Shown: piece by piece, positions 1 through 64,000 of the stretch | How the letters are laid out: each line of letters opens with the position of its first letter | How positions within the stretch are numbered: the first letter of the stretch is position 1 | Assembly: GCF_003966655.1 (NCBI RefSeq) | Contig: NZ_AP018795.1 | Span: forward strand, 2,497,501 to 2,561,500 | DNA: 64,000 nt | Origin: Acidithiobacillus ferridurans | GTDB taxonomy: Bacteria; Pseudomonadota; Gammaproteobacteria; Acidithiobacillales; Acidithiobacillaceae | Direction of reading: 5' to 3' | Made by a program: the position numbers and the translations under genes | Notes under the pieces: generated by a model | Told to the model about the DNA's origin: nothing | What the model saw: only the letters and a program-made list of their open reading frames with translations | Database searches by the model: none

Positions 1-1
1 T

Positions 2-478
2 AATTATCTCAAGGCGGCCCATTACGGTGTTGTGCCGTGGACGGATGCCTGCGGGGCGGTATCGGCGGCAGCCGGACATGATAACGGCAAGTGGAGCGTA
101 GCTGACCCGCGCGCTTCCTGTTTTTCGACCGTGAATGAGGCGGACGAAATGCCCGCTCAGAGCGCCAAGCTGGTGGCCATCAAACGCGCTCTGGACAACA
201 CCTGGCATCGGGCATTCACCACTCTGGAGCTGGCGGCCCTGCAAGGGCTGGTGGACCCCGAAGAGCATCTGGAACTGGAAGGCCTCAGCGATTCGGCCTG
301 GAGGGAACGCATTGGAAACGCAGTTCCCCCGTCGGCGGCACAGGCCATCGCCGCGGTGATGGGTCAAACACTCCTGCTGGCGTGGTCCGGAGAGACGTTC
401 ATGCTCTATGCCCTGCCCATCTGGGTGCAGCCGGTGGCGGTGGTACTGAGCGTCAGTCCTGGGGTTAAGGCTCAGTGA
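2..478 (+). CDS. DNA (cytosine-5) methyltransferase, C-terminal part
   Basis: The reading frame is open from the left edge of the window, so only the last roughly 158 residues are seen. The tail has the conserved ending of phage-type Dcm proteins: GKWSVADPR, a TWHRAFTTLELAALQG stretch, then RERIGNAVPPSAAQAIA, which is motif X (IGNAVPP). The catalytic PC motif and AdoMet-binding site lie outside the window. The gene should methylate cytosine in DNA, either protecting element DNA or as a host-type modification. Its TGA stop overlaps the GTG start of the next gene (GTGA), so the two are probably translated together. The family call is firm; specificity cannot be read from this fragment. Confidence 0.85.
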   Translation, partial: NYLKAAHYGVVPWTDACGAVSAAAGHDNGKWSVADPRASCFSTVNEADEMPAQSAKLVAIKRALDNTWHRAFTTLELAALQGLVDPEEHLELEGLSDSAWRERIGNAVPPSAAQAIAAVMGQTLLLAWSGETFMLYALPIWVQPVAVVLSVSPGVKAQ

Positions 479-1560
479 CGTCTATCTGCCATGTGGTGAG
501 CGTATCAGGAGGCAAGGACTCGACAGCGACCTTGCTGCTGGCTCTGGAGCGCGTACCCCGTGAGCAGATTGTGGCGATTTTTTGCGATACGGGCAATGAA
601 ATCCCCATTACCTATATCTATCTGGACGATCTGGAGCGTCATCTGGGTATCAGGGTCCATCGCCTCAAGGCGGACTTTTCTGCGGAGATCGCCGCCAAGC
701 GAAGATTTATCGCCCGCGACCAACGGACCAATCGCGAATATCAACGGGTACCTGTATTGGACGTATATGGGAACCCTGTCCCATCCAGGGACTCCCAGGG
801 TCGCATTCACTATCGCACAGTTATTCGCAAAGGGATTAAACAGCAAGAAATTGTCCCGAAAATGCGAAAGGCGCATGGTAAAAAGGTGCGCTGGTCTAAC
901 AAGGCCAAGAGGCGGGCGCTCACAGTCTTACAGCCAACCGGCAACCCATTCTTGGATCTGTGCTTATGGAAAGGGCGCTTTCCGTCTCGCATGGCCCAAT
1001 TCTGCACCGAAGAACTCAAGCGCAATATCGCCGTAACTTTTCAACTCGATCTGATTGACCACGGCTTTTCGGTCGTCTCCTGGCAAGGGATTCGCCGTGA
1101 TGAATCCCAGAATCGCCGTAACGCGAAACGCCTGGAACGTATCGGCCCAAAGCTATGGGCTTTTCGGCCTCTGGTGGACTGGACCGCACAACAGACCGTG
1201 GATTTTGTACGCTCCCAGGACTGCCCCTTGAATCCTCTTTATTCTCAGGGGCAAAGCCGGGTTGGGTGCGTGTGCATCAATACCAACAAGCAAGGTTTAG
1301 CCCAGACCGCTTATCGCTATCCAGATGAAATAGACCGCATAGAAGATTGGGAATGGTTAGTTGGGCAAGCATCCAAGAGGGGGTTTTCCACCTTTATGTG
1401 TGATGCCGACGATCGTAAAGATCGTAGGGCCATTTTTGCCGACCTTAACATCCGATCCCGTGTGGAGTGGGCGATGGGCGGTAACGGTACCATGGATCTG
1501 TTTGCTGACGTTCCCATAGATATTCCAGTTTGCGCGTCTGCCTATGGGCTGTGCGAATAA
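475..1560 (+). CDS. PAPS-reductase-family PP-loop protein
   Basis: The N-terminus carries a PP-loop, SVSGGKDSTATLLLAL (residues about 9-24), typical of the PAPS reductase/ATP-pyrophosphatase superfamily, which adenylates substrates. A cysteine cluster, RVGCVCINTNKQG, lies near residue 265. At 361 residues it is longer than assimilatory CysH and resembles the phage and mobile-element branch often found beside DNA methyltransferases. The start is GTG at 475, overlapping the upstream methyltransferase stop by 4 bases, with an AAGG sequence just upstream. Pairing with a Dcm suggests a role in nucleic acid modification, but this is inference; a sulfur-assimilation role or a Dnd-like role is not shown. 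No dnd genes are visible nearby. Confidence 0.8.
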   Translation: MTSICHVVSVSGGKDSTATLLLALERVPREQIVAIFCDTGNEIPITYIYLDDLERHLGIRVHRLKADFSAEIAAKRRFIARDQRTNREYQRVPVLDVYGNPVPSRDSQGRIHYRTVIRKGIKQQEIVPKMRKAHGKKVRWSNKAKRRALTVLQPTGNPFLDLCLWKGRFPSRMAQFCTEELKRNIAVTFQLDLIDHGFSVVSWQGIRRDESQNRRNAKRLERIGPKLWAFRPLVDWTAQQTVDFVRSQDCPLNPLYSQGQSRVGCVCINTNKQGLAQTAYRYPDEIDRIEDWEWLVGQASKRGFSTFMCDADDRKDRRAIFADLNIRSRVEWAMGGNGTMDLFADVPIDIPVCASAYGLCE

Positions 1561-1621
1561 TCATGGGGGAGACATCAATGATTGGCGTAATACTCTGTGT
1601 TCGCGTGTTCTGTTGTATGCT

Positions 1622-2479
1622 TCATACCGCCAAGTCAAGCGGTAAATCTGAAATGTCTTTCAGGCGATTGCCATTAACCATTACTGCCAGAAGATCAGCT
1701 GCGTCATCCATGCCGAGAGTCTGCACGGTTTCCTGCAGTTCGTACAAAGCGAAGTGATACACGCAGTCAATGTCCCCTGTTCCCAAGGCGATCGAAGCAA
1801 GACGACTTGGTGTTGGCTCTGCTGTGACGACCACAATGTGCGGCAGGCGTCCCTTGCGGTTACGTACCAGGTTTAAGGCTTCCGACCTGGCGTTTTGTGC
1901 CCTATCACTGCGAATTGTCCATTTGCAGGAAATGCTTGCGTGCAGTAAGGGATGGCCGCTATTTTTCTTTCGGAGGCTGGAAAGCGTAGTTACGTGATCA
2001 TTGACCAAGCATATTTGTGCATTGATAACGCCATCCTCGATAGTGTCGCGTACCACCACAATATCTGGCGTAATGGTATAGTCGCTTCCCAGAGCGGCAG
2101 CTAACTCGGCATCGTTTTTCGCGGCGCGATCCAGTGCGATTAAGTGCGCGTACTGTTCATACTTGGCGATTTCTAAGCGATTTCGGCCAGTGACTTGATG
2201 CACGTCCCAGGCACCGGGGCGGATGTGCCCCAGCTTGAGGAATGTTTCGCGCACGAAGTCAGCGCAAATGCTCTCGAACTGGTTGCCCGAGGTCTGACCC
2301 GCAATCCGCTCCCCGATGGTCTCGGCCTCAAGGAGTTCCGCGATGCCTTTGGCGATTGCTTTGCTCGTAGTGTTGCTGCTGTCGGCATTGCTGACTACTC
2401 CAATGCTATTGATGGTCAGAGTTGACTCTAGCAGCGCGGCATGGAATGCCTTGCGGGCTTCTGCGAAATGGGCCGCCAT
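1622..2479 (-). CDS. NgoMIV-type type II restriction endonuclease
   Basis: The 285-residue product matches the NgoMIV family in length and motifs. It has SGNQFE near residue 65, a PD pair in YTITPDIVVVRD, and HASISCKWTIRSDRAQNARSE carrying the S-x-K catalytic pair, followed by VVTAEPTPSRLASIALGTGDIDCVYHFAL. NgoMIV cuts GCCGGC as a tetramer, so that site is the predicted target. The start is the ATG at 2479, whose A is the last base of the methyltransferase TGA (TGATG); the longer upstream frame overlaps the methyltransferase and is not used. The gene is last in a two-gene modification-restriction operon, an order that lets the methylase be made first. Confidence 0.9.
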   Translation of the reverse strand: MAAHFAEARKAFHAALLESTLTINSIGVVSNADSSNTTSKAIAKGIAELLEAETIGERIAGQTSGNQFESICADFVRETFLKLGHIRPGAWDVHQVTGRNRLEIAKYEQYAHLIALDRAAKNDAELAAALGSDYTITPDIVVVRDTIEDGVINAQICLVNDHVTTLSSLRKKNSGHPLLHASISCKWTIRSDRAQNARSEALNLVRNRKGRLPHIVVVTAEPTPSRLASIALGTGDIDCVYHFALYELQETVQTLGMDDAADLLAVMVNGNRLKDISDLPLDLAV

Positions 2480-3435
2480 CACGAAACCTTGAAAATGCGT
2501 TTGATGGCCAAAGCTGCGAAAATCTGGCGAGCGACAGCGGATGCAACTGGCGGTGGGAACGCATTGCCGATCTGGCGATAGGTCGCGGTCTTTCGACCTG
2601 AAAACTGCCATTCATCCGGGAAGCCCTGAATTCTGGCAGTCATGCGTGGTGTCAGGCGAGGCATGCCGACGAAGTTACGCGGTGGAGCCTCGTCCCACAA
2701 TCCCATTCCATCTACGCCGAGGCTGGCCCAGGCGCGTTTTGCACGGGTCGGACCAAGATCAGGACCACCGTGTTTCTTTGAGCCGCCCACCAGCGTGGGG
2801 GCAATCGCGTTGGCCTGCTCTCGCCAGCGGTCGGCCCCCTGCCAACCATTGCTTTTCATAAGGTCGTGCAAAAGTTCGCCCACGGTAGGTGGGTTAGCCT
2901 TGAGCGGCTCAGGCCAGGAGAATCCGGCGGCCAGATCTTTACGGATGCCCACGAATACCACACGCGGACGGAGTTGAGAAACGCCATAGTCCGAAGCGTT
3001 GTGCAGTCGCCATCCAGGCATATAGCCAAGCTTTTTGAGCTGCTTTTCCACCTTGTTGCGGTAGTCGTCAAAGACCGCATCAAGCAGTCCCCGCACATTC
3101 TCAAGCATTACCGCTTGCGGGCGGCACTCGTCGACCAGTCGGATCGCTTCTGGGAACAGATCACGATCATCTTTGGCGCCAAGCTGCTTACCCGCTTTAG
3201 AGAACGGCGGGCAGGGCACTCCTCCGGCCACCAGATCAACGCCTTTGTAGGGGATGCCGCTAAACTTGCGCAAATCCCCCTCAGCCACGTTCCAACACGG
3301 GCGGTTGAGGCGCAACGTAGCGCATGCCGCCGAATCCAGCTCGACTAAGGCGGCATGGTTGAATCCAGCCATCTCTAGACCGAGAGCCTGGCCACCAGCA
3401 CCTGAACATATTTCTAGCGAGGTGAATTGGTTCAT
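2479..3435 (-). CDS. cytosine-5 DNA methyltransferase partner of the NgoMIV-type nuclease
   Basis: This is a C5 methyltransferase of 318 residues. Motif I is LEICSGAGGQALGLEMAGF, motif IV is the catalytic GGVPCPPFSKAGKQ, motif VI is MLENVRG, motif VIII is SQLRPRVVFVG and motif X is RQIGNAFPPPVASAVA. It should protect the nuclease target, predicted GCCGGC, by methylating a cytosine. I chose the ATG at 3435 because AGAGGAA lies 8 bases upstream and the family's FTSLEICSGAGG start follows directly; the frame continues 37 codons further upstream without support. It is translationally coupled to the nuclease by a TGATG overlap. The target recognition region is short, as expected for this group. 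Confidence 0.92.
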   Translation of the reverse strand: MNQFTSLEICSGAGGQALGLEMAGFNHAALVELDSAACATLRLNRPCWNVAEGDLRKFSGIPYKGVDLVAGGVPCPPFSKAGKQLGAKDDRDLFPEAIRLVDECRPQAVMLENVRGLLDAVFDDYRNKVEKQLKKLGYMPGWRLHNASDYGVSQLRPRVVFVGIRKDLAAGFSWPEPLKANPPTVGELLHDLMKSNGWQGADRWREQANAIAPTLVGGSKKHGGPDLGPTRAKRAWASLGVDGMGLWDEAPPRNFVGMPRLTPRMTARIQGFPDEWQFSGRKTATYRQIGNAFPPPVASAVARQIFAALAIKRIFKVS

Positions 3436-3831
3436 AATTATTTTCCTCTCGGCGTTATACCGGCTCGGACGAGCGTAACATATTTGCATGGCCTCGTTCG
3501 AGTACGAGTACTCTGCCAGCGCAACACCAACGGTTGAAATCTTCATTTAGAGGTCTATGACCACGTTGTACGGCGGAATGCAACGCAAGATAAAGAAGGG
3601 GTACAGTGCTGGCATCAATCGCGATATCAGCGACTTAGCAACGACCCGTGCCTGCCGCTACGCTCTGGCACGCCCGTTGCGATCCACCCCAGCGGCTGGA
3701 CTGTGCGCCCTCTGCGCCCTCTGCGCCTTCATACGAAGAGAGCGCACCAGACGCAGCCTTCTATGAGAGGGCACCCATATCGCCCTGTGCATGATCTATA
3801 CCCTCCCATCATCACTCATGGGAGTATTGTC
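3436..3831. other. intergenic region upstream of the methylase and acyltransferase genes
   Basis: This 396-base gap separates two divergent transcription units, the methylase-nuclease pair on the minus strand and the acyltransferase on the plus strand. It should hold both promoters. The only element I can name is the TGATCTATACCC motif at 3792. Short reading frames here have no recognisable protein features. Confidence 0.6.
3778..3804 (+). promoter_or_regulatory. bipartite element-specific motif, copy 1
   Basis: TGATCTATACCCT lies at 3792-3804 and a TATC half site begins at 3778, 19 bases before the downstream TATACC. The last C of TATACC is 30 bases before the acyltransferase ATG at 3832. 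Four further copies precede conjugation genes in this window, three of the five with exactly this 30-base spacing. It may be a promoter or an activator site; function is inferred only from recurrence. Confidence 0.6.
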
Positions 3832-4290
3832 ATGCCGGGTCACCTGATCCTTGTCCGTCCGCATATGTCGTTGCTGGACGGCCTAGTCGTTGCCCGTTAC
3901 CTGCATCAGATTGGCGGCCACTGTGGCTACCTCTTCGCCGTCGATCCCGATTATGCCCGCCATCCATTCTGGCGAATAGCTCTGTCCTGGTATGGCCGAC
4001 TAAACGGTCACCAGCGTATGATTGCACTTGACCAACGGTCACCTATGGCGTTGCGGGAGATTTTTCATACCCTGAAAAATGGCCACGGAGTAGTACTGTT
4101 TCCGCAAGGAACGGGTATTTCTGATCCGGCACGGCCAGACCTGCCAGGAGCCTCTTGGTTAATGCGAAAATCACGATGCCTGGTTACGGAGATTTGCTTG
4201 GATCACTCCTGCCGGATTCCTCAAGTCGTGCATCAGGGGCGTGGAAGGCGAGCAACAAAAGTTGGCTATATGCAAAAAGAGATTGACTAG
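3832..4290 (+). CDS. short PlsC-like acyltransferase
   Basis: The product has the two hallmark blocks of glycerol-3-phosphate/1-acylglycerol-3-phosphate acyltransferases: a HxxxxD box (RPHMSLLDGLVVARYL, residues about 9-24) and the FPQGT block (GVVLFPQGTGISDP, near residue 90). From ATG 3832, preceded by GGGAG, it has only 152 residues, against 200-260 in usual PlsC proteins, and the region after the FPQGT block does not look like the family. The 3' end may be truncated or frameshifted. The upstream motif ties it to the conjugation regulon. A role in altering lipids during transfer is conceivable but not shown. Confidence 0.65.
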   Translation: MPGHLILVRPHMSLLDGLVVARYLHQIGGHCGYLFAVDPDYARHPFWRIALSWYGRLNGHQRMIALDQRSPMALREIFHTLKNGHGVVLFPQGTGISDPARPDLPGASWLMRKSRCLVTEICLDHSCRIPQVVHQGRGRRATKVGYMQKEID

Positions 4291-4325
4291 CGATCATGAG
4301 GTAGTGAAGGGAGAAATGACTGTAC

Positions 4326-4389
4326 TGTGCAAGAAGTGGTTGGCTAGTGCCATTCTCAATATGTGCCGTACTGTGCAGAACAGGGCTGA
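4326..4389 (+). repeat. pair of 18-bp repeats spaced 46 bp (left locus)
   Basis: TGTGCAAGAAGTGGTTGG (4326-4343) and TGTGCAGAACAGGGCTGA (4372-4389) lie exactly 46 bases apart. A related pair with the same 46-base spacing is at 38230-38293, and the surrounding roughly 130 bases (including CGGCGATCAAATTCT at both places with one change) are also similar. They could be transposon-end binding sites, iterons or a decayed small element. Confidence 0.5.
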
Positions 4390-4470
4390 AACAAGCGATC
4401 GTGGCACGGCGATCAAATTCTCTGTCGGGTGCTTAATCATCCCGGACCTGCGAATGCGAATGACCGGGTC

Positions 4471-4485
4471 GCAGCGGAAGCAGAC
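4471..4485 (+). repeat. 15-bp direct repeat, left of the HEPN gene
   Basis: GCAGCGGAAGCAGAC occurs here and again, identical, at 5376-5390 in the same orientation. The two copies bracket the HEPN gene with about 900 bases between them. The sequence resembles dispersed intergenic repeats of proteobacteria, so it may be a recombination scar or simply a common repeat. Confidence 0.55.
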
Positions 4486-4567
4486 CTTCACACCTACACA
4501 GAGCAGGTGTAATATCTACTAGAGCAGGGTTCAATTATTTCTTTTATTAGATTCAGGATGATGCAAA

Positions 4568-5326
4568 TTGAAATGCGAGCATTGCGGCCACGGCTTGATC
4601 AAAACTGATCGCCGGGAGGAAATGACAGAACTGGATGATGATGCTACAGAAGGCCAGATAGCGGATTTTTTTGCTGCTGAACTCTCAGGGGATTATGGTG
4701 CTTGGGGCATTGGTATTATCGAGTATTACTGTTCACGATGTGATATGACTTTTGAGTTTATTAGCGACGAATTGCAAAGCTATAACCCTCTGATTATTGA
4801 GTGGCATAAAAAAGCCAAACTTGGAGATTATTTTTCTCGGTTTGTTTTTGAGTATTTAGCATTCATTGCAAACTTAAAAAATCACATCTGTATCAGCGCA
4901 AAAAGTGATAGACATGCAATCCAGCATTTAAAGCGAGATTCTGCTCGGGAAATAAGGTATATAAAACTAGTTATGGACAATAAATTATTGCGCGATATGT
5001 GGGTTTCTGTGATCAAAGAATTAGATAGCAATCCGCTTCATAACACGTCACATGATTTAGATTTTCCTGCGATTGATGGGTGGTGGAACAATATTGGTGA
5101 CCATATTGATAAAAGCAATAACTCCAGGAAAGGCGTTGTGATATCGTTGTCTGATTGGGGAAACATGGTCGAATTCTGGTACGGGGTAAGGAACAATCTA
5201 TTTCATGGAGGTAAGGATCCAAATATTCAGAGAGACTGTTTCCTCGTCGAGCGCGCTTATAGAACCTTGGCGGCATTTATGGAGAATGAAATAATGTCTA
5301 TTCCATCCGCATATAAAGGCTTTTAG
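4568..5326 (+). CDS. zinc-ribbon protein with C-terminal HEPN-like domain
   Basis: This is a 252-residue protein I cannot assign to a named family. The N-terminus has two cysteine pairs, CEHCG (residues 3-7) and CSRC (about 57-60), forming a probable zinc ribbon. The C-terminal 60 residues contain FWYGVRNNLFHGGKDP, which fits the RxxxxH active-site motif of HEPN ribonuclease domains. The start is probably TTG at 4568, because a stop lies three codons upstream and the zinc ribbon begins at once. Base composition is AT-rich compared with flanking genes. It sits convergent to the Detocs operon inside a defence island and between 15-bp direct repeats, so an RNA-targeting defence or toxin role is a reasonable inference. 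Confidence 0.6.
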   Translation: MKCEHCGHGLIKTDRREEMTELDDDATEGQIADFFAAELSGDYGAWGIGIIEYYCSRCDMTFEFISDELQSYNPLIIEWHKKAKLGDYFSRFVFEYLAFIANLKNHICISAKSDRHAIQHLKRDSAREIRYIKLVMDNKLLRDMWVSVIKELDSNPLHNTSHDLDFPAIDGWWNNIGDHIDKSNNSRKGVVISLSDWGNMVEFWYGVRNNLFHGGKDPNIQRDCFLVERAYRTLAAFMENEIMSIPSAYKGF

Positions 5327-5375
5327 CGTGCTCCATATCCATTTTAATTGCCGATCAATCACTTATGGCAGTAGA

Positions 5376-5390
5376 GCAGCGGAAGCAGAC
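5376..5390 (+). repeat. 15-bp direct repeat, right of the HEPN gene
   Basis: This is the second identical copy of GCAGCGGAAGCAGAC; see the copy at 4471-4485. It lies in the short gap between the HEPN gene and the end of the Detocs operon. Confidence 0.55.
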
Positions 5391-5455
5391 ATCTAGTTTT
5401 TGTTTATATATGGCGTAGTTGTGTAAGACTTAGCTTTTATCATACGACACGAAGA

Positions 5456-6667
5456 TTATTCTTGGCTGATTTCTCCATTCCTAAAATATCGGCGCACTAG
5501 TTCTAATGAAGCAAACGCACTAAGGCGACTACAGTACTCATGAAAGTTGTCTCCCTTTGCGTGGTCAGCCAAGTCTGAGACAGCTTTTAAACAGATAACA
5601 TCTACTGGTGCACCAACATGGTTCTCGGCTGCGTAATATAGACCGTAGCATTCCATGTCTACACCAACCATGTTCCGGTGCTGGCCCCGAAAAATACGTT
5701 GTATATCACTTGACGCAATTACTGAACTGCCAGTAACCATTGGTCCAAGTATAAGGCTAGGCGGTTGACTTGGGCGTGGGCCTTTGCAGGCCGCATAAAA
5801 ATCATTTAGCGCGGTATTTAGTCCGCGAGACTCCGCGAGAAGTCTTGCCGCGCACCCCCTTTGATCTGATGCTGTAGCTAGATTACCTTGATCATTCCAC
5901 TTGCCGGCCTGCCAATCCCAGCTAATTTCGGCTACAATAAGATCGCCAATACTTACTTTGTCTCGAAAGCCACCACAAATTCCTGTCATGAGTAACACGC
6001 GAGGACGAAACTCATTGAGTAACGCCGTAGTTGCATGCGTAGACGCAATTGGCCCCATCTGAGACAAGTGAGCACATATCACGCGTTTATAAGCGCCGTA
6101 TAACTCTACGGTTCCTGTTCGATAAATTATGTTGCTCCCAAGAAGCTTTTCTTCCTCAAATTGCATCGGCCAAATATCATTGACCGCCACAAACTCTGGA
6201 TTACGAAGCGCAGTCAGAACGCAAATATCATAATCGTTGAACGTTCTAGAATCTTCAACGCGGCGCAGCAAAAGCAAAAGCGCACCCAAGGAGACCCGCC
6301 AAGAATCTTCACACGGCGCAACATGAAACACCTGCGTTACCAAGCTTTGGAAGTCTTCTCCATGTCTTTCTAGGGCATCTCTACTGGCTGTTATGCCAAA
6401 AATATAGCGCGGTGACGGCGTTGTTCCGTCTTCAACAATCTGGCGTAGAAGTTCAACGCTATTCCTGCCATCAGGCGACGCGCCCCTACGCACAGGTAAT
6501 AAAACATCAATCAGCAGAACATCAATAGACTCTCGCTCGAGAAGCTTGCGCGCACCTGCGGCATGCTCAGTTGTTAGTATATCCGTTTCGCAGAGTCCCT
6601 TTTCAATCAAGAACCCTTTAATAATAGAAATTTTATTGGGGTCATCATCAACAATCAGAAATCTCAT
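5456..6667 (-). CDS. dtcC: Detocs effector DtcC: receiver domain fused to a nucleosidase (PNP-like) domain
   Basis: Residues 1-130 form a response-regulator receiver: acidic pair in LIVDDDPNK and phosphoacceptor Asp in DVLLIDVLLP. The residue usually filled by the conserved lysine near the end of the fold appears changed (VFHVAPCEDSW). Residues about 190-400 are a purine nucleoside phosphorylase-like domain: MTGICGGFRDKVSIGDLIVAE, MVGVDMECYGLYYAA with the substrate glutamate, and LKAVSDLADHAKGD. In characterised Detocs systems this domain cleaves ATP to adenine and ribose triphosphate, stopping growth of infected cells. The start ATG follows the dtcB stop by three bases with GGGGAG upstream. 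It is the last gene of the operon. Confidence 0.9.
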   Translation of the reverse strand: MRFLIVDDDPNKISIIKGFLIEKGLCETDILTTEHAAGARKLLERESIDVLLIDVLLPVRRGASPDGRNSVELLRQIVEDGTTPSPRYIFGITASRDALERHGEDFQSLVTQVFHVAPCEDSWRVSLGALLLLLRRVEDSRTFNDYDICVLTALRNPEFVAVNDIWPMQFEEEKLLGSNIIYRTGTVELYGAYKRVICAHLSQMGPIASTHATTALLNEFRPRVLLMTGICGGFRDKVSIGDLIVAEISWDWQAGKWNDQGNLATASDQRGCAARLLAESRGLNTALNDFYAACKGPRPSQPPSLILGPMVTGSSVIASSDIQRIFRGQHRNMVGVDMECYGLYYAAENHVGAPVDVICLKAVSDLADHAKGDNFHEYCSRLSAFASLELVRRYFRNGEISQE

Positions 6668-6670
6668 TTT

Positions 6671-7150
6671 TCACTCCCCGAGTTGGACGATTTTAAGCGC
6701 ATCCCTAAGCTTCTGTCTCCATGTGCCATGCTGATCGCTGTAGTGGATCACACCTAGAAATCTCGCATCAAGCTCGCTGCGGTAGATTTCTTCTAAGCCT
6801 CGCTGATCTCGACGTTCACCACCATGGGAAAGGACGAACTCTTCGTACTGCGTAAGAACGATGCTCCTCGTATCCATAGTCTCCGAGTCGATAAAGCGGA
6901 GAATATCTGCACCACCAAAACCCTGTGGTTGACCACCGCCTCGACGATCCTTAATAAAGTCAAACGTGGGAATTGACATATCTACGATGGCAAGGACTAC
7001 TTCTACTGCGCTCAGAATGCTAACTGCGCTAGCAAGTGACTCAGCGTGGCGAACTTCTACGTCTTGGGCTAGCGTCTCACGTAAAAATCCGTCAATTGAT
7101 CGCAGCTTTGGTTCATCGTCTTCTACAACCAATATGATTCGTTTATTCAT
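6671..7150 (-). CDS. dtcB: Detocs stand-alone receiver protein DtcB
   Basis: This single receiver-domain protein has VVEDDEP as its acidic pocket (residues 8-14) and LAIVDMSIP carrying the phosphoacceptor Asp (near 57). An unusual loop, RRGGGQPQGFGGADILRF, follows, and there is no DNA-binding domain. In Detocs, DtcB is a phosphate sink that keeps the effector silent without phage. The ATG at 7150 aligns with the start of the receiver fold and overlaps the dtcA stop by 8 bases (ATGAATAA). Alternative ATGs at 7159 and 7168 are possible, 7159 having GGAG close upstream. Overlap implies tight co-translation with the kinase gene. Confidence 0.85.
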   Translation of the reverse strand: MNKRIILVVEDDEPKLRSIDGFLRETLAQDVEVRHAESLASAVSILSAVEVVLAIVDMSIPTFDFIKDRRGGGQPQGFGGADILRFIDSETMDTRSIVLTQYEEFVLSHGGERRDQRGLEEIYRSELDARFLGVIHYSDQHGTWRQKLRDALKIVQLGE

Positions 7151-10100
7151 AAGCTTCATAAGCTCCATCGCGCTCGTAAAGGGGAACCGTAAGTCGGGTA
7201 AACCACTTTCCATTTACAATACCAAAATCAAATGGCAATGGGCAGGCGAACCGCGGTACAGATCGTGTTAGGCGCGCCAACTTCGGGAAACCAGAACCAC
7301 CCTCAAGGCTGATAAGTTCTAGTGGAAGTTCTCCCAGATACTTTTTGCAGAGGCCATCAAGCTCCCCATCCAAAAGCTCTTGCCTCCGATCGAATGATAA
7401 TTCGCTGTACACGGCAAGAGTCAACAGCCTGTGTTCTGAAAAAAACTCTATACTTACTTCAATAGGAGGTAGCTCAACGGTCAATCCAGAGTGCTTCCAC
7501 GCGTTCTCGAATATCACGAATAAGCAGTCCATCAGAACAGCGAGAGCGGATGTGGTTAAAAAAAGCGGAGCATCAGGAACACTTCTGAGAATAATATCAG
7601 CATTGAATGCGCGGTGCACGTTCCTTGTGAAGGCCGAAGCAATCTGAATGGCGCTACCTAATTGATATTTTTCCCCCGCGACTTCGCTCGGAAGTTGGAA
7701 CCACTCTGCAACGGTATCGCACTGCGATTTCGTCATCGTAGACACAGTAGTTAGAGTTGTTATCAATGGGAGACTATAAATCTCTAAGAATCTCAGGTCA
7801 TTTATAAGCGTATCCACTCTGTTATGCAGTGCTATAGCTAGCGTTTCAGTTACATATTGTCGGAGATCTGCTAGCCCAATCTCAATAAGTTTCCAAAAAA
7901 TAAAATACCCACTAGCCAAAAATGCCTGAAATGTCGGAGGCTGTTCCGCGAAGCTAGCTGCGAAAATTTTAGCAAAGATCGGTGACACGATTTGAGCGAA
8001 AGCACCATCAGGCTTTTCAGAGGAGCGAACCTGAATTCGTTGATTTACGAAATCATCTACAATCTTTCGAATGTCATATGAGAATTCTTGCACTGTGCTC
8101 AGTAGCAACGTCTTGTCGGCGTCCTGCAACCGAAGAACGTCGCTCCAGCGCGTCTCAAACGCCTCACGTGAGAACCCTGTGGTTGAGTAGAGCAACCCTT
8201 GCTCTTCCAGCGGCCCAAGGATGGTTCCCCTAAAACTCCCATGACGAATTCGAACACTCAAGTAGGCATCAAGCCCATCAGTCGGATCAAGCAGAAAGCG
8301 TTTGAAGAATCGGTCAATGACGTCGATGAATAAGGCATCTGCGTCAGTCGGTCTTCCATCTGCGAAATCCTTAAGTATTTGGATATTTTCAGGATCCAGT
8401 GCGTACATTCTAAGCAACTCATCAACTGCGCCTCCATCAGTATTGGGCTTACCCAGTTTTTTCCACCGTTCATAATCCTGTTCGATCTCCTTTTCCGCCC
8501 ATCGCGTTATTGCTGATTCATTAACAAATATGCGGGTCTGGTCAATGCGCTCAAGGCCCTGCTGGAGAGTTTGGATAAGAGTGAGTTCCTTAATAGCCTC
8601 AGCATATTCTGCAGTCCGTTCTTTATCCCAACCTAATAATAGCTGGAGTACACTCATACGTTCCGAGCGTACTTGAGCCGTTGACTCAAATTGATGACAC
8701 AGCGCCATGTTTTGCTCAATCCACACATCGCGAAGGAATGCCACAATTTGCGCTTTACGTAATTCTGATGCAGCCGCGTACATTTTCACTATATTTTTGC
8801 GCATACCATTTTGCAGAAATTTTCTGCATGCCATTTTACAGATATAACCAACGCCGTCAGAGCCTTTTGCTTCAAAGGTATAATGCGCAACAAGGCCAAC
8901 TTTTATCAGGTCTAATTTACTGAATGAGTTCCATTTCCTGCCCGAAAAAATCAAACTGGTAGGGAACTCACGAGCATATCGATAGTCTCTAAGAAACCAA
9001 TCCGTTAGTAACTTAATGGCTTCGTCAAAGCGGTCTTGTCTTGCAAATGCGGCCAAATCGAACTTGGCGCACTGTCGCTCCCAATACTGGCTTTTGTAAC
9101 CTAGAAAACCTGTTAGTCGTGAAAGCTCATCAAACTGCTGTGCGGCTAGAAGAAAATTAGCCAGCCATAGATAAACCGGACCTACAATGGGCAGAGCATT
9201 TTGAAATCCCCAACGACTCGGCTTAAGCAACTGTTCGTCATCCACGCATCTACCTAAATGAGACAAATGATTTTGAATCAGGCGCTGGCCGATCTCCTCT
9301 GAAAATGCCGCAATATCGTCGACACATGTCGAGCCAGTAAGTAGGGCGACACTAATTGGAAGAGAGCGATTATCGAATACATCTGAAGTCACCCAAAATG
9401 CGTAACCTGCAACTGCAGGCCCAATATCTAAGCCTCGTAGGTTAAGGCCCCACTTGAGCATCTTACCTAAAAGGTCGTATGCGGGTGCTCCTTTATTTTC
9501 ACATATTCTTAGATTACTTGCAATATCATCTGGTAAATTTAGATAACTATGCTCGATATAACCAGGGTAAAACGCACGGTATGGCTCACTTGGAAGCTCA
9601 TGGATCTCTGTTGATATAGGAGATATCGGAGATATTTCCTGGAGTGCAACCGATAGCTTGTTCAGCCGGTGGTCTTGGTATCCGTTATCCAGCAAGTAAG
9701 ATATGAGCTGTCTTGCCACTGGACGCAGTGACGTTAGCTGCTTTTCATTTTCAATATAGCCCAGCAATTCAATTACGCTTTCATAATAATCGATGAGTGA
9801 CGAACTTATATCTCTTGAAAGAATTCTCGGAAATGATTGCATCGGGTTGTCGACATATGACAGCGCTCGATAATTCAAATAATCAACAAGCCATGGTGCA
9901 ATGGCATCCAACCGTGGGAATGAGTTTTTGCATTTTCCAACGATGGCATCAAATGAAAATGTGTCATCGTTGCGATCTGCAAATATATGGAATAATAGTC
10001 CAGGGATAGTGTTTATCGCCTTTGACTGAAGCTCATGTAACCATGCTCGTTGTGCTTCAGTGCCATCGGCAAGCTGCAAAAAGGCGGCACGAAGCTCTAC

Positions 10101-10511
10101 AGCCCATAGACTCCATCCTGAAAATTCCACGTACTTGTCGAGTTGTTCTTTTGCGTTATTCAAGTTGCCTGCAAGCACGAGCTTCTGCAATTCGGCGGCG
10201 ATCCGCCTGAATGAGTTTATTCGAATTGCCTGTGCTGTTAGCCAGTGTTTCGCCCAATGTAATTCATTTTCTAATGGCAATGGTAAGAGTGCATTTCTAT
10301 TCCAAATAAGTTCTGAAGTTGAGCGTGGCCCTAATGCATAGAGAGCAAGTGATGATTTTGGTGCCGCAGTGCGAAGCGACTTTATTATAGCTGCATATTC
10401 TTGTGGTGGGCGGGTAGCGCGTGCTTGACTCAGAACGTTTGTTGTTTTCTTATCACCTAACGCGTCGGCATTTCGAAACAACTTTCGCAACGACGTTTCA
10501 TTGTGCGTCAT
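7143..10511 (-). CDS. dtcA: Detocs sensor kinase DtcA
   Basis: The 1122-residue protein is mostly alpha-helical repeat-like sequence, with a histidine-kinase ATPase at the C-terminus: the N box FENAWKHSG near residue 1003 and a glycine-rich block EGGSGFPKLARL near 1070. A candidate phosphoacceptor histidine is in IALHNRVDTLINDL (about residue 900). There is no transmembrane segment, so it acts in the cytoplasm. DtcA proteins sense phage through the long N-terminal region and pass phosphate to DtcC or DtcB. The ATG at 10511 has a GGGGGG run 4-9 bases upstream. The gene is AT-rich relative to the conjugation genes, pointing to acquisition as a unit with dtcB and dtcC. Confidence 0.9.
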   Translation of the reverse strand: MTHNETSLRKLFRNADALGDKKTTNVLSQARATRPPQEYAAIIKSLRTAAPKSSLALYALGPRSTSELIWNRNALLPLPLENELHWAKHWLTAQAIRINSFRRIAAELQKLVLAGNLNNAKEQLDKYVEFSGWSLWAVELRAAFLQLADGTEAQRAWLHELQSKAINTIPGLLFHIFADRNDDTFSFDAIVGKCKNSFPRLDAIAPWLVDYLNYRALSYVDNPMQSFPRILSRDISSSLIDYYESVIELLGYIENEKQLTSLRPVARQLISYLLDNGYQDHRLNKLSVALQEISPISPISTEIHELPSEPYRAFYPGYIEHSYLNLPDDIASNLRICENKGAPAYDLLGKMLKWGLNLRGLDIGPAVAGYAFWVTSDVFDNRSLPISVALLTGSTCVDDIAAFSEEIGQRLIQNHLSHLGRCVDDEQLLKPSRWGFQNALPIVGPVYLWLANFLLAAQQFDELSRLTGFLGYKSQYWERQCAKFDLAAFARQDRFDEAIKLLTDWFLRDYRYAREFPTSLIFSGRKWNSFSKLDLIKVGLVAHYTFEAKGSDGVGYICKMACRKFLQNGMRKNIVKMYAAASELRKAQIVAFLRDVWIEQNMALCHQFESTAQVRSERMSVLQLLLGWDKERTAEYAEAIKELTLIQTLQQGLERIDQTRIFVNESAITRWAEKEIEQDYERWKKLGKPNTDGGAVDELLRMYALDPENIQILKDFADGRPTDADALFIDVIDRFFKRFLLDPTDGLDAYLSVRIRHGSFRGTILGPLEEQGLLYSTTGFSREAFETRWSDVLRLQDADKTLLLSTVQEFSYDIRKIVDDFVNQRIQVRSSEKPDGAFAQIVSPIFAKIFAASFAEQPPTFQAFLASGYFIFWKLIEIGLADLRQYVTETLAIALHNRVDTLINDLRFLEIYSLPLITTLTTVSTMTKSQCDTVAEWFQLPSEVAGEKYQLGSAIQIASAFTRNVHRAFNADIILRSVPDAPLFLTTSALAVLMDCLFVIFENAWKHSGLTVELPPIEVSIEFFSEHRLLTLAVYSELSFDRRQELLDGELDGLCKKYLGELPLELISLEGGSGFPKLARLTRSVPRFACPLPFDFGIVNGKWFTRLTVPLYERDGAYEAYE

Positions 10512-10846
10512 TTAACCCCCCGTTTTCTTGGAAACTTTGATTTAACTTAGTTGACTCATTGAAGGCGACCACAATAGATACAGAAAAAATTTGCACCAAA
10601 ATTCTCCAACATCACCTCTTCTATGAGCAATAAACAACCCAATTGCTACGGTATAAAATCTAAATGCAAGAATATATTTTATTCTTTATAGTAATATATT
10701 GTATCTCTTTCAATGGGTTACCTCTCGACATCAAACTCGGCGCTTCATATTTTCATCTTATGCTAATGCCAAGCTATTGGATCACGCCAAGCGTTCATAT
10801 CGAGTAGCGCGCTGGTTTTTTTGCTGCGTCCTGCTTGAATGTCATG
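10512..10846. other. intergenic region upstream of dtcA
   Basis: This is 335 bases of AT-rich sequence between the Detocs operon start and the end of the chorismate-mutase-like frame. It should contain the dtcA promoter. I see no clear repeat, RNA gene or strong terminator. Confidence 0.5.
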
Positions 10847-11161
10847 TTAGATTTCGATGCTGCAAGTATTTAGCGCTGCATGCTCAGCCAATTCAGCATT
10901 GATGAAGCCAGCAATCATTGCGCGGTAGACCTGCTCGGTAACGGTTGGGTTTGCGCCAAGCTCGACGGAAAGGGCCACGACTTTCGCAATGACCCGTTCA
11001 ACCCGCTGGGGTGCCTTGACGTCGGTGGTGGTTTTCTTGAACTTTGCCGCCTGTTTTACATAAGCCCCACGTTGTGCCAGTAGCGTAACAATCTGACGGT
11101 CAATGCGGTCGATATTGGATCGAATTTCTTCGATGAAGTTGCGCTTGACACTATTAATCAG
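10847..11161 (-). CDS. chorismate-mutase-like protein lacking a standard start codon
   Basis: The minus-strand frame from 11161 to the TAA at 10847 encodes about 104 residues that fit the AroQ/PchB chorismate mutase fold: EEIRSNIDRIDRQIVTLLAQR, YVKQAAKFKK, VKAPQRVERVIAKVVALSVELG and VYRAMIAGFINAEL. These enzymes convert chorismate to prephenate, or isochorismate to salicylate plus pyruvate. No ATG, GTG or TTG lies in frame before the domain. The best start is CTG at 11161, which has AAGGAG 9 bases upstream and overlaps a TGA of another frame (CTGA). It may be a rare CTG-initiated gene or a decayed gene without its first codon. It is isolated from any aromatic pathway gene. Confidence 0.6.
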   Translation of the reverse strand: MINSVKRNFIEEIRSNIDRIDRQIVTLLAQRGAYVKQAAKFKKTTTDVKAPQRVERVIAKVVALSVELGANPTVTEQVYRAMIAGFINAELAEHAALNTCSIEI

Positions 11162-11249
11162 AAATATTTCTCCTTGCGCCTTAGCCCAACGTCCGCTTTC
11201 AGTCTGGTGCTGTCAATCAGTGCTGCCACCCAATCCTTTACGGGTATAG

Positions 11250-11621
11250 TCAAACCAGAACCGCTATTTTTGCATACGCCTGAAAAAAATCATCCTGCAG
11301 TAAGGGCATGCCTGGACCATCCAGACGAATGCACCATGCCACATTATCCATGTCCTCATAGAGCATCGCCACCACATCCGGATGGTGTGCCGCAATCAGC
11401 GGGGGAATATCCATGTCCCGCATGGCCTTTCTGGTGATCTGCAGAACCGGTAAGGGACACACCAGGCTTCTGTCGAGCGTGGTTAAGACAAAATGTCGGT
11501 TCCACCCACCGATGCGCTGTTGCCGCCTGATGGCTGTCCCGAGACCCATACAATTATTACGCACCAGGACATCTAGATTCTGGATGAGTGGGATAATGGG
11601 AGAAAGCTCAATGGGCATCAC
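11250..11621 (-). CDS. hypothetical protein, paralogue of the 122-aa gene at 36792
   Basis: I do not recognise this 123-residue protein. It is clearly homologous to the gene at 36792-37160: both begin ELSPIIPL, share ITRKAM/ITRKAI followed by a short helix, AHHPD, and a WCIRL.GPG.P.LQ block, and both end in AVLV. It has no membrane segment or known motif. It is the last gene of the left block (219-aa, IHF-like, HU-like, 115-aa, this gene), separated from the 115-aa gene by 62 bases. In the right block a DksA-like and a YbjQ-like gene sit in that gap, so the left copy has lost them or the right copy gained them. Confidence 0.7.
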   Translation of the reverse strand: MMPIELSPIIPLIQNLDVLVRNNCMGLGTAIRRQQRIGGWNRHFVLTTLDRSLVCPLPVLQITRKAMRDMDIPPLIAAHHPDVVAMLYEDMDNVAWCIRLDGPGMPLLQDDFFQAYAKIAVLV

Positions 11622-11683
11622 ATTCCCAACAGACTGACCGGACAGATTTCACAAAACCGAAAATCCACCCATTGCGGACCTGA

Positions 11684-12031
11684 TCACTCTCCTCTGGGAC
11701 GACGTCCCCGACGCGCCTTGCCGTGTTCCTCCAGCAACTTCTCACCGCGATCCACCAAGCGTTCCATATCTTCGGCGATGGCCAGCTCAACCGCCGCGAT
11801 CACATGGCGCATATCCCATTCCGGTGCCAGTGCCTGCAATGCCCGTGCAAAGCGTTTCTCCTGTTCCACTCTTTCCTTTCTCGCGGAAGGAGTCTTCAAC
11901 AAACGCTTCTTCTCTTCTTCGATTTTCGCTATCGCTGCTTTCTGGCGTTCCATAATTTCCAACTGCTTCTTTTCGAGGTCGGCCAGACGCTGCTCAGCAC
12001 TACGACGAATACGGGTTTTCTTCTCTACCAT
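11684..12031 (-). CDS. 115-aa charged coiled-coil protein, left copy
   Basis: This is a hypothetical protein rich in Lys, Arg and Glu. Residues 15-60 (ADLEKKQLEIMERQKAAIAK onward) form a likely coiled coil, then WDMRHVIAAVELAIAEDMER, and a basic tail HGKARRGRRPRG that could bind nucleic acid. It is about 85 percent identical by eye to the gene at 35755-36102. It starts 11 bases after the HU-like gene, in the same operon. The constant company of HU- and IHF-like genes suggests a nucleoid or DNA-binding accessory role, which is inference only. Confidence 0.75.
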   Translation of the reverse strand: MVEKKTRIRRSAEQRLADLEKKQLEIMERQKAAIAKIEEEKKRLLKTPSARKERVEQEKRFARALQALAPEWDMRHVIAAVELAIAEDMERLVDRGEKLLEEHGKARRGRRPRGE

Positions 12032-12042
12032 GCTGAATTCCT

Positions 12043-12318
12043 TTAGTGGTTGACCTTGTCTGCAAATTCTTTGCCCGCCCTGATCTTGACGCTTTTCTTA
12101 GCGGGAACATCAATTTCCTGACCCGTAGCGGGATTGCGTGCCTTTCTTGCGGGCTTGTCTACGACCTCAATGGTGAGAAATCCGGGCAAAACAATTTTCC
12201 CGGCCACAGTCAATTCTGTTTCCAGGGTGTGGCGAAACACCTGAAACAATTTTTCCGCGTCCACCTTGGACATTGCCCCATGCTGGGCCAATGCTGCGAC
12301 AAATTCTGTTTTATTCAT
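12043..12318 (-). CDS. HU-family DNA-binding protein, left copy
   Basis: The 91-residue protein follows the HU/IHF pattern: an N-terminal helical body (NKTEFVAALAQHGAMSKVDA), LPGFLTIEVVDKPARKARNP at the beta arm with the conserved RNPATGQEI, then PAKKSVKIRAGKEFADKV. HU proteins bend and wrap DNA as dimers. It pairs with an IHF-alpha-like gene just upstream, now broken by an insertion, so the element may once have made its own heterodimer from this block. The close paralogue at 35468 is intact. Confidence 0.9.
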   Translation of the reverse strand: MNKTEFVAALAQHGAMSKVDAEKLFQVFRHTLETELTVAGKIVLPGFLTIEVVDKPARKARNPATGQEIDVPAKKSVKIRAGKEFADKVNH

Positions 12319-12578
12319 GCCAATCTCTTGAAAGTAAAATAGTAGACAGAAGTTTAGCGGTTATTCGGCCTCAGATGCAACATTCAAACCGGATTTCCGA
12401 CGTTTGATCTTCGGTGATAACGGTAAATCTGGATTACATCGTGCACGCAAAAGCGGACTGGCAGAAAATGTTACCACCCGCCGCGCCTTGATCACATGGG
12501 GCTGTCCGGTTATCCTAAATTCGGCAGTTACCCCTGCTGATTTGGCAGGATTCCTCTGATAGGATTGATTTTTCCCCT

Positions 12579-14120
12579 GTGTTGGAGGCTCACCCAATGG
12601 GTGAACGCACTAAGCGGCCCCAAAAGCCCATTCCTGAGGCTATACAGAGCATGATTGTGGATACGATGGGCGGTCGTGTTCAGGTATCCTGGGATAAGGA
12701 ATCGGCAGCCACTCCCTTTGGCCAGTTGGTGTTCTTTGCCGAGTTTCAGAAAGTCAGTGGTTTGTTTGATGCTTGGGTAGAAGAATGTCCCTTGATCTAT
12801 AACAGCCCCAACGCACCCAAGAAGCGCGATGTATTGGGCACTTGGGATCTCTCCATACTGGCGGGTCACCGACGCTATGCACATGTCACTGGATTACGCA
12901 GTGATGGTGTCAGTCCGCAGATTCTGGGGATGAGCAAGATCGTCAGCGAAGACGCCCTGCGCCGGGCGCTGGGTAAAATCCCCGAAGGCGAAGGCACCGA
13001 ATGGATGCGCAAGCACTTGTTCAAAAGCGCAAAGGCAGCCTGTGACACGCCTTGGATTCTTGATATCGACACCACCATCAAAACGTTATTCGGGCATCAG
13101 CAAGGGGCTGAAGTAGGCTACAATCCGCACAAACCGGGGCGTCCATCCCATGCCTATCATGCGTACTGGGTCGGTAATCTGCGGCTATTGCTGGATGTAG
13201 AAGTGACAGCCGGCAACACCACGGCCTCCAACCATGCCCAACCGGGGCTGAACCGCGTACTGGACACCCTGAGTGCCGAACAGCGTCCTTATCTGGTCCG
13301 TGGCGACTGTGGCTTTGGCAATGATGCGGTTATCCGCGAGATGGAAGCGCGGCAGCAGTCCTATCTCTTCAAATTGCGTCAATCGCCCCGGGTCAAGCGC
13401 CTGTTACAGCGGGAATTTACCCGCCGTGACTGGGCGGATGCAGGACAAGGCTGGGAAGGCCGCGAAGACACGATTCAACTGGCCGGGTGGCAGCAGAGCC
13501 GCCGGGTAGTCATTCTCCGTCGCCTACTCAAAGACCATCTAATCGCCACCCAGGAACATCAAGGCCAGCTGGAATTTGCTTTCGTGGACCGTCGCCAGAC
13601 CAAGGTCTACGAATACGCCGTACTGGTGACGGATATCCAAGAAGGCATTCTGAGTATCGCGCAGTTGTACCGCGACCGGGCCGATGCGGAGAACGGTTTT
13701 GACGAACTCAAGAACCAGTGGGGATGGGGCGGGTACACCACTCGTGATCTGGCCCGTTGTCGGCTCTCCGCGCGTGCCGTGGGGCTGGTCTACAACTGGT
13801 GGAGCTGGTATTCCCGACTGGCTTTTCCGGGGTCACGGAGAGAAGCCATCACCAGTCGTCCATTGCTGCTCTCCGCTATAGGTCGCAGCACCAAACACGC
13901 TGGACAGATTCATCTTTTTCTGACACCCATGCATGCCGCGCAGAAAAAGGTGGAGCGCGGAATTGAGAATATCCGTAGAGGGTTGCGGATAGTTCGGGAG
14001 ACTGCGGAGCAGTTCCTGGAACACCAGCCCTGGGACCTCCTCGTGAGCTACATCGTTGCGCAAATTACGCGATCACCATGGTCACCGCCGGGGACTTTTC
14101 CGGCACTTGCCGGACCTTAA
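12579..14120 (+). CDS. IS1380-family transposase, copy 1
   Basis: The DDE transposase has 513 residues. Likely catalytic blocks are PWILDIDTTIKTLFG (first Asp, near residue 157), RGDCGFGNDAVI (second Asp, near 241) and YRDRADAENGFDELKNQWG (the Y-R-E signature with the catalytic Glu, near 365). The start is ATG at 12579, before the MGERTKRPQK sequence; an ATG at 12597 is also possible. The protein is identical to that at 27762-29303, so the two copies moved recently and at least one is probably active. Confidence 0.9.
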   Translation: MLEAHPMGERTKRPQKPIPEAIQSMIVDTMGGRVQVSWDKESAATPFGQLVFFAEFQKVSGLFDAWVEECPLIYNSPNAPKKRDVLGTWDLSILAGHRRYAHVTGLRSDGVSPQILGMSKIVSEDALRRALGKIPEGEGTEWMRKHLFKSAKAACDTPWILDIDTTIKTLFGHQQGAEVGYNPHKPGRPSHAYHAYWVGNLRLLLDVEVTAGNTTASNHAQPGLNRVLDTLSAEQRPYLVRGDCGFGNDAVIREMEARQQSYLFKLRQSPRVKRLLQREFTRRDWADAGQGWEGREDTIQLAGWQQSRRVVILRRLLKDHLIATQEHQGQLEFAFVDRRQTKVYEYAVLVTDIQEGILSIAQLYRDRADAENGFDELKNQWGWGGYTTRDLARCRLSARAVGLVYNWWSWYSRLAFPGSRREAITSRPLLLSAIGRSTKHAGQIHLFLTPMHAAQKKVERGIENIRRGLRIVRETAEQFLEHQPWDLLVSYIVAQITRSPWSPPGTFPALAGP

Positions 14121-14131
14121 CTGCTTTTTTT
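14097..14131 (+). terminator. hairpin plus T-run at the IS1380 right end (copy 1)
   Basis: TCCGGC-ACTT-GCCGGA forms a 6-bp GC-rich stem and is followed after ten bases by seven T residues. It overlaps the transposase stop region and should end its transcription. The same structure is present in copy 2 at 29280-29314. Confidence 0.6.
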
Positions 14132-14330
14132 AGGGTTATTGGATTGCGCCCCGGGCGCGGTGCCTTATCCCGCACGGCAAATCTGCCGAAGTTCGATAAC
14201 ATAAGTTCCGAATGCTCAACAATACATTCTCGCATGTTGTCGAAGAAAGCCTCGACCATTTGCACTGCTTCTTTATGCGTCGTCCCCATGGTTTCCCACA
14301 GATGATTAGCCAGTTCTACTTTCGTGACTG

Positions 14331-14990
14331 TCATTGTTCCCTCATGGCCTTTTGCATGGCTCTGTGTGCTGATGATAGCTCCTTGATCAGGAATTCATGA
14401 CCTTTCGTGCGGGACTGACATTCATCCCTGGCCTCTTGATAAGCCCCCTGGAAATTTCTGAACATGGCCTTCCGCTGGTCTTTGCCAGTCTTAATGAATG
14501 GATCGTAATAAAACGCCAGCAGATCCAGAGCAAAGCTCGTCGTGACGACAATGGCCGCATTAGTGGCATATTCTGCCATGAGATCTGGCCCATAGCTATC
14601 CATCGATATGATGAAATCATTCGAGGGCAACATGTCGTACAGTTTGCGGACCACCTTGTAAGCCTGGTTACCTTGGTGAACCAGATGATCCACAGCACCC
14701 TGGTCGAAGCCTTCTGGGTGATTTCTGGCGTGCATCACCAGAATATTGGCGGCATCCGCAATGGCATCCAGGCCATCCATAGTGCGTAACAGTTGGGTTG
14801 TAGGCAGATCGTCGGGTGGCTGTTCATCCGTAGGGTTCAGATACATGCTGCCCGCTAGAATGATCATCGTCAGCACGTCTACAGACTCCCCATCTGGGTC
14901 CTGAACAAAAAATGCCAGTCCTGTAGCGGGATGGTTGTGTTTGTGTTTTTTAGGCGCGGGGCGTTTGGGAAAAGGATGTACGTTCGTCAT
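14331..14990 (-). CDS. hypothetical 219-aa protein heading the left block
   Basis: I do not recognise this protein. It starts with a basic His/Lys-rich stretch (PKRPAPKKHKHNHPATG), followed by DPDGESVDVLTMIILAGSMYL and mainly helical sequence without obvious catalytic motifs or a clear signal peptide. The tail QSRTKGHEFLIKELSSAHRA is also found as a remnant at 34961-35071, so the gene was part of the duplicated block. Its stop overlaps the IHF-like start by 4 bases, so it is the first gene of that operon. A function in nucleoid organisation or DNA maintenance is only guilt by association. Confidence 0.65.
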   Translation of the reverse strand: MTNVHPFPKRPAPKKHKHNHPATGLAFFVQDPDGESVDVLTMIILAGSMYLNPTDEQPPDDLPTTQLLRTMDGLDAIADAANILVMHARNHPEGFDQGAVDHLVHQGNQAYKVVRKLYDMLPSNDFIISMDSYGPDLMAEYATNAAIVVTTSFALDLLAFYYDPFIKTGKDQRKAMFRNFQGAYQEARDECQSRTKGHEFLIKELSSAHRAMQKAMREQ

Positions 14991-15108
14991 GGTGAGCTAT
15001 TATAAGTATGGTGGATGGTGGCGGAAAATAGGACTATAAGTCATTTGCTTTCCGTTGCTGAACGTTCGCAATCAGTCTTTCGCAGCCATTCGCCTCTCTC
15101 GTTCCAGA

Positions 15109-17292
15109 CTACTGCATCCACTCCCGCAGTTTTGACCACCGTCGTTTCCCGGATCCATTCCGCGCCGCCATGGCCACGGCCTTTTTCTGGCCCACGAGCA
15201 CGACCAGCCGCTTGCCCCGGGTAACAGCAGTATAGAGCAGATTGCGTTGCAGCATGGGGTAGTGTTGCGTGCTCATGGGAATGACTACGGCAGCATACTC
15301 CGAACCCTGACTCTTGTGCACGGTGATGGCATAGGCCGGTTGGAGAAGATCCAGCTCTCCGAATCCGTAGCTGACCACTCTGCCCTCGAAGTCCACAGTC
15401 AGGGTGTTTTCTTCGATGTCCACGTCCTGCACGAATCCAATGTCACCGTTGAAAACTTCTTTTTCATAATCATTCTGGATCTGCATGACCTTGTCCCCGG
15501 GCGCAAAACGGCGACCGAACTTTTCGATGGCCGGAGTGCTTTCGCCGTTGAGGGCAATTTGGAGCGCTTCATTGAGCGCGCGGGCACCCAGCGCACTCCG
15601 GTTCATGGGGCACAGTACCTGGACATCCTGCAGTGGGTCCAGACCGAAGCGGCGGGGAATATGCGTGGTGACCAGCTTGACGAGCTTGTCTGCCGCTTCC
15701 GCTGGATCCTCCGCTGCGATGAAGTAAAAATCGCTGAGACCCTCCGGGTTTCTCAGGTCCGGCATATGGCCTGCATTGATCTGGTGCGCCGTCTGAATGA
15801 TCCGGCTTTGCGCGGCCTGGCGAAAGACTTCCGTCAGATGGACTTCGGGAATGGTTTTGGCGGCAATGAGATCGGCCAGCACCTGGCCGGGGCCTACGGA
15901 GGGCAGCTGATCGGGATCCCCCACCATCAGCAATCCCGCTTCGGGTGGCAGGGCTTTGAGGACGGCGTGCATCAAGGGAACGTCGATCATGGAGCATTCA
16001 TCCAGGACCAGCAGATCGATATCGAGGGGATAATCCTCCCGGCGTTTGAATCCGCCGCCTTTGGGATCGATTTCGAGGAGCCGGTGAATCGTTTTGGCCT
16101 CTTTGCCGGTGGTTTCACTCATGCGCTTGGCCGCGCGTCCGGTGGGTGCGGCCAGTGCGATGCGCAGTTTCTTGGCGTCGAGGATATGCAGGATCGCGTT
16201 CACGAGCGTGGTCTTTCCCACACCGGGGCCGCCGGTAATCAGGGCCACTTTTTCTTGCAGCACCATGCGGATGGCCGATTGCTGGCTGTCGGCAAGAGCC
16301 ATGTTCAGACGCTTTTGCACCCAATCGATAGCCGCATCGGCGGCAATACCCGCCCATGGGGCTTGGCCCGCACAGAGCTGCTTCAGGAGACTGGCGATGC
16401 CCTGTTCATTGCGGTAGAGGGGGGCTAAAAAGACACAATCGGCGTCCTGCACCTGGTCGGCAATGATCGCCCCATCCTGTAATTCTTCCTGAAGGGCACT
16501 TTCAATGGCCGCTGTCGGGACTTCCAGGAGTTTCTCTGCCAGCGGAATCAGTTCCTCCTGGGGCAATCCACAATGCCCCTCATCCCGGGCCTCCATGAGG
16601 GCATAGGAGATGCCTGCCCGGACCCGTATCGGTGCATGAAGTTCGATACCCATTTTCATGGCGATGGCGTCAGCGGTTTTGAAGCCGATGCCGTGAATAT
16701 CCCGGGCCAGCCGATAGGGGTTTTCGGTCATGACCCGAACGGCATCGGTGCCGTAGGTTTTGAAGATGCGCACCGCCCGGGCGGTGCCCACCCCATGGGT
16801 GTGCAGAAACAGCATGATTTCGCGGATCACTTTTTGGTCCGCCCAGGCGCTGACCATGCGTTCCCGGCGAATGGGACCGATGCCTTCCACTTCAGCCAGC
16901 CGCTCCGGGGACTCTTCAATGACGGTGAACACCTGATCCCCAAAAGCTTGAACGAGCTTTTTGGCATAGACGGGACCAATGCCCCGGATCATGCCGGAAC
17001 CCAGATATTTCTCGATGCCATCCAGACTGGTCGGCGCGGAGGTTTTTAAAAAGGCGGCTTTGAACTGCAGGCCGTGGTCACGATCGGTGATCCAGATGCC
17101 CGAAGCGGTGATCCATTCACCGGCGGTCACGGAAGCGGCGTGACCCACTACGGTAACCAAATCCTTATGGCCGCGGGCTTTGATGCGCAGCACACAGAAG
17201 CCGCTTCCATCGTTATGGAAGGTGACCCGTTCGATCAGTCCACCGAGCAGTTCATTGGGGGTGTCCTGCTTCTGGCGCTCCGGTTTGGCCAT
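15109..17292 (-). CDS. recD2: RecD2-type DNA helicase
   Basis: The 727-residue helicase has the RecD2 layout: an OB-like N-terminal part, tandem helix-hairpin-helix repeats (IRGIGPVYAKKLVQAFG, VEGIGPIRRERMVSAW, IHGIGFKTADAIA), then two helicase domains with Walker A GGPGVGKTT, Walker B VLDECSMID, GDPDQLPSVGPG, and the C-terminal AITVHKSQGSEY and YTAVTRGK motifs. RecD2 enzymes unwind DNA 5' to 3' and act in repair without RecBC. I chose ATG 17292 because homologues begin near there; ATG 17355 is also open. It is divergent from the SRAP gene, forming one side of a DNA-repair cassette. Confidence 0.93.
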   Translation of the reverse strand: MAKPERQKQDTPNELLGGLIERVTFHNDGSGFCVLRIKARGHKDLVTVVGHAASVTAGEWITASGIWITDRDHGLQFKAAFLKTSAPTSLDGIEKYLGSGMIRGIGPVYAKKLVQAFGDQVFTVIEESPERLAEVEGIGPIRRERMVSAWADQKVIREIMLFLHTHGVGTARAVRIFKTYGTDAVRVMTENPYRLARDIHGIGFKTADAIAMKMGIELHAPIRVRAGISYALMEARDEGHCGLPQEELIPLAEKLLEVPTAAIESALQEELQDGAIIADQVQDADCVFLAPLYRNEQGIASLLKQLCAGQAPWAGIAADAAIDWVQKRLNMALADSQQSAIRMVLQEKVALITGGPGVGKTTLVNAILHILDAKKLRIALAAPTGRAAKRMSETTGKEAKTIHRLLEIDPKGGGFKRREDYPLDIDLLVLDECSMIDVPLMHAVLKALPPEAGLLMVGDPDQLPSVGPGQVLADLIAAKTIPEVHLTEVFRQAAQSRIIQTAHQINAGHMPDLRNPEGLSDFYFIAAEDPAEAADKLVKLVTTHIPRRFGLDPLQDVQVLCPMNRSALGARALNEALQIALNGESTPAIEKFGRRFAPGDKVMQIQNDYEKEVFNGDIGFVQDVDIEENTLTVDFEGRVVSYGFGELDLLQPAYAITVHKSQGSEYAAVVIPMSTQHYPMLQRNLLYTAVTRGKRLVVLVGQKKAVAMAARNGSGKRRWSKLREWMQ

Positions 17293-17381
17293 TTGAAAAA
17301 GACTCTTGACGCAGCGGATCTCCGCTGACCCTGGGAAAATGGTAGCATGAACCACAAGGTCTGTATTTGTCGGGAGGCGTT

Positions 17382-18065
17382 ATGTGCGGTCGCTATGGCT
17401 TCATTCACAGCCCCGAGGACCTTCAGCAGGCCTGGGGGAACTTGCACATTCGTGGCGATTTTCCGCCCAGCTATAACCGCGCTCCGGGTCAGATACACCC
17501 CGTCGTGCGCCAGGCCCCGGATCTCGGCCTGGAGTTGGTACCCATGCGCTGGGGCTTTTTACCCGCCTGGAGTAACCGCACCCACATCCGGCCGATCAAT
17601 GCGCGGGCCGAAACGGTGGCCACCCAGCCGCTGTTTCGGGAAGCTTTTCGCGCCAGACGGGCACTGGTACCGGCGGACTGGTATTTTGAGTGGCCCTTTG
17701 TCCCCGAAGACCCTTCTGAAAAGTATCCCGTGCTCATCCGGGCGCAAGATCATCGCATTCTGGCGCTTGCCGGAATATGGGACCAGCACACCACCGCAGA
17801 AGGTCAGACCGAGGAGACCTTCGCGATCATCACTGTACCCGCCGTACCCACGTTGCAGCCCATTCATGAGCGCATGCCTCTGGTGCTGGATCGCCACCAT
17901 TGGTCGCTCTGGTGGCATCCTCATGCGCGGCGGACACACCTGGAGCCCTGTTTTCAGCCTGAAGACGTTCCTTGGGAAAGCTTTGCGGTTTCACCGCGAG
18001 TGAACAGCACCCGTTACGATACGCCAGAGGCGATCTTGCCTTGGGACGGGACGGCGCCAGACTGA
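17382..18065 (+). CDS. yedK: SRAP (YedK/HMCES) abasic-site protein
   Basis: The 227-residue SRAP protein begins MCGRYG, so Cys2 becomes the N-terminal catalytic residue after Met removal. Other conserved pieces are YNRAPGQ, MRWGFLPAW, INARAETV, ALVPADWYFEW with the active-site Glu, and LQPIHERMPLVL with the active-site His. YedK forms a DNA-protein crosslink with abasic sites in single-stranded DNA and shields them. The start is ATG 17382, with GGGAGG upstream; the frame extends five codons further but would bury Cys2. Single-stranded transfer DNA is a natural substrate for such a protein in a conjugative element. Confidence 0.93.
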   Translation: MCGRYGFIHSPEDLQQAWGNLHIRGDFPPSYNRAPGQIHPVVRQAPDLGLELVPMRWGFLPAWSNRTHIRPINARAETVATQPLFREAFRARRALVPADWYFEWPFVPEDPSEKYPVLIRAQDHRILALAGIWDQHTTAEGQTEETFAIITVPAVPTLQPIHERMPLVLDRHHWSLWWHPHARRTHLEPCFQPEDVPWESFAVSPRVNSTRYDTPEAILPWDGTAPD

Positions 18066-18119
18066 TGGGGTCTGAGAATGCTGGGGTTCAGAGGAGGCTT
18101 GCGCATCGCTGACGGGGTG

Positions 18120-18137
18120 CTGTATAAATATATAGTA
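18120..18137 (+). promoter_or_regulatory. LexA-type SOS box upstream of umuDC
   Basis: CTGTATAAATATATAGTA matches 16 of 18 positions of the Escherichia coli-type LexA operator core (CTGTATATATATACAGTA). It lies 55 bases after the SRAP stop and about 220 bases before the umuD frame, so damage-induced transcription of umuD-umuC is likely. Whether the host LexA recognises this class of site is not known from the window. Confidence 0.6.
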
Positions 18138-18355
18138 CCCGGTTGCGGAGCACATTCTGATGCAGACAACGAACGCAAAGCCCATCAAGAAACACCAATG
18201 GCTGCTGGTCCTGGCCCCTTTGTTGGCCGACTGGCTGGGTCATCAGTCTCCACCATATGCGGCCGGGAATGGTGGCGTATTTCGGGACGCCCGCCATGTC
18301 TGGACGCTCTCCGATAGCCCAATGACGGTAACGCCCGCAGCACAACGACAAGGGC

Positions 18356-18859
18356 ATGGCGATCAGGATCGGAAGCCACCCTATGCGCTGTGATCCGATC
18401 CCCAACTCCCAGGATGTATTGGGCGCCAAAGGCATGGTGGCTACATCGCCACAGCCCGTGGGCGGCCATCATCGCCGTACATTGCCGCTCATGGTGTCCC
18501 GCATTGCCGCAGGCTTCCCGTCCCCCGCCGACGACTATGTCGAAAAACAGATCGATCTGAATACCCACCTGATCCAGCACAGGGAAGCGACTTTCATCCT
18601 GCGGGTTACTGGCTGGTCCATGCGGGACGCGGGAATTTTTGATGGGGACGAGATTATTGTGGACCGGGCCATTACCCCGGTGGATGGCAAAATCGTGGTG
18701 GCGGCCATCAATGGGGATCTCACCGTCAAACGCTTGCGCCGGATCGGTAGCGCCGTACATCTGGTGGCGGAAAATCCCGAGTTTCCCGCGATCATCCTCC
18801 AGGAAGGGGAAGAACTCTGCATCTGGGGCGTGGTGACCCGGGTGCTGCATCGCGTCTGA
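18356..18859 (+). CDS. umuD: UmuD-like self-cleaving mutagenesis protein
   Basis: This is an S24-type peptidase. The cleavage region [19 protein letters not shown] (residues about 51-70) has the Ala-Gly bond, the catalytic Ser is in [11 protein letters not shown], and the Lys is in [10 protein letters not shown]. RecA filaments stimulate self-cleavage, and the processed form joins UmuC in translesion synthesis. The frame opens at 18356 (167 residues); ATG 18434 would give 141 residues, closer to the usual 139, and may be the real start. It ends 7 bases before umuC, in the same operon, under the LexA-type box at 18120. Confidence 0.9.
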
Positions 18860-18866
18860 GGCCCTC

Positions 18867-20150
18867 ATGGCCATTGCCCTGGTAGACGCCAACAATTTTT
18901 ATGTTTCCTGCGAACGGGTGTTTCGCCCGAATCTGGAAGGGCGGCCCGTGGTGGTGCTCTCCAATAATGATGGCTGTGTGGTGGCGCGATCGGCGGAAGT
19001 AAAAGCCTTGGGTGTCGCCATGGGAACACCGTGGTTTCAGCTGCAGAAGCTGGCCAAACAGGAAGGGATCATCGCCCTGTCCAGCAACTACACGCTTTAT
19101 GCCGATATGAGCAATCGCATGATGGGGATTCTTTCGAGCTTCAGCCCAATTCAGGAAGTCTACAGTATCGACGAATGCTTTCTGGATCTGCGGGGGGTTG
19201 CGCAAGACCGACTGTCCAGCATGGGGCAAGCAGCCCGAGAGAAAGTCCGGCAATGGGTGGGGTTGCCGGTCGGGGTCGGCATTGCGGCGACCAAGACCCT
19301 CGCCAAACTCGCCAACCATGTCGCCAAGAAGATGCCTGAATATGCAGGAGTCTGCGTGTGGGACGATCTGCCTGTAGGGGATCAGCAGCGTCTTCTGCAA
19401 CAATTGCCGGTTTCCGAAGTCTGGGGAGTGGGTCGCCAGTGGACCACACGATTGCAGGAGACGGGCATTCAGACGGTCTGGGATCTCCGGCAGGCGGATC
19501 CCGCGCTGATGCGCAAGCGCTTCAGTATCCTCATGGAACGGATGATCCGGGAACTGCGCGGGGAACCCTGCATCGCCATGGTGGAAATCCCGCCACCCCG
19601 GCAGGAGATTCAATCCTCGCGGTCCTTCGGTCACCCGATCACCAGCGCAGAGGAATTGGGCGAAGCGATCAGCCTCTATACCGTAAGGACCGTCGATAAA
19701 CTGCGTCGTCAGGGGTCGGTGGCCGGTGCCCTGCGGGTGTTTATCCACACCAGCCCTTTTCAGGCCCATCTGCCGCAATACCATGCCACGAGAACCATCG
19801 CCCTGAATCATCCCAGTCAGGATACTCGGGTGTTCCTGCAAGCCGGCAGTATCGCACTGGCGGATATGTATCGGTCGGGATTTGCTTATGCCAAGGCGGG
19901 GGTACATCTCCTGGAGATCACGTCGGCTGTTGGACTGCAGGCCGACTTTTTTACGTCGGCAGAAGATGAGGCGCGCGCCAATCAATTGATGATCACGCTG
20001 GACCGAGTGAATGCGCGTTTTGGTAGCGGTACCCTCCAGCCGGGTGTTGCCGGTCTGCAGGAACCGCGTGGATGGGCCATGAAACGCGGCAACAAGTCCC
20101 CTGCCTACACGACACGATGGGCGGATCTGGCCAGAGCGAAGCTGGAATAA
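18867..20150 (+). CDS. umuC: UmuC-like Y-family DNA polymerase V subunit
   Basis: The 427-residue protein starts [19 protein letters not shown], the first metal-binding motif, and has [16 protein letters not shown], the second catalytic block [12 protein letters not shown] (near residue 100), and thumb-type sequence [20 protein letters not shown]. The C-terminal [10 protein letters not shown] and little-finger region match UmuC. It makes error-prone bypass of DNA lesions with UmuD'. Such mobile copies (compare ruvAB/mucAB/imp types on plasmids) raise survival and mutation of the host. No truncation is seen. Confidence 0.95.
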
Positions 20151-20289
20151 CCGAGATCAGCTTCTATTCCGGTATAGACATAAAGACACGTCTCCGGGAA
20201 AACGCGTTTGCGCGATGAAAGAGCACCGGCGTAGACTGGCTTGTGCTTCACCGCTCACCTTTCCCTGTTCCCTATTTCTGGATATTGGC

Positions 20290-21390
20290 ATGCCCCCATT
20301 ACGACTTCCGGCGCTGGTGATGACACCGGCACAGACCGACACTCCCCTGTCGCCGGAACAAAAGACCTTTAACCGACTCAGCCAGCAGATTGCCAAAGTC
20401 CGCCAGCAGATGGGCGATTGGGAATCCGCCATGGAGGCGACGCGACAGCGTGTGCTCAAGGAGCTGCTACCCTTGCGGGACCAGCATCTGCAATTGCGCA
20501 TTCAGTTGCTGGCACAGATGGACACCATCAGTCTGACCCAGAAACTGGGGAAAGCGGATAGCAAGACCCTATCCCAGATGATCACCCGCTTGGCCGAGAA
20601 CCTCATGACGGAATCCTCCGATCCACAGTTGCAAGAAATATATGATCGGCATGGCGGCCCCGATGCAGAAGAACAGGCCATGTTCGCCGAGATGAAAGCG
20701 TCCATGGAGGATTTTATCAAACTAAACCCGGAAGCTGCGGGAGAAAAGTCTTCGGAAAGCCCAAAGGCATGGGCGGAAGAGGAATTGTCACAAACACAGT
20801 CGCAGCGAGAAAGCCATCAACATACCCGACCTAAGACGGCCCGGCAAAAAGCGCAAGAAGCGCATCAGGCAGAACAGGCGGGGCAGATCCGCCATGCTCT
20901 GCAGGGCATCTATCGGCGTCTGGTCAGCGCCGTACATCCTGACCGGGAGACAGATCCGGTCATACGTGCCCAGAAAACGGCGCTGATGCAGCGGATCAAT
21001 CAGGCCTACGGGGAAAATGATCTCTTGCAACTGCTGGACCTCCAGCACGAGTTGGGCCTGATGGACGCGCAAGCCGTCCATCAGCTGGGCGATGCGCATT
21101 TGAAAAAGTATAACCAGGCTCTCAAGGAACATCTGGCTACTTTAAAAGGTAAAATGCAGGCACTCCAGCAGCATCTGGCTGGCAGTCTCGGGATACCCCT
21201 TTTTGCGATACACTCACCGCATGCCCTGTCGCGGGATCTTCAAGAAACCATTCAGGCAACCCGACAGGACATTATTGGGTTACGGCAGGAGATGAAACAA
21301 CTTTCGCAACCCGCCTACCTCAAACGCTGGATCAAGACAGCGCGACGGGAATTGGCATCGGAAGACTATATTGACGATAATTATTTCTGA
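20290..21390 (+). CDS. J-domain protein with long helical flanks
   Basis: This 366-residue protein is rich in Gln, Glu and Lys and mostly helical or coiled coil. A J-domain-like segment near residues 205-265 reads IYRRLVSAVHPDRETDP, with the HPD tripeptide needed to stimulate Hsp70 ATPase, followed by MQRINQAYGENDLLQLLDLQ. The rest is not similar to DnaJ: no Gly/Phe region and no zinc centre. I placed the start at ATG 20290; the frame extends 25 codons upstream with no ribosome site. It follows umuC by about 140 bases and may target DnaK to an element protein. Confidence 0.7.
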   Translation: MPPLRLPALVMTPAQTDTPLSPEQKTFNRLSQQIAKVRQQMGDWESAMEATRQRVLKELLPLRDQHLQLRIQLLAQMDTISLTQKLGKADSKTLSQMITRLAENLMTESSDPQLQEIYDRHGGPDAEEQAMFAEMKASMEDFIKLNPEAAGEKSSESPKAWAEEELSQTQSQRESHQHTRPKTARQKAQEAHQAEQAGQIRHALQGIYRRLVSAVHPDRETDPVIRAQKTALMQRINQAYGENDLLQLLDLQHELGLMDAQAVHQLGDAHLKKYNQALKEHLATLKGKMQALQQHLAGSLGIPLFAIHSPHALSRDLQETIQATRQDIIGLRQEMKQLSQPAYLKRWIKTARRELASEDYIDDNYF

Positions 21391-21741
21391 TGCGAGGCGC
21401 TACAGCCACTAAAAATATCGACCGTATAGTTGGGTGAATGGACGATATGCAGCTGCCGACCAACAGACTTCAACGGCGGCAGGGCAGCGTAAGCGGACGT
21501 CCAGAAATTGGTGGTCAGTGCGCTTGGGCGACGCTTAACTATACATAAAAAGATAGACGAGTTGTTAATGTTAAAAAATGTCGGGCATAGGGAGCACTCA
21601 ACCTGCATGCCACATATAGATGCTCGCAGGAGAATAAAGAACGAAAGACCAACCACTTGCCGCAGCCAAGCACCGCCCCCTGCGCCTCTATCTTCGGCAA
21701 ACAAGGTGGATTTGCCATTTTTCATCATACGGGGTGAGACT
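21391..21741. other. intergenic region between the J-domain gene and tolC-like gene end
   Basis: These are 351 bases between convergent genes. They contain one copy of a roughly 41-base dispersed repeat (21452-21492). Reading frames on both strands show no protein features. Confidence 0.5.
21452..21492 (+). repeat. dispersed intergenic repeat, copy 1
   Basis: This stretch (GCTGCCGACCAACAG, then CAACGGCGGCAGGGCAGC) resembles 33143-33185 (ACCGCCGACCATTGG, then CAACGACGGCAGGGCAGC). Both copies lie outside genes. The form resembles dispersed intergenic repeats common in proteobacteria. Confidence 0.55.
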
Positions 21742-23025
21742 TCAAGTCCCACGAGTGCTAGAACGTTTGCACGTAGTAGGTTGAAGATTTCTTAGTCTCG
21801 CTGCTGCTGCAGCAACTGAGGCTATGGCGCCAATACGCACAGTCTCCGCCTGAAATAAGTCTAACCGCGCCGCAACGGCCTTTCGGAACTCATCATTGGG
21901 ACCGCCCAGCATCATAGCATGCAGCCTATCCCAATTCGCTTCACTAGCTGCAAACTGTTTTTCAGCAAATGCAAGATTATCTTTTGCGATTCGAAGGTCA
22001 CCCATGGTTGCAACAAGTTTTTGATGAAAATTAGCTCGAGCTTGAAGAATTTGCAACTCAAGAGATTCAGCCATAGCTGCGAGTTTTGATGCATGTGCGT
22101 TGTCAGCGCCAATTAGATCAAGTGGTACGCTTACCTGAACGCCAGCGGTAACAGAATAACCTGCTCGATTCCCCGCAGGATCATAAGTGGACTGGGTGCC
22201 TACATTAGCCGTTGCATCGATGTACCTCCATGGACCCAAATGTTGCTCTGCACGAATAGAATTGAGTTGAGCTAGTAATATTTTTATCGTTGGGTCGTTG
22301 GTCGGTTCCGCCTCGGTTATTCTTGATGTATTGCATTGATCAAGATGCGGAGTCATGGGTGTAAATGGACCGATATGCATTCCCAATATGGAATTCAAGG
22401 CCGATAGAGACGTATCTTGCTGTATTTCTGATTTATTTATGGCACCAACCGCTTGGGATTGTACTTTTTTAAAGTACAGCCAATCAGCGGTTGACCACGA
22501 GCCTGATTTTCGTTCTACTTTTGCGGCATCTGACCATTTATTCAGTTGCTTTAAAAAATTCACAGCAATTAATTTAAAATCTGTGGACTGCCAATATAAT
22601 AGGAAGGCCGTATCCGTAAGATCAACTACCTGTAATCGTGTTTGCAGCAGTTCTGCACGGCTTTTAGAAAGCGCAGCCACCGCTTCATAGGTTTCGTTCT
22701 GCTGGACCGCATTCGCTCCAAGTAATGGATAGCTCAAGCTCACCTGTGGGTTAATACCAAAATAATTTGGTGTAATATTGCTCGACACTAAGGGGTGATG
22801 CTGTCCGATGCTAAAGCCGGCATGGAGAGCCAGCCCGCCCTTGTTCTCGGTTTCTTTGATCTCTTCCTTGGCAGCCTTGATATTGGCTAGTGCAGCCTGA
22901 ACGGGTAGCGATGTACGCGCCATCTGTTCGACGGCCTGGAGACTGAGCGATGGGCGCGCATAAGCAACCATTGGCAACATGCTACCGCAGGCTAGAAATA
23001 GCGCTATGACTTGGTTAAATTTCAT
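21742..23025 (-). CDS. TolC-family outer membrane channel protein
   Basis: The 427-residue protein has an N-terminal signal peptide (MKFNQVIALFLACGSMLPMVAYA) and two repeats of long amphipathic helices with short beta-strand blocks (INPQVSLSYPL and VTAGVQVSVPLDL), the pattern of outer membrane efflux proteins. It would form the outer channel for the HlyD-like adaptor encoded two genes upstream. I chose ATG 23025 because the signal peptide starts there; the longer frame to 23097 overlaps the glycosyltransferase gene. It is the last gene of the six-gene operon and lies downstream of the insertion in the first gene. Confidence 0.85.
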   Translation of the reverse strand: MKFNQVIALFLACGSMLPMVAYARPSLSLQAVEQMARTSLPVQAALANIKAAKEEIKETENKGGLALHAGFSIGQHHPLVSSNITPNYFGINPQVSLSYPLLGANAVQQNETYEAVAALSKSRAELLQTRLQVVDLTDTAFLLYWQSTDFKLIAVNFLKQLNKWSDAAKVERKSGSWSTADWLYFKKVQSQAVGAINKSEIQQDTSLSALNSILGMHIGPFTPMTPHLDQCNTSRITEAEPTNDPTIKILLAQLNSIRAEQHLGPWRYIDATANVGTQSTYDPAGNRAGYSVTAGVQVSVPLDLIGADNAHASKLAAMAESLELQILQARANFHQKLVATMGDLRIAKDNLAFAEKQFAASEANWDRLHAMMLGGPNDEFRKAVAARLDLFQAETVRIGAIASVAAAAARLRNLQPTTCKRSSTRGT

Positions 23026-23032
23026 AAACCGT

Positions 23033-24328
23033 TCACCAATGGATTGTCTGATCCCAGATTCGTTTAGGTACATAAGGATGCCACCGATAAATACCAAGCA
23101 ATTCTCTGATAATGGAAGCTAGCTCAATAAGCCTGATAGGGAACCGATAAAATGGATAGAGAGGCCACATCCAGAAGGTACGCAGGTCTGGGGTATGGAA
23201 AATGTCATTGGTAATGAGCATGCGGATACTCAACAAAAAAATCACGATCCAATATAATCCAGTCAATAAAAGTGGCCGAGAAAACGGCATAGATAAAGTA
23301 TAGTATATGACGCCAGAAAAACCCAGAAGAGGTACAGCAACACGAGTGATAAGAAGATCTAATGTCATAAGCATATTACTTAAACCAAAGCGATTTGGCA
23401 TGCCAATGTCGAGTTGTTTGTGTAGCCGAATCTTGACCATGTTTCGTGCCCACCGGCTTCGTTGACGTAGCAGCCAAGAAAATTTGTTGGGCACATCGGT
23501 CCATACCAAGGCATCATAAGCAAACCGCAGCTTCCACCGTGCCTTGCGCAAGCGCAAGGTGAGATCGGTATCGTCGCCAAGGCCAGAATCGTATCCCCCC
23601 AGAGCATGCATGGCCTTCGCACGAAACATGCTCCCGGCGCCAGGAAGAATGGAGAGAAGGCCAAGGCGCGCGCGCCAGAGCCGGGAAATGCTTACATTCA
23701 TGGCATATTCGCACTCTTGGAAACGGGTCAGCATGTTCTCGCGGGCATTGCGGACCCGCAGATTGGCAGCTACTGCCCCAACATTCGGGTCTTCGAAAGG
23801 CCTAAGAAGCGCGTCAATGCAACCATATTGGACCTCGCAATCGGCATCAAGGACAAACAAGAAATTCCCGCGAGCCATGCTCAACCCAATGTTGAGGCTG
23901 GTGGGTTTGCCGTTGTGCATCTCCGTGGCAAAGACTCGTACCCTTCCTGTCTTTTCCAAAGATCGAGCCTGCATAACGGATTCATCGGCTGAACCGTCAT
24001 CCACAAAAATAACTTCCAAATTGGGATATCCGCAACTAAGTGCAGATCGTATAGTGGGAATAATTCCGTCCGCAACATTACGGCCCGCAATCAGGACTGA
24101 TACTAGCGGTCGATTTGCCACTCCTTTTCCAGCGTCAAAAAGCAGTGAAGGTCGCCACATGAATATCATCCACGCAGCGAGATCTGGCAGTGTAAAACGC
24201 GCCATAATGAGAGTGATAAACCAGAAATAGGGATCTTTCGAACGGATAAAAGTGCCAATGATAGCTCGAATTTGCGAGAGTGTCCCGGGTTCCATGTACG
24301 ACAGAAGGTAGTTAAGATAACCGATCAT
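23033..24328 (-). CDS. membrane-bound processive family 2 glycosyltransferase
   Basis: The 431-residue protein has an N-terminal membrane segment, a GT-A domain with VSVLIAGRNVADGI, VIFVDDGSADES, VLDADCEVQ (the metal-binding DxD), GDDTDLTLRLRKA (the base) and the QRSRWARN motif typical of processive synthases such as BcsA, PgaC and hyaluronan synthase. Several membrane helices follow (about residues 310-390). It should polymerise a nucleotide-sugar into a polysaccharide while pushing it across the inner membrane. It overlaps the preceding gene by 17 bases. No PilZ domain is present, so c-di-GMP control, if any, must come from the neighbour. Confidence 0.9.
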   Translation of the reverse strand: MIGYLNYLLSYMEPGTLSQIRAIIGTFIRSKDPYFWFITLIMARFTLPDLAAWMIFMWRPSLLFDAGKGVANRPLVSVLIAGRNVADGIIPTIRSALSCGYPNLEVIFVDDGSADESVMQARSLEKTGRVRVFATEMHNGKPTSLNIGLSMARGNFLFVLDADCEVQYGCIDALLRPFEDPNVGAVAANLRVRNARENMLTRFQECEYAMNVSISRLWRARLGLLSILPGAGSMFRAKAMHALGGYDSGLGDDTDLTLRLRKARWKLRFAYDALVWTDVPNKFSWLLRQRSRWARNMVKIRLHKQLDIGMPNRFGLSNMLMTLDLLITRVAVPLLGFSGVIYYTLSMPFSRPLLLTGLYWIVIFLLSIRMLITNDIFHTPDLRTFWMWPLYPFYRFPIRLIELASIIRELLGIYRWHPYVPKRIWDQTIHW

Positions 24329-25319
24329 AGTTTTTCAACTGGGTGCGGGCTATATCGAGTTGTTCCTGAATGTTTTCACCTGGTGATATTTCAATATTAA
24401 GAACGCGCATATCGTTATCAATCAGACGGGTCCGAGCAACGGCAACCGCGGAGGGGTCGCAGGAGGTAAGGACTATCAGGAGATGCTCTCTATCTAGGCG
24501 CCCTATTCGATCAGTGCTACGCATTTTCTGGGCGACACGCTCCGCCATCATTTTTATAGATAACAGTGGATCTGTCATGTCAACCGGTTGAACTAACAAC
24601 AGACCAAAATGGATGCCATAGCGCTGCTGGCGGTTTTTTTCATCTTCCAAAAGCTGCATAAATAAATTATGTCGAATAATCTGGGTACCTGCTTCATAAA
24701 ATTGCTCATGATCTGCCTCAAAAAAACGGCCACGATGTAAAGCAGAGAATCCTAGGCTGCTGATCCTATATTTATGAACCTCTTCTCGAAGAAGATTTAT
24801 TCCCTGTGACCTTTTCTGGCAACTTAAACATAGCGCCTCAACGTCTGGCACCTGAAAAGAAGCATTGCAGTCTAGGCAATTATAATTATTGCCCGGAAGA
24901 TCATGGTCTGTGCCCAAGTGTTCCAGTTTGCCTTCGCATTTTGGGCATCGCCGTGCGCCCTTCTCATCACGTTCGAACAGATGAATGGGACCTACGTACC
25001 CGCATCGGAAGTGGTGGATGAGGGGAATTTCCTCTATATGTGCAGATTTGCAGGAAATACAGACTTCACGGACGTTCACGTGATGGCTACCGCAAGCCGG
25101 GCAACCGGTGAGTATATCGGCAAAAGATTTTTCGAGATAGTCGTTTTGAACAAGGTACTGCAAATCTCGCGTCAGGACATCATTATTTTCCATGGATTCA
25201 GTGTTGGTCTCGTACACATAGCCTCTGGAGGAACAAGGAGTCCATATCGGTGACCACTCTCCACCATTTTGTTGAATGCGGTGCAGAATGGCTAGGAGTC
25301 GTTCGTTATCTATGGACAT
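24312..25319 (-). CDS. zinc-ribbon TackOD1-like protein with degenerate GGDEF-like domain
   Basis: The first 190 residues hold four cysteine pairs: CPACGSHHV, CISCKS, RRCPKCEGKLEHLGTDHDLPG and CLDCNASF plus CLSC, with HHFRCGYVGPIHLFERD. This fits the TackOD1 output domain. Residues 210-335 resemble a diguanylate cyclase fold (FFEADHEQFYEAGTQIIRHNL, TDRIGRLDREHLLIVL), but the GGDEF active-site loop is replaced by RLDRE, so it is probably catalytically dead and may bind a nucleotide or the synthase. It sits between the HlyD and synthase genes with 1-base spacing and 17-base overlap, suggesting a regulatory subunit for polysaccharide synthesis. Confidence 0.65.
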   Translation of the reverse strand: MSIDNERLLAILHRIQQNGGEWSPIWTPCSSRGYVYETNTESMENNDVLTRDLQYLVQNDYLEKSFADILTGCPACGSHHVNVREVCISCKSAHIEEIPLIHHFRCGYVGPIHLFERDEKGARRCPKCEGKLEHLGTDHDLPGNNYNCLDCNASFQVPDVEALCLSCQKRSQGINLLREEVHKYRISSLGFSALHRGRFFEADHEQFYEAGTQIIRHNLFMQLLEDEKNRQQRYGIHFGLLLVQPVDMTDPLLSIKMMAERVAQKMRSTDRIGRLDREHLLIVLTSCDPSAVAVARTRLIDNDMRVLNIEISPGENIQEQLDIARTQLKNYDRLS

Positions 25320-25320
25320 G

Positions 25321-26409
25321 TCAGAAATTCTCCATCATTCTCTTGCCCCAAGACTCCAGGGGAATCCGGACGTGTACCCTTTCACCAAATAGCAGGCGGC
25401 GGCGTTGGCTTGGAGAAAGATTGTCGAATGTAATTCGTACCAAGCGATATTGGGTCCATTGTGGTTGTTCCCAAAAATATCGAGTGAGAAGCTTGGGAAG
25501 CTTGGTGATTTCTGGTTGAATTGAAGTAACAGTGGCTGGTATTTCACCCATTCCAGGAATATTGATATACGCGGTCGCATGTTCATGGAGATTTCTGACC
25601 ATAGTTGGCGGGACGAAGGCTGTTACATAGGCTTTGTCTGGCTGAAATATTTTGAAGAGGGTGTTGCCTGCGGCTACAATCTCGCCTAGGTGAGCGTGGC
25701 AGTCCAGCAATTCCCCGCCTACCGGAGCAAGCAAAGGGCGGTTGTAGACACTATTTTGTTGAGAAAGTTGTACCTTGAGTTGCTCTTGAGCAGTAAGTAT
25801 TTTAGCTTTTGCGTCCACTTTCAACTGAGTTACCTGAAGTTCCATCTGCTTAGCCGTAGCGACCGCGGCCTCCGCCTCTGATTGGGCTTGCAGGCGTTGA
25901 TCGTGGGCCACAGCAACAGCAACAGGACCTACTGCCTGGACTGCGGCCAACTTGATGGTTGATCTGTATACGGCAGTCAATCGTGAATAGTTTGCTACCG
26001 CAGCTTGGGCTGTAGCTTGCGCAGATCTGGCTGCGGCTTGGGCTACGAGAACTCCGTTGGTTGCCTCATTATCGGCAAGGGCGATGGCTTTTTCCGCATT
26101 GTAACGATTTTGTTGGTATTGACCGGCCAAAAGCTCATTGCTGACCAAAACGAGAGGTTGGTCACGATGCACGAGGGTGTCACAGGACGCCATCTCTTGA
26201 TCAACCCGAGCTAGAAAGATGGGCCCAACCGGAGTGAGGTTGCCATTGACAACACCCATCACGCGTACATTGGCAAATGGCGGTAGGAAAAAATAGATAA
26301 GCAAGATCGCGAAAATCGCAAATAAAACGTAACGCGATGCATGCCTTCGAAAGTGAGACTTTCTAACGGGTACCATCTGTGCTTTTGTAGAGGGGTGGCG
26401 GAAGCGCAC
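25321..26409 (-). CDS. HlyD-family periplasmic adaptor protein
   Basis: The 362-residue protein has one N-terminal membrane anchor (YVLFAIFAILLIYFFLPPF, residues about 28-46), a lipoyl-like half (VRVMGVVNGNLTPVGPIFLARVD), a long Ala/Gln-rich coiled-coil hairpin (residues 100-225), the second lipoyl half (LLAPVGGELLDCHAHLGEIVAAG), and a beta-barrel domain. It should bridge the inner membrane synthase and the TolC-like channel. The gene lies 3 bases after the Tat-exported gene and one base before the TackOD1 gene. Similar adaptors occur in alginate and cellulose-like export systems. Confidence 0.88.
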   Translation of the reverse strand: MRFRHPSTKAQMVPVRKSHFRRHASRYVLFAIFAILLIYFFLPPFANVRVMGVVNGNLTPVGPIFLARVDQEMASCDTLVHRDQPLVLVSNELLAGQYQQNRYNAEKAIALADNEATNGVLVAQAAARSAQATAQAAVANYSRLTAVYRSTIKLAAVQAVGPVAVAVAHDQRLQAQSEAEAAVATAKQMELQVTQLKVDAKAKILTAQEQLKVQLSQQNSVYNRPLLAPVGGELLDCHAHLGEIVAAGNTLFKIFQPDKAYVTAFVPPTMVRNLHEHATAYINIPGMGEIPATVTSIQPEITKLPKLLTRYFWEQPQWTQYRLVRITFDNLSPSQRRRLLFGERVHVRIPLESWGKRMMENF

Positions 26410-26412
26410 GGG

Positions 26413-27273
26413 TTAAACGCCTAACAATGTTCGTAAGGATTGATAGTCATTGATTGCGATACCGAGATAGCCTGGTTCATTCTGGAGTGCGGCATCCATG
26501 GTGATCATGGCCTGATGAAAATTGCCAGCCGTACTACCCGCGTAACTAATGGTGCTAGGTGCGCCAATCTTAGTGGTCACTCCGAACCAGAATTTACCAT
26601 TCACAGCAGCTATCGTTTCTAGAGATCGGGCAGCAACGCGCAATGCTGCACTGGAGTTAGATCGGTAGGCCATGAGTACCTGCGCCTGGACAATAGAGGT
26701 CACTGCGCCAAGTATATTGGCCCCATTATGAGAGACGGAAATGTTATTAAATACGGGCACTGTGGATACACAAGTAGGCAATCCATTGGATTTGGCGAGC
26801 GCGACTGCGTTCTGTAGAAAATTCAAATAGTCCATTCCGATCGCCTGATGATTCTGCGATGTCTTCCATGCGACAGAGTCTTGCGGTTCCACATCTAAGC
26901 ATATCCCTTTGGCCCCCTGACCTGCCAGGTTCAAAAGTGGATGGAAGGAACTTGGGAGATTCTGGTCTTGCCCCCAGGTTGGAGCTCCTCCCACGATATA
27001 AACCGATAATCCGCGCTTTTTCAAAAGGAGTAATGCTGATTGCAACGCAGGTAAGCTACCCCGATCGGCGGGTGGCACTGAATAAAATATTGTATTAAAA
27101 CCATATTTAAGGGAAAAATCGCCAACGTTATTAATATCAGTCAGGGGAGTTTTCCATACCCATAGACTTTTAGGAATGGCGGCAAAACCAACCGTTGATG
27201 CCGCGCCAGGCAATGGCAGGCCCATCGTCCCAGCAAGGGCAGCCATTGCGGACATAAAGCGCCGCCTATTCAC
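26413..27273 (-). CDS. Tat-exported protein of unknown function, glycosidase-like fold
   Basis: The N-terminus MNRRRFMSAMAALAGTMGLPLPGAAS is a twin-arginine signal (RRRFM). The mature part (about 255 residues) has alternating strands and helices with FNTIFYSVPPAD, GLSVYIVGGAP, GICLDVEPQ (a Asp-x-Glu pair on a likely barrel strand), LPTCVSTVPVF and KFWFGVTTKIG, in the style of a TIM barrel of glycosidase type. It could trim or modify the exported polysaccharide in the periplasm. It overlaps the sqdB-like stop by 8 bases. The family is unnamed to me, so enzymatic activity is an inference. Confidence 0.65.
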   Translation of the reverse strand: MNRRRFMSAMAALAGTMGLPLPGAASTVGFAAIPKSLWVWKTPLTDINNVGDFSLKYGFNTIFYSVPPADRGSLPALQSALLLLKKRGLSVYIVGGAPTWGQDQNLPSSFHPLLNLAGQGAKGICLDVEPQDSVAWKTSQNHQAIGMDYLNFLQNAVALAKSNGLPTCVSTVPVFNNISVSHNGANILGAVTSIVQAQVLMAYRSNSSAALRVAARSLETIAAVNGKFWFGVTTKIGAPSTISYAGSTAGNFHQAMITMDAALQNEPGYLGIAINDYQSLRTLLGV

Positions 27274-27696
27274 GCACGACTCCGGCTACACCCTTTTTAT
27301 CTATGCCATGCTTCCAAGTAACTCGCGGCAATATGCCGACTCTACGGACATTTTCTTTGGCGGAAATGGCACGATCAAGCATGTGTGCAATTACATCATC
27401 GGTTAAGTGATGGGGTTGGAGGCCCAGTTCCGGAAGTCCTGTATGAACCGCATGATAGTAATGTTGTTCCATCTCTTCCCTTGGGTTAGGAAGATGACTG
27501 ATGGTTACATTAATATCATATAGCAGCGCAACATTTTGAACCTTTTTAGCGATATCCATGATGGAGAATTGTTCTGTAAATTGATTGAAAACCCTGAATT
27601 CTCCTGCTTTCGCTGGATGCAAAGCCGCCAATTCTACGCACTGTAGCGTATCCTTAATATTCAGGTATCCACGCGTTTGTCCGCCATTGCCATAAA

Positions 27697-29317
27697 CCTA
27701 AATTCGGCAGTTACCCCTGCTGATTTGGCAGGATTCCTCTGATAGGATTGATTTTTCCCCTGTGTTGGAGGCTCACCCAATGGGTGAACGCACTAAGCGG
27801 CCCCAAAAGCCCATTCCTGAGGCTATACAGAGCATGATTGTGGATACGATGGGCGGTCGTGTTCAGGTATCCTGGGATAAGGAATCGGCAGCCACTCCCT
27901 TTGGCCAGTTGGTGTTCTTTGCCGAGTTTCAGAAAGTCAGTGGTTTGTTTGATGCTTGGGTAGAAGAATGTCCCTTGATCTATAACAGCCCCAACGCACC
28001 CAAGAAGCGCGATGTATTGGGCACTTGGGATCTCTCCATACTGGCGGGTCACCGACGCTATGCACATGTCACTGGATTACGCAGTGATGGTGTCAGTCCG
28101 CAGATTCTGGGGATGAGCAAGATCGTCAGCGAAGACGCCCTGCGCCGGGCGCTGGGTAAAATCCCCGAAGGCGAAGGCACCGAATGGATGCGCAAGCACT
28201 TGTTCAAAAGCGCAAAGGCAGCCTGTGACACGCCTTGGATTCTTGATATCGACACCACCATCAAAACGTTATTCGGGCATCAGCAAGGGGCTGAAGTAGG
28301 CTACAATCCGCACAAACCGGGGCGTCCATCCCATGCCTATCATGCGTACTGGGTCGGTAATCTGCGGCTATTGCTGGATGTAGAAGTGACAGCCGGCAAC
28401 ACCACGGCCTCCAACCATGCCCAACCGGGGCTGAACCGCGTACTGGACACCCTGAGTGCCGAACAGCGTCCTTATCTGGTCCGTGGCGACTGTGGCTTTG
28501 GCAATGATGCGGTTATCCGCGAGATGGAAGCGCGGCAGCAGTCCTATCTCTTCAAATTGCGTCAATCGCCCCGGGTCAAGCGCCTGTTACAGCGGGAATT
28601 TACCCGCCGTGACTGGGCGGATGCAGGACAAGGCTGGGAAGGCCGCGAAGACACGATTCAACTGGCCGGGTGGCAGCAGAGCCGCCGGGTAGTCATTCTC
28701 CGTCGCCTACTCAAAGACCATCTAATCGCCACCCAGGAACATCAAGGCCAGCTGGAATTTGCTTTCGTGGACCGTCGCCAGACCAAGGTCTACGAATACG
28801 CCGTACTGGTGACGGATATCCAAGAAGGCATTCTGAGTATCGCGCAGTTGTACCGCGACCGGGCCGATGCGGAGAACGGTTTTGACGAACTCAAGAACCA
28901 GTGGGGATGGGGCGGGTACACCACTCGTGATCTGGCCCGTTGTCGGCTCTCCGCGCGTGCCGTGGGGCTGGTCTACAACTGGTGGAGCTGGTATTCCCGA
29001 CTGGCTTTTCCGGGGTCACGGAGAGAAGCCATCACCAGTCGTCCATTGCTGCTCTCCGCTATAGGTCGCAGCACCAAACACGCTGGACAGATTCATCTTT
29101 TTCTGACACCCATGCATGCCGCGCAGAAAAAGGTGGAGCGCGGAATTGAGAATATCCGTAGAGGGTTGCGGATAGTTCGGGAGACTGCGGAGCAGTTCCT
29201 GGAACACCAGCCCTGGGACCTCCTCGTGAGCTACATCGTTGCGCAAATTACGCGATCACCATGGTCACCGCCGGGGACTTTTCCGGCACTTGCCGGACCT
29301 TAACTGCTTTTTTTAGG
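27697..29317 (+). mobile_element. IS1380-type insertion sequence, copy 2 (1621 bp)
   Basis: Its length, ends and encoded transposase are the same as copy 1 at 12514-14134. It is flanked by a different 5-bp duplication, ATAAA at 27692-27696 and 29318-29322. The differing duplications mean that the two copies inserted independently rather than as one composite transposon, although they are in direct orientation 13.5 kb apart. Confidence 0.92.
27762..29303 (+). CDS. IS1380-family transposase, copy 2
   Basis: The 513 residues are identical to those of the gene at 12579-14120, including ILDIDTT, RGDCGFG and YRDRADAENGFDELK. The gene is transcribed against the polysaccharide operon it interrupts, so its own transcript would be antisense to the N-terminal part of the sqdB-like gene if the hairpin at 29280-29314 failed to stop it. 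Confidence 0.92.
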   Translation: MLEAHPMGERTKRPQKPIPEAIQSMIVDTMGGRVQVSWDKESAATPFGQLVFFAEFQKVSGLFDAWVEECPLIYNSPNAPKKRDVLGTWDLSILAGHRRYAHVTGLRSDGVSPQILGMSKIVSEDALRRALGKIPEGEGTEWMRKHLFKSAKAACDTPWILDIDTTIKTLFGHQQGAEVGYNPHKPGRPSHAYHAYWVGNLRLLLDVEVTAGNTTASNHAQPGLNRVLDTLSAEQRPYLVRGDCGFGNDAVIREMEARQQSYLFKLRQSPRVKRLLQREFTRRDWADAGQGWEGREDTIQLAGWQQSRRVVILRRLLKDHLIATQEHQGQLEFAFVDRRQTKVYEYAVLVTDIQEGILSIAQLYRDRADAENGFDELKNQWGWGGYTTRDLARCRLSARAVGLVYNWWSWYSRLAFPGSRREAITSRPLLLSAIGRSTKHAGQIHLFLTPMHAAQKKVERGIENIRRGLRIVRETAEQFLEHQPWDLLVSYIVAQITRSPWSPPGTFPALAGP

Positions 29318-30197
29318 ATAAACTGTTAGTGGGTTACCGATAGCCGCTTGCACCACAAATCGATTCAGAACCGTGCCGAAGATATCATCATAGTGAAAAC
29401 TGGTGCGTAGTTCTGGGTCGTTGTCCATTTCAGGTGTATCAATACCGTAAACAACACCTTGATTCAAATCGGTTACAGAGAGGTTCCATATGCGGCAACC
29501 GAACTCTAAATTGTTAGAATCAGCAACCTTGGATAAATGGTAAAGAGAATGAGCCTTTTTAGGGTACAGCATACGATCTTTGCGCCCCTTGTGCTCAATC
29601 TCGATCCAGCCTTCTTCTATATCGATGTTAGGAGTGCCGTATTCACCCATGGTACCCAACTTGATCAGGTGTGCTTGTGGGCAAAAGTCATGCATAGCGA
29701 ACATCACATTGAGATTGCCGATGATGTTGTTCTGCTGGGTGTGTATGGCAGCATTCTGATTCATCATGGAGTAGGGCGCTGAAGGCTGCTCGGCATAATG
29801 AACAATGACTTCCGGCTGATAATCCCTGAAAAGGTGATGCAATAGTTCAGGATCAGTAGCGATATCGCCCACGACCACTTCAACCACTTTGCCTGTCTTT
29901 TTATACCAATGGGCGGCGCGATCTTGCAGGGGTGGCGTGAGCTCAAGCGGAGCCACATCAACCACGGCTTCCCAGTGGCGTTTGATCATGCTATCAACGG
30001 CGACGACTTCGTGGCCGCGTGCCGAGAAATGCATGACCGTCGGCCACCCCAAGTAACCGTCCCCACCTAAAATGCAGATACGCATACCTATTCCTTTTCA
30101 TTGTGTCCGGATACAGTTTCCCTGGCACTATAATTTAGTCGTTTTCGTCAGGATTGCATATGGTCAAGAAATATCTACAGGAAATGGAATTCGGGGT

Positions 30198-30475
30198 TTA
30201 ACCTTGGGCGCTACGTGCCCCCCGCATGGCCCTCACCGCCTGCCCCAGCCCTTCCTGAAATCGGTGGCTATGCTCGTGCAACTGACCGAGCAACCGATGG
30301 AGTTCCTCGCGCGTTCCGCTTTGCCGTACCTGAAGGATTTCCTGCCCCAAGGCATGCACCGCTTCATGCTCGGCCAGCAAGGCCTCTACCCCGGGCAGTT
30401 CCGACGCATGGGCGTGCAGCCAGGCGGTGATCGGACAGGCAGCCAGATCCGCATGCTCGTAACCCCATGATGCAT
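30198..30475 (-). pseudogene. out-of-frame CZB-like tail of the GGDEF-EAL protein
   Basis: The sequence from ASWGYEHADLAACPITAWL to AEHEAVHALGQEILQ and FQEGLGQAVRAM fits the chemoreceptor zinc-binding (CZB) pattern, with His residues including HxxxH. It continues the EAL protein in a different frame. Either the strain carries a real frameshift, or there is a base-call error close to the GGGG run near 30474. Confidence 0.55.
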
Positions 30476-32911
30476 CGCGGACTCTTCTGCCGCATGCACC
30501 CATCCCAGATGCTGGTACAGAGCCAGCAGCGGCGTGTCCGCATCCCCCGTACCGAGGACAAAGGCATGCACGAAATCAGCGACCGCCTCCGCCTCCAGCG
30601 GCCTGGCAATGGCATATCCCTGGAGATAGTCGACCTCCATCTCGCGCAGCAGGGCGATGTGGGCTTCGGTTTCCACCCCTTCCACCGTGATGATGACGTT
30701 CATGCCCAAACCCAGATTGATGAGACTCTCGACAAAGATCAGGTCTTGGGGTTTGTTCGGTAGTTCGCGGATGAAACCCTGATCGATTTTGATCTCGTCA
30801 ATGGGCAGATTTTTGAGCCGCAGGAGCGAGGCGTAGGCACTACCCACGTCATCCAGGGCGATCTTCACGCTTGCGCTGCGCAGTCGTTGCAGATGCCCCA
30901 AGGCGACCTCCTGTTCAAGGATCTCCCCGATCTCCAGCACCTCCAGTACCAGGGATTCCGGGGGTATACCCGGATAAGCGGCCAGGATGTCGAAGATTGT
31001 ATCGGCAAATCCGGGACTGTCGAGCTCTTCCGGAGTGACATTGACGCTGAGGAAGAGATCCAGGCCCGTCTCTTGCCATTGCGCAAGTTGCCGCAGCCCC
31101 GTCTGCAGCACGAAATGCCCCAATGCCAGACGCTCCCGCATGCCGAGGGACGGGAGGAATTGGTCTGGGGAGATCTCCCGGCCCTCCCGGTGCCAGCGGG
31201 TCAGGGCCTCGAGGCCCGCCACCCGGCCTGTCGTCAGGGCCACCAGGGGTTGATAGCGTAGCGTCACCGCTCCGGCGACCAAAGCCTGTAGAAAATCCTG
31301 GCGCAACACTTCATCACCCATGGTGACGGTGCCGAGATCCGGGTGATAGAGCTGCGCCCATCCTTCGCTGGTCCGCCCGGGACGCGCCTTGGCCGCATAC
31401 ATGGCCTGATCGGCGTGCCGCAGGAGGAGATCGGCATCCGCCGCCTCGTCAAAAGGGTAGATAGTCAGCCCCAGGCTCGCCTGGAGGCTGATCTCTTTCC
31501 CCTGGATCAGGAAAGGTTGCGCAATCGCAGTCTGAAGGCGGGCCAGGATCTGATCTACTTCATCCATACTGCGCAAACCTTCCAGCAGCAATACAAACTC
31601 ATCGCCACCCAGTCGCGCCACGGTATCCGTCCGGCGCACAGCCTCTTGCAGGCGGCGGGACATCTCTTTCAGCGACTCGTCGCCGATGGCATGGCCGTAA
31701 GTATCATTGACCGGCTTGAAGGCATCCAGATCCAAAAAACCCACGGCCAGCAACCGTTCCTGCCGTTCGGCACGGGCTAACGCCTGATCAAACACCAGCC
31801 GCAGCCCATCGCGGTTGGGCAGACCGGTCAGGGCGTCGTGGGTGGCTTGGGTAGTCAGGGTTCGTTCGAACGCCTCGCGTTGCTCGCTCCATCGGCGATC
31901 CAGGAAGACGATTCGTCTATAAGCAACTACGCCAAGCCCCAAAACGATGATCAGAAAGAGTAGAGGAATTTCAACTTGCTGCCGCCACCATGCGGCCAGC
32001 CACTGGCTCCTGGGGATAGAAACGAAAGCAGTCAATGGATAAGGACTCAGACGCGTAAAGGCCCCAAATCGATAGGTCCGTCCCACCGTAACGAAGCCTG
32101 CATAATATCCTTGACGTGCGTGGGAATTACTCTGCAATGCCTGCAGCAAGGCCCCCGTAAGTGGAGGATGAGCAAGCATTCCGGCTAGATTACCTTGGGG
32201 TACGGGCCAGCGCCCTTCGATATATTGGTTGCTCCAGATCAGACCGACAGCCGTCCCGGGGTGTAATGGCAACAAGCGCAGGAAGTCTTCGATGTCGCCA
32301 AGGCGCAATGGAGTGGTCACGACGAACAAGGGCTTACCTGCGGGGGAAAACACCGTATGACTAAGACGGATAATCCAATGATCCATCAATGGCTCCAGGA
32401 TTGGGTGGTCGATCCGCATTCCACGCATCTGTAATACTGTCTGGAAATCGGGCCAGATGGCTGGATCATTACGAAAGTCCGGTAGCGGCTCTCCAGTTGG
32501 TACGGCAGTGGAGGCGATGACCTGTCCACTCGGCGCTATAAGATAAGCGCTGGCGATCTCCGGCAATGCCTTCTGATAGTCCAGCAGCAACGACTGGGCG
32601 CGGCGAGGATGATGCAACGCGTCTGCTCGCTGTAATTGCAATCCCAAAAACTGGAGACTGGATGCCTGGTCATCCAGCAGTCGCTGTATGACTTGTGCGA
32701 TCATGTCGGATTCCAGCTTCAAATGAAACTGACTGTTTTGTTCATAACGATGCCAGGAGAACCAGGCATACCATCCGGAAAAAACGAACACCCCCACGGC
32801 CACGCCCCAAAAGGCCAAAAACATAGTCCACCGATGGGGAGGTATGGTGATGGGGCGGGTGAGAAATGCAGGTATTTTTAGAGTGGCTTTCAAGCTCAAT
32901 AGCCCGTTCAC
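30386..32911 (-). CDS. membrane GGDEF-EAL c-di-GMP enzyme, C-terminus frameshifted
   Basis: The frame encodes 841 residues. Membrane segments at about 30-50 and 310-335 enclose a periplasmic sensor region of Cache-like length. The GGDEF domain has an intact RLGGDEFVLLL (near 440) and the EAL domain an intact GLEALTRWH, with LSVNVTPEEL, ALDDVGSAYASL and LQGYAIARPLE. Both synthesis and breakdown of c-di-GMP are therefore possible. The last roughly 25 residues are out of frame: the neighbouring frame encodes a CZB-like domain (30198 to about 30475), so a one-base change near 30466-30480 probably removed it. It lies upstream of the polysaccharide operon on the same strand, a plausible regulator of it. 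Confidence 0.88.
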   Translation of the reverse strand: MNGLLSLKATLKIPAFLTRPITIPPHRWTMFLAFWGVAVGVFVFSGWYAWFSWHRYEQNSQFHLKLESDMIAQVIQRLLDDQASSLQFLGLQLQRADALHHPRRAQSLLLDYQKALPEIASAYLIAPSGQVIASTAVPTGEPLPDFRNDPAIWPDFQTVLQMRGMRIDHPILEPLMDHWIIRLSHTVFSPAGKPLFVVTTPLRLGDIEDFLRLLPLHPGTAVGLIWSNQYIEGRWPVPQGNLAGMLAHPPLTGALLQALQSNSHARQGYYAGFVTVGRTYRFGAFTRLSPYPLTAFVSIPRSQWLAAWWRQQVEIPLLFLIIVLGLGVVAYRRIVFLDRRWSEQREAFERTLTTQATHDALTGLPNRDGLRLVFDQALARAERQERLLAVGFLDLDAFKPVNDTYGHAIGDESLKEMSRRLQEAVRRTDTVARLGGDEFVLLLEGLRSMDEVDQILARLQTAIAQPFLIQGKEISLQASLGLTIYPFDEAADADLLLRHADQAMYAAKARPGRTSEGWAQLYHPDLGTVTMGDEVLRQDFLQALVAGAVTLRYQPLVALTTGRVAGLEALTRWHREGREISPDQFLPSLGMRERLALGHFVLQTGLRQLAQWQETGLDLFLSVNVTPEELDSPGFADTIFDILAAYPGIPPESLVLEVLEIGEILEQEVALGHLQRLRSASVKIALDDVGSAYASLLRLKNLPIDEIKIDQGFIRELPNKPQDLIFVESLINLGLGMNVIITVEGVETEAHIALLREMEVDYLQGYAIARPLEAEAVADFVHAFVLGTGDADTPLLALYQHLGWVHAAEESAMHHGVTSMRIWLPVRSPPGCTPMRRNCPG

Positions 32912-33201
32912 CTATTTTTTTTCGATTGGCTTTGGTTACTCAAGTTTCTTATAGCCCAAATCACCGGACTCCTACCCTTTTTATCAAAAAAACGATTTGT
33001 TGGTCGATTGAAATCCGCTGGCATAACATAGTTACAAAATCATGCGGCAGTTCAGGCTGCCGCTGCCTTGCACTATCTTACATTCAGTGTGAGAGGGCGT
33101 TGCACAACCGCGCAGAGGGGAAGTCAATGACCGCTCTCAGTCTACCGCCGACCATTGGGGCTCAACGACGGCAGGGCAGCACTAACCGCCCATTCACGGA
33201 G
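32912..33201. other. intergenic region with dispersed repeat
   Basis: These 290 bases lie between the start of the GGDEF-EAL gene and the stop of the PIN toxin gene. The promoter of the GGDEF-EAL gene should lie near 32920-33000. A copy of the dispersed repeat occupies 33143-33185. Nothing else is recognisable. Confidence 0.5.
33143..33185 (+). repeat. dispersed intergenic repeat, copy 2
   Basis: This is the partner of 21452-21492; the shared part ends CAACGACGGCAGGGCAGC. The upstream part (GTCAATGACCGCTCTCAG) also resembles the other copy. Confidence 0.55.
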
Positions 33202-33633
33202 TTACACTCCCCCATGCGTCCGCCAGAATTCCATTGGGGTGATTATAGGATATCGATCAGCCAACGCCAGAAGGTCTTTGTCTCCCGTGATGAGGTAGTC
33301 AGCACCAGACGTCTTGAGTGCGGCCAGCAGAGTGTGCAGCACCGGTTGATCCTTGTCGTCGCGCAAGTGCGGGTCCAATCCGGGCCATGGGGCGATCAGT
33401 TCTGCTTGGATGGCCAGAATATCTACCAGATCGCTCATCTCGGCCACCGTCAGCCCATGTCGGTGCGCCAGACGGGGCAGTACCCGGCGCAGTTCATCGA
33501 GGATATAGTCTGATAGCAGTACCTCGATGGAAGCATGTCGCCACGCGGCCAGGATATTGCCCGGCACGCTGGCCGGATATGCTATGCCGGAAAGCAGCAC
33601 GTTGGTGTCCAGCACCACCCGCAATGCCGCCAT
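33202..33633 (-). CDS. PIN-domain toxin of a type II toxin-antitoxin pair
   Basis: The 143-residue PIN domain has VVLDTNVLLSG (first Asp), YILDELRRVLPR (Glu), and GADYLITGDKDLLAL (the Asp pair), the metal-binding set of PIN ribonucleases. It belongs to the group annotated as putative toxin component, PIN family, rather than classical short VapC. It follows the Phd-like gene by 6 bases. The encoded ribonuclease would block translation when the unstable antitoxin falls, helping keep the element in the population. Confidence 0.85.
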   Translation of the reverse strand: MAALRVVLDTNVLLSGIAYPASVPGNILAAWRHASIEVLLSDYILDELRRVLPRLAHRHGLTVAEMSDLVDILAIQAELIAPWPGLDPHLRDDKDQPVLHTLLAALKTSGADYLITGDKDLLALADRYPIITPMEFWRTHGGV

Positions 33634-33639
33634 GAACGG

Positions 33640-33933
33640 TTAGTGATCCTCAGCGGAAATGGACGATTCCCGCCGTTCTTGAGCGACGGCCGCCTCGATC
33701 TCCTCTATCCCTGTAGATTCAGGTACTTGCGAAAATCCCGCTTCGATCCTTTGGCACAGCGCATCAAAACGACCCTGCATCCGGCGAATGCGCTCGAAAA
33801 GACGAGCATCGATGAGCACGGCAACGAGTTTCCCATCTTTGTTAATCATCACGCTGTCGTGGCGATACTGCACCTGGTTGAGCATTTCTCCCAGGTTCTG
33901 GCGAAAATTGACCGCGTTGGTTTCCGTAATCAT
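33640..33933 (-). CDS. Phd/YefM-type antitoxin
   Basis: The 97-residue protein begins MITETNAVNFRQNLGEMLNQV, the Phd/YefM DNA-binding fold, followed by DSVMINKDGKLVAVLID. The acidic C-terminus (IEEIEAAVAQERRESS) would wrap the PIN toxin. I placed the start at ATG 33933, preceded by GAGGGTGATGCC; the long upstream extension in the frame is spurious because it runs through the operator palindrome. Autorepression through the palindrome at 33950-33969 is likely. Confidence 0.85.
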   Translation of the reverse strand: MITETNAVNFRQNLGEMLNQVQYRHDSVMINKDGKLVAVLIDARLFERIRRMQGRFDALCQRIEAGFSQVPESTGIEEIEAAVAQERRESSISAEDH

Positions 33934-33949
33934 GGCATCACCCTCATTA

Positions 33950-33969
33950 ACCATAATGATCATTATGGT
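33950..33969. promoter_or_regulatory. 20-bp perfect palindrome, putative antitoxin operator
   Basis: ACCATAATGATCATTATGGT reads the same on both strands. It lies 16 bases upstream of the antitoxin ATG, where Phd/YefM proteins bind to repress their own operon. It probably overlaps the promoter. Confidence 0.7.
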
Positions 33970-34138
33970 CTCGTGCCATGCCAAGATCAATCCGGCATCG
34001 GATCTGTGCCACCACATTACTGAATTAGTCGGCGTTTGGGAGACTCGGGTGAATGCCCTCCGTGGGGGGGCACACATTGTCGGGAAGTCACATCTGTGAC
34101 ATGGTGTTCTCACTCAAAAAATTCCTAAGAGCCGTCAC

Positions 34139-34582
34139 ATGCATATCTGGGTTGATGCCGACGCTTGCCCCAACGTCATTAAAGACATTTTGTATCGTGC
34201 CAGCGATCGTCTGAAACTGCCCTTGACCCTGGTAGCCAATCAAGCTCTGCGCGTACACCGCTCTGCTTATATCCGCACTGTGGTCGTGCCGAGGGGCTTT
34301 GATGTGGCCGATGAGGAAATCGTTCGGCACATCGTAGCGGGTGATCTGGTAATCACCGCCGATATTCCGCTGGCCGCCGCCGTGCTAGAAAAAAACAGCC
34401 ATGCCCTCAGCCCGCGCGGGGAGCGTTATTCCCCCGAAACCATCCACGAGCGCCTGCGGATTCGTGACATGATGGAGCAACTCCGGGACTCCGGCGTGCG
34501 CACTGGTGGCCCCGCTGCCATGAGCCAAGCGGACCGCCAGGCATTTGCGAATGCACTGGACCAGCTACTGGTCCGCGCCTGA
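34139..34582 (+). CDS. yaiI: YaiI/YqxD family (DUF188) protein
   Basis: The 147-residue protein starts [22 protein letters not shown] and continues [30 protein letters not shown] and the C-terminal [22 protein letters not shown], all conserved in the UPF0178 family. The DADACP start resembles a PIN-like acidic centre, so nuclease activity has been suspected, but the family function is unknown. It is a single gene divergent from the toxin-antitoxin pair. Its chromosome-like nature suggests it was captured by the element. Confidence 0.9.
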
Positions 34583-34625
34583 CTCTTTGGGCGGCACGGT
34601 ATAGTCATCAAAGGCCAAGAAGAGG

Positions 34626-34932
34626 AAGACCCTGACCTATGACCATGGTCGGGAGATGGCTCGACATAGAGGAACTGGAAGAACACACCCATCTGATGGT
34701 CTACTTTGCCGACTCTCACAATCCCTGGCAGCGCCCAACCAATGAGAATACCAACGGTCTACTCCGCCAATACTTCCCGAAAGGAACGGATCTGTCGCAA
34801 TACTCCCAGCAGTACTTGACCAAGGTTGCTAACGAGATGAATAATCGACCCAGAAAATTCTTGGGTTTTCGCACGCCAGACGAAGTAATGGAGTACAAGA
34901 TCAGAGACTTAGACGGCGGCGTTGCACTTTAA
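34626..34932 (+). pseudogene. IS30-family transposase remnant, C-terminal part, frameshifted
   Basis: One frame gives KTLTYDHGREMARH (from 34626) and the next gives ELEEHTHLMVYFADSHNPWQ, RPTNENTNGLLRQYFPKGTD and NRPRKFLGFRTPDEV. These are consecutive parts of the IS30 DDE domain, including the final catalytic Glu in NENTNG, so a frameshift lies near 34670. The N-terminal two-thirds is missing. The remnant ends where the right-hand gene block begins and probably marks the event that removed the start of its 219-aa gene. Confidence 0.85.
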
Positions 34933-34960
34933 AATTGAAACCGCCCATGTTCAGTGGCTT

Positions 34961-35071
34961 TCAGGGGCCTACCAGGAAACGCGGAGTGAATGTTTTTCCC
35001 GCTCAGAGGGTCATGAATTCCTGATCAAGGAACTCGTATCCGCAAACCGATTATTACAGAAGGTAATGTAA
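34961..35071 (+). pseudogene. 3' remnant of the 219-aa block gene, right copy
   Basis: The frame SGAYQETRSECFSRSEG then HEFLIKELVSANRLLQKVM matches the tail of the left gene (GAYQEARDECQSRTKG, HEFLIKELSSAHRAMQKAM). Only about 36 codons survive. It ends 6 bases before the IHF-like start, where the left copy has a 4-base overlap. Confidence 0.8.
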
Positions 35072-35077
35072 GGAACT

Positions 35078-35425
35078 ATGACGGTTACCAAAAATGAACT
35101 GGCAAACCATCTCTGGGAAACCCTGGGGTGGACTCATAAAGAAGCCATGCACATGGTCGATGCTTTCTTCGACCAGTTGCGAGCGGCTATAGTCGCTGAT
35201 TCTGAACTTTTGTTATCGAATTTCGGCAGATTTGCCGTGCGCGATAAGGCATCTCGGCCGGGCCGTAATCCACGAACCGGACAGCCCCATGTGGTTCAGG
35301 CGCGGCGGGTGGTAACGTTTTCTGCTAGTCCGCTTTTACGTGCACGATGTAATCCAGAATTACCGTTATCACCAAGGATCAAACGTTGGAAACCCCGGTT
35401 GAATGTTGCATCTGATGTCGATTAA
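35078..35425 (+). CDS. IHF-alpha-like DNA-bending protein, right copy (intact)
   Basis: The 115-residue protein shows the IHF-alpha pattern: TKNELANHLWETLGWTHKEA, LLSNFGRFAVRDKASRPGRNPRTGQPH with the DNA-intercalating arm, and ARRVVTFSASPLLRARC. A basic tail (SPRIKRWKPRLNVASDVD) extends the usual core. The ATG has AGGA upstream. The left counterpart is inactivated, so this is the only intact copy in the window. IHF-like proteins help relaxosome assembly and recombination; a role for the element's own transfer or integration is plausible. Confidence 0.9.
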   Translation: MTVTKNELANHLWETLGWTHKEAMHMVDAFFDQLRAAIVADSELLLSNFGRFAVRDKASRPGRNPRTGQPHVVQARRVVTFSASPLLRARCNPELPLSPRIKRWKPRLNVASDVD

Positions 35426-35467
35426 CCGCTAAACTTCTGCCTGCCATTTTACTGCTGAGAGTTCGTC

Positions 35468-35743
35468 ATGAATAAAACAGAATTTGTTGCGGCGCTGGCC
35501 CGCCACGGTGAAATATCCAAAGTAGACGCTGAAAAATTGTTTCAGGTGTTTCGACATACCCTGGAAACTGAATTACCAACCGCCGGAAAGATTATCCTGC
35601 CGGGATTCCTCACCCTGGAGGTCGTAGAGAAGCCCGCAAGAAAGGGACGCAATCCCGCCACGGGTCAGGAACTGGATATCCCTGCCAAGAAAAGCATCAA
35701 GATCAAGGCGGGCAAAGAGTTTGCAGACAAGGTCAACCACTAA
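35468..35743 (+). CDS. HU-family DNA-binding protein, right copy
   Basis: The 91-residue HU-like protein is a close paralogue of 12043-12318 (same MNKTEFVAALA start and KAGKEFADKVNH end). The arm contains RNPATGQELDIPAKKS. It sits 42 bases after the IHF-like gene and 11 bases before the coiled-coil gene, in one operon. Making both IHF-like and HU-like subunits could provide a complete element-specific nucleoid protein pair. Confidence 0.9.
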   Translation: MNKTEFVAALARHGEISKVDAEKLFQVFRHTLETELPTAGKIILPGFLTLEVVEKPARKGRNPATGQELDIPAKKSIKIKAGKEFADKVNH

Positions 35744-35754
35744 AGGGAATCGGC

Positions 35755-36102
35755 ATGGTAGAGAAGAAAGTCCGTATTCGTCGTGGCGCCGAGCAGCTTC
35801 TGGCGGATCTTGAAAAGAAGCAGTTGGAAATCATGGAACGCCAGAAAGCGGCGATAGCAAAAATTGAAGAACAAAAGCGTCGGTTGCTGCAGGCCCCGTC
35901 AAGCAAAAAAGAACGGATTGAACAGGAAAAGCGTTTTGCGCGCGCCTTGCAAGCACTGGTACCCGAATGGGATATGCGGCATGTGATCGCTGCCGTTGAA
36001 CTGGCTATCGCCGAAGACATGGAACGTCTGCAGGATCGTGGTGAGAAGCTGCTGGAAGAACATGGCAAGGCACGTCGTGGCCGTCGTCCCAGGAATGGAT
36101 GA
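35755..36102 (+). CDS. 115-aa charged coiled-coil protein, right copy
   Basis: It matches the gene at 11684-12031 throughout, starting MVEKKVRIRRGAEQLLADLE and ending KARRGRRPRNG. Heptad-like spacing of Leu, Ile and Ala in residues 15-60 predicts a coiled coil; the Arg-rich tail may contact nucleic acid. No known family is recognised. Conservation of both copies at protein level, despite silent divergence, suggests that it is a functional partner of the HU-like gene. Confidence 0.75.
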   Translation: MVEKKVRIRRGAEQLLADLEKKQLEIMERQKAAIAKIEEQKRRLLQAPSSKKERIEQEKRFARALQALVPEWDMRHVIAAVELAIAEDMERLQDRGEKLLEEHGKARRGRRPRNG

Positions 36103-36149
36103 TTCTGTTGATATCGTTCACCCGATCCTTCGATCAATAAGCGCTTACT

Positions 36150-36458
36150 ATGGTCGAGGGTGAGCGCCTGGCCGATGAGGCCGACGTTGGCGCGAAGAAT
36201 ACAGAAGAGCATTTGCTGGAGGCACTGGCTCGTCAACGCGCTGCATCGGTGCCCCAAGAGGAGCCTGATGAAGACGCGGATGGGGTTCGTTATTGTCTGG
36301 ATTGCGCCGAGAAGATTCCCCCGGAACGTATACTGGCTGTGCAGGCCGTGCGCTGTGTGACCTGTGCCGCGAAACGGGAACGCTTTGCCAAACTTTCCAA
36401 AGGGAGGGGTGGGGCAGGGCGTATCATGAACGATGAGAACGAGTTTGGCGGAAAATAA
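36150..36458 (+). CDS. DksA/TraR-type zinc-finger protein
   Basis: The 102-residue protein has a C-terminal zinc finger, YCLDCAEKIPPERILAV then RCVTCAAKRE, with the C-x2-C-x17-C-x2-C spacing of DksA/TraR proteins. Its N-terminus is short and acidic, closer to plasmid TraR than to full DksA. TraR binds the RNA polymerase secondary channel and reprograms transcription without ppGpp. This gene and the next are absent from the left block. The next gene's GTG lies one base after its stop. Confidence 0.75.
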   Translation: MVEGERLADEADVGAKNTEEHLLEALARQRAASVPQEEPDEDADGVRYCLDCAEKIPPERILAVQAVRCVTCAAKRERFAKLSKGRGGAGRIMNDENEFGGK

Positions 36459-36459
36459 T

Positions 36460-36792
36460 GTGTTAATACTCACCACCAATGACTGCCCAGGCATGCGTGT
36501 GGTGCGGGTACTTGGACCTGTCTACGGGACTTCGGTGCGATCCCGGAACATTGTTGGTAATTTCATGGGTGGCATTCGGGCGGTATTTGGCGGGAAGCAG
36601 TCAGGGTACCTGAAGATGATCGCCCAGACGCGGGATGAAGCCCTGGCGCAACTGGCCGACCATGCCCAATCCCTGGGTGCCAATGCTGTTCTGGCCATGC
36701 GCTTTGATTCCGGCGAGTTTGATGCCGGGCAGGGGCAGGCGATGAATGAAGTGACGGCCTACGGGACGGCGGTGGTGGTGGAGGCATTGTAA
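36460..36792 (+). CDS. YbjQ/UPF0145 family protein
   Basis: The 110-residue product (from GTG 36460) starts VLILTTNDCPGMRVVRVLGPVYGTSVRSRNI and contains GGKQSGYLKMIAQTRDEA, LADHAQSLGANAVLAMRFD and ending VTAYGTAVVV, as in UPF0145 pentameric proteins annotated as putative heavy-metal-binding. The open frame begins at ATG 36433 inside the previous gene, but GTG 36460 fits the family's usual length (103-108) and has GGCGGA upstream. Function in the cell is not established. Its last base pairs with the ATG of the next gene. Confidence 0.8.
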   Translation: MLILTTNDCPGMRVVRVLGPVYGTSVRSRNIVGNFMGGIRAVFGGKQSGYLKMIAQTRDEALAQLADHAQSLGANAVLAMRFDSGEFDAGQGQAMNEVTAYGTAVVVEAL

Positions 36793-37160
36793 TGGCATTG
36801 GAGCTCTCACCCATTATTCCGCTGCTCGCGGGTCTCAGCCCCAAACAGCGTAGCAGTTGCATATCCGCAGGTACCATGGTGCGCCGGCAGCAGGCGTTTG
36901 GTCAGTGGACCGGCAATCTGGTCATAGCCACCCTGAATCGGCAGGACATTCTGGATCTCCCCGACCTGACTATCACGCGCAAGGCCATACAGAGCATGGG
37001 CATTCCCAAAATCCTGACAGCGCATCATCCGGATATTTGCGGCATGATCTACGACGATCAGGATAGGGTGTCATGGTGCATTCGTCTGAGTGGTCCCGGC
37101 CTGCCGGTACTGCAGGTGGATATGTTCAAAAGTCACGCCAGCATGGCGGTGTTGGTCTGA
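36792..37160 (+). CDS. hypothetical 122-aa protein, right copy
   Basis: This is a paralogue of 11250-11621, beginning MALELSPIIPLLAGLSPKQRSS and ending DMFKSHASMAVLV. Roughly half of the positions are identical. It has no recognised domain; a compact alpha/beta protein without membrane segments is likely. It overlaps the YbjQ-family stop by one base (TAATG), so translational coupling is expected. It ends the right block. Confidence 0.7.
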   Translation: MALELSPIIPLLAGLSPKQRSSCISAGTMVRRQQAFGQWTGNLVIATLNRQDILDLPDLTITRKAIQSMGIPKILTAHHPDICGMIYDDQDRVSWCIRLSGPGLPVLQVDMFKSHASMAVLV

Positions 37161-37263
37161 ACCGTGTAGACGGATTTCGCCAACCTTACGGCACAGCATA
37201 GGAGCACAAGTCCGTCGCATCCTCATCCGTCTCGACTACCTGCCTCTGGTCCGGATCTCCTAC

Positions 37264-38175
37264 ATGGATGCCCAGGGCGCAGTTCAGCATCTGTATCGCT
37301 GGCGATTTCGGGTGCCCATGGGTTTGCAACGGACTACGGGCGACGAATCCTGGCACGACCCTTGGAATCCCTTTGCCATCGGAGCGCTGTACCAGTTCGA
37401 GCGCGTTCACCATCTGCCCGTTGAGGGGGGCAGCCGGGGCATGGACGGATTGCCGACGCTCATCGCCCACGCCTTGCTGAATGCCAGGAAACCCGATCCC
37501 TGGCCGTGGACCTGGGTGCTGGTGACCAAGTTTCCTCGCCCCGAGAGCGTGCATGTCTTTATCGCGCATCGCGGCTGGGTTTTGAAGAGTCTGGCGAATA
37601 CGGGAATATTGAAGGGCACTCCCGACGGCACCTGGCCCGTCTACGCCCGGGATCCGCATACCGCCATGGCAGGACAATTCCCGGTTCCTATATCGGCACA
37701 ATCGGTTGACCTCTACGCGGCGGCTCGCTCCGCCGGCTATGCGCTGCCCGTCATCCACTATGCGCGGTATCATCATGCCTGGGTGCGATACGAAGCCTAT
37801 GACGACCCCGACATCCGCTGGGTCAACTACTTTGACCGTGGGCGCGCTCTGCACTATTACCCACGCGCCGATTACGGTTTCCCGCAGAGTGCGGGGTGTG
37901 TGGAGTTGCCCAAGCATGCGGCGAGAGCGTTATACGCCCTGCTGCACTATGGAACGCCGGTGACCGTCGCCCACGACGCAGCCCCGGGAAGGGATCCATT
38001 TCGGAAAGTGGCGCTATCACCGTTACCCCCGTGCCTGACTTATCGTGAGGAGCGCAAAGACTCCAGCCCACGGAGTGTCCATTTCAATTTGGTGGAACGG
38101 CATGTCTTGGCGTGTCGGCGTGCTTTGTCACCGCGCCGCTTTTCCCTGTGCCAAAAAGAGAAAAAACGGCTATAG
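37264..38175 (+). CDS. L,D-transpeptidase (YkuD)-like protein, start uncertain
   Basis: The product contains PRADYGFPQSAGCVELPKHAARALYALLHYGTPVTV, the YkuD active-site pattern with catalytic Cys in SAGCVEL. Earlier sequence (residues 60-200) is rich in Trp, Tyr and His, for example YHHAWVRYEAYDD. ATG 37264 is the first ordinary start, but coding-like sequence (RRILIRLDYLPLVRISY) extends upstream to about 37205 with AGGAG at 37200, so the true N-terminus may use an unusual codon or be damaged. No signal peptide is visible. After about residue 245 the sequence no longer resembles a protein fold. L,D-transpeptidases crosslink peptidoglycan. Confidence 0.6.
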   Translation: MDAQGAVQHLYRWRFRVPMGLQRTTGDESWHDPWNPFAIGALYQFERVHHLPVEGGSRGMDGLPTLIAHALLNARKPDPWPWTWVLVTKFPRPESVHVFIAHRGWVLKSLANTGILKGTPDGTWPVYARDPHTAMAGQFPVPISAQSVDLYAAARSAGYALPVIHYARYHHAWVRYEAYDDPDIRWVNYFDRGRALHYYPRADYGFPQSAGCVELPKHAARALYALLHYGTPVTVAHDAAPGRDPFRKVALSPLPPCLTYREERKDSSPRSVHFNLVERHVLACRRALSPRRFSLCQKEKKRL

Positions 38176-38768
38176 GCAATAATGTGGTTGACCGGCGGTC
38201 GTGATGTGCCGAAAGAAAAACGTCCGTGTTGTGCAAAGTGTGGTTGACTTGAGTGATTGGCCGCATGTGCCGAACTGTGCAAAACATGGTTGAATTGAAC
38301 AAGCGCCAGAGGTACGGCGACCAAATTCTTTACTTTCTGGGCTACCAATGATGGGCAGATGTGAATGACTTATTTGCAGCGAAAGCAGTCGTTCGGCACC
38401 CGGGCGGGTATATTTCGGAGAGCGTCAACCGTAAAAGTTGGCACTATACAATAGTTGCTTTAGAGGGTTGCCGGTGCGAACCTATTGATAAGTTTGAATA
38501 TCACAAAACCAAGCTTGCAATTATGATTACAATTCGTGCCGCTGACAGCATATATCCTAGCTCATGGCATGCAAATCCAGTTCCTAGAAACATAATATTA
38601 TTGTTTACTTTTCGCCTAATGATCATCGCACAAGTCGGCGCCATAGTAGCTGCGCTACCAAAAATCATAAACCCTTTATTGGGCACTTCGAATAACAAAA
38701 ATTTCACGACTTGAGAATGGAATATTCCCCCTTCCTCGCCGATTTCAGGCGATTTTTACGCATTATCC
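38176..38768. other. gene-poor region before the IS21 element
   Basis: These 593 bases hold a repeat cluster at 38181-38293, a 117-codon frame at 38361-38714 without recognisable features, and the left copy of the IS21 target duplication (38761-38768). The segment from about 38190 to 38340 is related to 4300-4440. I see no RNA gene. Confidence 0.5.
38230..38293 (+). repeat. pair of 18-bp repeats spaced 46 bp (right locus)
   Basis: TGTGCAAAGTGTGGTTGA (38230-38247) and TGTGCAAAACATGGTTGA (38276-38293) are 46 bases apart, the same spacing as the pair at 4326-4389. A third partial unit (AATGTGGTTGA) ends at 38191. The inner sequence CATGTGCCGAACTGTGCA is also shared with the left locus. Confidence 0.55.
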
Positions 38769-38864
38769 TGTTAAACAGCGTGCAAAAGTATCCAGTATTG
38801 GGGTGGAAACAGCGTCTAAATTGACCACCTGATATCCTGCCGGTTTTGACCGGAGGAACCTGGA

Positions 38865-40382
38865 GTGATTTGCATGGAAACGATTGCCAAAGTCCGGATT
38901 CGATATCATCGCGACAATGAATCCATCAGCCGGATTGCTCGTAAAATGAATCTATCCCGCGTCACGGTGCGCAAGTATGTGGATTACGATGAAGACGTTC
39001 CGAAGTACAGCAAAAGAAAACCGCGTCCACGCCCACAGTTGGGCGCATTTGAAGAAACCTTGCAGCAATGGCTGGAGACCGATGCGCACTTGCCGCGCAA
39101 GCAGAAGCGTACGGCACGCAGGCTTTTCGAAGGTTTGCAGAAGGCGGGATATCAGGGAGCCTATGACAGCGTCCAACGTTGGGTAAGGGCCTGGAAAACT
39201 ACCGTCCGCCCCGGTCTGCACAAGGCCTTTATCCCGCTGAGCTTTCGTCCCGGCGAAGCGTATCAGTTTGACTGGAGCAGTGAAACGGTGATTCTGGGGG
39301 GTGTAACCACCGCGATCAAAGTGGCTCACTTTCGCCTGACCTATAGCCGCATGTCATTTGTCAGGGCCTACCCGAGGGAAACCCAGGAGATGGTCTTTGC
39401 GGCGCATCAGGCGGCCTTCCTGGTCCTGGGAGGCGTCCCGGAACGGGGTATCTACGACAACCCAAAGACCATTGTGGACGTGGTGTTAAACCGCCCCATC
39501 AAAGGCAAAGAGCGTACCTTCAATCATCGCTTTCTGGCGCTCATGAACCACTACCTGATTCGTCCTACCGCCTGCACGGTCGCCGCCGGATGGGAGAAAG
39601 GGCAGGTCGAGAACCAGGTAGGCAATATCCGTGAATGGTTTTTTACCCCCATCCTGCGCTTCGACAATTTTGATCAGCTCAATGCCTGGCTCTGGGAACG
39701 CTGTCAGGAGCGTGCTCAGGCACATGCCCATCCGGAACAGAAAGAGCGGACCATCTGGGATGTCTTCCAGGAAGAGAAGGCGCTATTGCGACCCTTCCAG
39801 GCGACCTTCGACGGTTACGTCGAGGACCGTGTACGTGTGCAGTCGACCTGTCTGATCTCAGTGGATCGTAACCACTACAGCGTCCCCGCAGAGTGGGTAG
39901 GACAATGGGTCCGGGTACGGCGCTATGTGGATCGTATCCTTGTGCTGATGGAGAGTGCGGTGATTGCCACTCATCCCCGATACATGGGACGGAATAAGAC
40001 CACCACCGACATTCTGCATTACCTCAATGTGCTGGAGCGTAAGCCTGGAGCTTTACGCAATGGCTTACCTTTCCAGAAACTGCCACGACCCATCACCCTG
40101 GTGCAGGAGCACCTCCTGACCAAAGCCGGTGGAGATAAGGCGTTCGTGGAGGTTCTGCTGGCGGCCAGAGACCATGGCATGGAGATTCTGGAGACCGCCT
40201 GTGCCATGGCGCTGGAACAAAATATCGTCACGGTGACGGTCATCCTCAATCTGGTGCATCGCCTGGCCAACCCGCTGCCAACCCCACCCCAGCAGACTCC
40301 AGAGGCTCTGCATCTCAAGGAAGAGCCGACTTCCGATTGCAACCGTTACGATACCTTACGGGAGAAGCGTCATGTCCACTGA
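38865..40382 (+). CDS. istA: IS21 transposase IstA
   Basis: The 505-residue transposase has an N-terminal helix-turn-helix ([22 protein letters not shown]), an rve integrase core with YQFDWSSE (first Asp), [13 protein letters not shown] (second Asp) and [12 protein letters not shown] (Glu), and a C-terminal beta-barrel region. It catalyses strand transfer with IstB. It overlaps istB by 11 bases. The start is probably ATG 38874 ([11 protein letters not shown]), three codons inside the open frame. Confidence 0.95.
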
Positions 40383-41106
40383 ATTGGTCCCATCGCTGAA
40401 AGAGCTTCATCTCTATGGTATGGCCACAGCTTACCAGGAATGGGCGGCACACCCGCAACCTGTAGCAGAACCAGTCGCTTGGCTGACCCAATTCGTGACT
40501 GCCGAAAAGCAGGATCGTTATCACCGTAGTCTGCGCTACCAACGGCGCATCGCTCATTTCCCACTGCAGCGCAGTCTGGATGAGTTTGACTTTACCGAGA
40601 GCCCCATAGCTGAAACCGATGTTCGAAATTTGGCCGAAGGCCTCTATCTGGAGGCGGCGCACAACGTCATTCTGGTGGGCGGTACCGGAACCGGAAAAAC
40701 CCATTTGGCCCTGGCGCTCGGTCATACTGCCATTGATCAGAGCAAACGTGTGCGCTGGTACAACGTCGTGGATCTCGTTAACTACCTGGAACAGGAGAAA
40801 AATCGCGGCCAGGGTGGCCGCCTCGTCAAAACCTTACAGGGCATGGATCTCGTCATTCTCGATGAGTTGGGCTATTTGCCCTTCTCGGAGTCCGGGGGTG
40901 CCTTGCTCTTCCACCTGATCAGCAAGCTTTACGAACAGACCGCGCTGATCATGACCACCAACCTCTCCTTCGGAGAATGGGTGAAGATCTTCGGAGACGC
41001 CAAAATGACTACGGCGCTTCTCGATCGGCTGACCCATCACTGCGACATTCTGGAGACCGGAAACGATTCTTACCGGTTCAAAAAACGCCGTAGCCACCCC
41101 CTCTAA
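40372..41106 (+). CDS. istB: IS21 helper ATPase IstB
   Basis: The 244-residue AAA+ ATPase of the DnaC/IstB type has Walker [18 protein letters not shown], Walker [19 protein letters not shown], sensor [15 protein letters not shown] and arginine-rich [13 protein letters not shown]. It selects the target and activates IstA. Both genes look intact, so the element could be active. Confidence 0.95.
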
Positions 41107-41230
41107 CCCTGGTCAAAATTAGACGCTGTTACCTGGTCATTTTTAAACGCTGTTTGACACATTATCCCTACTTTATCTGCGTATTTTCAGTATTTTTAGC
41201 CTTTTTCGTGGGCTTTGGACGGATTGATCC

Positions 41231-42274
41231 CTACCTGGTCACCGATTGCTGCATTAAGCAGGTAAATCGCCGCATGTTATAGACCAGATTCATCATGCCG
41301 ATTTTGACTTCAGCGCGAGCCATACCAATGGTGCGCAGAAACTTACCACCCTGCTGTACCATGGCGCCAAAGGCATGCTCAACCCGCGCTCGGTGGTGTG
41401 ACCGGCGCGTGTTGGCCAACTCCTGGGCCTTGGTCAAGGGGCGGTTGTGTTGCGCCTTCTCGTGGATTCGGCTGCGGTAACCTTTTTGACATAGCATTTG
41501 CTCCGCTTCCGTTGAACGATAGGCGCTGTCCGCAAAAACCTGTACGCCCTGATTTTCCGGGTCCAGAAGCGCTTCCAGGCACTGACTGTCATGCACAGCG
41601 GCATCCGTGACCACGTACTGATGAATCAGCTTGTGGCGCTTGTCCACGTTGATATGGTTCTTGTATCCGAAGAAACTGCGGCCATTCTTTTTGGTCCAGC
41701 GGGCATCGGTGTCTTTCTGGCGGCGCTTGGCGGGCTGATCCTGCCACGTCTGGGGTGTTTCGCCCTGATTGACCTGTTCCCGCTCCTTCCGGTGCATCCG
41801 TTGCCGTGGAACCGTCACAAAACTCGCGTCGATGATTTGCCCAGCCCGTGCGGCGTAGCCGGCTTCCCGCAGAAAAGCATGGAAGGCCGTGAACAGTCGC
41901 TCCGTCAGTTTGGCCTGGGCCAGTGATTCACGGAATAGCCACAAGGTCGTGTGATCGGGTATGGCTTCCTCCAACCCAAGCCCCAGGAAACGCTGAAAAC
42001 TGAGGCGATCCCGAACCTGGTATTCGGTTTGTTCGTCGCTGAGATTGTGCAGTTGCTGTAACACCATCATCTTGAAGAGCAGCATCCGGTCGTAGGGCTT
42101 TCTCCCTCCCGGCCCTTTGGGCTTGGCCTTCGGCACACTCTCCAGAATTGGGCGGAAGCGCTCCCAGGGAATGAGCCGGTTGAGCAGCGGCAGGCCGTCG
42201 CCCAGCAAATCCAGTTCCCGCAACCGGCGGTCTCCGGGGAAGAATCCTGTTTGCCCTACCAGTCCTGCCATCAC
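41231..42274 (-). CDS. IS5-family transposase
   Basis: The 347-residue DDE transposase contains DUF772-type N-terminal sequence (PYDRMLLFKMMVLQQLHNLSDEQTEYQVRDRLSFQRFLGL), the first Asp in GQIIDASFVTVP, the second in VFADSAYRS and the Glu in RARVEHAFGAMVQ. These fit the IS5 group. It lies 63 bases right of the IS21 target duplication and reads toward it. I could not define inverted repeats or a target duplication, so I give only the gene. Start ATG could be 42274 or the next codon. Confidence 0.9.
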   Translation of the reverse strand: MMAGLVGQTGFFPGDRRLRELDLLGDGLPLLNRLIPWERFRPILESVPKAKPKGPGGRKPYDRMLLFKMMVLQQLHNLSDEQTEYQVRDRLSFQRFLGLGLEEAIPDHTTLWLFRESLAQAKLTERLFTAFHAFLREAGYAARAGQIIDASFVTVPRQRMHRKEREQVNQGETPQTWQDQPAKRRQKDTDARWTKKNGRSFFGYKNHINVDKRHKLIHQYVVTDAAVHDSQCLEALLDPENQGVQVFADSAYRSTEAEQMLCQKGYRSRIHEKAQHNRPLTKAQELANTRRSHHRARVEHAFGAMVQQGGKFLRTIGMARAEVKIGMMNLVYNMRRFTCLMQQSVTR

Positions 42275-44229
42275 CCGCCCTCCGATCTAACCTACCCCCC
42301 TAGATTTTACTGCATAGGGGGAGTTTTTCGAACCGCCCTATTGTTACTCTGGGGTATACAATGCATACAAAATGAAAAGCAAGATTATACACTTGCGGTT
42401 AAACGCTACCCTCTAAATGGTCTACCTTTCGGCTATTTCATTAATACGGATAGGATCCCATATTCTTTCGGCCAGTAACTTGTAGATTTTCTGGCGTTTA
42501 ATTAAATCATCCAGCTGGAAATCTGTGCAAGGAGTGAACGCGAGGCCACTTTGCTTAAGAAACTTTATGAACCCAGGGTTGTGCTCGTAGCAGTTGGGAT
42601 GCAAAGACTTAGCCAGAAGGTTTTGACCATAATAGTGGGGCAATTTCTTCTTGTAGGGCAGATCCCCATAGCTGGCGTTGAACTTCTTCGGCAGAAGCAA
42701 TAGCCCGCCAATACTGTCACGATAGGCCCAGAAATCGTTCTCGTCTTTAAATTCCTCGTTGAATCGCTCAGGATGAGCAGCCCAGATATGCTCGATTTCG
42801 AAGCGTTGCGCTCCACCTGCAACATATTCTGGGAATTTGCCTGACACTCCAGACATGCGTTCGATGTAATCGGTAAACCGAGCAAGCATCCAGAAAATAT
42901 AACGCTTAGACCATTGATTGAGTCCAAAATCCGCCATACCACTGCGGTTCTTATCCTTGGTACCGTTGAAGTCGCAGTCCAGTTCGTTCAGCCTTTTTAT
43001 CAGATTTTTGGCTAGTGCGGCAACCGGTTTACCGCGGATATCTTTTATGATGTTGAATGCCGTGTAAGACATGGCCGAATAGCTAAGAGTAAGGTAGTTT
43101 ACTGCGCGCCGGGCGATGAGGATGTCGATGAAGCTGGCCACCATCCGCAGCTTGCGGTCGATGGTGTATTCATCGTCCGCGGGTAGGAGTGGCGCTAGTA
43201 ACAATGGGTACTGTAGAGTGAAATCGCAACGCGCGTTGTAGTACACCTCCTCTAATCCCGGCGTATATTTCTCTGCGGCTTTACGCAGACGGAGGTATTG
43301 GCGGGTGTAAAAGCGCAGATCACGCTGAATGAAATAATAAAAGTCATCGTTATGGTTCAGACCAATGCATTCGTGGTTGTCGCGTATCCAACGATGGAAC
43401 TCTGTACCTAGACGGTCAAAGTCACCAGGAGTAGCACCTTTTTTTGCGCTCGCGGATAGATTGAGCGTATTGGCTGCGCAGCCAAGTTTTTACGGCATCG
43501 ACCTCCTCGTCTTTGCCTAACTGCACCAAATCACCGATGCATTTCTTCCAAGTGGTGCTGCAGTTCATTCTGGCTTCGGTATCGCCGATATTTGACAAAA
43601 TATAACCCTTGAGCATATCCAACGGGGAAAGAGAAAGGCCTCTGTCATTCATAGTCTCGAAAATTAGATAGGCGTCATCTTCGGAATAGGCAGTGATCTC
43701 TACCAGGTTGACGTTGTCGATAAGCCAGTCGGAAAAATAAGGTAAGGCTGCATCATTAATTTCTTCTGGGAATAGCCCGTCGATATCGTTGAAGCGTCCA
43801 ACAATATTGACTATCGATTCTGAGGCATCGCTCAGATCATATTCCTTCCCGCTATATAAAACATCCATGCAGGGGGTACGCTCCTCAACATCCAGGTTGA
43901 ACGAGCGTTCACCATACCGCTCCGAAAAGATTAGATCTTCAAGCTTTACCCGATCCGCACGCTCACCCTGTTTTAGGTGAAGGTAGATAAGCAAGAGAGT
44001 TAGTGTGGTCAGACGCTGCTGACCGTCAATGATGAATTTACGACCTTCTCTTTCGCTGGTGATGATGGACCCCAAAAAATAATGCCCATATTTCTGCACA
44101 GTCTTGCGCGGATGTTTTGAGTCGAAGTCTTCAAGAAACTTGCTAGTCAGATCGTCGTAACCGTCCAAGCAACCCACCTTCCGAAATTTTGTGACCTGAC
44201 CGATCCTGTCCCGCATTGAGCGAGGAGGG

Positions 44230-44565
44230 ATGGAGATGACGAAGGACGAGAAAATTGCTTATTGGCGGCAGCAGGTAGAAAGATTTCGGGCGAGCGGACT
44301 TTCGGTCAAGAATTACTGCGCGCAGGAAGGGATCGCCGTAGCCACCCTGCATTACTGGCGTAAGCGATTAGCCGATGCGGTAGAGTCGCGGCCGATGTTC
44401 AATGGGACCGAAGGGTTTTTGCCGGTCACTCTGGCGCCGGCCCGGCCTTCCGTTTCGCCTGTGGAGGTTCACCTGTTGTCGGGCCGCAGCCTGAAGCTGA
44501 CCGCTCCGATGGATGCCGGCTGGCTCCAGACCCTGGTCCAGGTCCTGGAAAGCCCATGTGGCTGA
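44230..44565 (+). CDS. tnpA: IS66 accessory protein TnpA
   Basis: The 111-residue protein has a helix-turn-helix start (KIAYWRQQVERFRASGLSVK, NYCAQEGIAVATLHYWRKRL), as in IS66 TnpA. It overlaps tnpB by 10 bases. It is required for transposition in the family, though its precise role is unclear. GGAGGG precedes the ATG. Confidence 0.9.
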   Translation: MEMTKDEKIAYWRQQVERFRASGLSVKNYCAQEGIAVATLHYWRKRLADAVESRPMFNGTEGFLPVTLAPARPSVSPVEVHLLSGRSLKLTAPMDAGWLQTLVQVLESPCG

Positions 44566-44903
44566 GTCCCGGCAGCCGAATCTGGCTGGCGGCGGCACCG
44601 GTGGACATGCGTCTGGGCTTTGATGGTCTGGCCGCCAAGGTGCAGGGGGTTCTGGCGGCGAATCCCTTTTGCGGCCATGCCTTTGTATTCCGCAACCGCC
44701 GCGGGGATCGGCTCAAGCTCCTGCTCTGGGATGGTCTGGGTTTCTGGCTTTTGTACCGACGCCTGGATCAGGGACGGTTGCATTGGCCCAGGATGGAGAA
44801 CGGGGCCATCGAACTCTCCACAGCACAGTGGGCGATGCTGGTGGAAGGAAGACCCTGGACGCCGTTACCGGCCCTCAAAGTCTGTACGCCTACCGCCTTG
44901 TAA
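44556..44903 (+). CDS. tnpB: IS66 accessory protein TnpB
   Basis: The 115-residue protein matches IS66 Orf2: SRIWLAAAPVDMRLGFDGLA, FVFRNRRGDRLKLLLWDGLGFWLLYRRL and a final WAMLVEGRPW block. The family is named TnpB but is unrelated to the IS200/IS605 nuclease of that name. It is needed together with TnpA and TnpC. Confidence 0.92.
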   Translation: MWLSPGSRIWLAAAPVDMRLGFDGLAAKVQGVLAANPFCGHAFVFRNRRGDRLKLLLWDGLGFWLLYRRLDQGRLHWPRMENGAIELSTAQWAMLVEGRPWTPLPALKVCTPTAL

Positions 44904-44946
44904 CGTATCGAAAATGCTGGCTTTCTACCCGGTTTCCTGGTAGAAT

Positions 44947-46557
44947 TTGCCCATGAAATCAACGGCTCCAGTCGATCTTCCGACGCACCCAGATGCCTTG
45001 CGCGATCTGGTCTTGCAACTGCTGCGGCAGCAGGAAGAAAAGGACGCCGAGCACGCCCGGCAGCTCGCAGTAAAAGACCGGTACCTCACCCTGCGCGACG
45101 AGACCATCGCCCGCCTGGAGATGACCATCGCCAAGCTGAAACGCTGGCGATTCGGTCAGCGTTCGGAAAAGCTCTCTCCCGATCAGATCAGCCTCTGGGA
45201 AGAGGCGCTGGAGACGGAGATCGCCGCGGTGGAAAGCGAGCTGGAGGCCGTGCTGGCCGAGAGTGCTGCTGCCAAACAACCGGAGTCCGCGCCGAAGGCG
45301 GCTCCCCGCCGCCATCCCGGTCGCATGAAGCTGCCCGATACCCTGCCCCGGGTTGAGGTTCGCCATGACCCCGAAAGCTGCACCTGCGGCCAGTGCGGCG
45401 GCCCTCTGGAGACGATCGGGGAAGAAATCAGCGAGAAGCTCGACTATGTCCCGGGCCACTTCCAGGTCATCCGCCATATCCGCCCCAAGCTGGCCTGCCG
45501 CCCTTGCGGCACCCTCGAAAGCCCAGCCATGCCGGCGCAGGTGATCGACAAGGGCCTACCCACTGCGCGGATGGTGGCTCAGGTCCTGACCGCCAAGCAT
45601 GTGGATCACCTGCCTCTATATCGCCAGGAAACCCAATACCTGCGGGCGGGCATCCCGATCTCCCGCGCCACCCTCTGCAGTTGGCTGGGTCAGGGAGAGT
45701 ACTGGCTCAGCATTCTTGCCGAGGCCTGCAAAATGGCATTGCTCGAAGGGGCCATCCTGCATGCCGACGAGACGCCCTTGCCGGTCCTGAACCCCGGCAG
45801 CGGGAAAACCCACAAGGCCTATCTCTGGGTGTATCGTAGCCAAGGAGACGCCCCCCATCCCATCGTCATCTTCGATTATGCCCCGGACCGCAAAGGCATC
45901 CATCCCCAAGGCTTCCTGAGAGACTGGCAAGGGATTCTGCAAACCGATGACTATGGGGGCTACGATGCCCTCTACCGCAAAGGGCAGATCACGGAAGCCG
46001 GATGCTGGGCTCATGTCCGCAGACATTTTTACGACGTGAACCAGAGTGCGCCGAGCCCGGTGGCCCAGACCGCGTTACTGCGCATCCACGAGATCTATGA
46101 GATCGAAGCCGAGATCAAAGACGACCCACCGGAGCAAAAGGTGCTGGCCCGCCAGCAACGGGCGGGGCCCTTACTGGAATCCTTCTGGACCTGGCTCAAC
46201 GATACCCTGGCGCAAGTGGCCCCCAAAAGCGCCATTGCCAAGGCCATCGGCTATGCGCTGAAGCGCTGGAAGGCGCTGACCCTCTATCTCCAGGAGGGGC
46301 GCCTCGGCATCGATAACAATCCCGTGGAGAGGGCGCTGCGGGGGGTTGCCATCGGTCGCAAGAACTTCCTCTTTGCCGGGAACGATGCCGGGGGCGAACG
46401 AGCGGCCGCCTTCTACACCCTCATCGAGACCTGCAAGCTCAATGGCGTGGAACCCTTCGCCTATCTTTGCGATGTGCTCGAGAAACTCCCCACTTGGCCC
46501 AACAAACGGCTCCACGAACTCCTGCCGTGGAACTGGAAAAAACCAGCATTAGCCTGA
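44947..46557 (+). CDS. tnpC: IS66 transposase TnpC
   Basis: The 536-residue DDE transposase has an N-terminal leucine-zipper-like region (LRDLVLQLLRQQEEKDAEHA), a zinc-finger domain (CTCGQCGGPLE, ACRPCGTLE), catalytic Asp in AILHADETPLPVL, QTDDYGGYDAL with the second Asp and GIDNNPVERALRGVAIGRKNFLFAG with the Glu. Intact and followed by the right end of the element. Confidence 0.95.
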   Translation: MPMKSTAPVDLPTHPDALRDLVLQLLRQQEEKDAEHARQLAVKDRYLTLRDETIARLEMTIAKLKRWRFGQRSEKLSPDQISLWEEALETEIAAVESELEAVLAESAAAKQPESAPKAAPRRHPGRMKLPDTLPRVEVRHDPESCTCGQCGGPLETIGEEISEKLDYVPGHFQVIRHIRPKLACRPCGTLESPAMPAQVIDKGLPTARMVAQVLTAKHVDHLPLYRQETQYLRAGIPISRATLCSWLGQGEYWLSILAEACKMALLEGAILHADETPLPVLNPGSGKTHKAYLWVYRSQGDAPHPIVIFDYAPDRKGIHPQGFLRDWQGILQTDDYGGYDALYRKGQITEAGCWAHVRRHFYDVNQSAPSPVAQTALLRIHEIYEIEAEIKDDPPEQKVLARQQRAGPLLESFWTWLNDTLAQVAPKSAIAKAIGYALKRWKALTLYLQEGRLGIDNNPVERALRGVAIGRKNFLFAGNDAGGERAAAFYTLIETCKLNGVEPFAYLCDVLEKLPTWPNKRLHELLPWNWKKPALA

Positions 46558-46560
46558 CAT

Positions 46561-46584
46561 CAACCCACCCGCAAGGGTGGGTTG
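46561..46584 (+). terminator. strong hairpin at the IS66 right end
   Basis: CAACCCACCC-GCAA-GGGTGGGTTG is a perfect 10-bp stem with a GNRA-type loop, 3 bases after the tnpC stop. There is no T-run, so it may act as a transcript stabiliser or end structure rather than a classical terminator. Confidence 0.5.
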
Positions 46585-46725
46585 GCTAAGCGCTTACAGA
46601 TCGTCAATAAGATCCTGCACCTGTTTGGCCTGCCACTTGTATTCGCGCTGATAGTAGTCAATTGCATAGTGGGTACCACTCAACAACTGGCGGATCGTCT
46701 TGACCTTACCGTCTATTTCTTTCAT

Positions 46726-47086
46726 TGAATAATTTACCTCCAACATTTTGACTGGCGACAATACGTTCGGATATTTATGATCAAAACGGTGCGCATAGTA
46801 TTCTCTAGGTCGCCCAAATATTAGCCCATTGGGCTCACCTCAGGGTGAGAATCATGCGTCGATCCAAAACAGCTTCTTAAGATTGAGAGTGTTGTACAAA
46901 GCCTCTTGCAGCGTTACATCTGATCTTCAACTTATTTGGCTGGCCGTGAAGCCCTGCAGAAATGGGGGCGCAAAATCTCCAATCGCTCCATATCCAAAAT
47001 ACTGGTTACCAGTCTGCTGCCAACCATTATGAACGCTCTTGGTCGACTTTAGGCTAAACCAGAGTACTTAGGCCATAGAAACATTT
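46726..47086. other. intergenic region between broken DUF262 gene and DUF6150 gene
   Basis: These 361 bases should include the promoter of the DUF262 gene (minus strand, just above 46725). A small stem, CTCACC-TCAG-GGTGAG, lies near 46836-46851. Nothing else is supported. Confidence 0.45.
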
Positions 47087-47302
47087 TTATTTAGGAAAAT
47101 TCTTGCGCAATATTTTTATGGTAGCCTGATAGTCGTGGTCAACTATGAAAACCTTCACGTCGGCTTGATAGTCGTGATCTACCAAGACTCCGGGCGAGAT
47201 GATTTGCTGGTTCTTCTCCTGATAATCGTGATCTACAAAAAAAACCTTGTGATCGGCTTGATAATCGTGTTTGACAATAAACACCTTGGCTTTTGCTGAC
47301 AT
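47087..47302 (-). CDS. DUF6150-type small protein with four VDHDYQA repeats
   Basis: The 71-residue protein is built of four short repeats: KVFIVKHDYQAD, KVFFVDHDYQEK, GVLVDHDYQAD and KVFIVDHDYQAT, each a beta strand ending in His-Asp-Tyr-Gln. This fits DUF6150, a family of unknown function. The regular His and Asp could bind metal or form a stacked beta structure. ATG 47302 has AGGAG 8 bases upstream and a TATTAT -10-like element before it. It is alone on the minus strand between the broken restriction gene and the conjugation genes. Confidence 0.75.
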   Translation of the reverse strand: MSAKAKVFIVKHDYQADHKVFFVDHDYQEKNQQIISPGVLVDHDYQADVKVFIVDHDYQATIKILRKNFPK

Positions 47303-47677
47303 TATCTACTCCTATAATAGAATTATGTGAGCCTGAACACTTCGCTTTACTGCTTAATTGACTGACCCTGTTATCAGGTGACAAGATGGCGCACAATTAG
47401 ATTAATCCAAATCAATGTCCGTTTTCAGTCTTTACCGCTCATTCAGCATAAAACCCCTACACGCATCTGACAGGTCAGACCGATAGAGAGTACACCAACT
47501 GTACGCCTTCATTCCAACCGGAAATCTTCTGCGTATATTCCACATTCATCTTCCATCCCATGGCGCAGCAGGTACTCTTCAACGCATTATAACCAAGTAC
47601 GTGATTCTAAAACCCAACAAGCTATACCACGAACGCCCGATCTATACCATCCAGTCGAAGATTAACCGCGCTGGAGA
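47303..47677. other. regulatory gap at the start of the conjugation region
   Basis: These 375 bases separate divergent genes. The palindrome CTGACAGGTCAG (47467-47478) and the inverted repeat GTAC-N7-GTAC (47490-47504) lie here, together with the bipartite motif at 47623-47648. It should carry promoters for both sides and is a possible origin-of-transfer region, though I see no nic site that I can name. Confidence 0.5.
47623..47648 (+). promoter_or_regulatory. bipartite element-specific motif, copy 2
   Basis: CGATCTATACCA lies at 47638-47649 and an upstream TATACCA at 47623-47629, 20 bases apart start to start. The last C of the downstream TATACC is 30 bases before the ardC ATG at 47678, as in copies 1 and 4. 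Confidence 0.6.
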
Positions 47678-49315
47678 ATGCAGATGCCTGTACCCGCCTC
47701 ATCCCGTTCTGGGAACCAAACCGAAAAGAAAGATCCCCGTCTTGAGCTTGCCGACCGCCTGATTGCACAGATCGAGGCAGGAACTGCCAACTGGCAACGC
47801 CCCTGGAACCCTGGCGATGTGTTGGCTCCGGTCAGCGCTGTCACCGGCAAGCCCTACAGAGGGGTGAACTACCAAAATCTTCTGACGTTTTCTCCTGACC
47901 CATCCGATCCACGTTGGTGTACCTATAAGCAGGCCCAGGAGCAGGGTTGGCAGGTGCGCAAGGGTGAACATGGGATTCCCATCGAAAAATGGTCTGAGTA
48001 TGCGCACAAGCGCACCGACGAGGAAATCGAGCGGCTCAGAGCGCAGGGTGCTCAGGATATTGAGCCTGTGGAAAAGCGGCTGGGTGTCCGTTACTACACC
48101 GTATTTCATGCTTCCCAGATCGACGGCATCCCGCCACTGGAGCGGTCCCCGCGTCCGGAGATTGAGGGGAAACCCGATGAGCGCCTGTCAAAGCTGGCCG
48201 AGAACATGGGCATGGACGTGATTCACGCCGGTGGCCGGGCCTTTTATCGTCCCTCTGAGGACAGGGTGTTTATGCCGCCAATAGAGAGCTTCGAGCGTGC
48301 AAGCGGTCATGATACCACCCTGCTGCATGAGCTTTCCCATGCGACAGGTCATGAATCCCGGCTGAAGCGAGAAATCCGGAACCCTTTTGGCAGCCCAAAA
48401 TATGCCGTCGAAGAGTTGCGGGCGGAGATGTCGGCGGCCATGACCGCAGCGAGCCTTGGGATCGGTTTTGATCCCGCGTCTCAGGATTTGGAAGAAGGCC
48501 GCGAGGCGGGCAATTCCGCCGCCTATCTCGCCTCATGGCTCAAGGCTTTGCCGGAAAAAGAGCGCAAGCAGGCCATCATGGGCGCGATCAAGGATGCCCA
48601 GGGCATCAGCGATTACCTCATCGAGCGGACGCCGGAATTGCAGGTTGAAGCCGCGCAGGAGCGGGCTGGTCCGACCGTCTCCCGTGGTGATTATGTCCGG
48701 TACAAGAATGAGATCGGACAAGAACTGGAAGGCGTGGTGCTTGACGATGCCCAGCCCGGTGAAGCAACGCGACTGCGGCACATCACCCGGTGGCCCAACG
48801 GCACGCCGCTTATGGAGGCGGCGGATCACATTATGCCCGTGGTGCTGCCGGACGTTCTGGAGGTGCATCTTGTATCGGCGGTTCGGGATGGTGTTGCGCT
48901 GAACGGGGTGGATTCGCGGACGAATGAATATAAGTTGACCATGGGGAGCGACATGGAGCGTCGCAAAATGGAAAACCGGGTACTGATGGATGTTGAGCGC
49001 GCGCGTGGCATTTACCCAACCTTTACTAAAGAAGGGCCTCAAGTTGGTGATCTCGTGCGTTTTGAGCCGCATGAACCTGGTGTAACGAGCATGTCCTTTT
49101 CGGGGCGTGTCATTGCGGCACTGGATACCAATACCGGCGATGTGCGTTATCACCTGCGGGCGGGGACGGGGCCAGAAAATGGCGCTGAGGCGCGGGTGTA
49201 TGGCCGGGATGGACAGTTCCGTGGGATCGCTCTGGAGCAGGCTGTGGGATTCGACCGGGCTCTCGCTCCAGAAGCAGAGAAAGCCCCCGGATTCAGGTCG
49301 GGGACTTCGTGGTAA
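47678..49315 (+). CDS. ardC: ArdC-type antirestriction protein with metallopeptidase domain
   Basis: Residues 20-130 form the ArdC N-terminal single-strand-binding domain (DRLIAQIEAGTANWQRPWNP, GKPYRGVNYQNLL, WCTYKQAQEQGWQVRKGEHG). Residues 165-300 are a zincin domain with TTLLHELSHATGH, an HExxH motif, followed by the conserved EELRAEMSAAM. The C-terminal 200 residues contain two YRYK/DLVRFEPHE-type small beta domains. ArdC protects incoming single-stranded DNA from host restriction. It is the first gene of the conjugation region and has the bipartite motif upstream. Start ATG 47678 or 47684. Confidence 0.88.
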   Translation: MQMPVPASSRSGNQTEKKDPRLELADRLIAQIEAGTANWQRPWNPGDVLAPVSAVTGKPYRGVNYQNLLTFSPDPSDPRWCTYKQAQEQGWQVRKGEHGIPIEKWSEYAHKRTDEEIERLRAQGAQDIEPVEKRLGVRYYTVFHASQIDGIPPLERSPRPEIEGKPDERLSKLAENMGMDVIHAGGRAFYRPSEDRVFMPPIESFERASGHDTTLLHELSHATGHESRLKREIRNPFGSPKYAVEELRAEMSAAMTAASLGIGFDPASQDLEEGREAGNSAAYLASWLKALPEKERKQAIMGAIKDAQGISDYLIERTPELQVEAAQERAGPTVSRGDYVRYKNEIGQELEGVVLDDAQPGEATRLRHITRWPNGTPLMEAADHIMPVVLPDVLEVHLVSAVRDGVALNGVDSRTNEYKLTMGSDMERRKMENRVLMDVERARGIYPTFTKEGPQVGDLVRFEPHEPGVTSMSFSGRVIAALDTNTGDVRYHLRAGTGPENGAEARVYGRDGQFRGIALEQAVGFDRALAPEAEKAPGFRSGTSW

Positions 49316-52300
49316 CCCGGAGAAATCAATTCGGGGCAGACTGGAACACTTCCTCCATTGTTACCCTCATCGATGACTCCGAAGTCCGGTTGCAGGACCT
49401 CTACCGCTCTGGCCAGGAGTGGGAAGTCTCCCCAGCCGGGCGAAAGATGGCTCGTGAGGACTTTGATGCGGCTCTCCGTCATCAGGTCAGTGGCGTGGTG
49501 CCGCCGGAGAACGTATCAGAAAAGCTTGACTCTGCCGCCAGCCGTGACCGGTTCGTCGGTGCGGTCCGGGCTTTTGATGCCGAACACAGTCTCCTGTACG
49601 GCAAGGAATCAGCCCCATTGACAAAAGTCCCCGACGAAGTGCGGACATTTCTGGGCGTACAGCAGGCGTCTGTGACAGACAAGCTACTCCGCAGCAGCGA
49701 AGAAAAGAGCTTTTTCTCGGACAAGATGCAGGAACTACGGGAGATCATCCGGCAGATGCCGGAAACCTATGAGACCGACGGCAAGCCGGACAGCGAGCGA
49801 CCAGTCTCCCTGCGCTACTTCGGCCCCAACGGTGCCCAGTGGTTCATCATCGAGAAGGATCGCGGAGATCCGGAAAACGAGGGACACGGTCCCACGGTGC
49901 CTGGCTTGCCAGATCAGACCCAAGCCTTTGGCCTGGCAGACCTTGGTATGGGATACCCGGAACTGGGATATATCAACATCCCGGAGATCACCCGTGCCGG
50001 GGCAGAACTGGACTACCATTTCACCCCCGCCACTCTCCTGGAGATCAAACGGGAGCACTACCCGGATCGGCTTCCACCCGAGCAACGCCCGGAAGATCTC
50101 CGCAAGGAACAGGCGCTTCAGGAGTACCAGGCGTTTTATGCCCAGTTGTCAGAGCGGGAAGAGAAACTGGTAACGGAGGTTCGCGAGCGCTCTGGGCGCC
50201 TCGCCCCAGCGGATTTCCATGGCTTCTCCGACATGATGCGGGATTTCAGCAAGCGTGTGGACGATACCTTTGGGATCATCCGGGAGGGAGAAAACCGAGG
50301 AGCGTCGGCCCCGGAGCTGCGTTTAGCGCAGGCGCTCGCCACGGAAGACATCTCCGGTCTGCCTGCCGTCAATACCGCGCGTGAACAGGCCAGGCGACTA
50401 GGCGAGCGATTTCACGATCTGGATAAAGAGGTCCGGGCCAGCTTCAAGGCGCGGCTCAAGGAGCATGGCAAGGCATTGCTGGAGTCGAGTACGCCGCGCG
50501 AACCCCGGGAGATCGTGCTGGCAACGTACTGGAAGCATGGCATCGAGGTCAGTCCGGACAACCCCATGATCGGGAAACTCACGGATGCGATCCGGGACAA
50601 GGATCTCAAGGCCATGATAGGGCTCATTGGCTATAACAGCCAGAATCCGGCATCAGAGGAAGCCTTTTCACGAGTCACTGGGATAAAAATGGAGAAAACC
50701 CAGTCTGGGCGTGTTGCCCAGTTGCAGGAATGGGCCGGTGTAGAAAAGGTGCAAGCTTTAACGGAAAGCCATGCGGCGGCCAAGCAGGAGCGGGAAGCGC
50801 AAAGCCTGAAAAACGGGATGACCAAGGCGTGGGACGACCTGAAGGGGCTACGTGTACAGGTCGGCGATCAAGTGGTGAATGGTCAGGAATATGTCGCCCT
50901 GAAAGTCGCCAAGGGTCAGGATCGTGTTACTTCTGGCAAGTCGGGCGCGGCCACGACGTACCATCTGGTCAATGAACAGGGCGAGTATTCCAGCGTCAAG
51001 GACGTGCGTTTCACGGCCTTTGCCAAGCGGGTTTTGGTCATGAACGCCGATGGCAATGTGCGTAACGCCCTGGAGCAGGCGGGGATTGCGCACGGAATGG
51101 CCCTGGAGGTTACCCAGAAGTCGGCCATTGAACTGCAGAAAGAGCAAAAAAAGCCAGACACTGCACCTGAACTGCCCGGAAAGAACGCCTATGAGCAAAA
51201 ATTCGAAGCGCGCAAGGAGCGGTATCGCGCCAGGGCGGAAAAGTTGCGGGGCTTGGCGAAGTCCCGTCTGGATCAGGCGCGCAGAATGGCGGATGTCATT
51301 CCTTTTGGTCAGCCGATCCTGGTTGGCCACCACAGCGAAAAGAGCGACCGAAAGTTCCGTGAGCGTATCCACCAGAACTTTGGCAAAGGCTTCGACTTGT
51401 TGAAGCAGGCAGAGCATTACGAGCGCCGCGCCAAGGGTGTCAACGACTACGCGATCAGTGCGGACGATCCGGATGCCGTGAAAAAGCTTACGGCCAGGGT
51501 GGAGACCCTTAAGACGGCCCAGGAACGGATGAAGGCGGCGAATGCCGCTATCCGTAATCATGAGAAAAACGGACCAGAGGCGCAGCAAGCCGCCCTGGAG
51601 GGCTTGGGCTTCAAGCCAGAGCAGGCCAAGAGCCTGCTGACCCCGGACGTTATGGGCACGGTGGGCTTCGCGTCTTATTCGCTCAGCAATAACAACGCGA
51701 ACATCAAGCGCCTGGAGGCGCGCATACAGACGCTGGAGAAAGCCCGGAAGCTTGAAGACCGGGAGACTCAATATGCCTGGGGTTCGGTGCGGGAAAACAA
51801 GGAAATTAACCGCATCCAGTTCCGCTTCGATGGCAAGCCTGAGGAAGAGGTACGCAATCTCATGAAGTCGAGCGGATTTCGTTGGGCACCGTCTGAAAGC
51901 GCCTGGCAGCGGCAGTGGACGGGCAATGCCGTATATGCCGCGCGGGATGTCATCAAAAAACTGGATGAGAGGATGCCGCCTGAGCAGATGGTAGCTGCAC
52001 CTGAGTCGGCGCCAACCCCCGACATTGCATCCGCCCAGAAAGTGGACCGCGAACCGAACTTGCGCGACCCCAGCGCAGCACTGGAGGCGGCTATCAAGGA
52101 TCGGGACGGCACCTGGCACAACCTGTCTGCATACGAGAAGGACAGGGTATTAGTCGGCACCTTGCAACGGCTGAATGCCGAGACGGGTAATTACGAGAAG
52201 GTGCCTGTGGAGTTTTGTCCGGGGGGTGTCGGCGGGTTGCAGGCGAGAGCGCATTTCCCGGACGGCTCACGGCTGCGTGTTTCGCTGTCTCGATCGAATC

Positions 52301-52569
52301 CCTCTGAGATTCAATCGTCCAGGGTGGACGTGCGCGTCTACGGTGAAAAGCAGGACATGGACGGGAAGGTCACGCTGACGCAGATCCACGAGCATCCCGG
52401 TCGCCTGCGGGCCAATGAAGCCCTGCAGAAGATCCCCGACCACAGGGAAGGGAAGGTCATCAAGCAGGCTTTGGGTGTGGACCCGAAGATGCTGAACCCG
52501 CAGCCCTCACGCGAGGCGCAAAAAGCCCCGGACAAAGTGCGGGAGCAACGGCAAGGGGTGGAAATTTAG
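49309..52569 (+). CDS. large polyvalent protein with DUF2958-like domain
   Basis: The protein has 1086 residues. Residues 150-255 resemble DUF2958 (VSLRYFGPNGAQWFIIEKD, FGLADLGMGYPELGYINI, ELDYHFTPATLLEIKREH). Long helical and coiled-coil stretches follow (Glu/Lys/Arg-rich, 255-500 and 590-800). The C-terminal 150 residues (IKDRDGTWHNLSAYEKD to DPKMLN) are shared with the next gene. The start GTG 49309 overlaps the ardC stop; the frame is open further upstream (IQVGDFVV), so the true start is uncertain. Polyvalent proteins of this kind are thought to enter recipients with transferred DNA; this is family-level knowledge, not shown here. Confidence 0.7.
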   Translation: MVTRRNQFGADWNTSSIVTLIDDSEVRLQDLYRSGQEWEVSPAGRKMAREDFDAALRHQVSGVVPPENVSEKLDSAASRDRFVGAVRAFDAEHSLLYGKESAPLTKVPDEVRTFLGVQQASVTDKLLRSSEEKSFFSDKMQELREIIRQMPETYETDGKPDSERPVSLRYFGPNGAQWFIIEKDRGDPENEGHGPTVPGLPDQTQAFGLADLGMGYPELGYINIPEITRAGAELDYHFTPATLLEIKREHYPDRLPPEQRPEDLRKEQALQEYQAFYAQLSEREEKLVTEVRERSGRLAPADFHGFSDMMRDFSKRVDDTFGIIREGENRGASAPELRLAQALATEDISGLPAVNTAREQARRLGERFHDLDKEVRASFKARLKEHGKALLESSTPREPREIVLATYWKHGIEVSPDNPMIGKLTDAIRDKDLKAMIGLIGYNSQNPASEEAFSRVTGIKMEKTQSGRVAQLQEWAGVEKVQALTESHAAAKQEREAQSLKNGMTKAWDDLKGLRVQVGDQVVNGQEYVALKVAKGQDRVTSGKSGAATTYHLVNEQGEYSSVKDVRFTAFAKRVLVMNADGNVRNALEQAGIAHGMALEVTQKSAIELQKEQKKPDTAPELPGKNAYEQKFEARKERYRARAEKLRGLAKSRLDQARRMADVIPFGQPILVGHHSEKSDRKFRERIHQNFGKGFDLLKQAEHYERRAKGVNDYAISADDPDAVKKLTARVETLKTAQERMKAANAAIRNHEKNGPEAQQAALEGLGFKPEQAKSLLTPDVMGTVGFASYSLSNNNANIKRLEARIQTLEKARKLEDRETQYAWGSVRENKEINRIQFRFDGKPEEEVRNLMKSSGFRWAPSESAWQRQWTGNAVYAARDVIKKLDERMPPEQMVAAPESAPTPDIASAQKVDREPNLRDPSAALEAAIKDRDGTWHNLSAYEKDRVLVGTLQRLNAETGNYEKVPVEFCPGGVGGLQARAHFPDGSRLRVSLSRSNPSEIQSSRVDVRVYGEKQDMDGKVTLTQIHEHPGRLRANEALQKIPDHREGKVIKQALGVDPKMLNPQPSREAQKAPDKVREQRQGVEI

Positions 52570-52636
52570 AGGTGTTGGTGGATGTATGACGTTGTTATGT
52601 GAACGGTTTTTCTGAAGACGAAAAGGAGTATGTGAT

Positions 52637-53794
52637 ATGGCTACACGGATGATGCAACGGAACAACCTGGCGGACGCTTTTGTACAGGTCAATGACGAAC
52701 AGACGAACGCCGCCTTGAAAGCAGCCAAGGAGAATATCGGGGATGCGGAGTGGAAAAAAGGGTATTCCCAGGAGAGCAAGTCGGTGGTCCGCGAGTCTCT
52801 GAAGGAGCATGGGGCGCGTTATGAGCAGACACTGAAGGGCAACCTTGTTGGGGTGGATGTGGCCGAAACGCAGGCCAATGGGGAAACCTTCAAGAAGCTG
52901 CGCGTCACGCTGGAGAACGAGGTCGGCAAGACCATCCTGTCGGCGGATATGAACTCTGAATTTGCCCAACGGCTGATTACCAAACTCGACACCGCAACCC
53001 GAGAGCACGCGGGTAAAGAGGTGGACGTTGGTGCTTTCGCCAAACATACGGAACGGGGTGATCGGGTGTTTGTGGATCATATCGCCACGATGAAAGACGC
53101 TGCCGGGCAGGAAATCCCCGCCGCTCAGGGGCATTTCGAGAAGGCCAAAGACCGGGTGTTGGCGACCCAAAAACCGCTTCTGGACGCCGGCATGTCGGAC
53201 AAGAAGGTCTTGAATCAGATTGCCGCCAGTGCCCGTGAGAGCTACTTCGTCGAAGTGGCCGCCGGCTTGTCTGAGCGGATGGTGGAGCAGGGGATTACGC
53301 CGAGTGTCAACGAGCGCCACGAATTCCCGGCGCTGGAGGCGGGCATCAAGGACCGCGATGGCACCTGGCAGAACCTGTCCGCCTATGAAAAAGACGGGCA
53401 GTTGGTCGGCACCTTGCAGCGGCGGGATGCCGAGACGGGCAATTACGAGAAGGCGCCCGTAGCCTTTGAGCCGGACGGCAAAGGGGCGCTGGTGGCCGAA
53501 GCCGTCTATGAATGGGGTGAGAAGTTGACCGTCAACCTCTCCCGCTCCGAGCCAACACAGGGCGGACACGAAAAAGTGGATGTCCGGATACTCTCCGGCG
53601 ATGAGCAGATCCACGAGCACCCCGGTCGCCTGCGGGCCAATGAAACCCTGCAGAAGATCCCCGACCACAGGGAAGGGAAGGTCATCGAGCAGGCTTTGGG
53701 TGTGGACCCGAAGATGCTGAACCCGCTGCCGCCGCGTGACGTGCAAAAGGCTCCGGCCAAAACGCAAGAGAAGCAGCAGGAGGTGGGACTATGA
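52637..53794 (+). CDS. polyvalent protein sharing a C-terminal module with the upstream gene
   Basis: The 385-residue protein begins MATRMMQRNNLADAFVQVND. Residues 225-375 repeat the module of the preceding protein: KDRDGTWQNLSAYEKDGQLVGTLQRRDAETGNYEK, then HEHPGRLRANETLQKIPDHR and EGKVIEQALGVDPKMLNP. The DNA encoding the last part is nearly identical in the two genes (52390-52500 and 53618-53729), showing recent duplication or conversion. The first 220 residues are helical with no recognised domain. AAGGAG precedes the ATG; the stop overlaps the next start (ATGA). Confidence 0.7.
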   Translation: MATRMMQRNNLADAFVQVNDEQTNAALKAAKENIGDAEWKKGYSQESKSVVRESLKEHGARYEQTLKGNLVGVDVAETQANGETFKKLRVTLENEVGKTILSADMNSEFAQRLITKLDTATREHAGKEVDVGAFAKHTERGDRVFVDHIATMKDAAGQEIPAAQGHFEKAKDRVLATQKPLLDAGMSDKKVLNQIAASARESYFVEVAAGLSERMVEQGITPSVNERHEFPALEAGIKDRDGTWQNLSAYEKDGQLVGTLQRRDAETGNYEKAPVAFEPDGKGALVAEAVYEWGEKLTVNLSRSEPTQGGHEKVDVRILSGDEQIHEHPGRLRANETLQKIPDHREGKVIEQALGVDPKMLNPLPPRDVQKAPAKTQEKQQEVGL

Positions 53795-54069
53795 GCCTGG
53801 CCGAGGAGTTGATCGAATGGGCCGAGGAAGAGGTGGAGCACGGCAACCCCGCACACAAGGAGCAGGTTGCCTTGATTCTCGCGCAACTGCATGAGATCGC
53901 CGACCCGGAATCCCTGCCGGTTGGCTCTACCCAGCGATTCCTCGCACAGCGGCGCGTGGACAAGCTGGTGGAGAAGGCTGAAGCGTTGGGTTTTGAGACG
54001 CCGGGGAAGATGTTGAAAAAGGAGATCGGCAAGAAACTTGCCGGTCAGGCTTTGGGCATAAACCTGTAA
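53791..54069 (+). CDS. small acidic-helical hypothetical protein
   Basis: This 92-residue protein overlaps the preceding gene by 4 bases. It begins MSLAEELIEWAEEEVEHGNP, is mostly helical, and ends with a Lys/Gly segment (GKMLKKEIGKKLAGQALGINL). No known family is recognised. Its position and coupling point to a partner of the large polyvalent protein before it. Confidence 0.6.
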   Translation: MSLAEELIEWAEEEVEHGNPAHKEQVALILAQLHEIADPESLPVGSTQRFLAQRRVDKLVEKAEALGFETPGKMLKKEIGKKLAGQALGINL

Positions 54070-54079
54070 GGAGAGTCCC

Positions 54080-54469
54080 ATGTTTGGATTTTTTAAGGCC
54101 CTGACGGGGAACTCCGCCTCGAAGGGGCATGCTCCCGGCAAGGGCCGTGCGCTCAGCAATTTGTTGGTGGGCGGTTATCCGGAGCATTTGTATCCTGTGG
54201 ATGATCCCCAAGGGGTCGGCGGGTATCAGTTGGCCATCGAGGCGCTGATACGCGATGAGTCGCCCGAGGTGATTTATTTGCGCTCGGAGACCGAGGATCT
54301 ATCCGTGGTCCGCAAGGGGCTCGCATACCTCTCCCGCATCGGTGGTCAAGTCGGTGTCGCCGATCAGCTTCCCGATGAAGAGGTCGCGGCCCTGTTTGGT
54401 GTCGATGTCCGTTCGTACCAGTCGGCGGTTGTGAACCCACAAGGGGATGCTGCGGCTTATGCAGGATGA
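54080..54469 (+). CDS. hypothetical 129-aa protein
   Basis: The product begins MFGFFKALTGNSASKG and continues with an alpha/beta pattern (LSNLLVGGYPEHLYPVDDPQ, GYQLAIEALIRDESPEVIYL, GLAYLSRIGGQVGVADQLPD). AAGGAGAG precedes the ATG with good spacing. It overlaps the start of the next gene by 23 bases. I recognise no domain; a small nucleotide- or DNA-related fold is possible but unsupported. Confidence 0.6.
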   Translation: MFGFFKALTGNSASKGHAPGKGRALSNLLVGGYPEHLYPVDDPQGVGGYQLAIEALIRDESPEVIYLRSETEDLSVVRKGLAYLSRIGGQVGVADQLPDEEVAALFGVDVRSYQSAVVNPQGDAAAYAG

Positions 54470-56711
54470 TCTGACGCGCGCCCCTCGTTTCCTTTGGGGA
54501 GACTTTCCAGATGTCCTGCGTAATGGGAATCTTGGGGAGCTGAAACAGCAGCCGGAGTACATGGCGGCCAAATCTGGGGAGAGCGAGGCGGCATTGAATC
54601 TGGCTAGTCGTATCATCCGCACGGATTTCGTCGAAGCTGTGGCGCGTTTGGGTGCATCACATCCCAAACCGGTCTTGTTGCCGGTGTTGGCTGTAGAGTC
54701 TGTGGGCCGGAACAAGATTCCGCAGATGCTGGCGGAAACACTATCTGCCCGTCTGGGTTGGAGGACGGAAAGCGGTATCGTCCAAATATCCAGGGCTATG
54801 CACACGGATTCTGGGGCTGATCATCGACTTGTGTCTCATTCATTTTTTGACGGGAAAATCGATCCTGATGCGGGCTATATCCTCATCGATGACACCTTAA
54901 CGATGGGCGGCACACTCGCTGATTTTCGTGGATTCATCATGAGCCGTGGCGGTCAGGTGATGGGCGCTGCTGTAGCAGTGGCTCATGAGGGAGCGTTGCA
55001 CTTGCCAATTCGCGACAAGATGCTGCAAGATATATTTGCTAAATACGGTAAAGATATTGTTCAGGAGTTTTCTCATGAAGAGTTCGGCTACGGAATCGAG
55101 TGCCTCACCCAAGGAGAGGCTGGAGACGTCCGAAAAGCCATTTCTCTTGACGCCCTCAGAGATCGACTCACTGCGGCAAGAGATGCGCGCTTCCAGCGAA
55201 TGGGCGAAGAAAGAGTTGCGCCGTCGGATGGAAAAAATCTCTCAGAATTAGAAGAACCAACAGAACCCCCTCTAGATCACCCCAATCTCCACCCGCCGCC
55301 CGACGCACTCAACCGTAATGATTCTTTGGTTGAGATAATTTCACGCGGAGGGCACGTCATGGCAGCACAACTCGATCACCTTTTGTCCTACGGTCCTATG
55401 GACGTAGTGGCCAGTAACGAAGAAAAGAACCCAGGGCTTCACATTGTGAACGTGGACGCCGAAAGTCGCGCGTTCATTCCCCAGAATGATCCGTTGCATC
55501 AGGAAATCCGGAACATCGTCGCTAAAAATCCGCATAGTCTGGGGTTCGCGGCCAACCTGATCAACGCGCGGCTTGAACAGGATGGCCGTTGGCAGGGGCC
55601 GGAGCGGGAAGCTGAGGGCTTGAGTTTCAGTCCATCGCTGAATCCGGAACGGGAGATGCACGAGATAGAGACGTTTCCGGCGCAGAATGTGGATTTGCCG
55701 GACGGGCTCAAGGCGGCACTCAATCCGCGCGTCGAACTGCGTCCTGTGGTGCTTCGTGAGGGGAGCCGCATGGCTCCCAAAACCATGGAGCAGGGTGACA
55801 AGCTGGTGGGGTATGTGGTGAATGGCAAGACTGACCCGCTACCAGGAACAGTTTATGGCGAGGACAACCTTTTCCCGGGGAAGCAACAGCAGTTTGGCCT
55901 TGATGATCTCGATAATGCCCGTCTGGCCGCGCAGGCGATTGCGCAGGGCACGGCCATCAACTTCGACACCCTGGAGGCCGGATTTAAGGAACGGACAGGG
56001 TACAATTTTGAGGATCGTTACTTCTCCGTCTCCGAAGACCGCCAGAAGCATCTGGAACAATGGGGGACTCAAAAAACGCAGCATATGGAGCGGCAGATGG
56101 GCGGGGTGGATATCGGCGAACCAGCGATCACCACGCCGGCGAAAGAAGCGGAAGTCGCCCCGGCAATAGGCGCGGAAAAAACGCCAGACCCGGTGACGCA
56201 GAAAACAGGGCCGGAAGTGGACCCGCTCGTGGTTTGGCCGAAAGTGAAGCCCGAACCGGAACTGTTGCCGTTGGCGCAGCCGACACAAGAGGTATCGAAG
56301 CCGCAATTTGAGCGCAAGACGCCACCCGAAGTGCTCTTTGCCAATCCCAAAGGCAAGCCTTATGTGCTGGATCATGGCGACAAGGTGACGGTGACGAATC
56401 GCGCGATGTTGGGCTTGGGGTCTGAGGCGGCGGCGAAGCGGCAAAAAGCGGTCGAGGTGGGGCTGATGACCGCCGTGGACCGGTTCGGTGAGCCCGTGCG
56501 CTTTCATGGCAGCCGCGCTTTCATGGAAGAGACGGTAAAGGTGGCGATGGAACGCGGAATCAAGCTGGAGCCCGGCAGCCCCATGGCCAAAGAGATTTAC
56601 GAGCGGGCGGCCAGGGAGCACGGGAATCAGCTTGGCCCGTCGAAGGCTGCGCCGTATCGGGCCCCTGAGAAAAAGCGTGAAGTGGGCAAGGACAAGGGGC
56701 TCGGTCTGTGA
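54447..56711 (+). CDS. polyvalent protein: phosphoribosyltransferase-like plus LPD7-like domains
   Basis: The protein has up to 754 residues. Residues 60-230 resemble a type I phosphoribosyltransferase, with the PRPP loop YILIDDTLTMGGTLADFRGF near 145. A proline/glutamate-rich middle (560-640) joins to a C-terminal LPD7-like domain (VTVTNRAMLGLGSEAAAKRQ, GEPVRFHGSRAFMEETVKVA). Such combinations occur in polyvalent proteins of conjugative elements. The first ATG is 54447; ATG 54459 (MQDDLTRAP) may be the start because the first has a ribosome site with no spacing. A role in nucleotide salvage or in modifying a host target is possible. Confidence 0.75.
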   Translation: MLRLMQDDLTRAPRFLWGDFPDVLRNGNLGELKQQPEYMAAKSGESEAALNLASRIIRTDFVEAVARLGASHPKPVLLPVLAVESVGRNKIPQMLAETLSARLGWRTESGIVQISRAMHTDSGADHRLVSHSFFDGKIDPDAGYILIDDTLTMGGTLADFRGFIMSRGGQVMGAAVAVAHEGALHLPIRDKMLQDIFAKYGKDIVQEFSHEEFGYGIECLTQGEAGDVRKAISLDALRDRLTAARDARFQRMGEERVAPSDGKNLSELEEPTEPPLDHPNLHPPPDALNRNDSLVEIISRGGHVMAAQLDHLLSYGPMDVVASNEEKNPGLHIVNVDAESRAFIPQNDPLHQEIRNIVAKNPHSLGFAANLINARLEQDGRWQGPEREAEGLSFSPSLNPEREMHEIETFPAQNVDLPDGLKAALNPRVELRPVVLREGSRMAPKTMEQGDKLVGYVVNGKTDPLPGTVYGEDNLFPGKQQQFGLDDLDNARLAAQAIAQGTAINFDTLEAGFKERTGYNFEDRYFSVSEDRQKHLEQWGTQKTQHMERQMGGVDIGEPAITTPAKEAEVAPAIGAEKTPDPVTQKTGPEVDPLVVWPKVKPEPELLPLAQPTQEVSKPQFERKTPPEVLFANPKGKPYVLDHGDKVTVTNRAMLGLGSEAAAKRQKAVEVGLMTAVDRFGEPVRFHGSRAFMEETVKVAMERGIKLEPGSPMAKEIYERAAREHGNQLGPSKAAPYRAPEKKREVGKDKGLGL

Positions 56712-56737
56712 GGCGCTCTGCAACCAGCCTGAGTGAT

Positions 56738-56764
56738 TATCGTCATCATCCCTGATCTATACCC
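56738..56764 (+). promoter_or_regulatory. bipartite element-specific motif, copy 3
   Basis: TGATCTATACCC lies at 56753-56764, with an upstream TATC at 56738, 20 bases before the downstream TATACC. The start codon of the next gene (GTG 56790) is 27 bases after the last C of TATACC. Confidence 0.6.
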
Positions 56765-56789
56765 TGTAAATATTCTGGGATAGGCGGGC

Positions 56790-57566
56790 GTGGACATGGA
56801 TGAACTCGACGAAATTGCGCAACTGGAGGCGGCAGGCCAAAAGTTGATGGTGGAGCCGGATCCCACGCCCCGCAAACGGAGCGTTTCCTCATCAAGTTCG
56901 CCGTCGGGGTCGCAAGGCCAACCCAAGCCGACAGCAAAGCCCACTGTGGAGAGCGGTAACGCACCGCACGTCGAAAACCTGCTCACAGAGATTCGTGATC
57001 GTCTCGATCTCCTGTTGCAAGGAAACATCCCCGAAACACAGGCGCCAGAAGAAGTTGAGCAGAGCGCTCCGGCCATTGTCGAGGAGCTTGACCCGCTTCG
57101 AGACGCCTTCCCGCATGAGCCTAACGACGCGGTTTCTACTGCGGCGGAGAACACAGCGGCTGTTTCCACGAGCGTTGCACTCTCCGATTCAGACATGGCT
57201 CGCTTGCTGGCCACGGTTGAGGATCGGGTGACCAGTCACGCGCTGACGCACCATTCTTCGGTCGTCGTGCTGCTGGGCTGGGCCATGGCTCTGCTGGCGG
57301 TGGGTCTGGGCATGGGATATGGCTATATTGTCGCGTCTGGCCGATATCCATTCTGGGCGCCGACCAGCGGTGCCGGTATCCTGGCCCAGATTTCCGCCGC
57401 GTATCTCGCCGCTCCGGTCGGGGTGGTTCTGTTGCCTCTGGCCGGGGCCATTCTCTGGGCAGCAAGCAAGGAAACCCTCGGCAATAAGCAGCAAGCGATA
57501 GTCAGGCTGGGGGCGGTCGTGGTGTTCTTCGCGGGCATTCTGCTTCCGCTCATCAGCTTGCTGTGA
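56790..57566 (+). CDS. membrane protein encoded upstream of the relaxase
   Basis: The 258-residue protein starts with GTG 56790; ATG 56796 is an alternative. The first 150 residues are soluble and Pro/Ser/Glu-rich, followed by three to four membrane segments (VVLLGWAMALLAVGLGMGYGY, ISAAYLAAPVGVVLLPLAGA, VRLGAVVVFFAGILLPLISL). It overlaps the relaxase start by 4 bases (GTGA). The arrangement resembles MobB/TraC-like membrane partners that stabilise relaxase at the transfer channel, but I cannot name the family. Confidence 0.65.
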   Translation: MDMDELDEIAQLEAAGQKLMVEPDPTPRKRSVSSSSSPSGSQGQPKPTAKPTVESGNAPHVENLLTEIRDRLDLLLQGNIPETQAPEEVEQSAPAIVEELDPLRDAFPHEPNDAVSTAAENTAAVSTSVALSDSDMARLLATVEDRVTSHALTHHSSVVVLLGWAMALLAVGLGMGYGYIVASGRYPFWAPTSGAGILAQISAAYLAAPVGVVLLPLAGAILWAASKETLGNKQQAIVRLGAVVVFFAGILLPLISLL

Positions 57567-59131
57567 AAGACAAAACTCCGCCAAACCAAACGCGCTCCGG
57601 ACGCTTTCTATCGTCTACGGAAACGCCGGATGACCAACTTTCTCCCGACCGCGCGCCATTGGGGCGCAATCGCCCCATTGCATCCCGCATCTATAACAAG
57701 GTGCATCGTGCGCGGGGAAAACACGGGGCGGGCACGGCGCGTGCCCTTATAAAAAGCCTGCTTCCCCACGTCGGAAGCAATTTTTACAAGGCGCCATCGT
57801 CCCGAGGCCCCGCATTGCAGCAGGCCGCTCGCCGCTGCACGGTAAAGGTGTCCTATGTGCGGAACAAGGGACCGGATCAGTGGCAGGCCCATGGCCGCTA
57901 TCTGAGCCGCGAAGGGGCACAGCAGGACGGTGAGAAAGGCCAGGGTTTTGATCGTGATTCAGATAGCGTCAATCTCCCGCCCCGCCTCTCGTCCTGGCAG
58001 GAAGAGAACGACCCCCACCTGTTCAAGGTGATTTTGGCACCCGAAGATCCGCTCGGGCCAGAAGCTTTACGCGATCTGACCCGTAGGTTTAACGCGCGCA
58101 TCCAGCGGCAGATCGGGCGGGATTATGAGTGGGCCGCCATTGACCACCACAACACCAGTCATCCGCATGTGCATTTGCTGATTCGTGGCAAGGGCAAGCT
58201 GGAACTAGAGCCCGACATGATCCGGCGGGGAATGCGCGCCGCAGCCCAAGAGGTGCTGACGGAAAGCCTGGGCTACCGTACCGAACGGGAAATCCGGGCG
58301 GCGCGAGAGCGGGAGATGGACCAGCGGCGATTCACGACGCTGGACCGGGGGATTATCGAAAAGGCGACCCCCGCACCGCAAGGCTACTCTCTGGTGGATG
58401 AGTCAACCATTCCCTTCTTTGACGACAAGGAGCGCGAAAACCGCAGGCTTCGGATCGCTCGCCTGGAAAAACTGGTGGAGATCGGTGTGGCGGACAAGAT
58501 CGGCCCAAATCTCTGGCGGCTGGAACCGGGTTGGGACAAGGCGCTCAAGGAGATGCAGATACTGCAGACCCGGACGAAGATGCTGGCCGAGGCGCGAGCC
58601 TTGATGACGGAGCCGCGCTGCCTGCCGCAGGTCACCCGGATCCGGCCCGGTGATCGCCTGGTGGGGCGCGTGCTGGGTACGGGGTTGGATGAGCAATATG
58701 ACCGCAGTTTTATTCTGATCGAGGGCGTGGATAACCGGGCGCACATCGTCTATCAGACCGGGGCGATAGAGAAGGCCCGTGGACGGGATGAACTGGGCTT
58801 ACGTCACCTTGTCGCCCTGACCGGGCTGGATCGGGGCGCTTCCGTCAAGGATTACGGTATCGAGATTCCAGACCAGGGTTGGAAAAGGACAGCGATTCCG
58901 GAGGAGGCTCTCGACGATCAGCTGGATCATGAGCACGGGAATCCGCCATCGGCGATGATGGATCCCACGACGGGCTTCGCCGCGGAGTGGCATAGGCGGC
59001 TCCTGGACAGGCGCGCGAAGAAGGAAAAAGAGCGGGCACAGCAAAAGCAGCAGAAACAGGAGAAACAAGAAAAACGCCAAGAGCAGAAACAGTCGCAGAA
59101 AAAGCCGCAACGCGGATCGGAGATCGAATAG
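57563..59131 (+). CDS. VirD2-like relaxase with DUF3363-type C-terminus
   Basis: The 522-residue protein carries the histidine triad IDHHNTSHPHVHLLIRG (near residue 195), which binds the metal in the nicking site; a candidate catalytic Tyr is in VKVSYVRN (about 97). The region after 280 (TTLDRGIIEK, PGDRLVGRVLGTGLDEQYDRSF) matches DUF3363, found in a group of mobile-element relaxases. The C-terminal 35 residues are a highly charged Gln/Lys/Glu tail, as expected for a coupling-protein signal. It would nick the transfer origin and pilot single-stranded DNA. GTG start overlaps the membrane gene. Confidence 0.88.
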   Translation: MKDKTPPNQTRSGRFLSSTETPDDQLSPDRAPLGRNRPIASRIYNKVHRARGKHGAGTARALIKSLLPHVGSNFYKAPSSRGPALQQAARRCTVKVSYVRNKGPDQWQAHGRYLSREGAQQDGEKGQGFDRDSDSVNLPPRLSSWQEENDPHLFKVILAPEDPLGPEALRDLTRRFNARIQRQIGRDYEWAAIDHHNTSHPHVHLLIRGKGKLELEPDMIRRGMRAAAQEVLTESLGYRTEREIRAAREREMDQRRFTTLDRGIIEKATPAPQGYSLVDESTIPFFDDKERENRRLRIARLEKLVEIGVADKIGPNLWRLEPGWDKALKEMQILQTRTKMLAEARALMTEPRCLPQVTRIRPGDRLVGRVLGTGLDEQYDRSFILIEGVDNRAHIVYQTGAIEKARGRDELGLRHLVALTGLDRGASVKDYGIEIPDQGWKRTAIPEEALDDQLDHEHGNPPSAMMDPTTGFAAEWHRRLLDRRAKKEKERAQQKQQKQEKQEKRQEQKQSQKKPQRGSEIE

Positions 59132-59172
59132 GCTTCACTTTGCTTATGGTGACGGCACGGATTCCGACGCGC

Positions 59173-59200
59173 TATCCCAGCTACCTCTGATCTATACCCT
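59173..59200 (+). promoter_or_regulatory. bipartite element-specific motif, copy 4
   Basis: TGATCTATACCCT lies at 59188-59200 with TATC at 59173, 20 bases upstream of the downstream TATACC. The last C of TATACC is 30 bases before the ATG at 59228. The 96-base gap between relaxase and this gene is otherwise featureless. Confidence 0.65.
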
Positions 59201-59227
59201 GACAATAGCAACAAACGGGGTACATTC

Positions 59228-59689
59228 ATGGCTCTTCCCATCGTCGCAAAAGTTAAACTCACTGGCAGCTACGCAGATAAGGTGCGTATTGCCGCAGCAT
59301 CACGGCGCATGAAACTGGGTCCTCTGGTCGCCGATTACGCCATGCGCGGAATCGACGCTGAGAAGGTAGACGGCAGCGACGGCAGCAAATTGGCCGACTT
59401 TGAGCGCCGGATTTGCGCCACCATTCTGGCTTCACGAAGCGATCTCGAAACCGTACAGGCGCAGATCGATTTGCTGGCTGCGATGTTGGACACCTTCGTC
59501 AAGCTTATGCTGGTCCACTTGCCAGAGCCGGGCACGGAGAGGGAAGCGACCGAAGCGTCTGCATTGGCACGGTATGAGCGCTTCATTAAGCAGGTAAGTA
59601 CCGCATTCGACGGCGACCGACCACAAGCGCTTAAAAAAATCGGAGTGCTCATTCAAAAACGGATTGAGACGGCGGAGGAAAACCGGTGA
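59228..59689 (+). CDS. hypothetical 153-aa protein, possible relaxosome accessory
   Basis: The product starts MALPIVAKVKLTGSYADKVRIAAASRRMKLGPLVADYAMRG, a short strand followed by helices that resemble a ribbon-helix-helix DNA-binding fold. The rest is helical (AQIDLLAAMLDTFVKLMLVH, RYERFIKQVSTAFDGDRPQ). It follows the relaxase and has the motif upstream, so a role as a relaxosome DNA-binding protein is plausible, but no signature fixes the family. Confidence 0.55.
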   Translation: MALPIVAKVKLTGSYADKVRIAAASRRMKLGPLVADYAMRGIDAEKVDGSDGSKLADFERRICATILASRSDLETVQAQIDLLAAMLDTFVKLMLVHLPEPGTEREATEASALARYERFIKQVSTAFDGDRPQALKKIGVLIQKRIETAEENR

Positions 59690-59742
59690 TGGGATGGTTA
59701 TGACGTGGAAGAAGTGGGCGCGACAGGCAAGAGGAATCACAT

Positions 59743-61251
59743 ATGGATGCTGAAGCCAGCAGAAGACTTCATACGTGGCAGGGTGACGCGGTAGAGACCA
59801 TTTCGGAAGAGGAAGAAGCCGTATTGGCAGCATTCGCCTCATTTTCGGAAGAGACCCAGCGGCTGGACAAGGTAGCGCAGGTCCGTGCAGATTGGGTCAA
59901 AAAACTTGACGCGCTGGCCTTGCACCTGGAACGTCATGGACTTGAAGGCTGGGAGCTGCAGTTCCAGGCAGCGGGTTTTGTGAAGGATGTGGACGGGTTG
60001 TATGCCTATCCCGATCCTGATCTGCCCGGTGTACAGAAAGCCTGGGACGCGCTGCACGCCGCCTTAAAGTTGGAGGAAGAACCAGAGGATCCAGGCCCTG
60101 AGTTGATAGCCACCATCTCAGATCCGGAAGAGCCTTGGGAACAACCGCAGCGGGACATGCAGGAGCTTGCCGGCGCTGTGCCGGACGGGTGGGAGATGGA
60201 TTCCTCGCACACCCATCAAGCTCGTGATGCTGTTATCCCCATTTGTGACCATCAAGCATCCCTTGATGTGCCCAGAAAACCGGACACTATCGATGTCCTG
60301 GCGAACCGAATTTGCGAGGATGCTGGCGATGGAATAGCTCGTCGTTCATTGGAAGAATTTCTGGATAGCTGCTGCAAAACGGAAGCGAGCCTTTCTGGTA
60401 TTCACGATCAGGCAAAAGCGGATAAGTGGTCGTATCCAGAAAGTATCACTAGCACGCCAACGCTCCCTGATCCTGTCCCTTTCCGGGAATCCATGGCGTC
60501 ATGCAAGGTAAAGGATGTGATCAGAAAGTTGCGTGGCGAGCTGGCACGGACGATGGCTGGAATCAATCTCGTGGAAGCCGCTGGGCGCACGATAGACGAA
60601 AAAGATCTACAGGCAATGATGACTGCATTCACTGCATTGCTTGGCTACCTTACTCCGCTTTCTTCTGAAAACGCAGTCAATCTGAAAATGGCATCCATGC
60701 GGTTAGATATACAGGTTATGGAATTTCAGGTATCAAAATATCGCGATATTGCGCAGAAATGCCGCGATATCGTTGATTCCATGCGCCACGGATACCATGT
60801 TTCCAGGACAGCCCATCAGGTGGCCTTAAAGACTGCGGATGCCTTGTATGACGCTTATGTGAGCGAAATTCGCAAGCTTTACACAACGCCTATGGCCTTA
60901 ATATCCAATGACCTGCCAAAGGGCCTCTGCACAATACTGGAAAAAGGTGGGTGCAAAACCGTAGAAGATCTCGCGCTCCTGACTGAGGAGAAAATTCGCT
61001 CCATTAATGGAGTCGGTCACGCGCGTCTTGGGGTAGTTCGTGAGTTTTTCAGGAGGCATAATCTTCCTGCTCTCAGTTTATCCGTTCCGGCTTTTGCGGG
61101 GCTTGGTTGGCGCTCCGTGGCCAACCGGAATGAAACCGGGAATTATCGGTGGCGCGCTCCCAAATGTTATGGAAATCTGGTTTTTGTAGCCGCCATGGAC
61201 GGGTGGTCTTCATCCGTTTTTATGACCCATCTAGCGGAGGGGAACCAGTGA
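59743..61251 (+). CDS. 502-aa protein with RNA polymerase alpha-CTD-like helix-hairpin-helix domain
   Basis: Most of the protein is acidic and helical without recognisable motifs. Residues about 385-440, LPKGLCTILEKGGCKTVEDL then LLTEEKIRSINGVGHARLGV, match the alpha-CTD of RNA polymerase or a similar HhH pair (L..GI.t..dL..lte..l..I.giG...l..i). Such a domain could bind DNA or RNA polymerase. The last 60 residues (PAFAGLGWRSVANRNETGNYRW) are unrelated. The stop overlaps the trbB start (GTGA), so it is translated with the transfer ATPase gene. Function is not known. Confidence 0.6.
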   Translation: MDAEASRRLHTWQGDAVETISEEEEAVLAAFASFSEETQRLDKVAQVRADWVKKLDALALHLERHGLEGWELQFQAAGFVKDVDGLYAYPDPDLPGVQKAWDALHAALKLEEEPEDPGPELIATISDPEEPWEQPQRDMQELAGAVPDGWEMDSSHTHQARDAVIPICDHQASLDVPRKPDTIDVLANRICEDAGDGIARRSLEEFLDSCCKTEASLSGIHDQAKADKWSYPESITSTPTLPDPVPFRESMASCKVKDVIRKLRGELARTMAGINLVEAAGRTIDEKDLQAMMTAFTALLGYLTPLSSENAVNLKMASMRLDIQVMEFQVSKYRDIAQKCRDIVDSMRHGYHVSRTAHQVALKTADALYDAYVSEIRKLYTTPMALISNDLPKGLCTILEKGGCKTVEDLALLTEEKIRSINGVGHARLGVVREFFRRHNLPALSLSVPAFAGLGWRSVANRNETGNYRWRAPKCYGNLVFVAAMDGWSSSVFMTHLAEGNQ

Positions 61252-62219
61252 GCGCCAACGTCCAGGACCAACAGGAGCGACAGGCCCACGTCCGCCGAAT
61301 TGAGCAGATGCGGCGTATTCTCGGCCAGGACATTGCCAGGCTTTTTGATGATTCGTCGGTTGTCGAGATTATGGCCAACCCTGACGGACAGATTTTTGTA
61401 GAGCGTCTGGGATCTGGGGTGGCACACCTTGGCGAGATTGACGCGAGCCGGGTGCAGTCGCTGTTAGGACTCATGGCGGACTACCTGCATACCACGGTGA
61501 GCCGTGACCGGCCCATCGTCGAGGGGGCCATGCCCATCGAGTTTTTGCGCAGCCGTTTTGCCGGTGCGATCCCGCCCATGGTGGAGGGGGCCTCTTTCAG
61601 TATCCGTTTGCCTGCGCGCTCGGTGTACACGCTGGAGCAGTACGTCGAGGCGGGCATCATCACGACGGCTCAGTTGGAGCTTATTACGGAAGCGGTTGCG
61701 ACCCGAAAGAATATTCTGGTGAGCGGCGGTACAGGGTCGGGCAAGACGACCCTGTCCAATGCCCTCATCGACTGGATTTCCAGGATGTCCGATATGGGCA
61801 CCCGCATCGTGATTATCGAAGATACCCGAGAGCTTCAATGTACCGCGCCCAACTTGGTCCAGTTCTTGACTGATGATGACGCGAATATCGACATGACGCG
61901 ACTCCTGAAGCTTACGCTGCGGTATCGGCCCGACCGCATCCTTGTGGGCGAGGTCCGCGACAAGGCGGCCTTGGCGTTGCTCAAGGCGTGGAACACGGGA
62001 CATCCGGGTGGTATTGCCACGCTGCACGCCAACAACCCAGAAGCCGCATTGCTGCGGCTCGATCAGCTTTGCCAGGAGGCGGGTGTTCCCCCACAGCAGA
62101 CGCTGATCCATGAGGCGGTGGACATTGTTTTGCAGATTGCCCGCGACCCGAGCCATCCGGCTGGGCGTCGGATGACTGCGCTTATGGATGTGAAGAAAAG
62201 CCGCCTCGCTTGTCACTGA
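61248..62219 (+). CDS. trbB: TrbB/VirB11-type conjugal transfer ATPase
   Basis: The 323-residue ATPase has an N-terminal domain (VRRIEQMRRILGQDIARLFDD), Walker A VSGGTGSGKTTLSNALI (near 163), IIEDTRELQCTAPN (Asp box), RYRPDRILVGEVRDKAALALL (Walker B region) and GGIATLHANNPEAALLRLDQL (His box). It matches P-type TrbB in length (about 320). It powers pilus assembly and DNA transfer at the inner membrane. I chose GTG 61248, which has GGAGGGG upstream and overlaps the previous stop, instead of the first ATG of the frame at 61149 inside the neighbour. Confidence 0.92.
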   Translation: MSANVQDQQERQAHVRRIEQMRRILGQDIARLFDDSSVVEIMANPDGQIFVERLGSGVAHLGEIDASRVQSLLGLMADYLHTTVSRDRPIVEGAMPIEFLRSRFAGAIPPMVEGASFSIRLPARSVYTLEQYVEAGIITTAQLELITEAVATRKNILVSGGTGSGKTTLSNALIDWISRMSDMGTRIVIIEDTRELQCTAPNLVQFLTDDDANIDMTRLLKLTLRYRPDRILVGEVRDKAALALLKAWNTGHPGGIATLHANNPEAALLRLDQLCQEAGVPPQQTLIHEAVDIVLQIARDPSHPAGRRMTALMDVKKSRLACH

Positions 62220-62282
62220 GGGGATGAGCCGCAACTCAAGACGTCTAAATGGGAACAAGTGCTTGGAAGCGTGAGGTCGAAG

Positions 62283-62675
62283 ATGGCAGTCAATAAACCT
62301 GAGTGGACGAAGTTGCTATTATATTTTCTGTTGTATTTTCTACCTGTGATACTAGCCGCCTTCGCGGCCGCCGTCGTCGCTGCCTTCTTTGCCGCCCCGA
62401 TACTTGATGGAATCGAAAAGGTAGCTGGCACAACAGAAATGCTCTATAGGACAAATAACGTTGTGTTATTTTGTCTTATGTTATTCATACAATTGTTGTT
62501 TTTCCTGGCCATTAATTCTGTCGTAGAAAGGAAAACAAATGCAATATCTAAAGTTGTTGAATATTGTTTTGGCAAAAGCAGAGTGGCTGGTATTTTTATT
62601 GCTCTATCAACTGCTGCTATCTTAGCTTTATTTTCATATTTTGCTGTAACATTAATTCAATTTTCGGCCCTATAG
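62283..62675 (+). CDS. small three-helix membrane protein (cargo)
   Basis: The 130-residue protein has three or four membrane segments (LLLYFLLYFLPVILAAFAAA, VVLFCLMLFIQLLFFLAINS, IFIALSTAAILALFSYFAVT). ATG 62283 has GAGG 8 bases upstream. It is AT-rich, unlike trbB before it, and it overlaps the convergent gene by 59 bases. No known family is recognised. Location within a transfer operon recalls entry-exclusion or phage-exclusion proteins, but there is no direct evidence. Confidence 0.6.
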   Translation: MAVNKPEWTKLLLYFLLYFLPVILAAFAAAVVAAFFAAPILDGIEKVAGTTEMLYRTNNVVLFCLMLFIQLLFFLAINSVVERKTNAISKVVEYCFGKSRVAGIFIALSTAAILALFSYFAVTLIQFSAL

Positions 62676-63609
62676 CCAAGCGTCTCAATAAATTTGTGCA
62701 GGCATTACCGTAATTAGAATATTTGCATAGTTTCTTTGGGTTCTCACCGCTATCAAAATAAATAGAAATCACATTCCGTGGCGTTCTGATGGTATTGCTG
62801 CACAAATCATTAACCACGACATTTTTGTTCAGGCGCGCACTGCCCATTGGGCTTGTCAAGCCATTTCTAAATCCCCAGTAATTGACAATAGAATAAGATT
62901 GACCCTCATACAGCAGCTTAGCATATAAAAGAACAAACGTGTTATGATCTAGCCTGTAGAATGAAGGGACGCACGATAATCCATAAGGTGGTCGAAGGAA
63001 GATATTGTTGTTACCCTTGACGGCCAAAGAGATCCTACCATAGTTCAGCGTGGCAATGCGCTCCAGGGCAAGCAAGTTTCCAACCCAATGGTATTCTACT
63101 GCTCCCATCGTGACTAAAACTGGTAACATTAGTAGAAAAATCTTATTATCAGCGCCAAACTTCTGTTCTTTTATGATTACCCAGATCAGGGTGTAAAAAA
63201 GAAATGCTATAAGTGCGCCAACTAAGTTTTCTTTGATTGCTGAATATCCAGTTGACGAGGGCCATATTGAGACGCGCAATCCCCACCCAACAAAATAGAA
63301 GATGGCAATATAGTAACTTATCAGCACTAAATATAAAAGAGACTCTCCCCAGAATCTAAGGTTGGTTAGGGGTCCGTTTGGTATTTTTATTTTTACGCCA
63401 AAAGTAAATGGAATTATGGCTGGCAAAGTCACTAGAACAGCAACCGGCGCAAATGCTATTACTCCAGGCGCGGAAATCCTCCAAAGACCATCAAGCCCAC
63501 CAGGAGTATATCCAACCTGAAGCAGCAAGTAGCCAGTAATAACTGCTCCTGAAACAAAAACGGCAATTATGTATATTCTGTATAATAGCTTCCAAAGATC
63601 ATCGGTCAT
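62617..63609 (-). CDS. polytopic membrane protein with extended exported domain (cargo)
   Basis: The 330-residue protein has about six membrane segments in its first 190 residues (IYIIAVFVSGAVITGYLLLQ, VIAFAPVAVLVTLPAIIPFT, LLYLVLISYYIAIFYFVGWG, LVGALIAFLFYTLIWVIIKE, FLLMLPVLVTMGAVEYHWVG). A soluble domain of about 130 residues follows, with several Cys (LSCVPS, DLCSNTIR, KLCKYSNYGNACTN) that could form disulfides outside the membrane. I chose ATG 63609 (AAAGG upstream) over 63696. It is AT-rich and lies opposite to the transfer genes, so it looks like an inserted cargo gene. Confidence 0.6.
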   Translation of the reverse strand: MTDDLWKLLYRIYIIAVFVSGAVITGYLLLQVGYTPGGLDGLWRISAPGVIAFAPVAVLVTLPAIIPFTFGVKIKIPNGPLTNLRFWGESLLYLVLISYYIAIFYFVGWGLRVSIWPSSTGYSAIKENLVGALIAFLFYTLIWVIIKEQKFGADNKIFLLMLPVLVTMGAVEYHWVGNLLALERIATLNYGRISLAVKGNNNIFLRPPYGLSCVPSFYRLDHNTFVLLYAKLLYEGQSYSIVNYWGFRNGLTSPMGSARLNKNVVVNDLCSNTIRTPRNVISIYFDSGENPKKLCKYSNYGNACTNLLRRLAIGPKIELMLQQNMKIKLR

Positions 63610-63793
63610 CACGTGGCCTTTACAATTCGCATGCCCCGACCTCAACTGTTCAATAATCGTTGAAGAACAATTCACACACCAAAGAAAGACGATCAACCGC
63701 GTCCATCAGTCCAGATTTATCCGCGTTAGGGCTGTCGGAGTCAAGTCCAGTGTCATCGGAATGCGGCATCTGATCCATTCGCACAAATTATGG

Positions 63794-63821
63794 TATACCA
63801 AAACCACCCTGATCTATACCC
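63794..63821 (+). promoter_or_regulatory. bipartite element-specific motif, copy 5
   Basis: TGATCTATACCC lies at 63810-63821. The upstream half is TATACC at 63794, inside the perfect palindrome TGGTATACCA (63791-63800), 21 bases from the downstream TATACC. The pilin-like gene starts at 63864, or possibly 63834. Confidence 0.6.
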
Positions 63822-63863
63822 CCGCAAGGACAAATGAGTGTCCGCGCACTGAAGGGTATTTGC

Positions 63864-64000
63864 ATGAAAAAGCAATTCAAGTCTCTGTTTTCCGGTGTTC
63901 GCAAGGTCGGCGCAATGGGCCTGATGATTTTAACTCCCGGCATGGCGTTCGCGTCCACGTCGGGCGGGGTGTTTTCTCCAATTACCGGGCAGATGGGCAC
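63864..64000 (+). CDS. trbC: TrbC/VirB2-like pilin subunit, N-terminal part
   Basis: The gene runs off the right edge. The visible part begins MKKQFKSLFSGVRKVGAMGL and continues MILTPGMAFASTSGG, a long basic signal peptide with an Ala-x-Ala cleavage site, as in VirB2/TrbC prepilins, followed by VFSPITGQMG. AAGGG lies 7 bases upstream of ATG 63864. The frame is also open from ATG 63834 (AAGGA upstream), adding ten residues. It is the expected next gene after trbB in Trb operons, displaced here by the two cargo genes. Confidence 0.7.
   Translation, partial: MKKQFKSLFSGVRKVGAMGLMILTPGMAFASTSGGVFSPITGQMG

What the first reader, a model, noticed from the sequence alone, without database searches (positions are those of the whole stretch)
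49309..53794. Recently duplicated 150-residue module ending two adjacent polyvalent proteins
The module (KDRDGTW..LSAYEKD to ALGVDPKMLN) ends both the 1086-aa and the 385-aa protein, and its last 110 bases are almost identical in DNA while the middle differs. It may be a targeting or secretion signal used by several transferred proteins.
Basis: partly seen in the sequence, partly recalled or inferred. Interest (0 to 1): 0.55.

Follow-up and report, generated by a model that had tools for sequence, protein, structure and literature searches.

The report
Shared C-terminal delivery tag in ICEs
In Acidithiobacillus-type bacteria, many unrelated proteins of conjugative DNA elements end in the same small beta-barrel and/or the same kind of four-residue tail, which looks like an address label for sending them into the recipient cell, though no transfer has been measured.

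Summary
In detail: a ~155-residue module ends both window ORFs (52072-52566; 53324-53791), and 120 bases near its end are 97% identical. "Recently duplicated" does not: the pair is present in four sister elements, and the near-identity is a mosaic/gene-conversion patch. The 1086-aa ORF is the downstream part of a frameshifted ArdC-DUF3560 polyvalent gene.

The module is a new family: 11 of 29 genomes of the window's family, none besides the own one in class and phylum samples. It is the last domain in 24 of 25 proteins examined, behind unrelated partners (ArdC/DUF3560, HipA toxin, Toprim, HEAT). All 11 genomes also have a VirD4/TraG coupling protein. AlphaFold2 gives a beta-barrel, helices and a disordered tail.

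A short tail, G-(V/I/L/M)-(E/Q)-(R or hydrophobic), also ends module-less proteins of these elements (37 at the exact end versus 0.7 per other offset): hydrophobic in one coupling-protein clade, mostly Arg elsewhere. Relaxases of the hydrophobic-tail elements end G-x-E-I-E. Best reading: barrel plus tail recruit cargo to the type IV secretion system. Translocation is inferred only.

The parts
47678..49315 (+). ORF 545 aa: ArdcN + MPTase-PolyVal domains; upstream part of the polyvalent gene, interrupted by a frameshift near 49291-49303
   Evidence: Pfam; tblastn of sister 1748-aa and 1459-aa proteins changes frame
49309..52569 (+). ORF 1086 aa: DUF2958 + DUF3560 + C-terminal module; downstream part of the same polyvalent gene
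52072..52566 (+). module copy 1 (165 aa) incl. tail ending GVEI
   Evidence: profile E 2.4e-64 in own genome (this copy is one of the profile's 22 rows)
52384..52503 (+). 120 nt, 97% identical to 53609-53728 (recent homogenised patch)
   Evidence: codon alignment
52637..53794 (+). ORF 385 aa: N-terminal domain (no Pfam family over cut-off) + C-terminal module
52637..53323 (+). N-terminal domain; a relative stands alone (228 aa) on a Paraburkholderia fungorum megaplasmid
53324..53791 (+). module copy 2 (156 aa): predicted beta-barrel, helices, disordered tail ending EVGL
   Evidence: AlphaFold2 pLDDT about 90 over most of the barrel
53609..53728 (+). 120 nt matching 52384-52503
52555..52566 (+). 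C-terminal tail GVEI of the module protein
53791..54069 (+). 92-aa ORF; five sister copies end GIEL/GLQL, this copy ends GINL
54447..56711 (+). 754-aa LPD7 protein without the module; tail KGLGL
   Evidence: sister tails KGIGL in L029, L030, L031
57563..59131 (+). 522-aa relaxase (DUF3363 / RlxS-like), K/R/E/Q-rich tail ending GSEIE

Best explanation
The module plus its tail is a C-terminal delivery region for protein cargo of the Trb/VirB-type conjugation systems of these elements. The disordered, K/R/E/Q/P-rich tail ending G-(V/I/L/M)-(E/Q)-(R or hydrophobic) would be the address, read by the element's coupling protein (or an adaptor) so that polyvalent antirestriction proteins, primase-like proteins, LPD7 proteins and a HipA toxin go into the recipient with the relaxase. 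The barrel would be a docking or loading domain that many, not all, of these cargoes carry; its middle segment is swapped between copies by recombination. Shown: shared module, its C-terminal position, its diverse partners, tail enrichment, coupling-protein co-occurrence, terminal residue following the coupling-protein clade (with exceptions), mosaic exchange. Inferred: recognition by the coupling protein, and translocation.
For: Module last in 24 of 25 proteins, with ArdC/DUF3560, HipA, Toprim_3, HEAT, an N-domain family, or alone. Module genomes: 11 of the 14 with a PF02534 match over 280 bits (my threshold), 0 of the 15 others (Fisher 1e-5); with Pfam's own cut-off 11 of 17 and 0 of 12; in five genomes with one main contig 10 of 10 module loci lie within 77 kb of a strong match, against 0 of 20,000 random placements. 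A VirB/Trb system lies just downstream of the window (TrbE-, TrbL-, VirB8-, CagX-, TrbI-like). Tail regex: 37 at the exact end of 1500 ORFs against a mean of 0.71 (max 5) at 79 other offsets; with the 24 module proteins left out, 15 of 1030 against 0.49 (max 5). All six relaxases of the hydrophobic-tail elements end in K/R/E/Q-rich GSEIE or GPEIE. Three families (polyvalent, 385-aa type, LPD7) end hydrophobic in the window's group and mostly Arg elsewhere; the coupling proteins of four of the six hydrophobic-tail elements, those that could be linked by contig, lie in one clade (100/100). Published precedent: a conjugative Fic toxin with a relaxase-derived BID domain (PMC5675462, passages) and C-terminal signals rich in positive or hydrophobic residues (PMC11288057, passages).
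Against: No translocation data. The tail motif was chosen after seeing it, and its carriers fall into few homologous families. The later-fetched loci gave only 3 ends of 798 against a mean of 0.41, with another offset reaching 5, and two of the three look like homologues of proteins already seen, judging by their ends. Genome-wide, GxxER-stop is no commoner than its reversed control in 22 of 29 genomes. Exceptions: L033's other large proteins end LGF, GIA and GLAV; L037's polyvalent ends EWER; L038's ends LDFE; the 91-aa proteins of L037 and L039 end GLGL; L027's LPD7 ORF ends PSVR; the window's small protein ends EVGL and L032's ends EQAL. Net charge of the last 25 residues is only +2 against +1. 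Three of 14 coupling-protein genomes (G008, G021, G024) lack the module. The barrel itself is absent from many tail proteins.
Confidence: 0.5

Rival explanations
1. Docking hub inside the donor: barrel and tail bind one element-encoded partner (relaxosome, partition or replication complex), so the proteins gather at the element's DNA, not in the secretion channel.
For: Same comparative facts. Short shared C-terminal tips as docking hubs are known from SSB (recalled). Several carriers have DNA-processing domains.
Against: Does not by itself explain a HipA toxin (with an HTH-like ORF just upstream, judged by eye) carrying the module, nor the similar relaxase tail in six elements.
Confidence: 0.25
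2. The barrel is itself an effector domain (ligand-binding or anti-defence) active in the recipient, kept variable by recombination; the tail is incidental to it.
For: Middle segment differs sharply between copies while its flanks stay alike; predicted barrel resembles binding barrels; stand-alone 188-aa copies exist (L028).
Against: Tail also ends proteins with no barrel. An effector domain need not be last, yet it is in 24 of 25 proteins. Fold resemblance is weak (best Z 9.1, unrelated rows near 8).
Confidence: 0.15
3. No common function: homologous C-termini spread by recombination and gene conversion between neighbouring genes of related elements.
For: Mosaic exchange is clear; module found almost only in one bacterial family among those sampled.
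Against: Conversion between homologous ends cannot by itself place a module on HipA, Toprim and HEAT proteins, nor matching tails on module-less families.
Confidence: 0.1

Closest known systems
BID domain on VbhT/Bep proteins and TraA relaxases (Bartonella)
   Same: C-terminal domain shared by a toxin-antitoxin toxin and conjugation proteins next to a type IV system; PMC5675462 passages read
   Different: BID is helical (recalled) while this module is predicted beta-barrel; here the window's relaxase has no module, only a similar tail
Short C-terminal type IV translocation signals (Agrobacterium VirB/D4, Legionella Dot/Icm, F-plasmid substrates)
   Same: short C-terminal ends, positive or hydrophobic, on unrelated proteins (PMC11288057 passages)
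   Different: here a near-fixed terminal tetrapeptide shared within an element and differing between elements; no transfer assay
Polyvalent proteins of conjugative elements (Iyer et al. 2017, PMC5512222, passages)
   Same: ArdcN, MPTase-PolyVal and LPD domains in the carriers; proposed transfer with the DNA
   Different: the passages read name no common C-terminal delivery domain or tail; DUF3560, HipA and Acidithiobacillus have zero occurrences in its main text
TraI internal translocation signal domains (TSA/TSB)
   Same: structured signal in a conjugation substrate (PMC3912908, listing and abstract start only)
   Different: internal (PMC8406263 passage) and helicase-derived (PMC11288057 passage); this one is C-terminal and has no Pfam match over cut-off

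Membership tests
C-terminal type IV translocation signal (works like) | Located at the C-terminus of several unrelated proteins | tested here: met
   Module last in 24 of 25 proteins; tail at exact end 37 vs 0.71
C-terminal type IV translocation signal (works like) | Carriers encoded with a VirD4/TraG coupling protein | tested here: met
   11 of 11 module genomes (G011 on weak module hits only); 10 of 10 loci within 77 kb in five genomes with one main contig
C-terminal type IV translocation signal (works like) | Shared with the relaxase, the obligatory substrate | tested here: inconclusive
   Six of six relaxases of hydrophobic-tail elements end GSEIE/GPEIE, similar but not identical; relaxases of Arg-tail elements not identified
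C-terminal type IV translocation signal (works like) | Net positive, disordered end | tested here: met
   K/R/E/Q/P fraction 0.52 (27 tail proteins) vs 0.28 (387 other ORFs, antisense ones included), net charge +2 vs +1; AlphaFold2 pLDDT under 50 at residues 146-163
C-terminal type IV translocation signal (works like) | Necessary and sufficient for transfer | not testable with these tools
   needs a conjugation reporter assay
BID domain | Helical fold (recalled) | tested here: not met
   AlphaFold2 of the module has seven strands, residues 11-98; no Pfam match over its cut-off in the module region
Polyvalent proteins | Several disparate enzymatic and mobile-element domains in one chain | tested here: met
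   ArdcN, MPTase-PolyVal, DUF2958, DUF3560 in the large carriers; the 385-aa protein has no Pfam domain over cut-off
Lipocalin/avidin-like barrels | Up-and-down beta-barrel fold | tested here: inconclusive
   Best VIA-align Z 9.1 to a designed barrel, 6 chains at Z 8 or more; no Foldseek match at E 0.001 or below

The most novel reading that the evidence does not exclude
Each of these conjugative elements carries its own C-terminal address code (G-x-E-R in several lineages, G-x-E/Q-hydrophobic in one coupling-protein clade) read by its coupling protein. The code is written on a whole set of unrelated early-recipient proteins, including a HipA toxin, and on many of them it is presented by a new beta-barrel domain whose middle segment is exchanged between copies.
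Probability: 0.33. Interest if true: 0.78.

Novelty: new variant of a known kind. Interest (0 to 1): 0.6.

Why it matters
How type IV systems choose protein cargo is still poorly understood, and signals vary widely (PMC11288057 passages). A readable tail shared across an element's proteins, changing with the coupling protein, would make cargo prediction from sequence possible and gives a ready set of natural swaps to test recognition. The HipA fusion would be another case, beside the Fic and PezT cases of PMC5675462, of a toxin fitted for delivery during conjugation.

Tried and rejected
Internal duplication within the 385-aa protein: weak phmmer self-matches were not upheld by profile comparison of module and N-domain (probability 0.4). 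Known domain: no match over its cut-off fell in the module region in the Pfam and NCBIfam scans, nor a significant PHROG or PDB-sequence match; weak Pfam matches with E 0.08-0.18 did (DUF7586, Rib, FMN_bind_2, GH101_dom-5, DUF2712) and were left aside. Wider distribution: PLSDB plasmids gave no match for the module; IMG/VR gave none for three queries; genome contigs gave 2 loci. One, L007 (Acidithiobacillus ferruginosus CF3), has the contig length and ORF coordinates of G010:C287 and was counted once; the other, L006, is on an 8.9-kb contig of a MAG labelled Acidiphilium, so either the module also occurs outside the family or the contig is misbinned; I could not tell. Structure of the whole 385-aa protein was too poor to use (pLDDT 44). 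Fold relatives: no family stood clear of unrelated rows. I first took the window's element for ICEAfe1-like (notes, entries 3 and 4); PMC6370655 passages say ICEAfe1 has a Tra-type system while the window's is Trb/VirB-type, so I dropped that. Does every DUF3560 or N-domain protein carry the tail? No: 0 of 4 DUF3560 proteins in other genomes, 0 of 2 on plasmids, and not the Paraburkholderia N-domain protein. One protein of PromA-like plasmids, annotated 'DNA replication protein', does end KGIER. Count of the GxxER pattern near coupling proteins, done by hand in G000, G004, G014, G019 and G022: 10 of 22 hits within 15 kb, about 0.4 expected from the DNA covered; the hits are partly homologues, and one (G000:2577365) was not matched to a gene.

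Literature: no description of this module or tail was seen in the listings (titles and abstract starts) or in the passages read of five papers; the library holds only open-licence PMC papers, so this is no proof of absence.
Full report
WHAT IS THERE. Two adjacent + strand ORFs, 49309-52569 (1086 aa) and 52637-53794 (385 aa), end in a shared module (52072-52566 and 53324-53791). The alignment score is far above shuffles (510 against a maximum of 86 in 200). DNA identity runs 80%, 44%, 97% and 61% along N part, middle, a 120-nt stretch and tail. The window lies at 2,497,501-2,561,500 of a 2,921,399-base single-contig genome. That genome holds five copies: the window pair, a second pair about 220 kb upstream, and a stand-alone 188-aa copy.

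NOT A RECENT DUPLICATION. The big/small pair exists in L027, L029, L030 and L031 as well. The 120-nt stretch that is 97% alike inside the window is 82-83% between the window's small protein and those of L027, L029, L030, and 75-80% between the big ones. The middle of the window's big copy is nearest to the small proteins of L029 and L031 (70-71%), against 44% for its own neighbour. L29_big and L30_big share the middle (97%) but not the tail (72%), while L27_big and L30_big share the tail (97%) but not the middle (35%). I read this as an old pair whose segments are exchanged by recombination. The window's big gene is also frameshifted: the sister proteins of 1459 and 1748 aa align to the 545-aa ORF up to about 49303 and then to the 1086-aa ORF in another frame.

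A NEW MODULE FAMILY. A single-sequence search hit 9 of 57 relatives; a profile of 22 copies (A1) hit 11 of 29 genomes of the family, 1 of 369 of the class and 1 of 398 of the phylum, the one being the window's own genome. Most hits were used to build the profile; G005 (E 1.8e-25) and two weak partial G011 hits were new, and the G011 ones were not examined. A further copy lies on a small contig of a MAG labelled Acidiphilium (L006), which may be a real outside case or misbinning. In 25 proteins examined (24 from the loci and the window, plus L136:1985-2713) the module is the last domain in 24; L033:9528-10349 has about 110 residues after it, and the 826- and 824-aa proteins of L035 and L036 carry a second, internal copy. 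The partners are: ArdcN/MPTase-PolyVal/DUF2958/DUF3560; an N-domain family with no Pfam match over cut-off; HipA with the HipA N-domain (L032:2046-3821, with an ORF at 1635-2033 just upstream that looks by eye like an HTH antitoxin); Toprim_3 (L035); HEAT repeats (L035); a possible nucleotidyltransferase, below Pfam's cut-off (L041); and stand-alone copies (L028, L034). The N-domain occurs without the module as a 228-aa protein on a Paraburkholderia fungorum megaplasmid, near TraG and ArdC genes.

STRUCTURE. AlphaFold2 on five sequences gives seven strands between residues 11 and 98, at pLDDT about 90 for most of them, helices near 114-117 and 125-132, and a disordered end from 146 (mean pLDDT 78.5, pTM 0.73; two of the five models near 60). 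The best structural neighbours are designed and avidin-type barrels at Z 7-9, which may mean only a common arrangement.

LINK TO CONJUGATION. A VirB/Trb-type system follows the window: TrbE-, TrbL-, VirB8-, two CagX- and TrbI-like proteins and a coupling protein at 2,580,271. Of 29 family genomes, 14 have a PF02534 match over 280 bits (my threshold); all 11 module genomes are among them, and 0 of the 15 others have the module (Fisher 1e-5). With Pfam's own cut-off the split is 11 of 17 and 0 of 12. The genomes are related, so either figure overstates independence. In the five genomes with one main contig that hold both (G000, G004, G014, G019, G022), the distances from the 10 module loci to the nearest strong coupling protein are 3-77 kb. 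In fragmented genomes some module contigs carry one (G005:C26, G007:C73, G013:C190) and others do not. G008, G021 and G024 have a strong coupling protein and no module.

THE TAIL. The regex G[VMIL][EQ][RIFLM] sits exactly at the C-terminus of 37 of 1500 six-frame ORFs of at least 90 aa in the element loci, against a mean of 0.71 (max 5) at 79 other offsets. Without the 24 module proteins, 15 of 1030 (mean 0.49, max 5) remain: five 92-aa proteins, three module-less ArdC polyvalents, two Toprim_2 primase-like proteins and five LPD7 proteins. The loci are related, so this is four families, not 15 events, and I chose the regex after seeing it. In later-fetched loci (L126-L145) it was 3 of 798 (mean 0.41, one other offset 5); two of the three look like homologues of proteins already seen. 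Other stretches of the own genome gave 1 of 457, a 448-aa protein in L078, about 3.5 kb from a coupling protein; plasmids outside the family gave 2 of 1026, both the same PromA-type protein ending KGIER. The GxxER-stop DNA pattern is no commoner than its reversed control in 22 of 29 genomes; it is commoner in 7, G000 and G007 most.

ELEMENT-SPECIFIC ENDS. In the window's group (window, L027, L029-L032) the polyvalent, 385-aa type, 92-aa, LPD7 and HipA proteins mostly end hydrophobic (GVEI, GVEF, GMEF, GVQL, GIEL, GLQL, GLGL, GIGL; also EVGL, EQAL and GINL off the motif; the LPD7 ORF of L027 ends PSVR). In L028, L034, L035, L036 and L037-L040 most end Arg (GLER, GVER, GMER, GIER). Exceptions are L037's 1442-aa protein (EWER), L038's 1110-aa protein (LDFE), the 91-aa proteins of L037 and L039 (GLGL), and L033, where the module protein ends GVER but three other large proteins do not. 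Coupling proteins of four hydrophobic-tail elements, those that could be linked on one contig, lie in one clade (100/100) with six unlabelled rows; Arg-tail elements span several deep lineages. The six relaxases of the hydrophobic-tail elements end in a K/R/E/Q-rich stretch and GSEIE or GPEIE, close to GVEI with one residue more. Relaxases of Arg-tail elements were not identified.

MECHANISM. I propose that the tail is read by the coupling protein or an adaptor, and that the barrel is a docking or loading domain used by a subset of cargo. Donor-side steps and delivery are inference. The published parallel is VbhT, a conjugative toxin with the delivery domain of the relaxase (PMC5675462, passages). 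C-terminal signals rich in positive or hydrophobic residues are on record for type IV systems (PMC11288057, passages), and F-plasmid establishment proteins do cross (PMC8406263, abstract start and passages). Polyvalent proteins have been argued to travel with the DNA (PMC5512222, passages).

NOVELTY. The module family and the shared tail were not met in the listings and passages seen. As a kind of thing, a C-terminal type IV signal is known; what would be new is a beta-barrel delivery domain and an element-wide tetrapeptide address that follows the coupling-protein clade.

Noticed in passing
window 49291-49303: The ArdC-DUF3560 polyvalent gene is split by a frameshift; sister elements have it as one ORF of 1459-1748 aa.
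   Followed up: partly
L032:1635-3821: An HTH-like ORF (by eye) followed by HipA carrying the module at its C-terminus: a toxin-antitoxin pair possibly fitted for transfer.
   Followed up: partly
window 12579-14120 and 27762-29303: Two ORFs of 513 aa with the same first 30 and last 22 residues, possibly an insertion-sequence transposase.
   Followed up: no
L124:19207-19950 and L148:2898-3641: A protein of PromA-like plasmids outside the family, annotated 'DNA replication protein' and lying between primase and coupling protein genes, also ends KGIER.
   Followed up: partly
L126:8632-10248 and 10251-11192; L078:18653-19999: Large proteins end GMER in the Arg-tail elements; those of L126 (538 and 313 aa) have no Pfam or NCBIfam match over cut-off, that of L078 (448 aa, cut by the stretch) only a weak Pfam match.
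   Followed up: partly
L029:2910-3899; L137:4436-5386; L027:4922-5911: A 316-329-aa protein, next to the polyvalent gene in L027 and L029 and near the coupling protein gene in L137, ends GPEL or GPKL, another G-x-E/K-L end.
   Followed up: no
L006 (contig DAIDMG010000097.1): A module copy 78% identical to the window's sits on a low-coverage contig of a MAG labelled Acidiphilium: outside host or misbinning.
   Followed up: no
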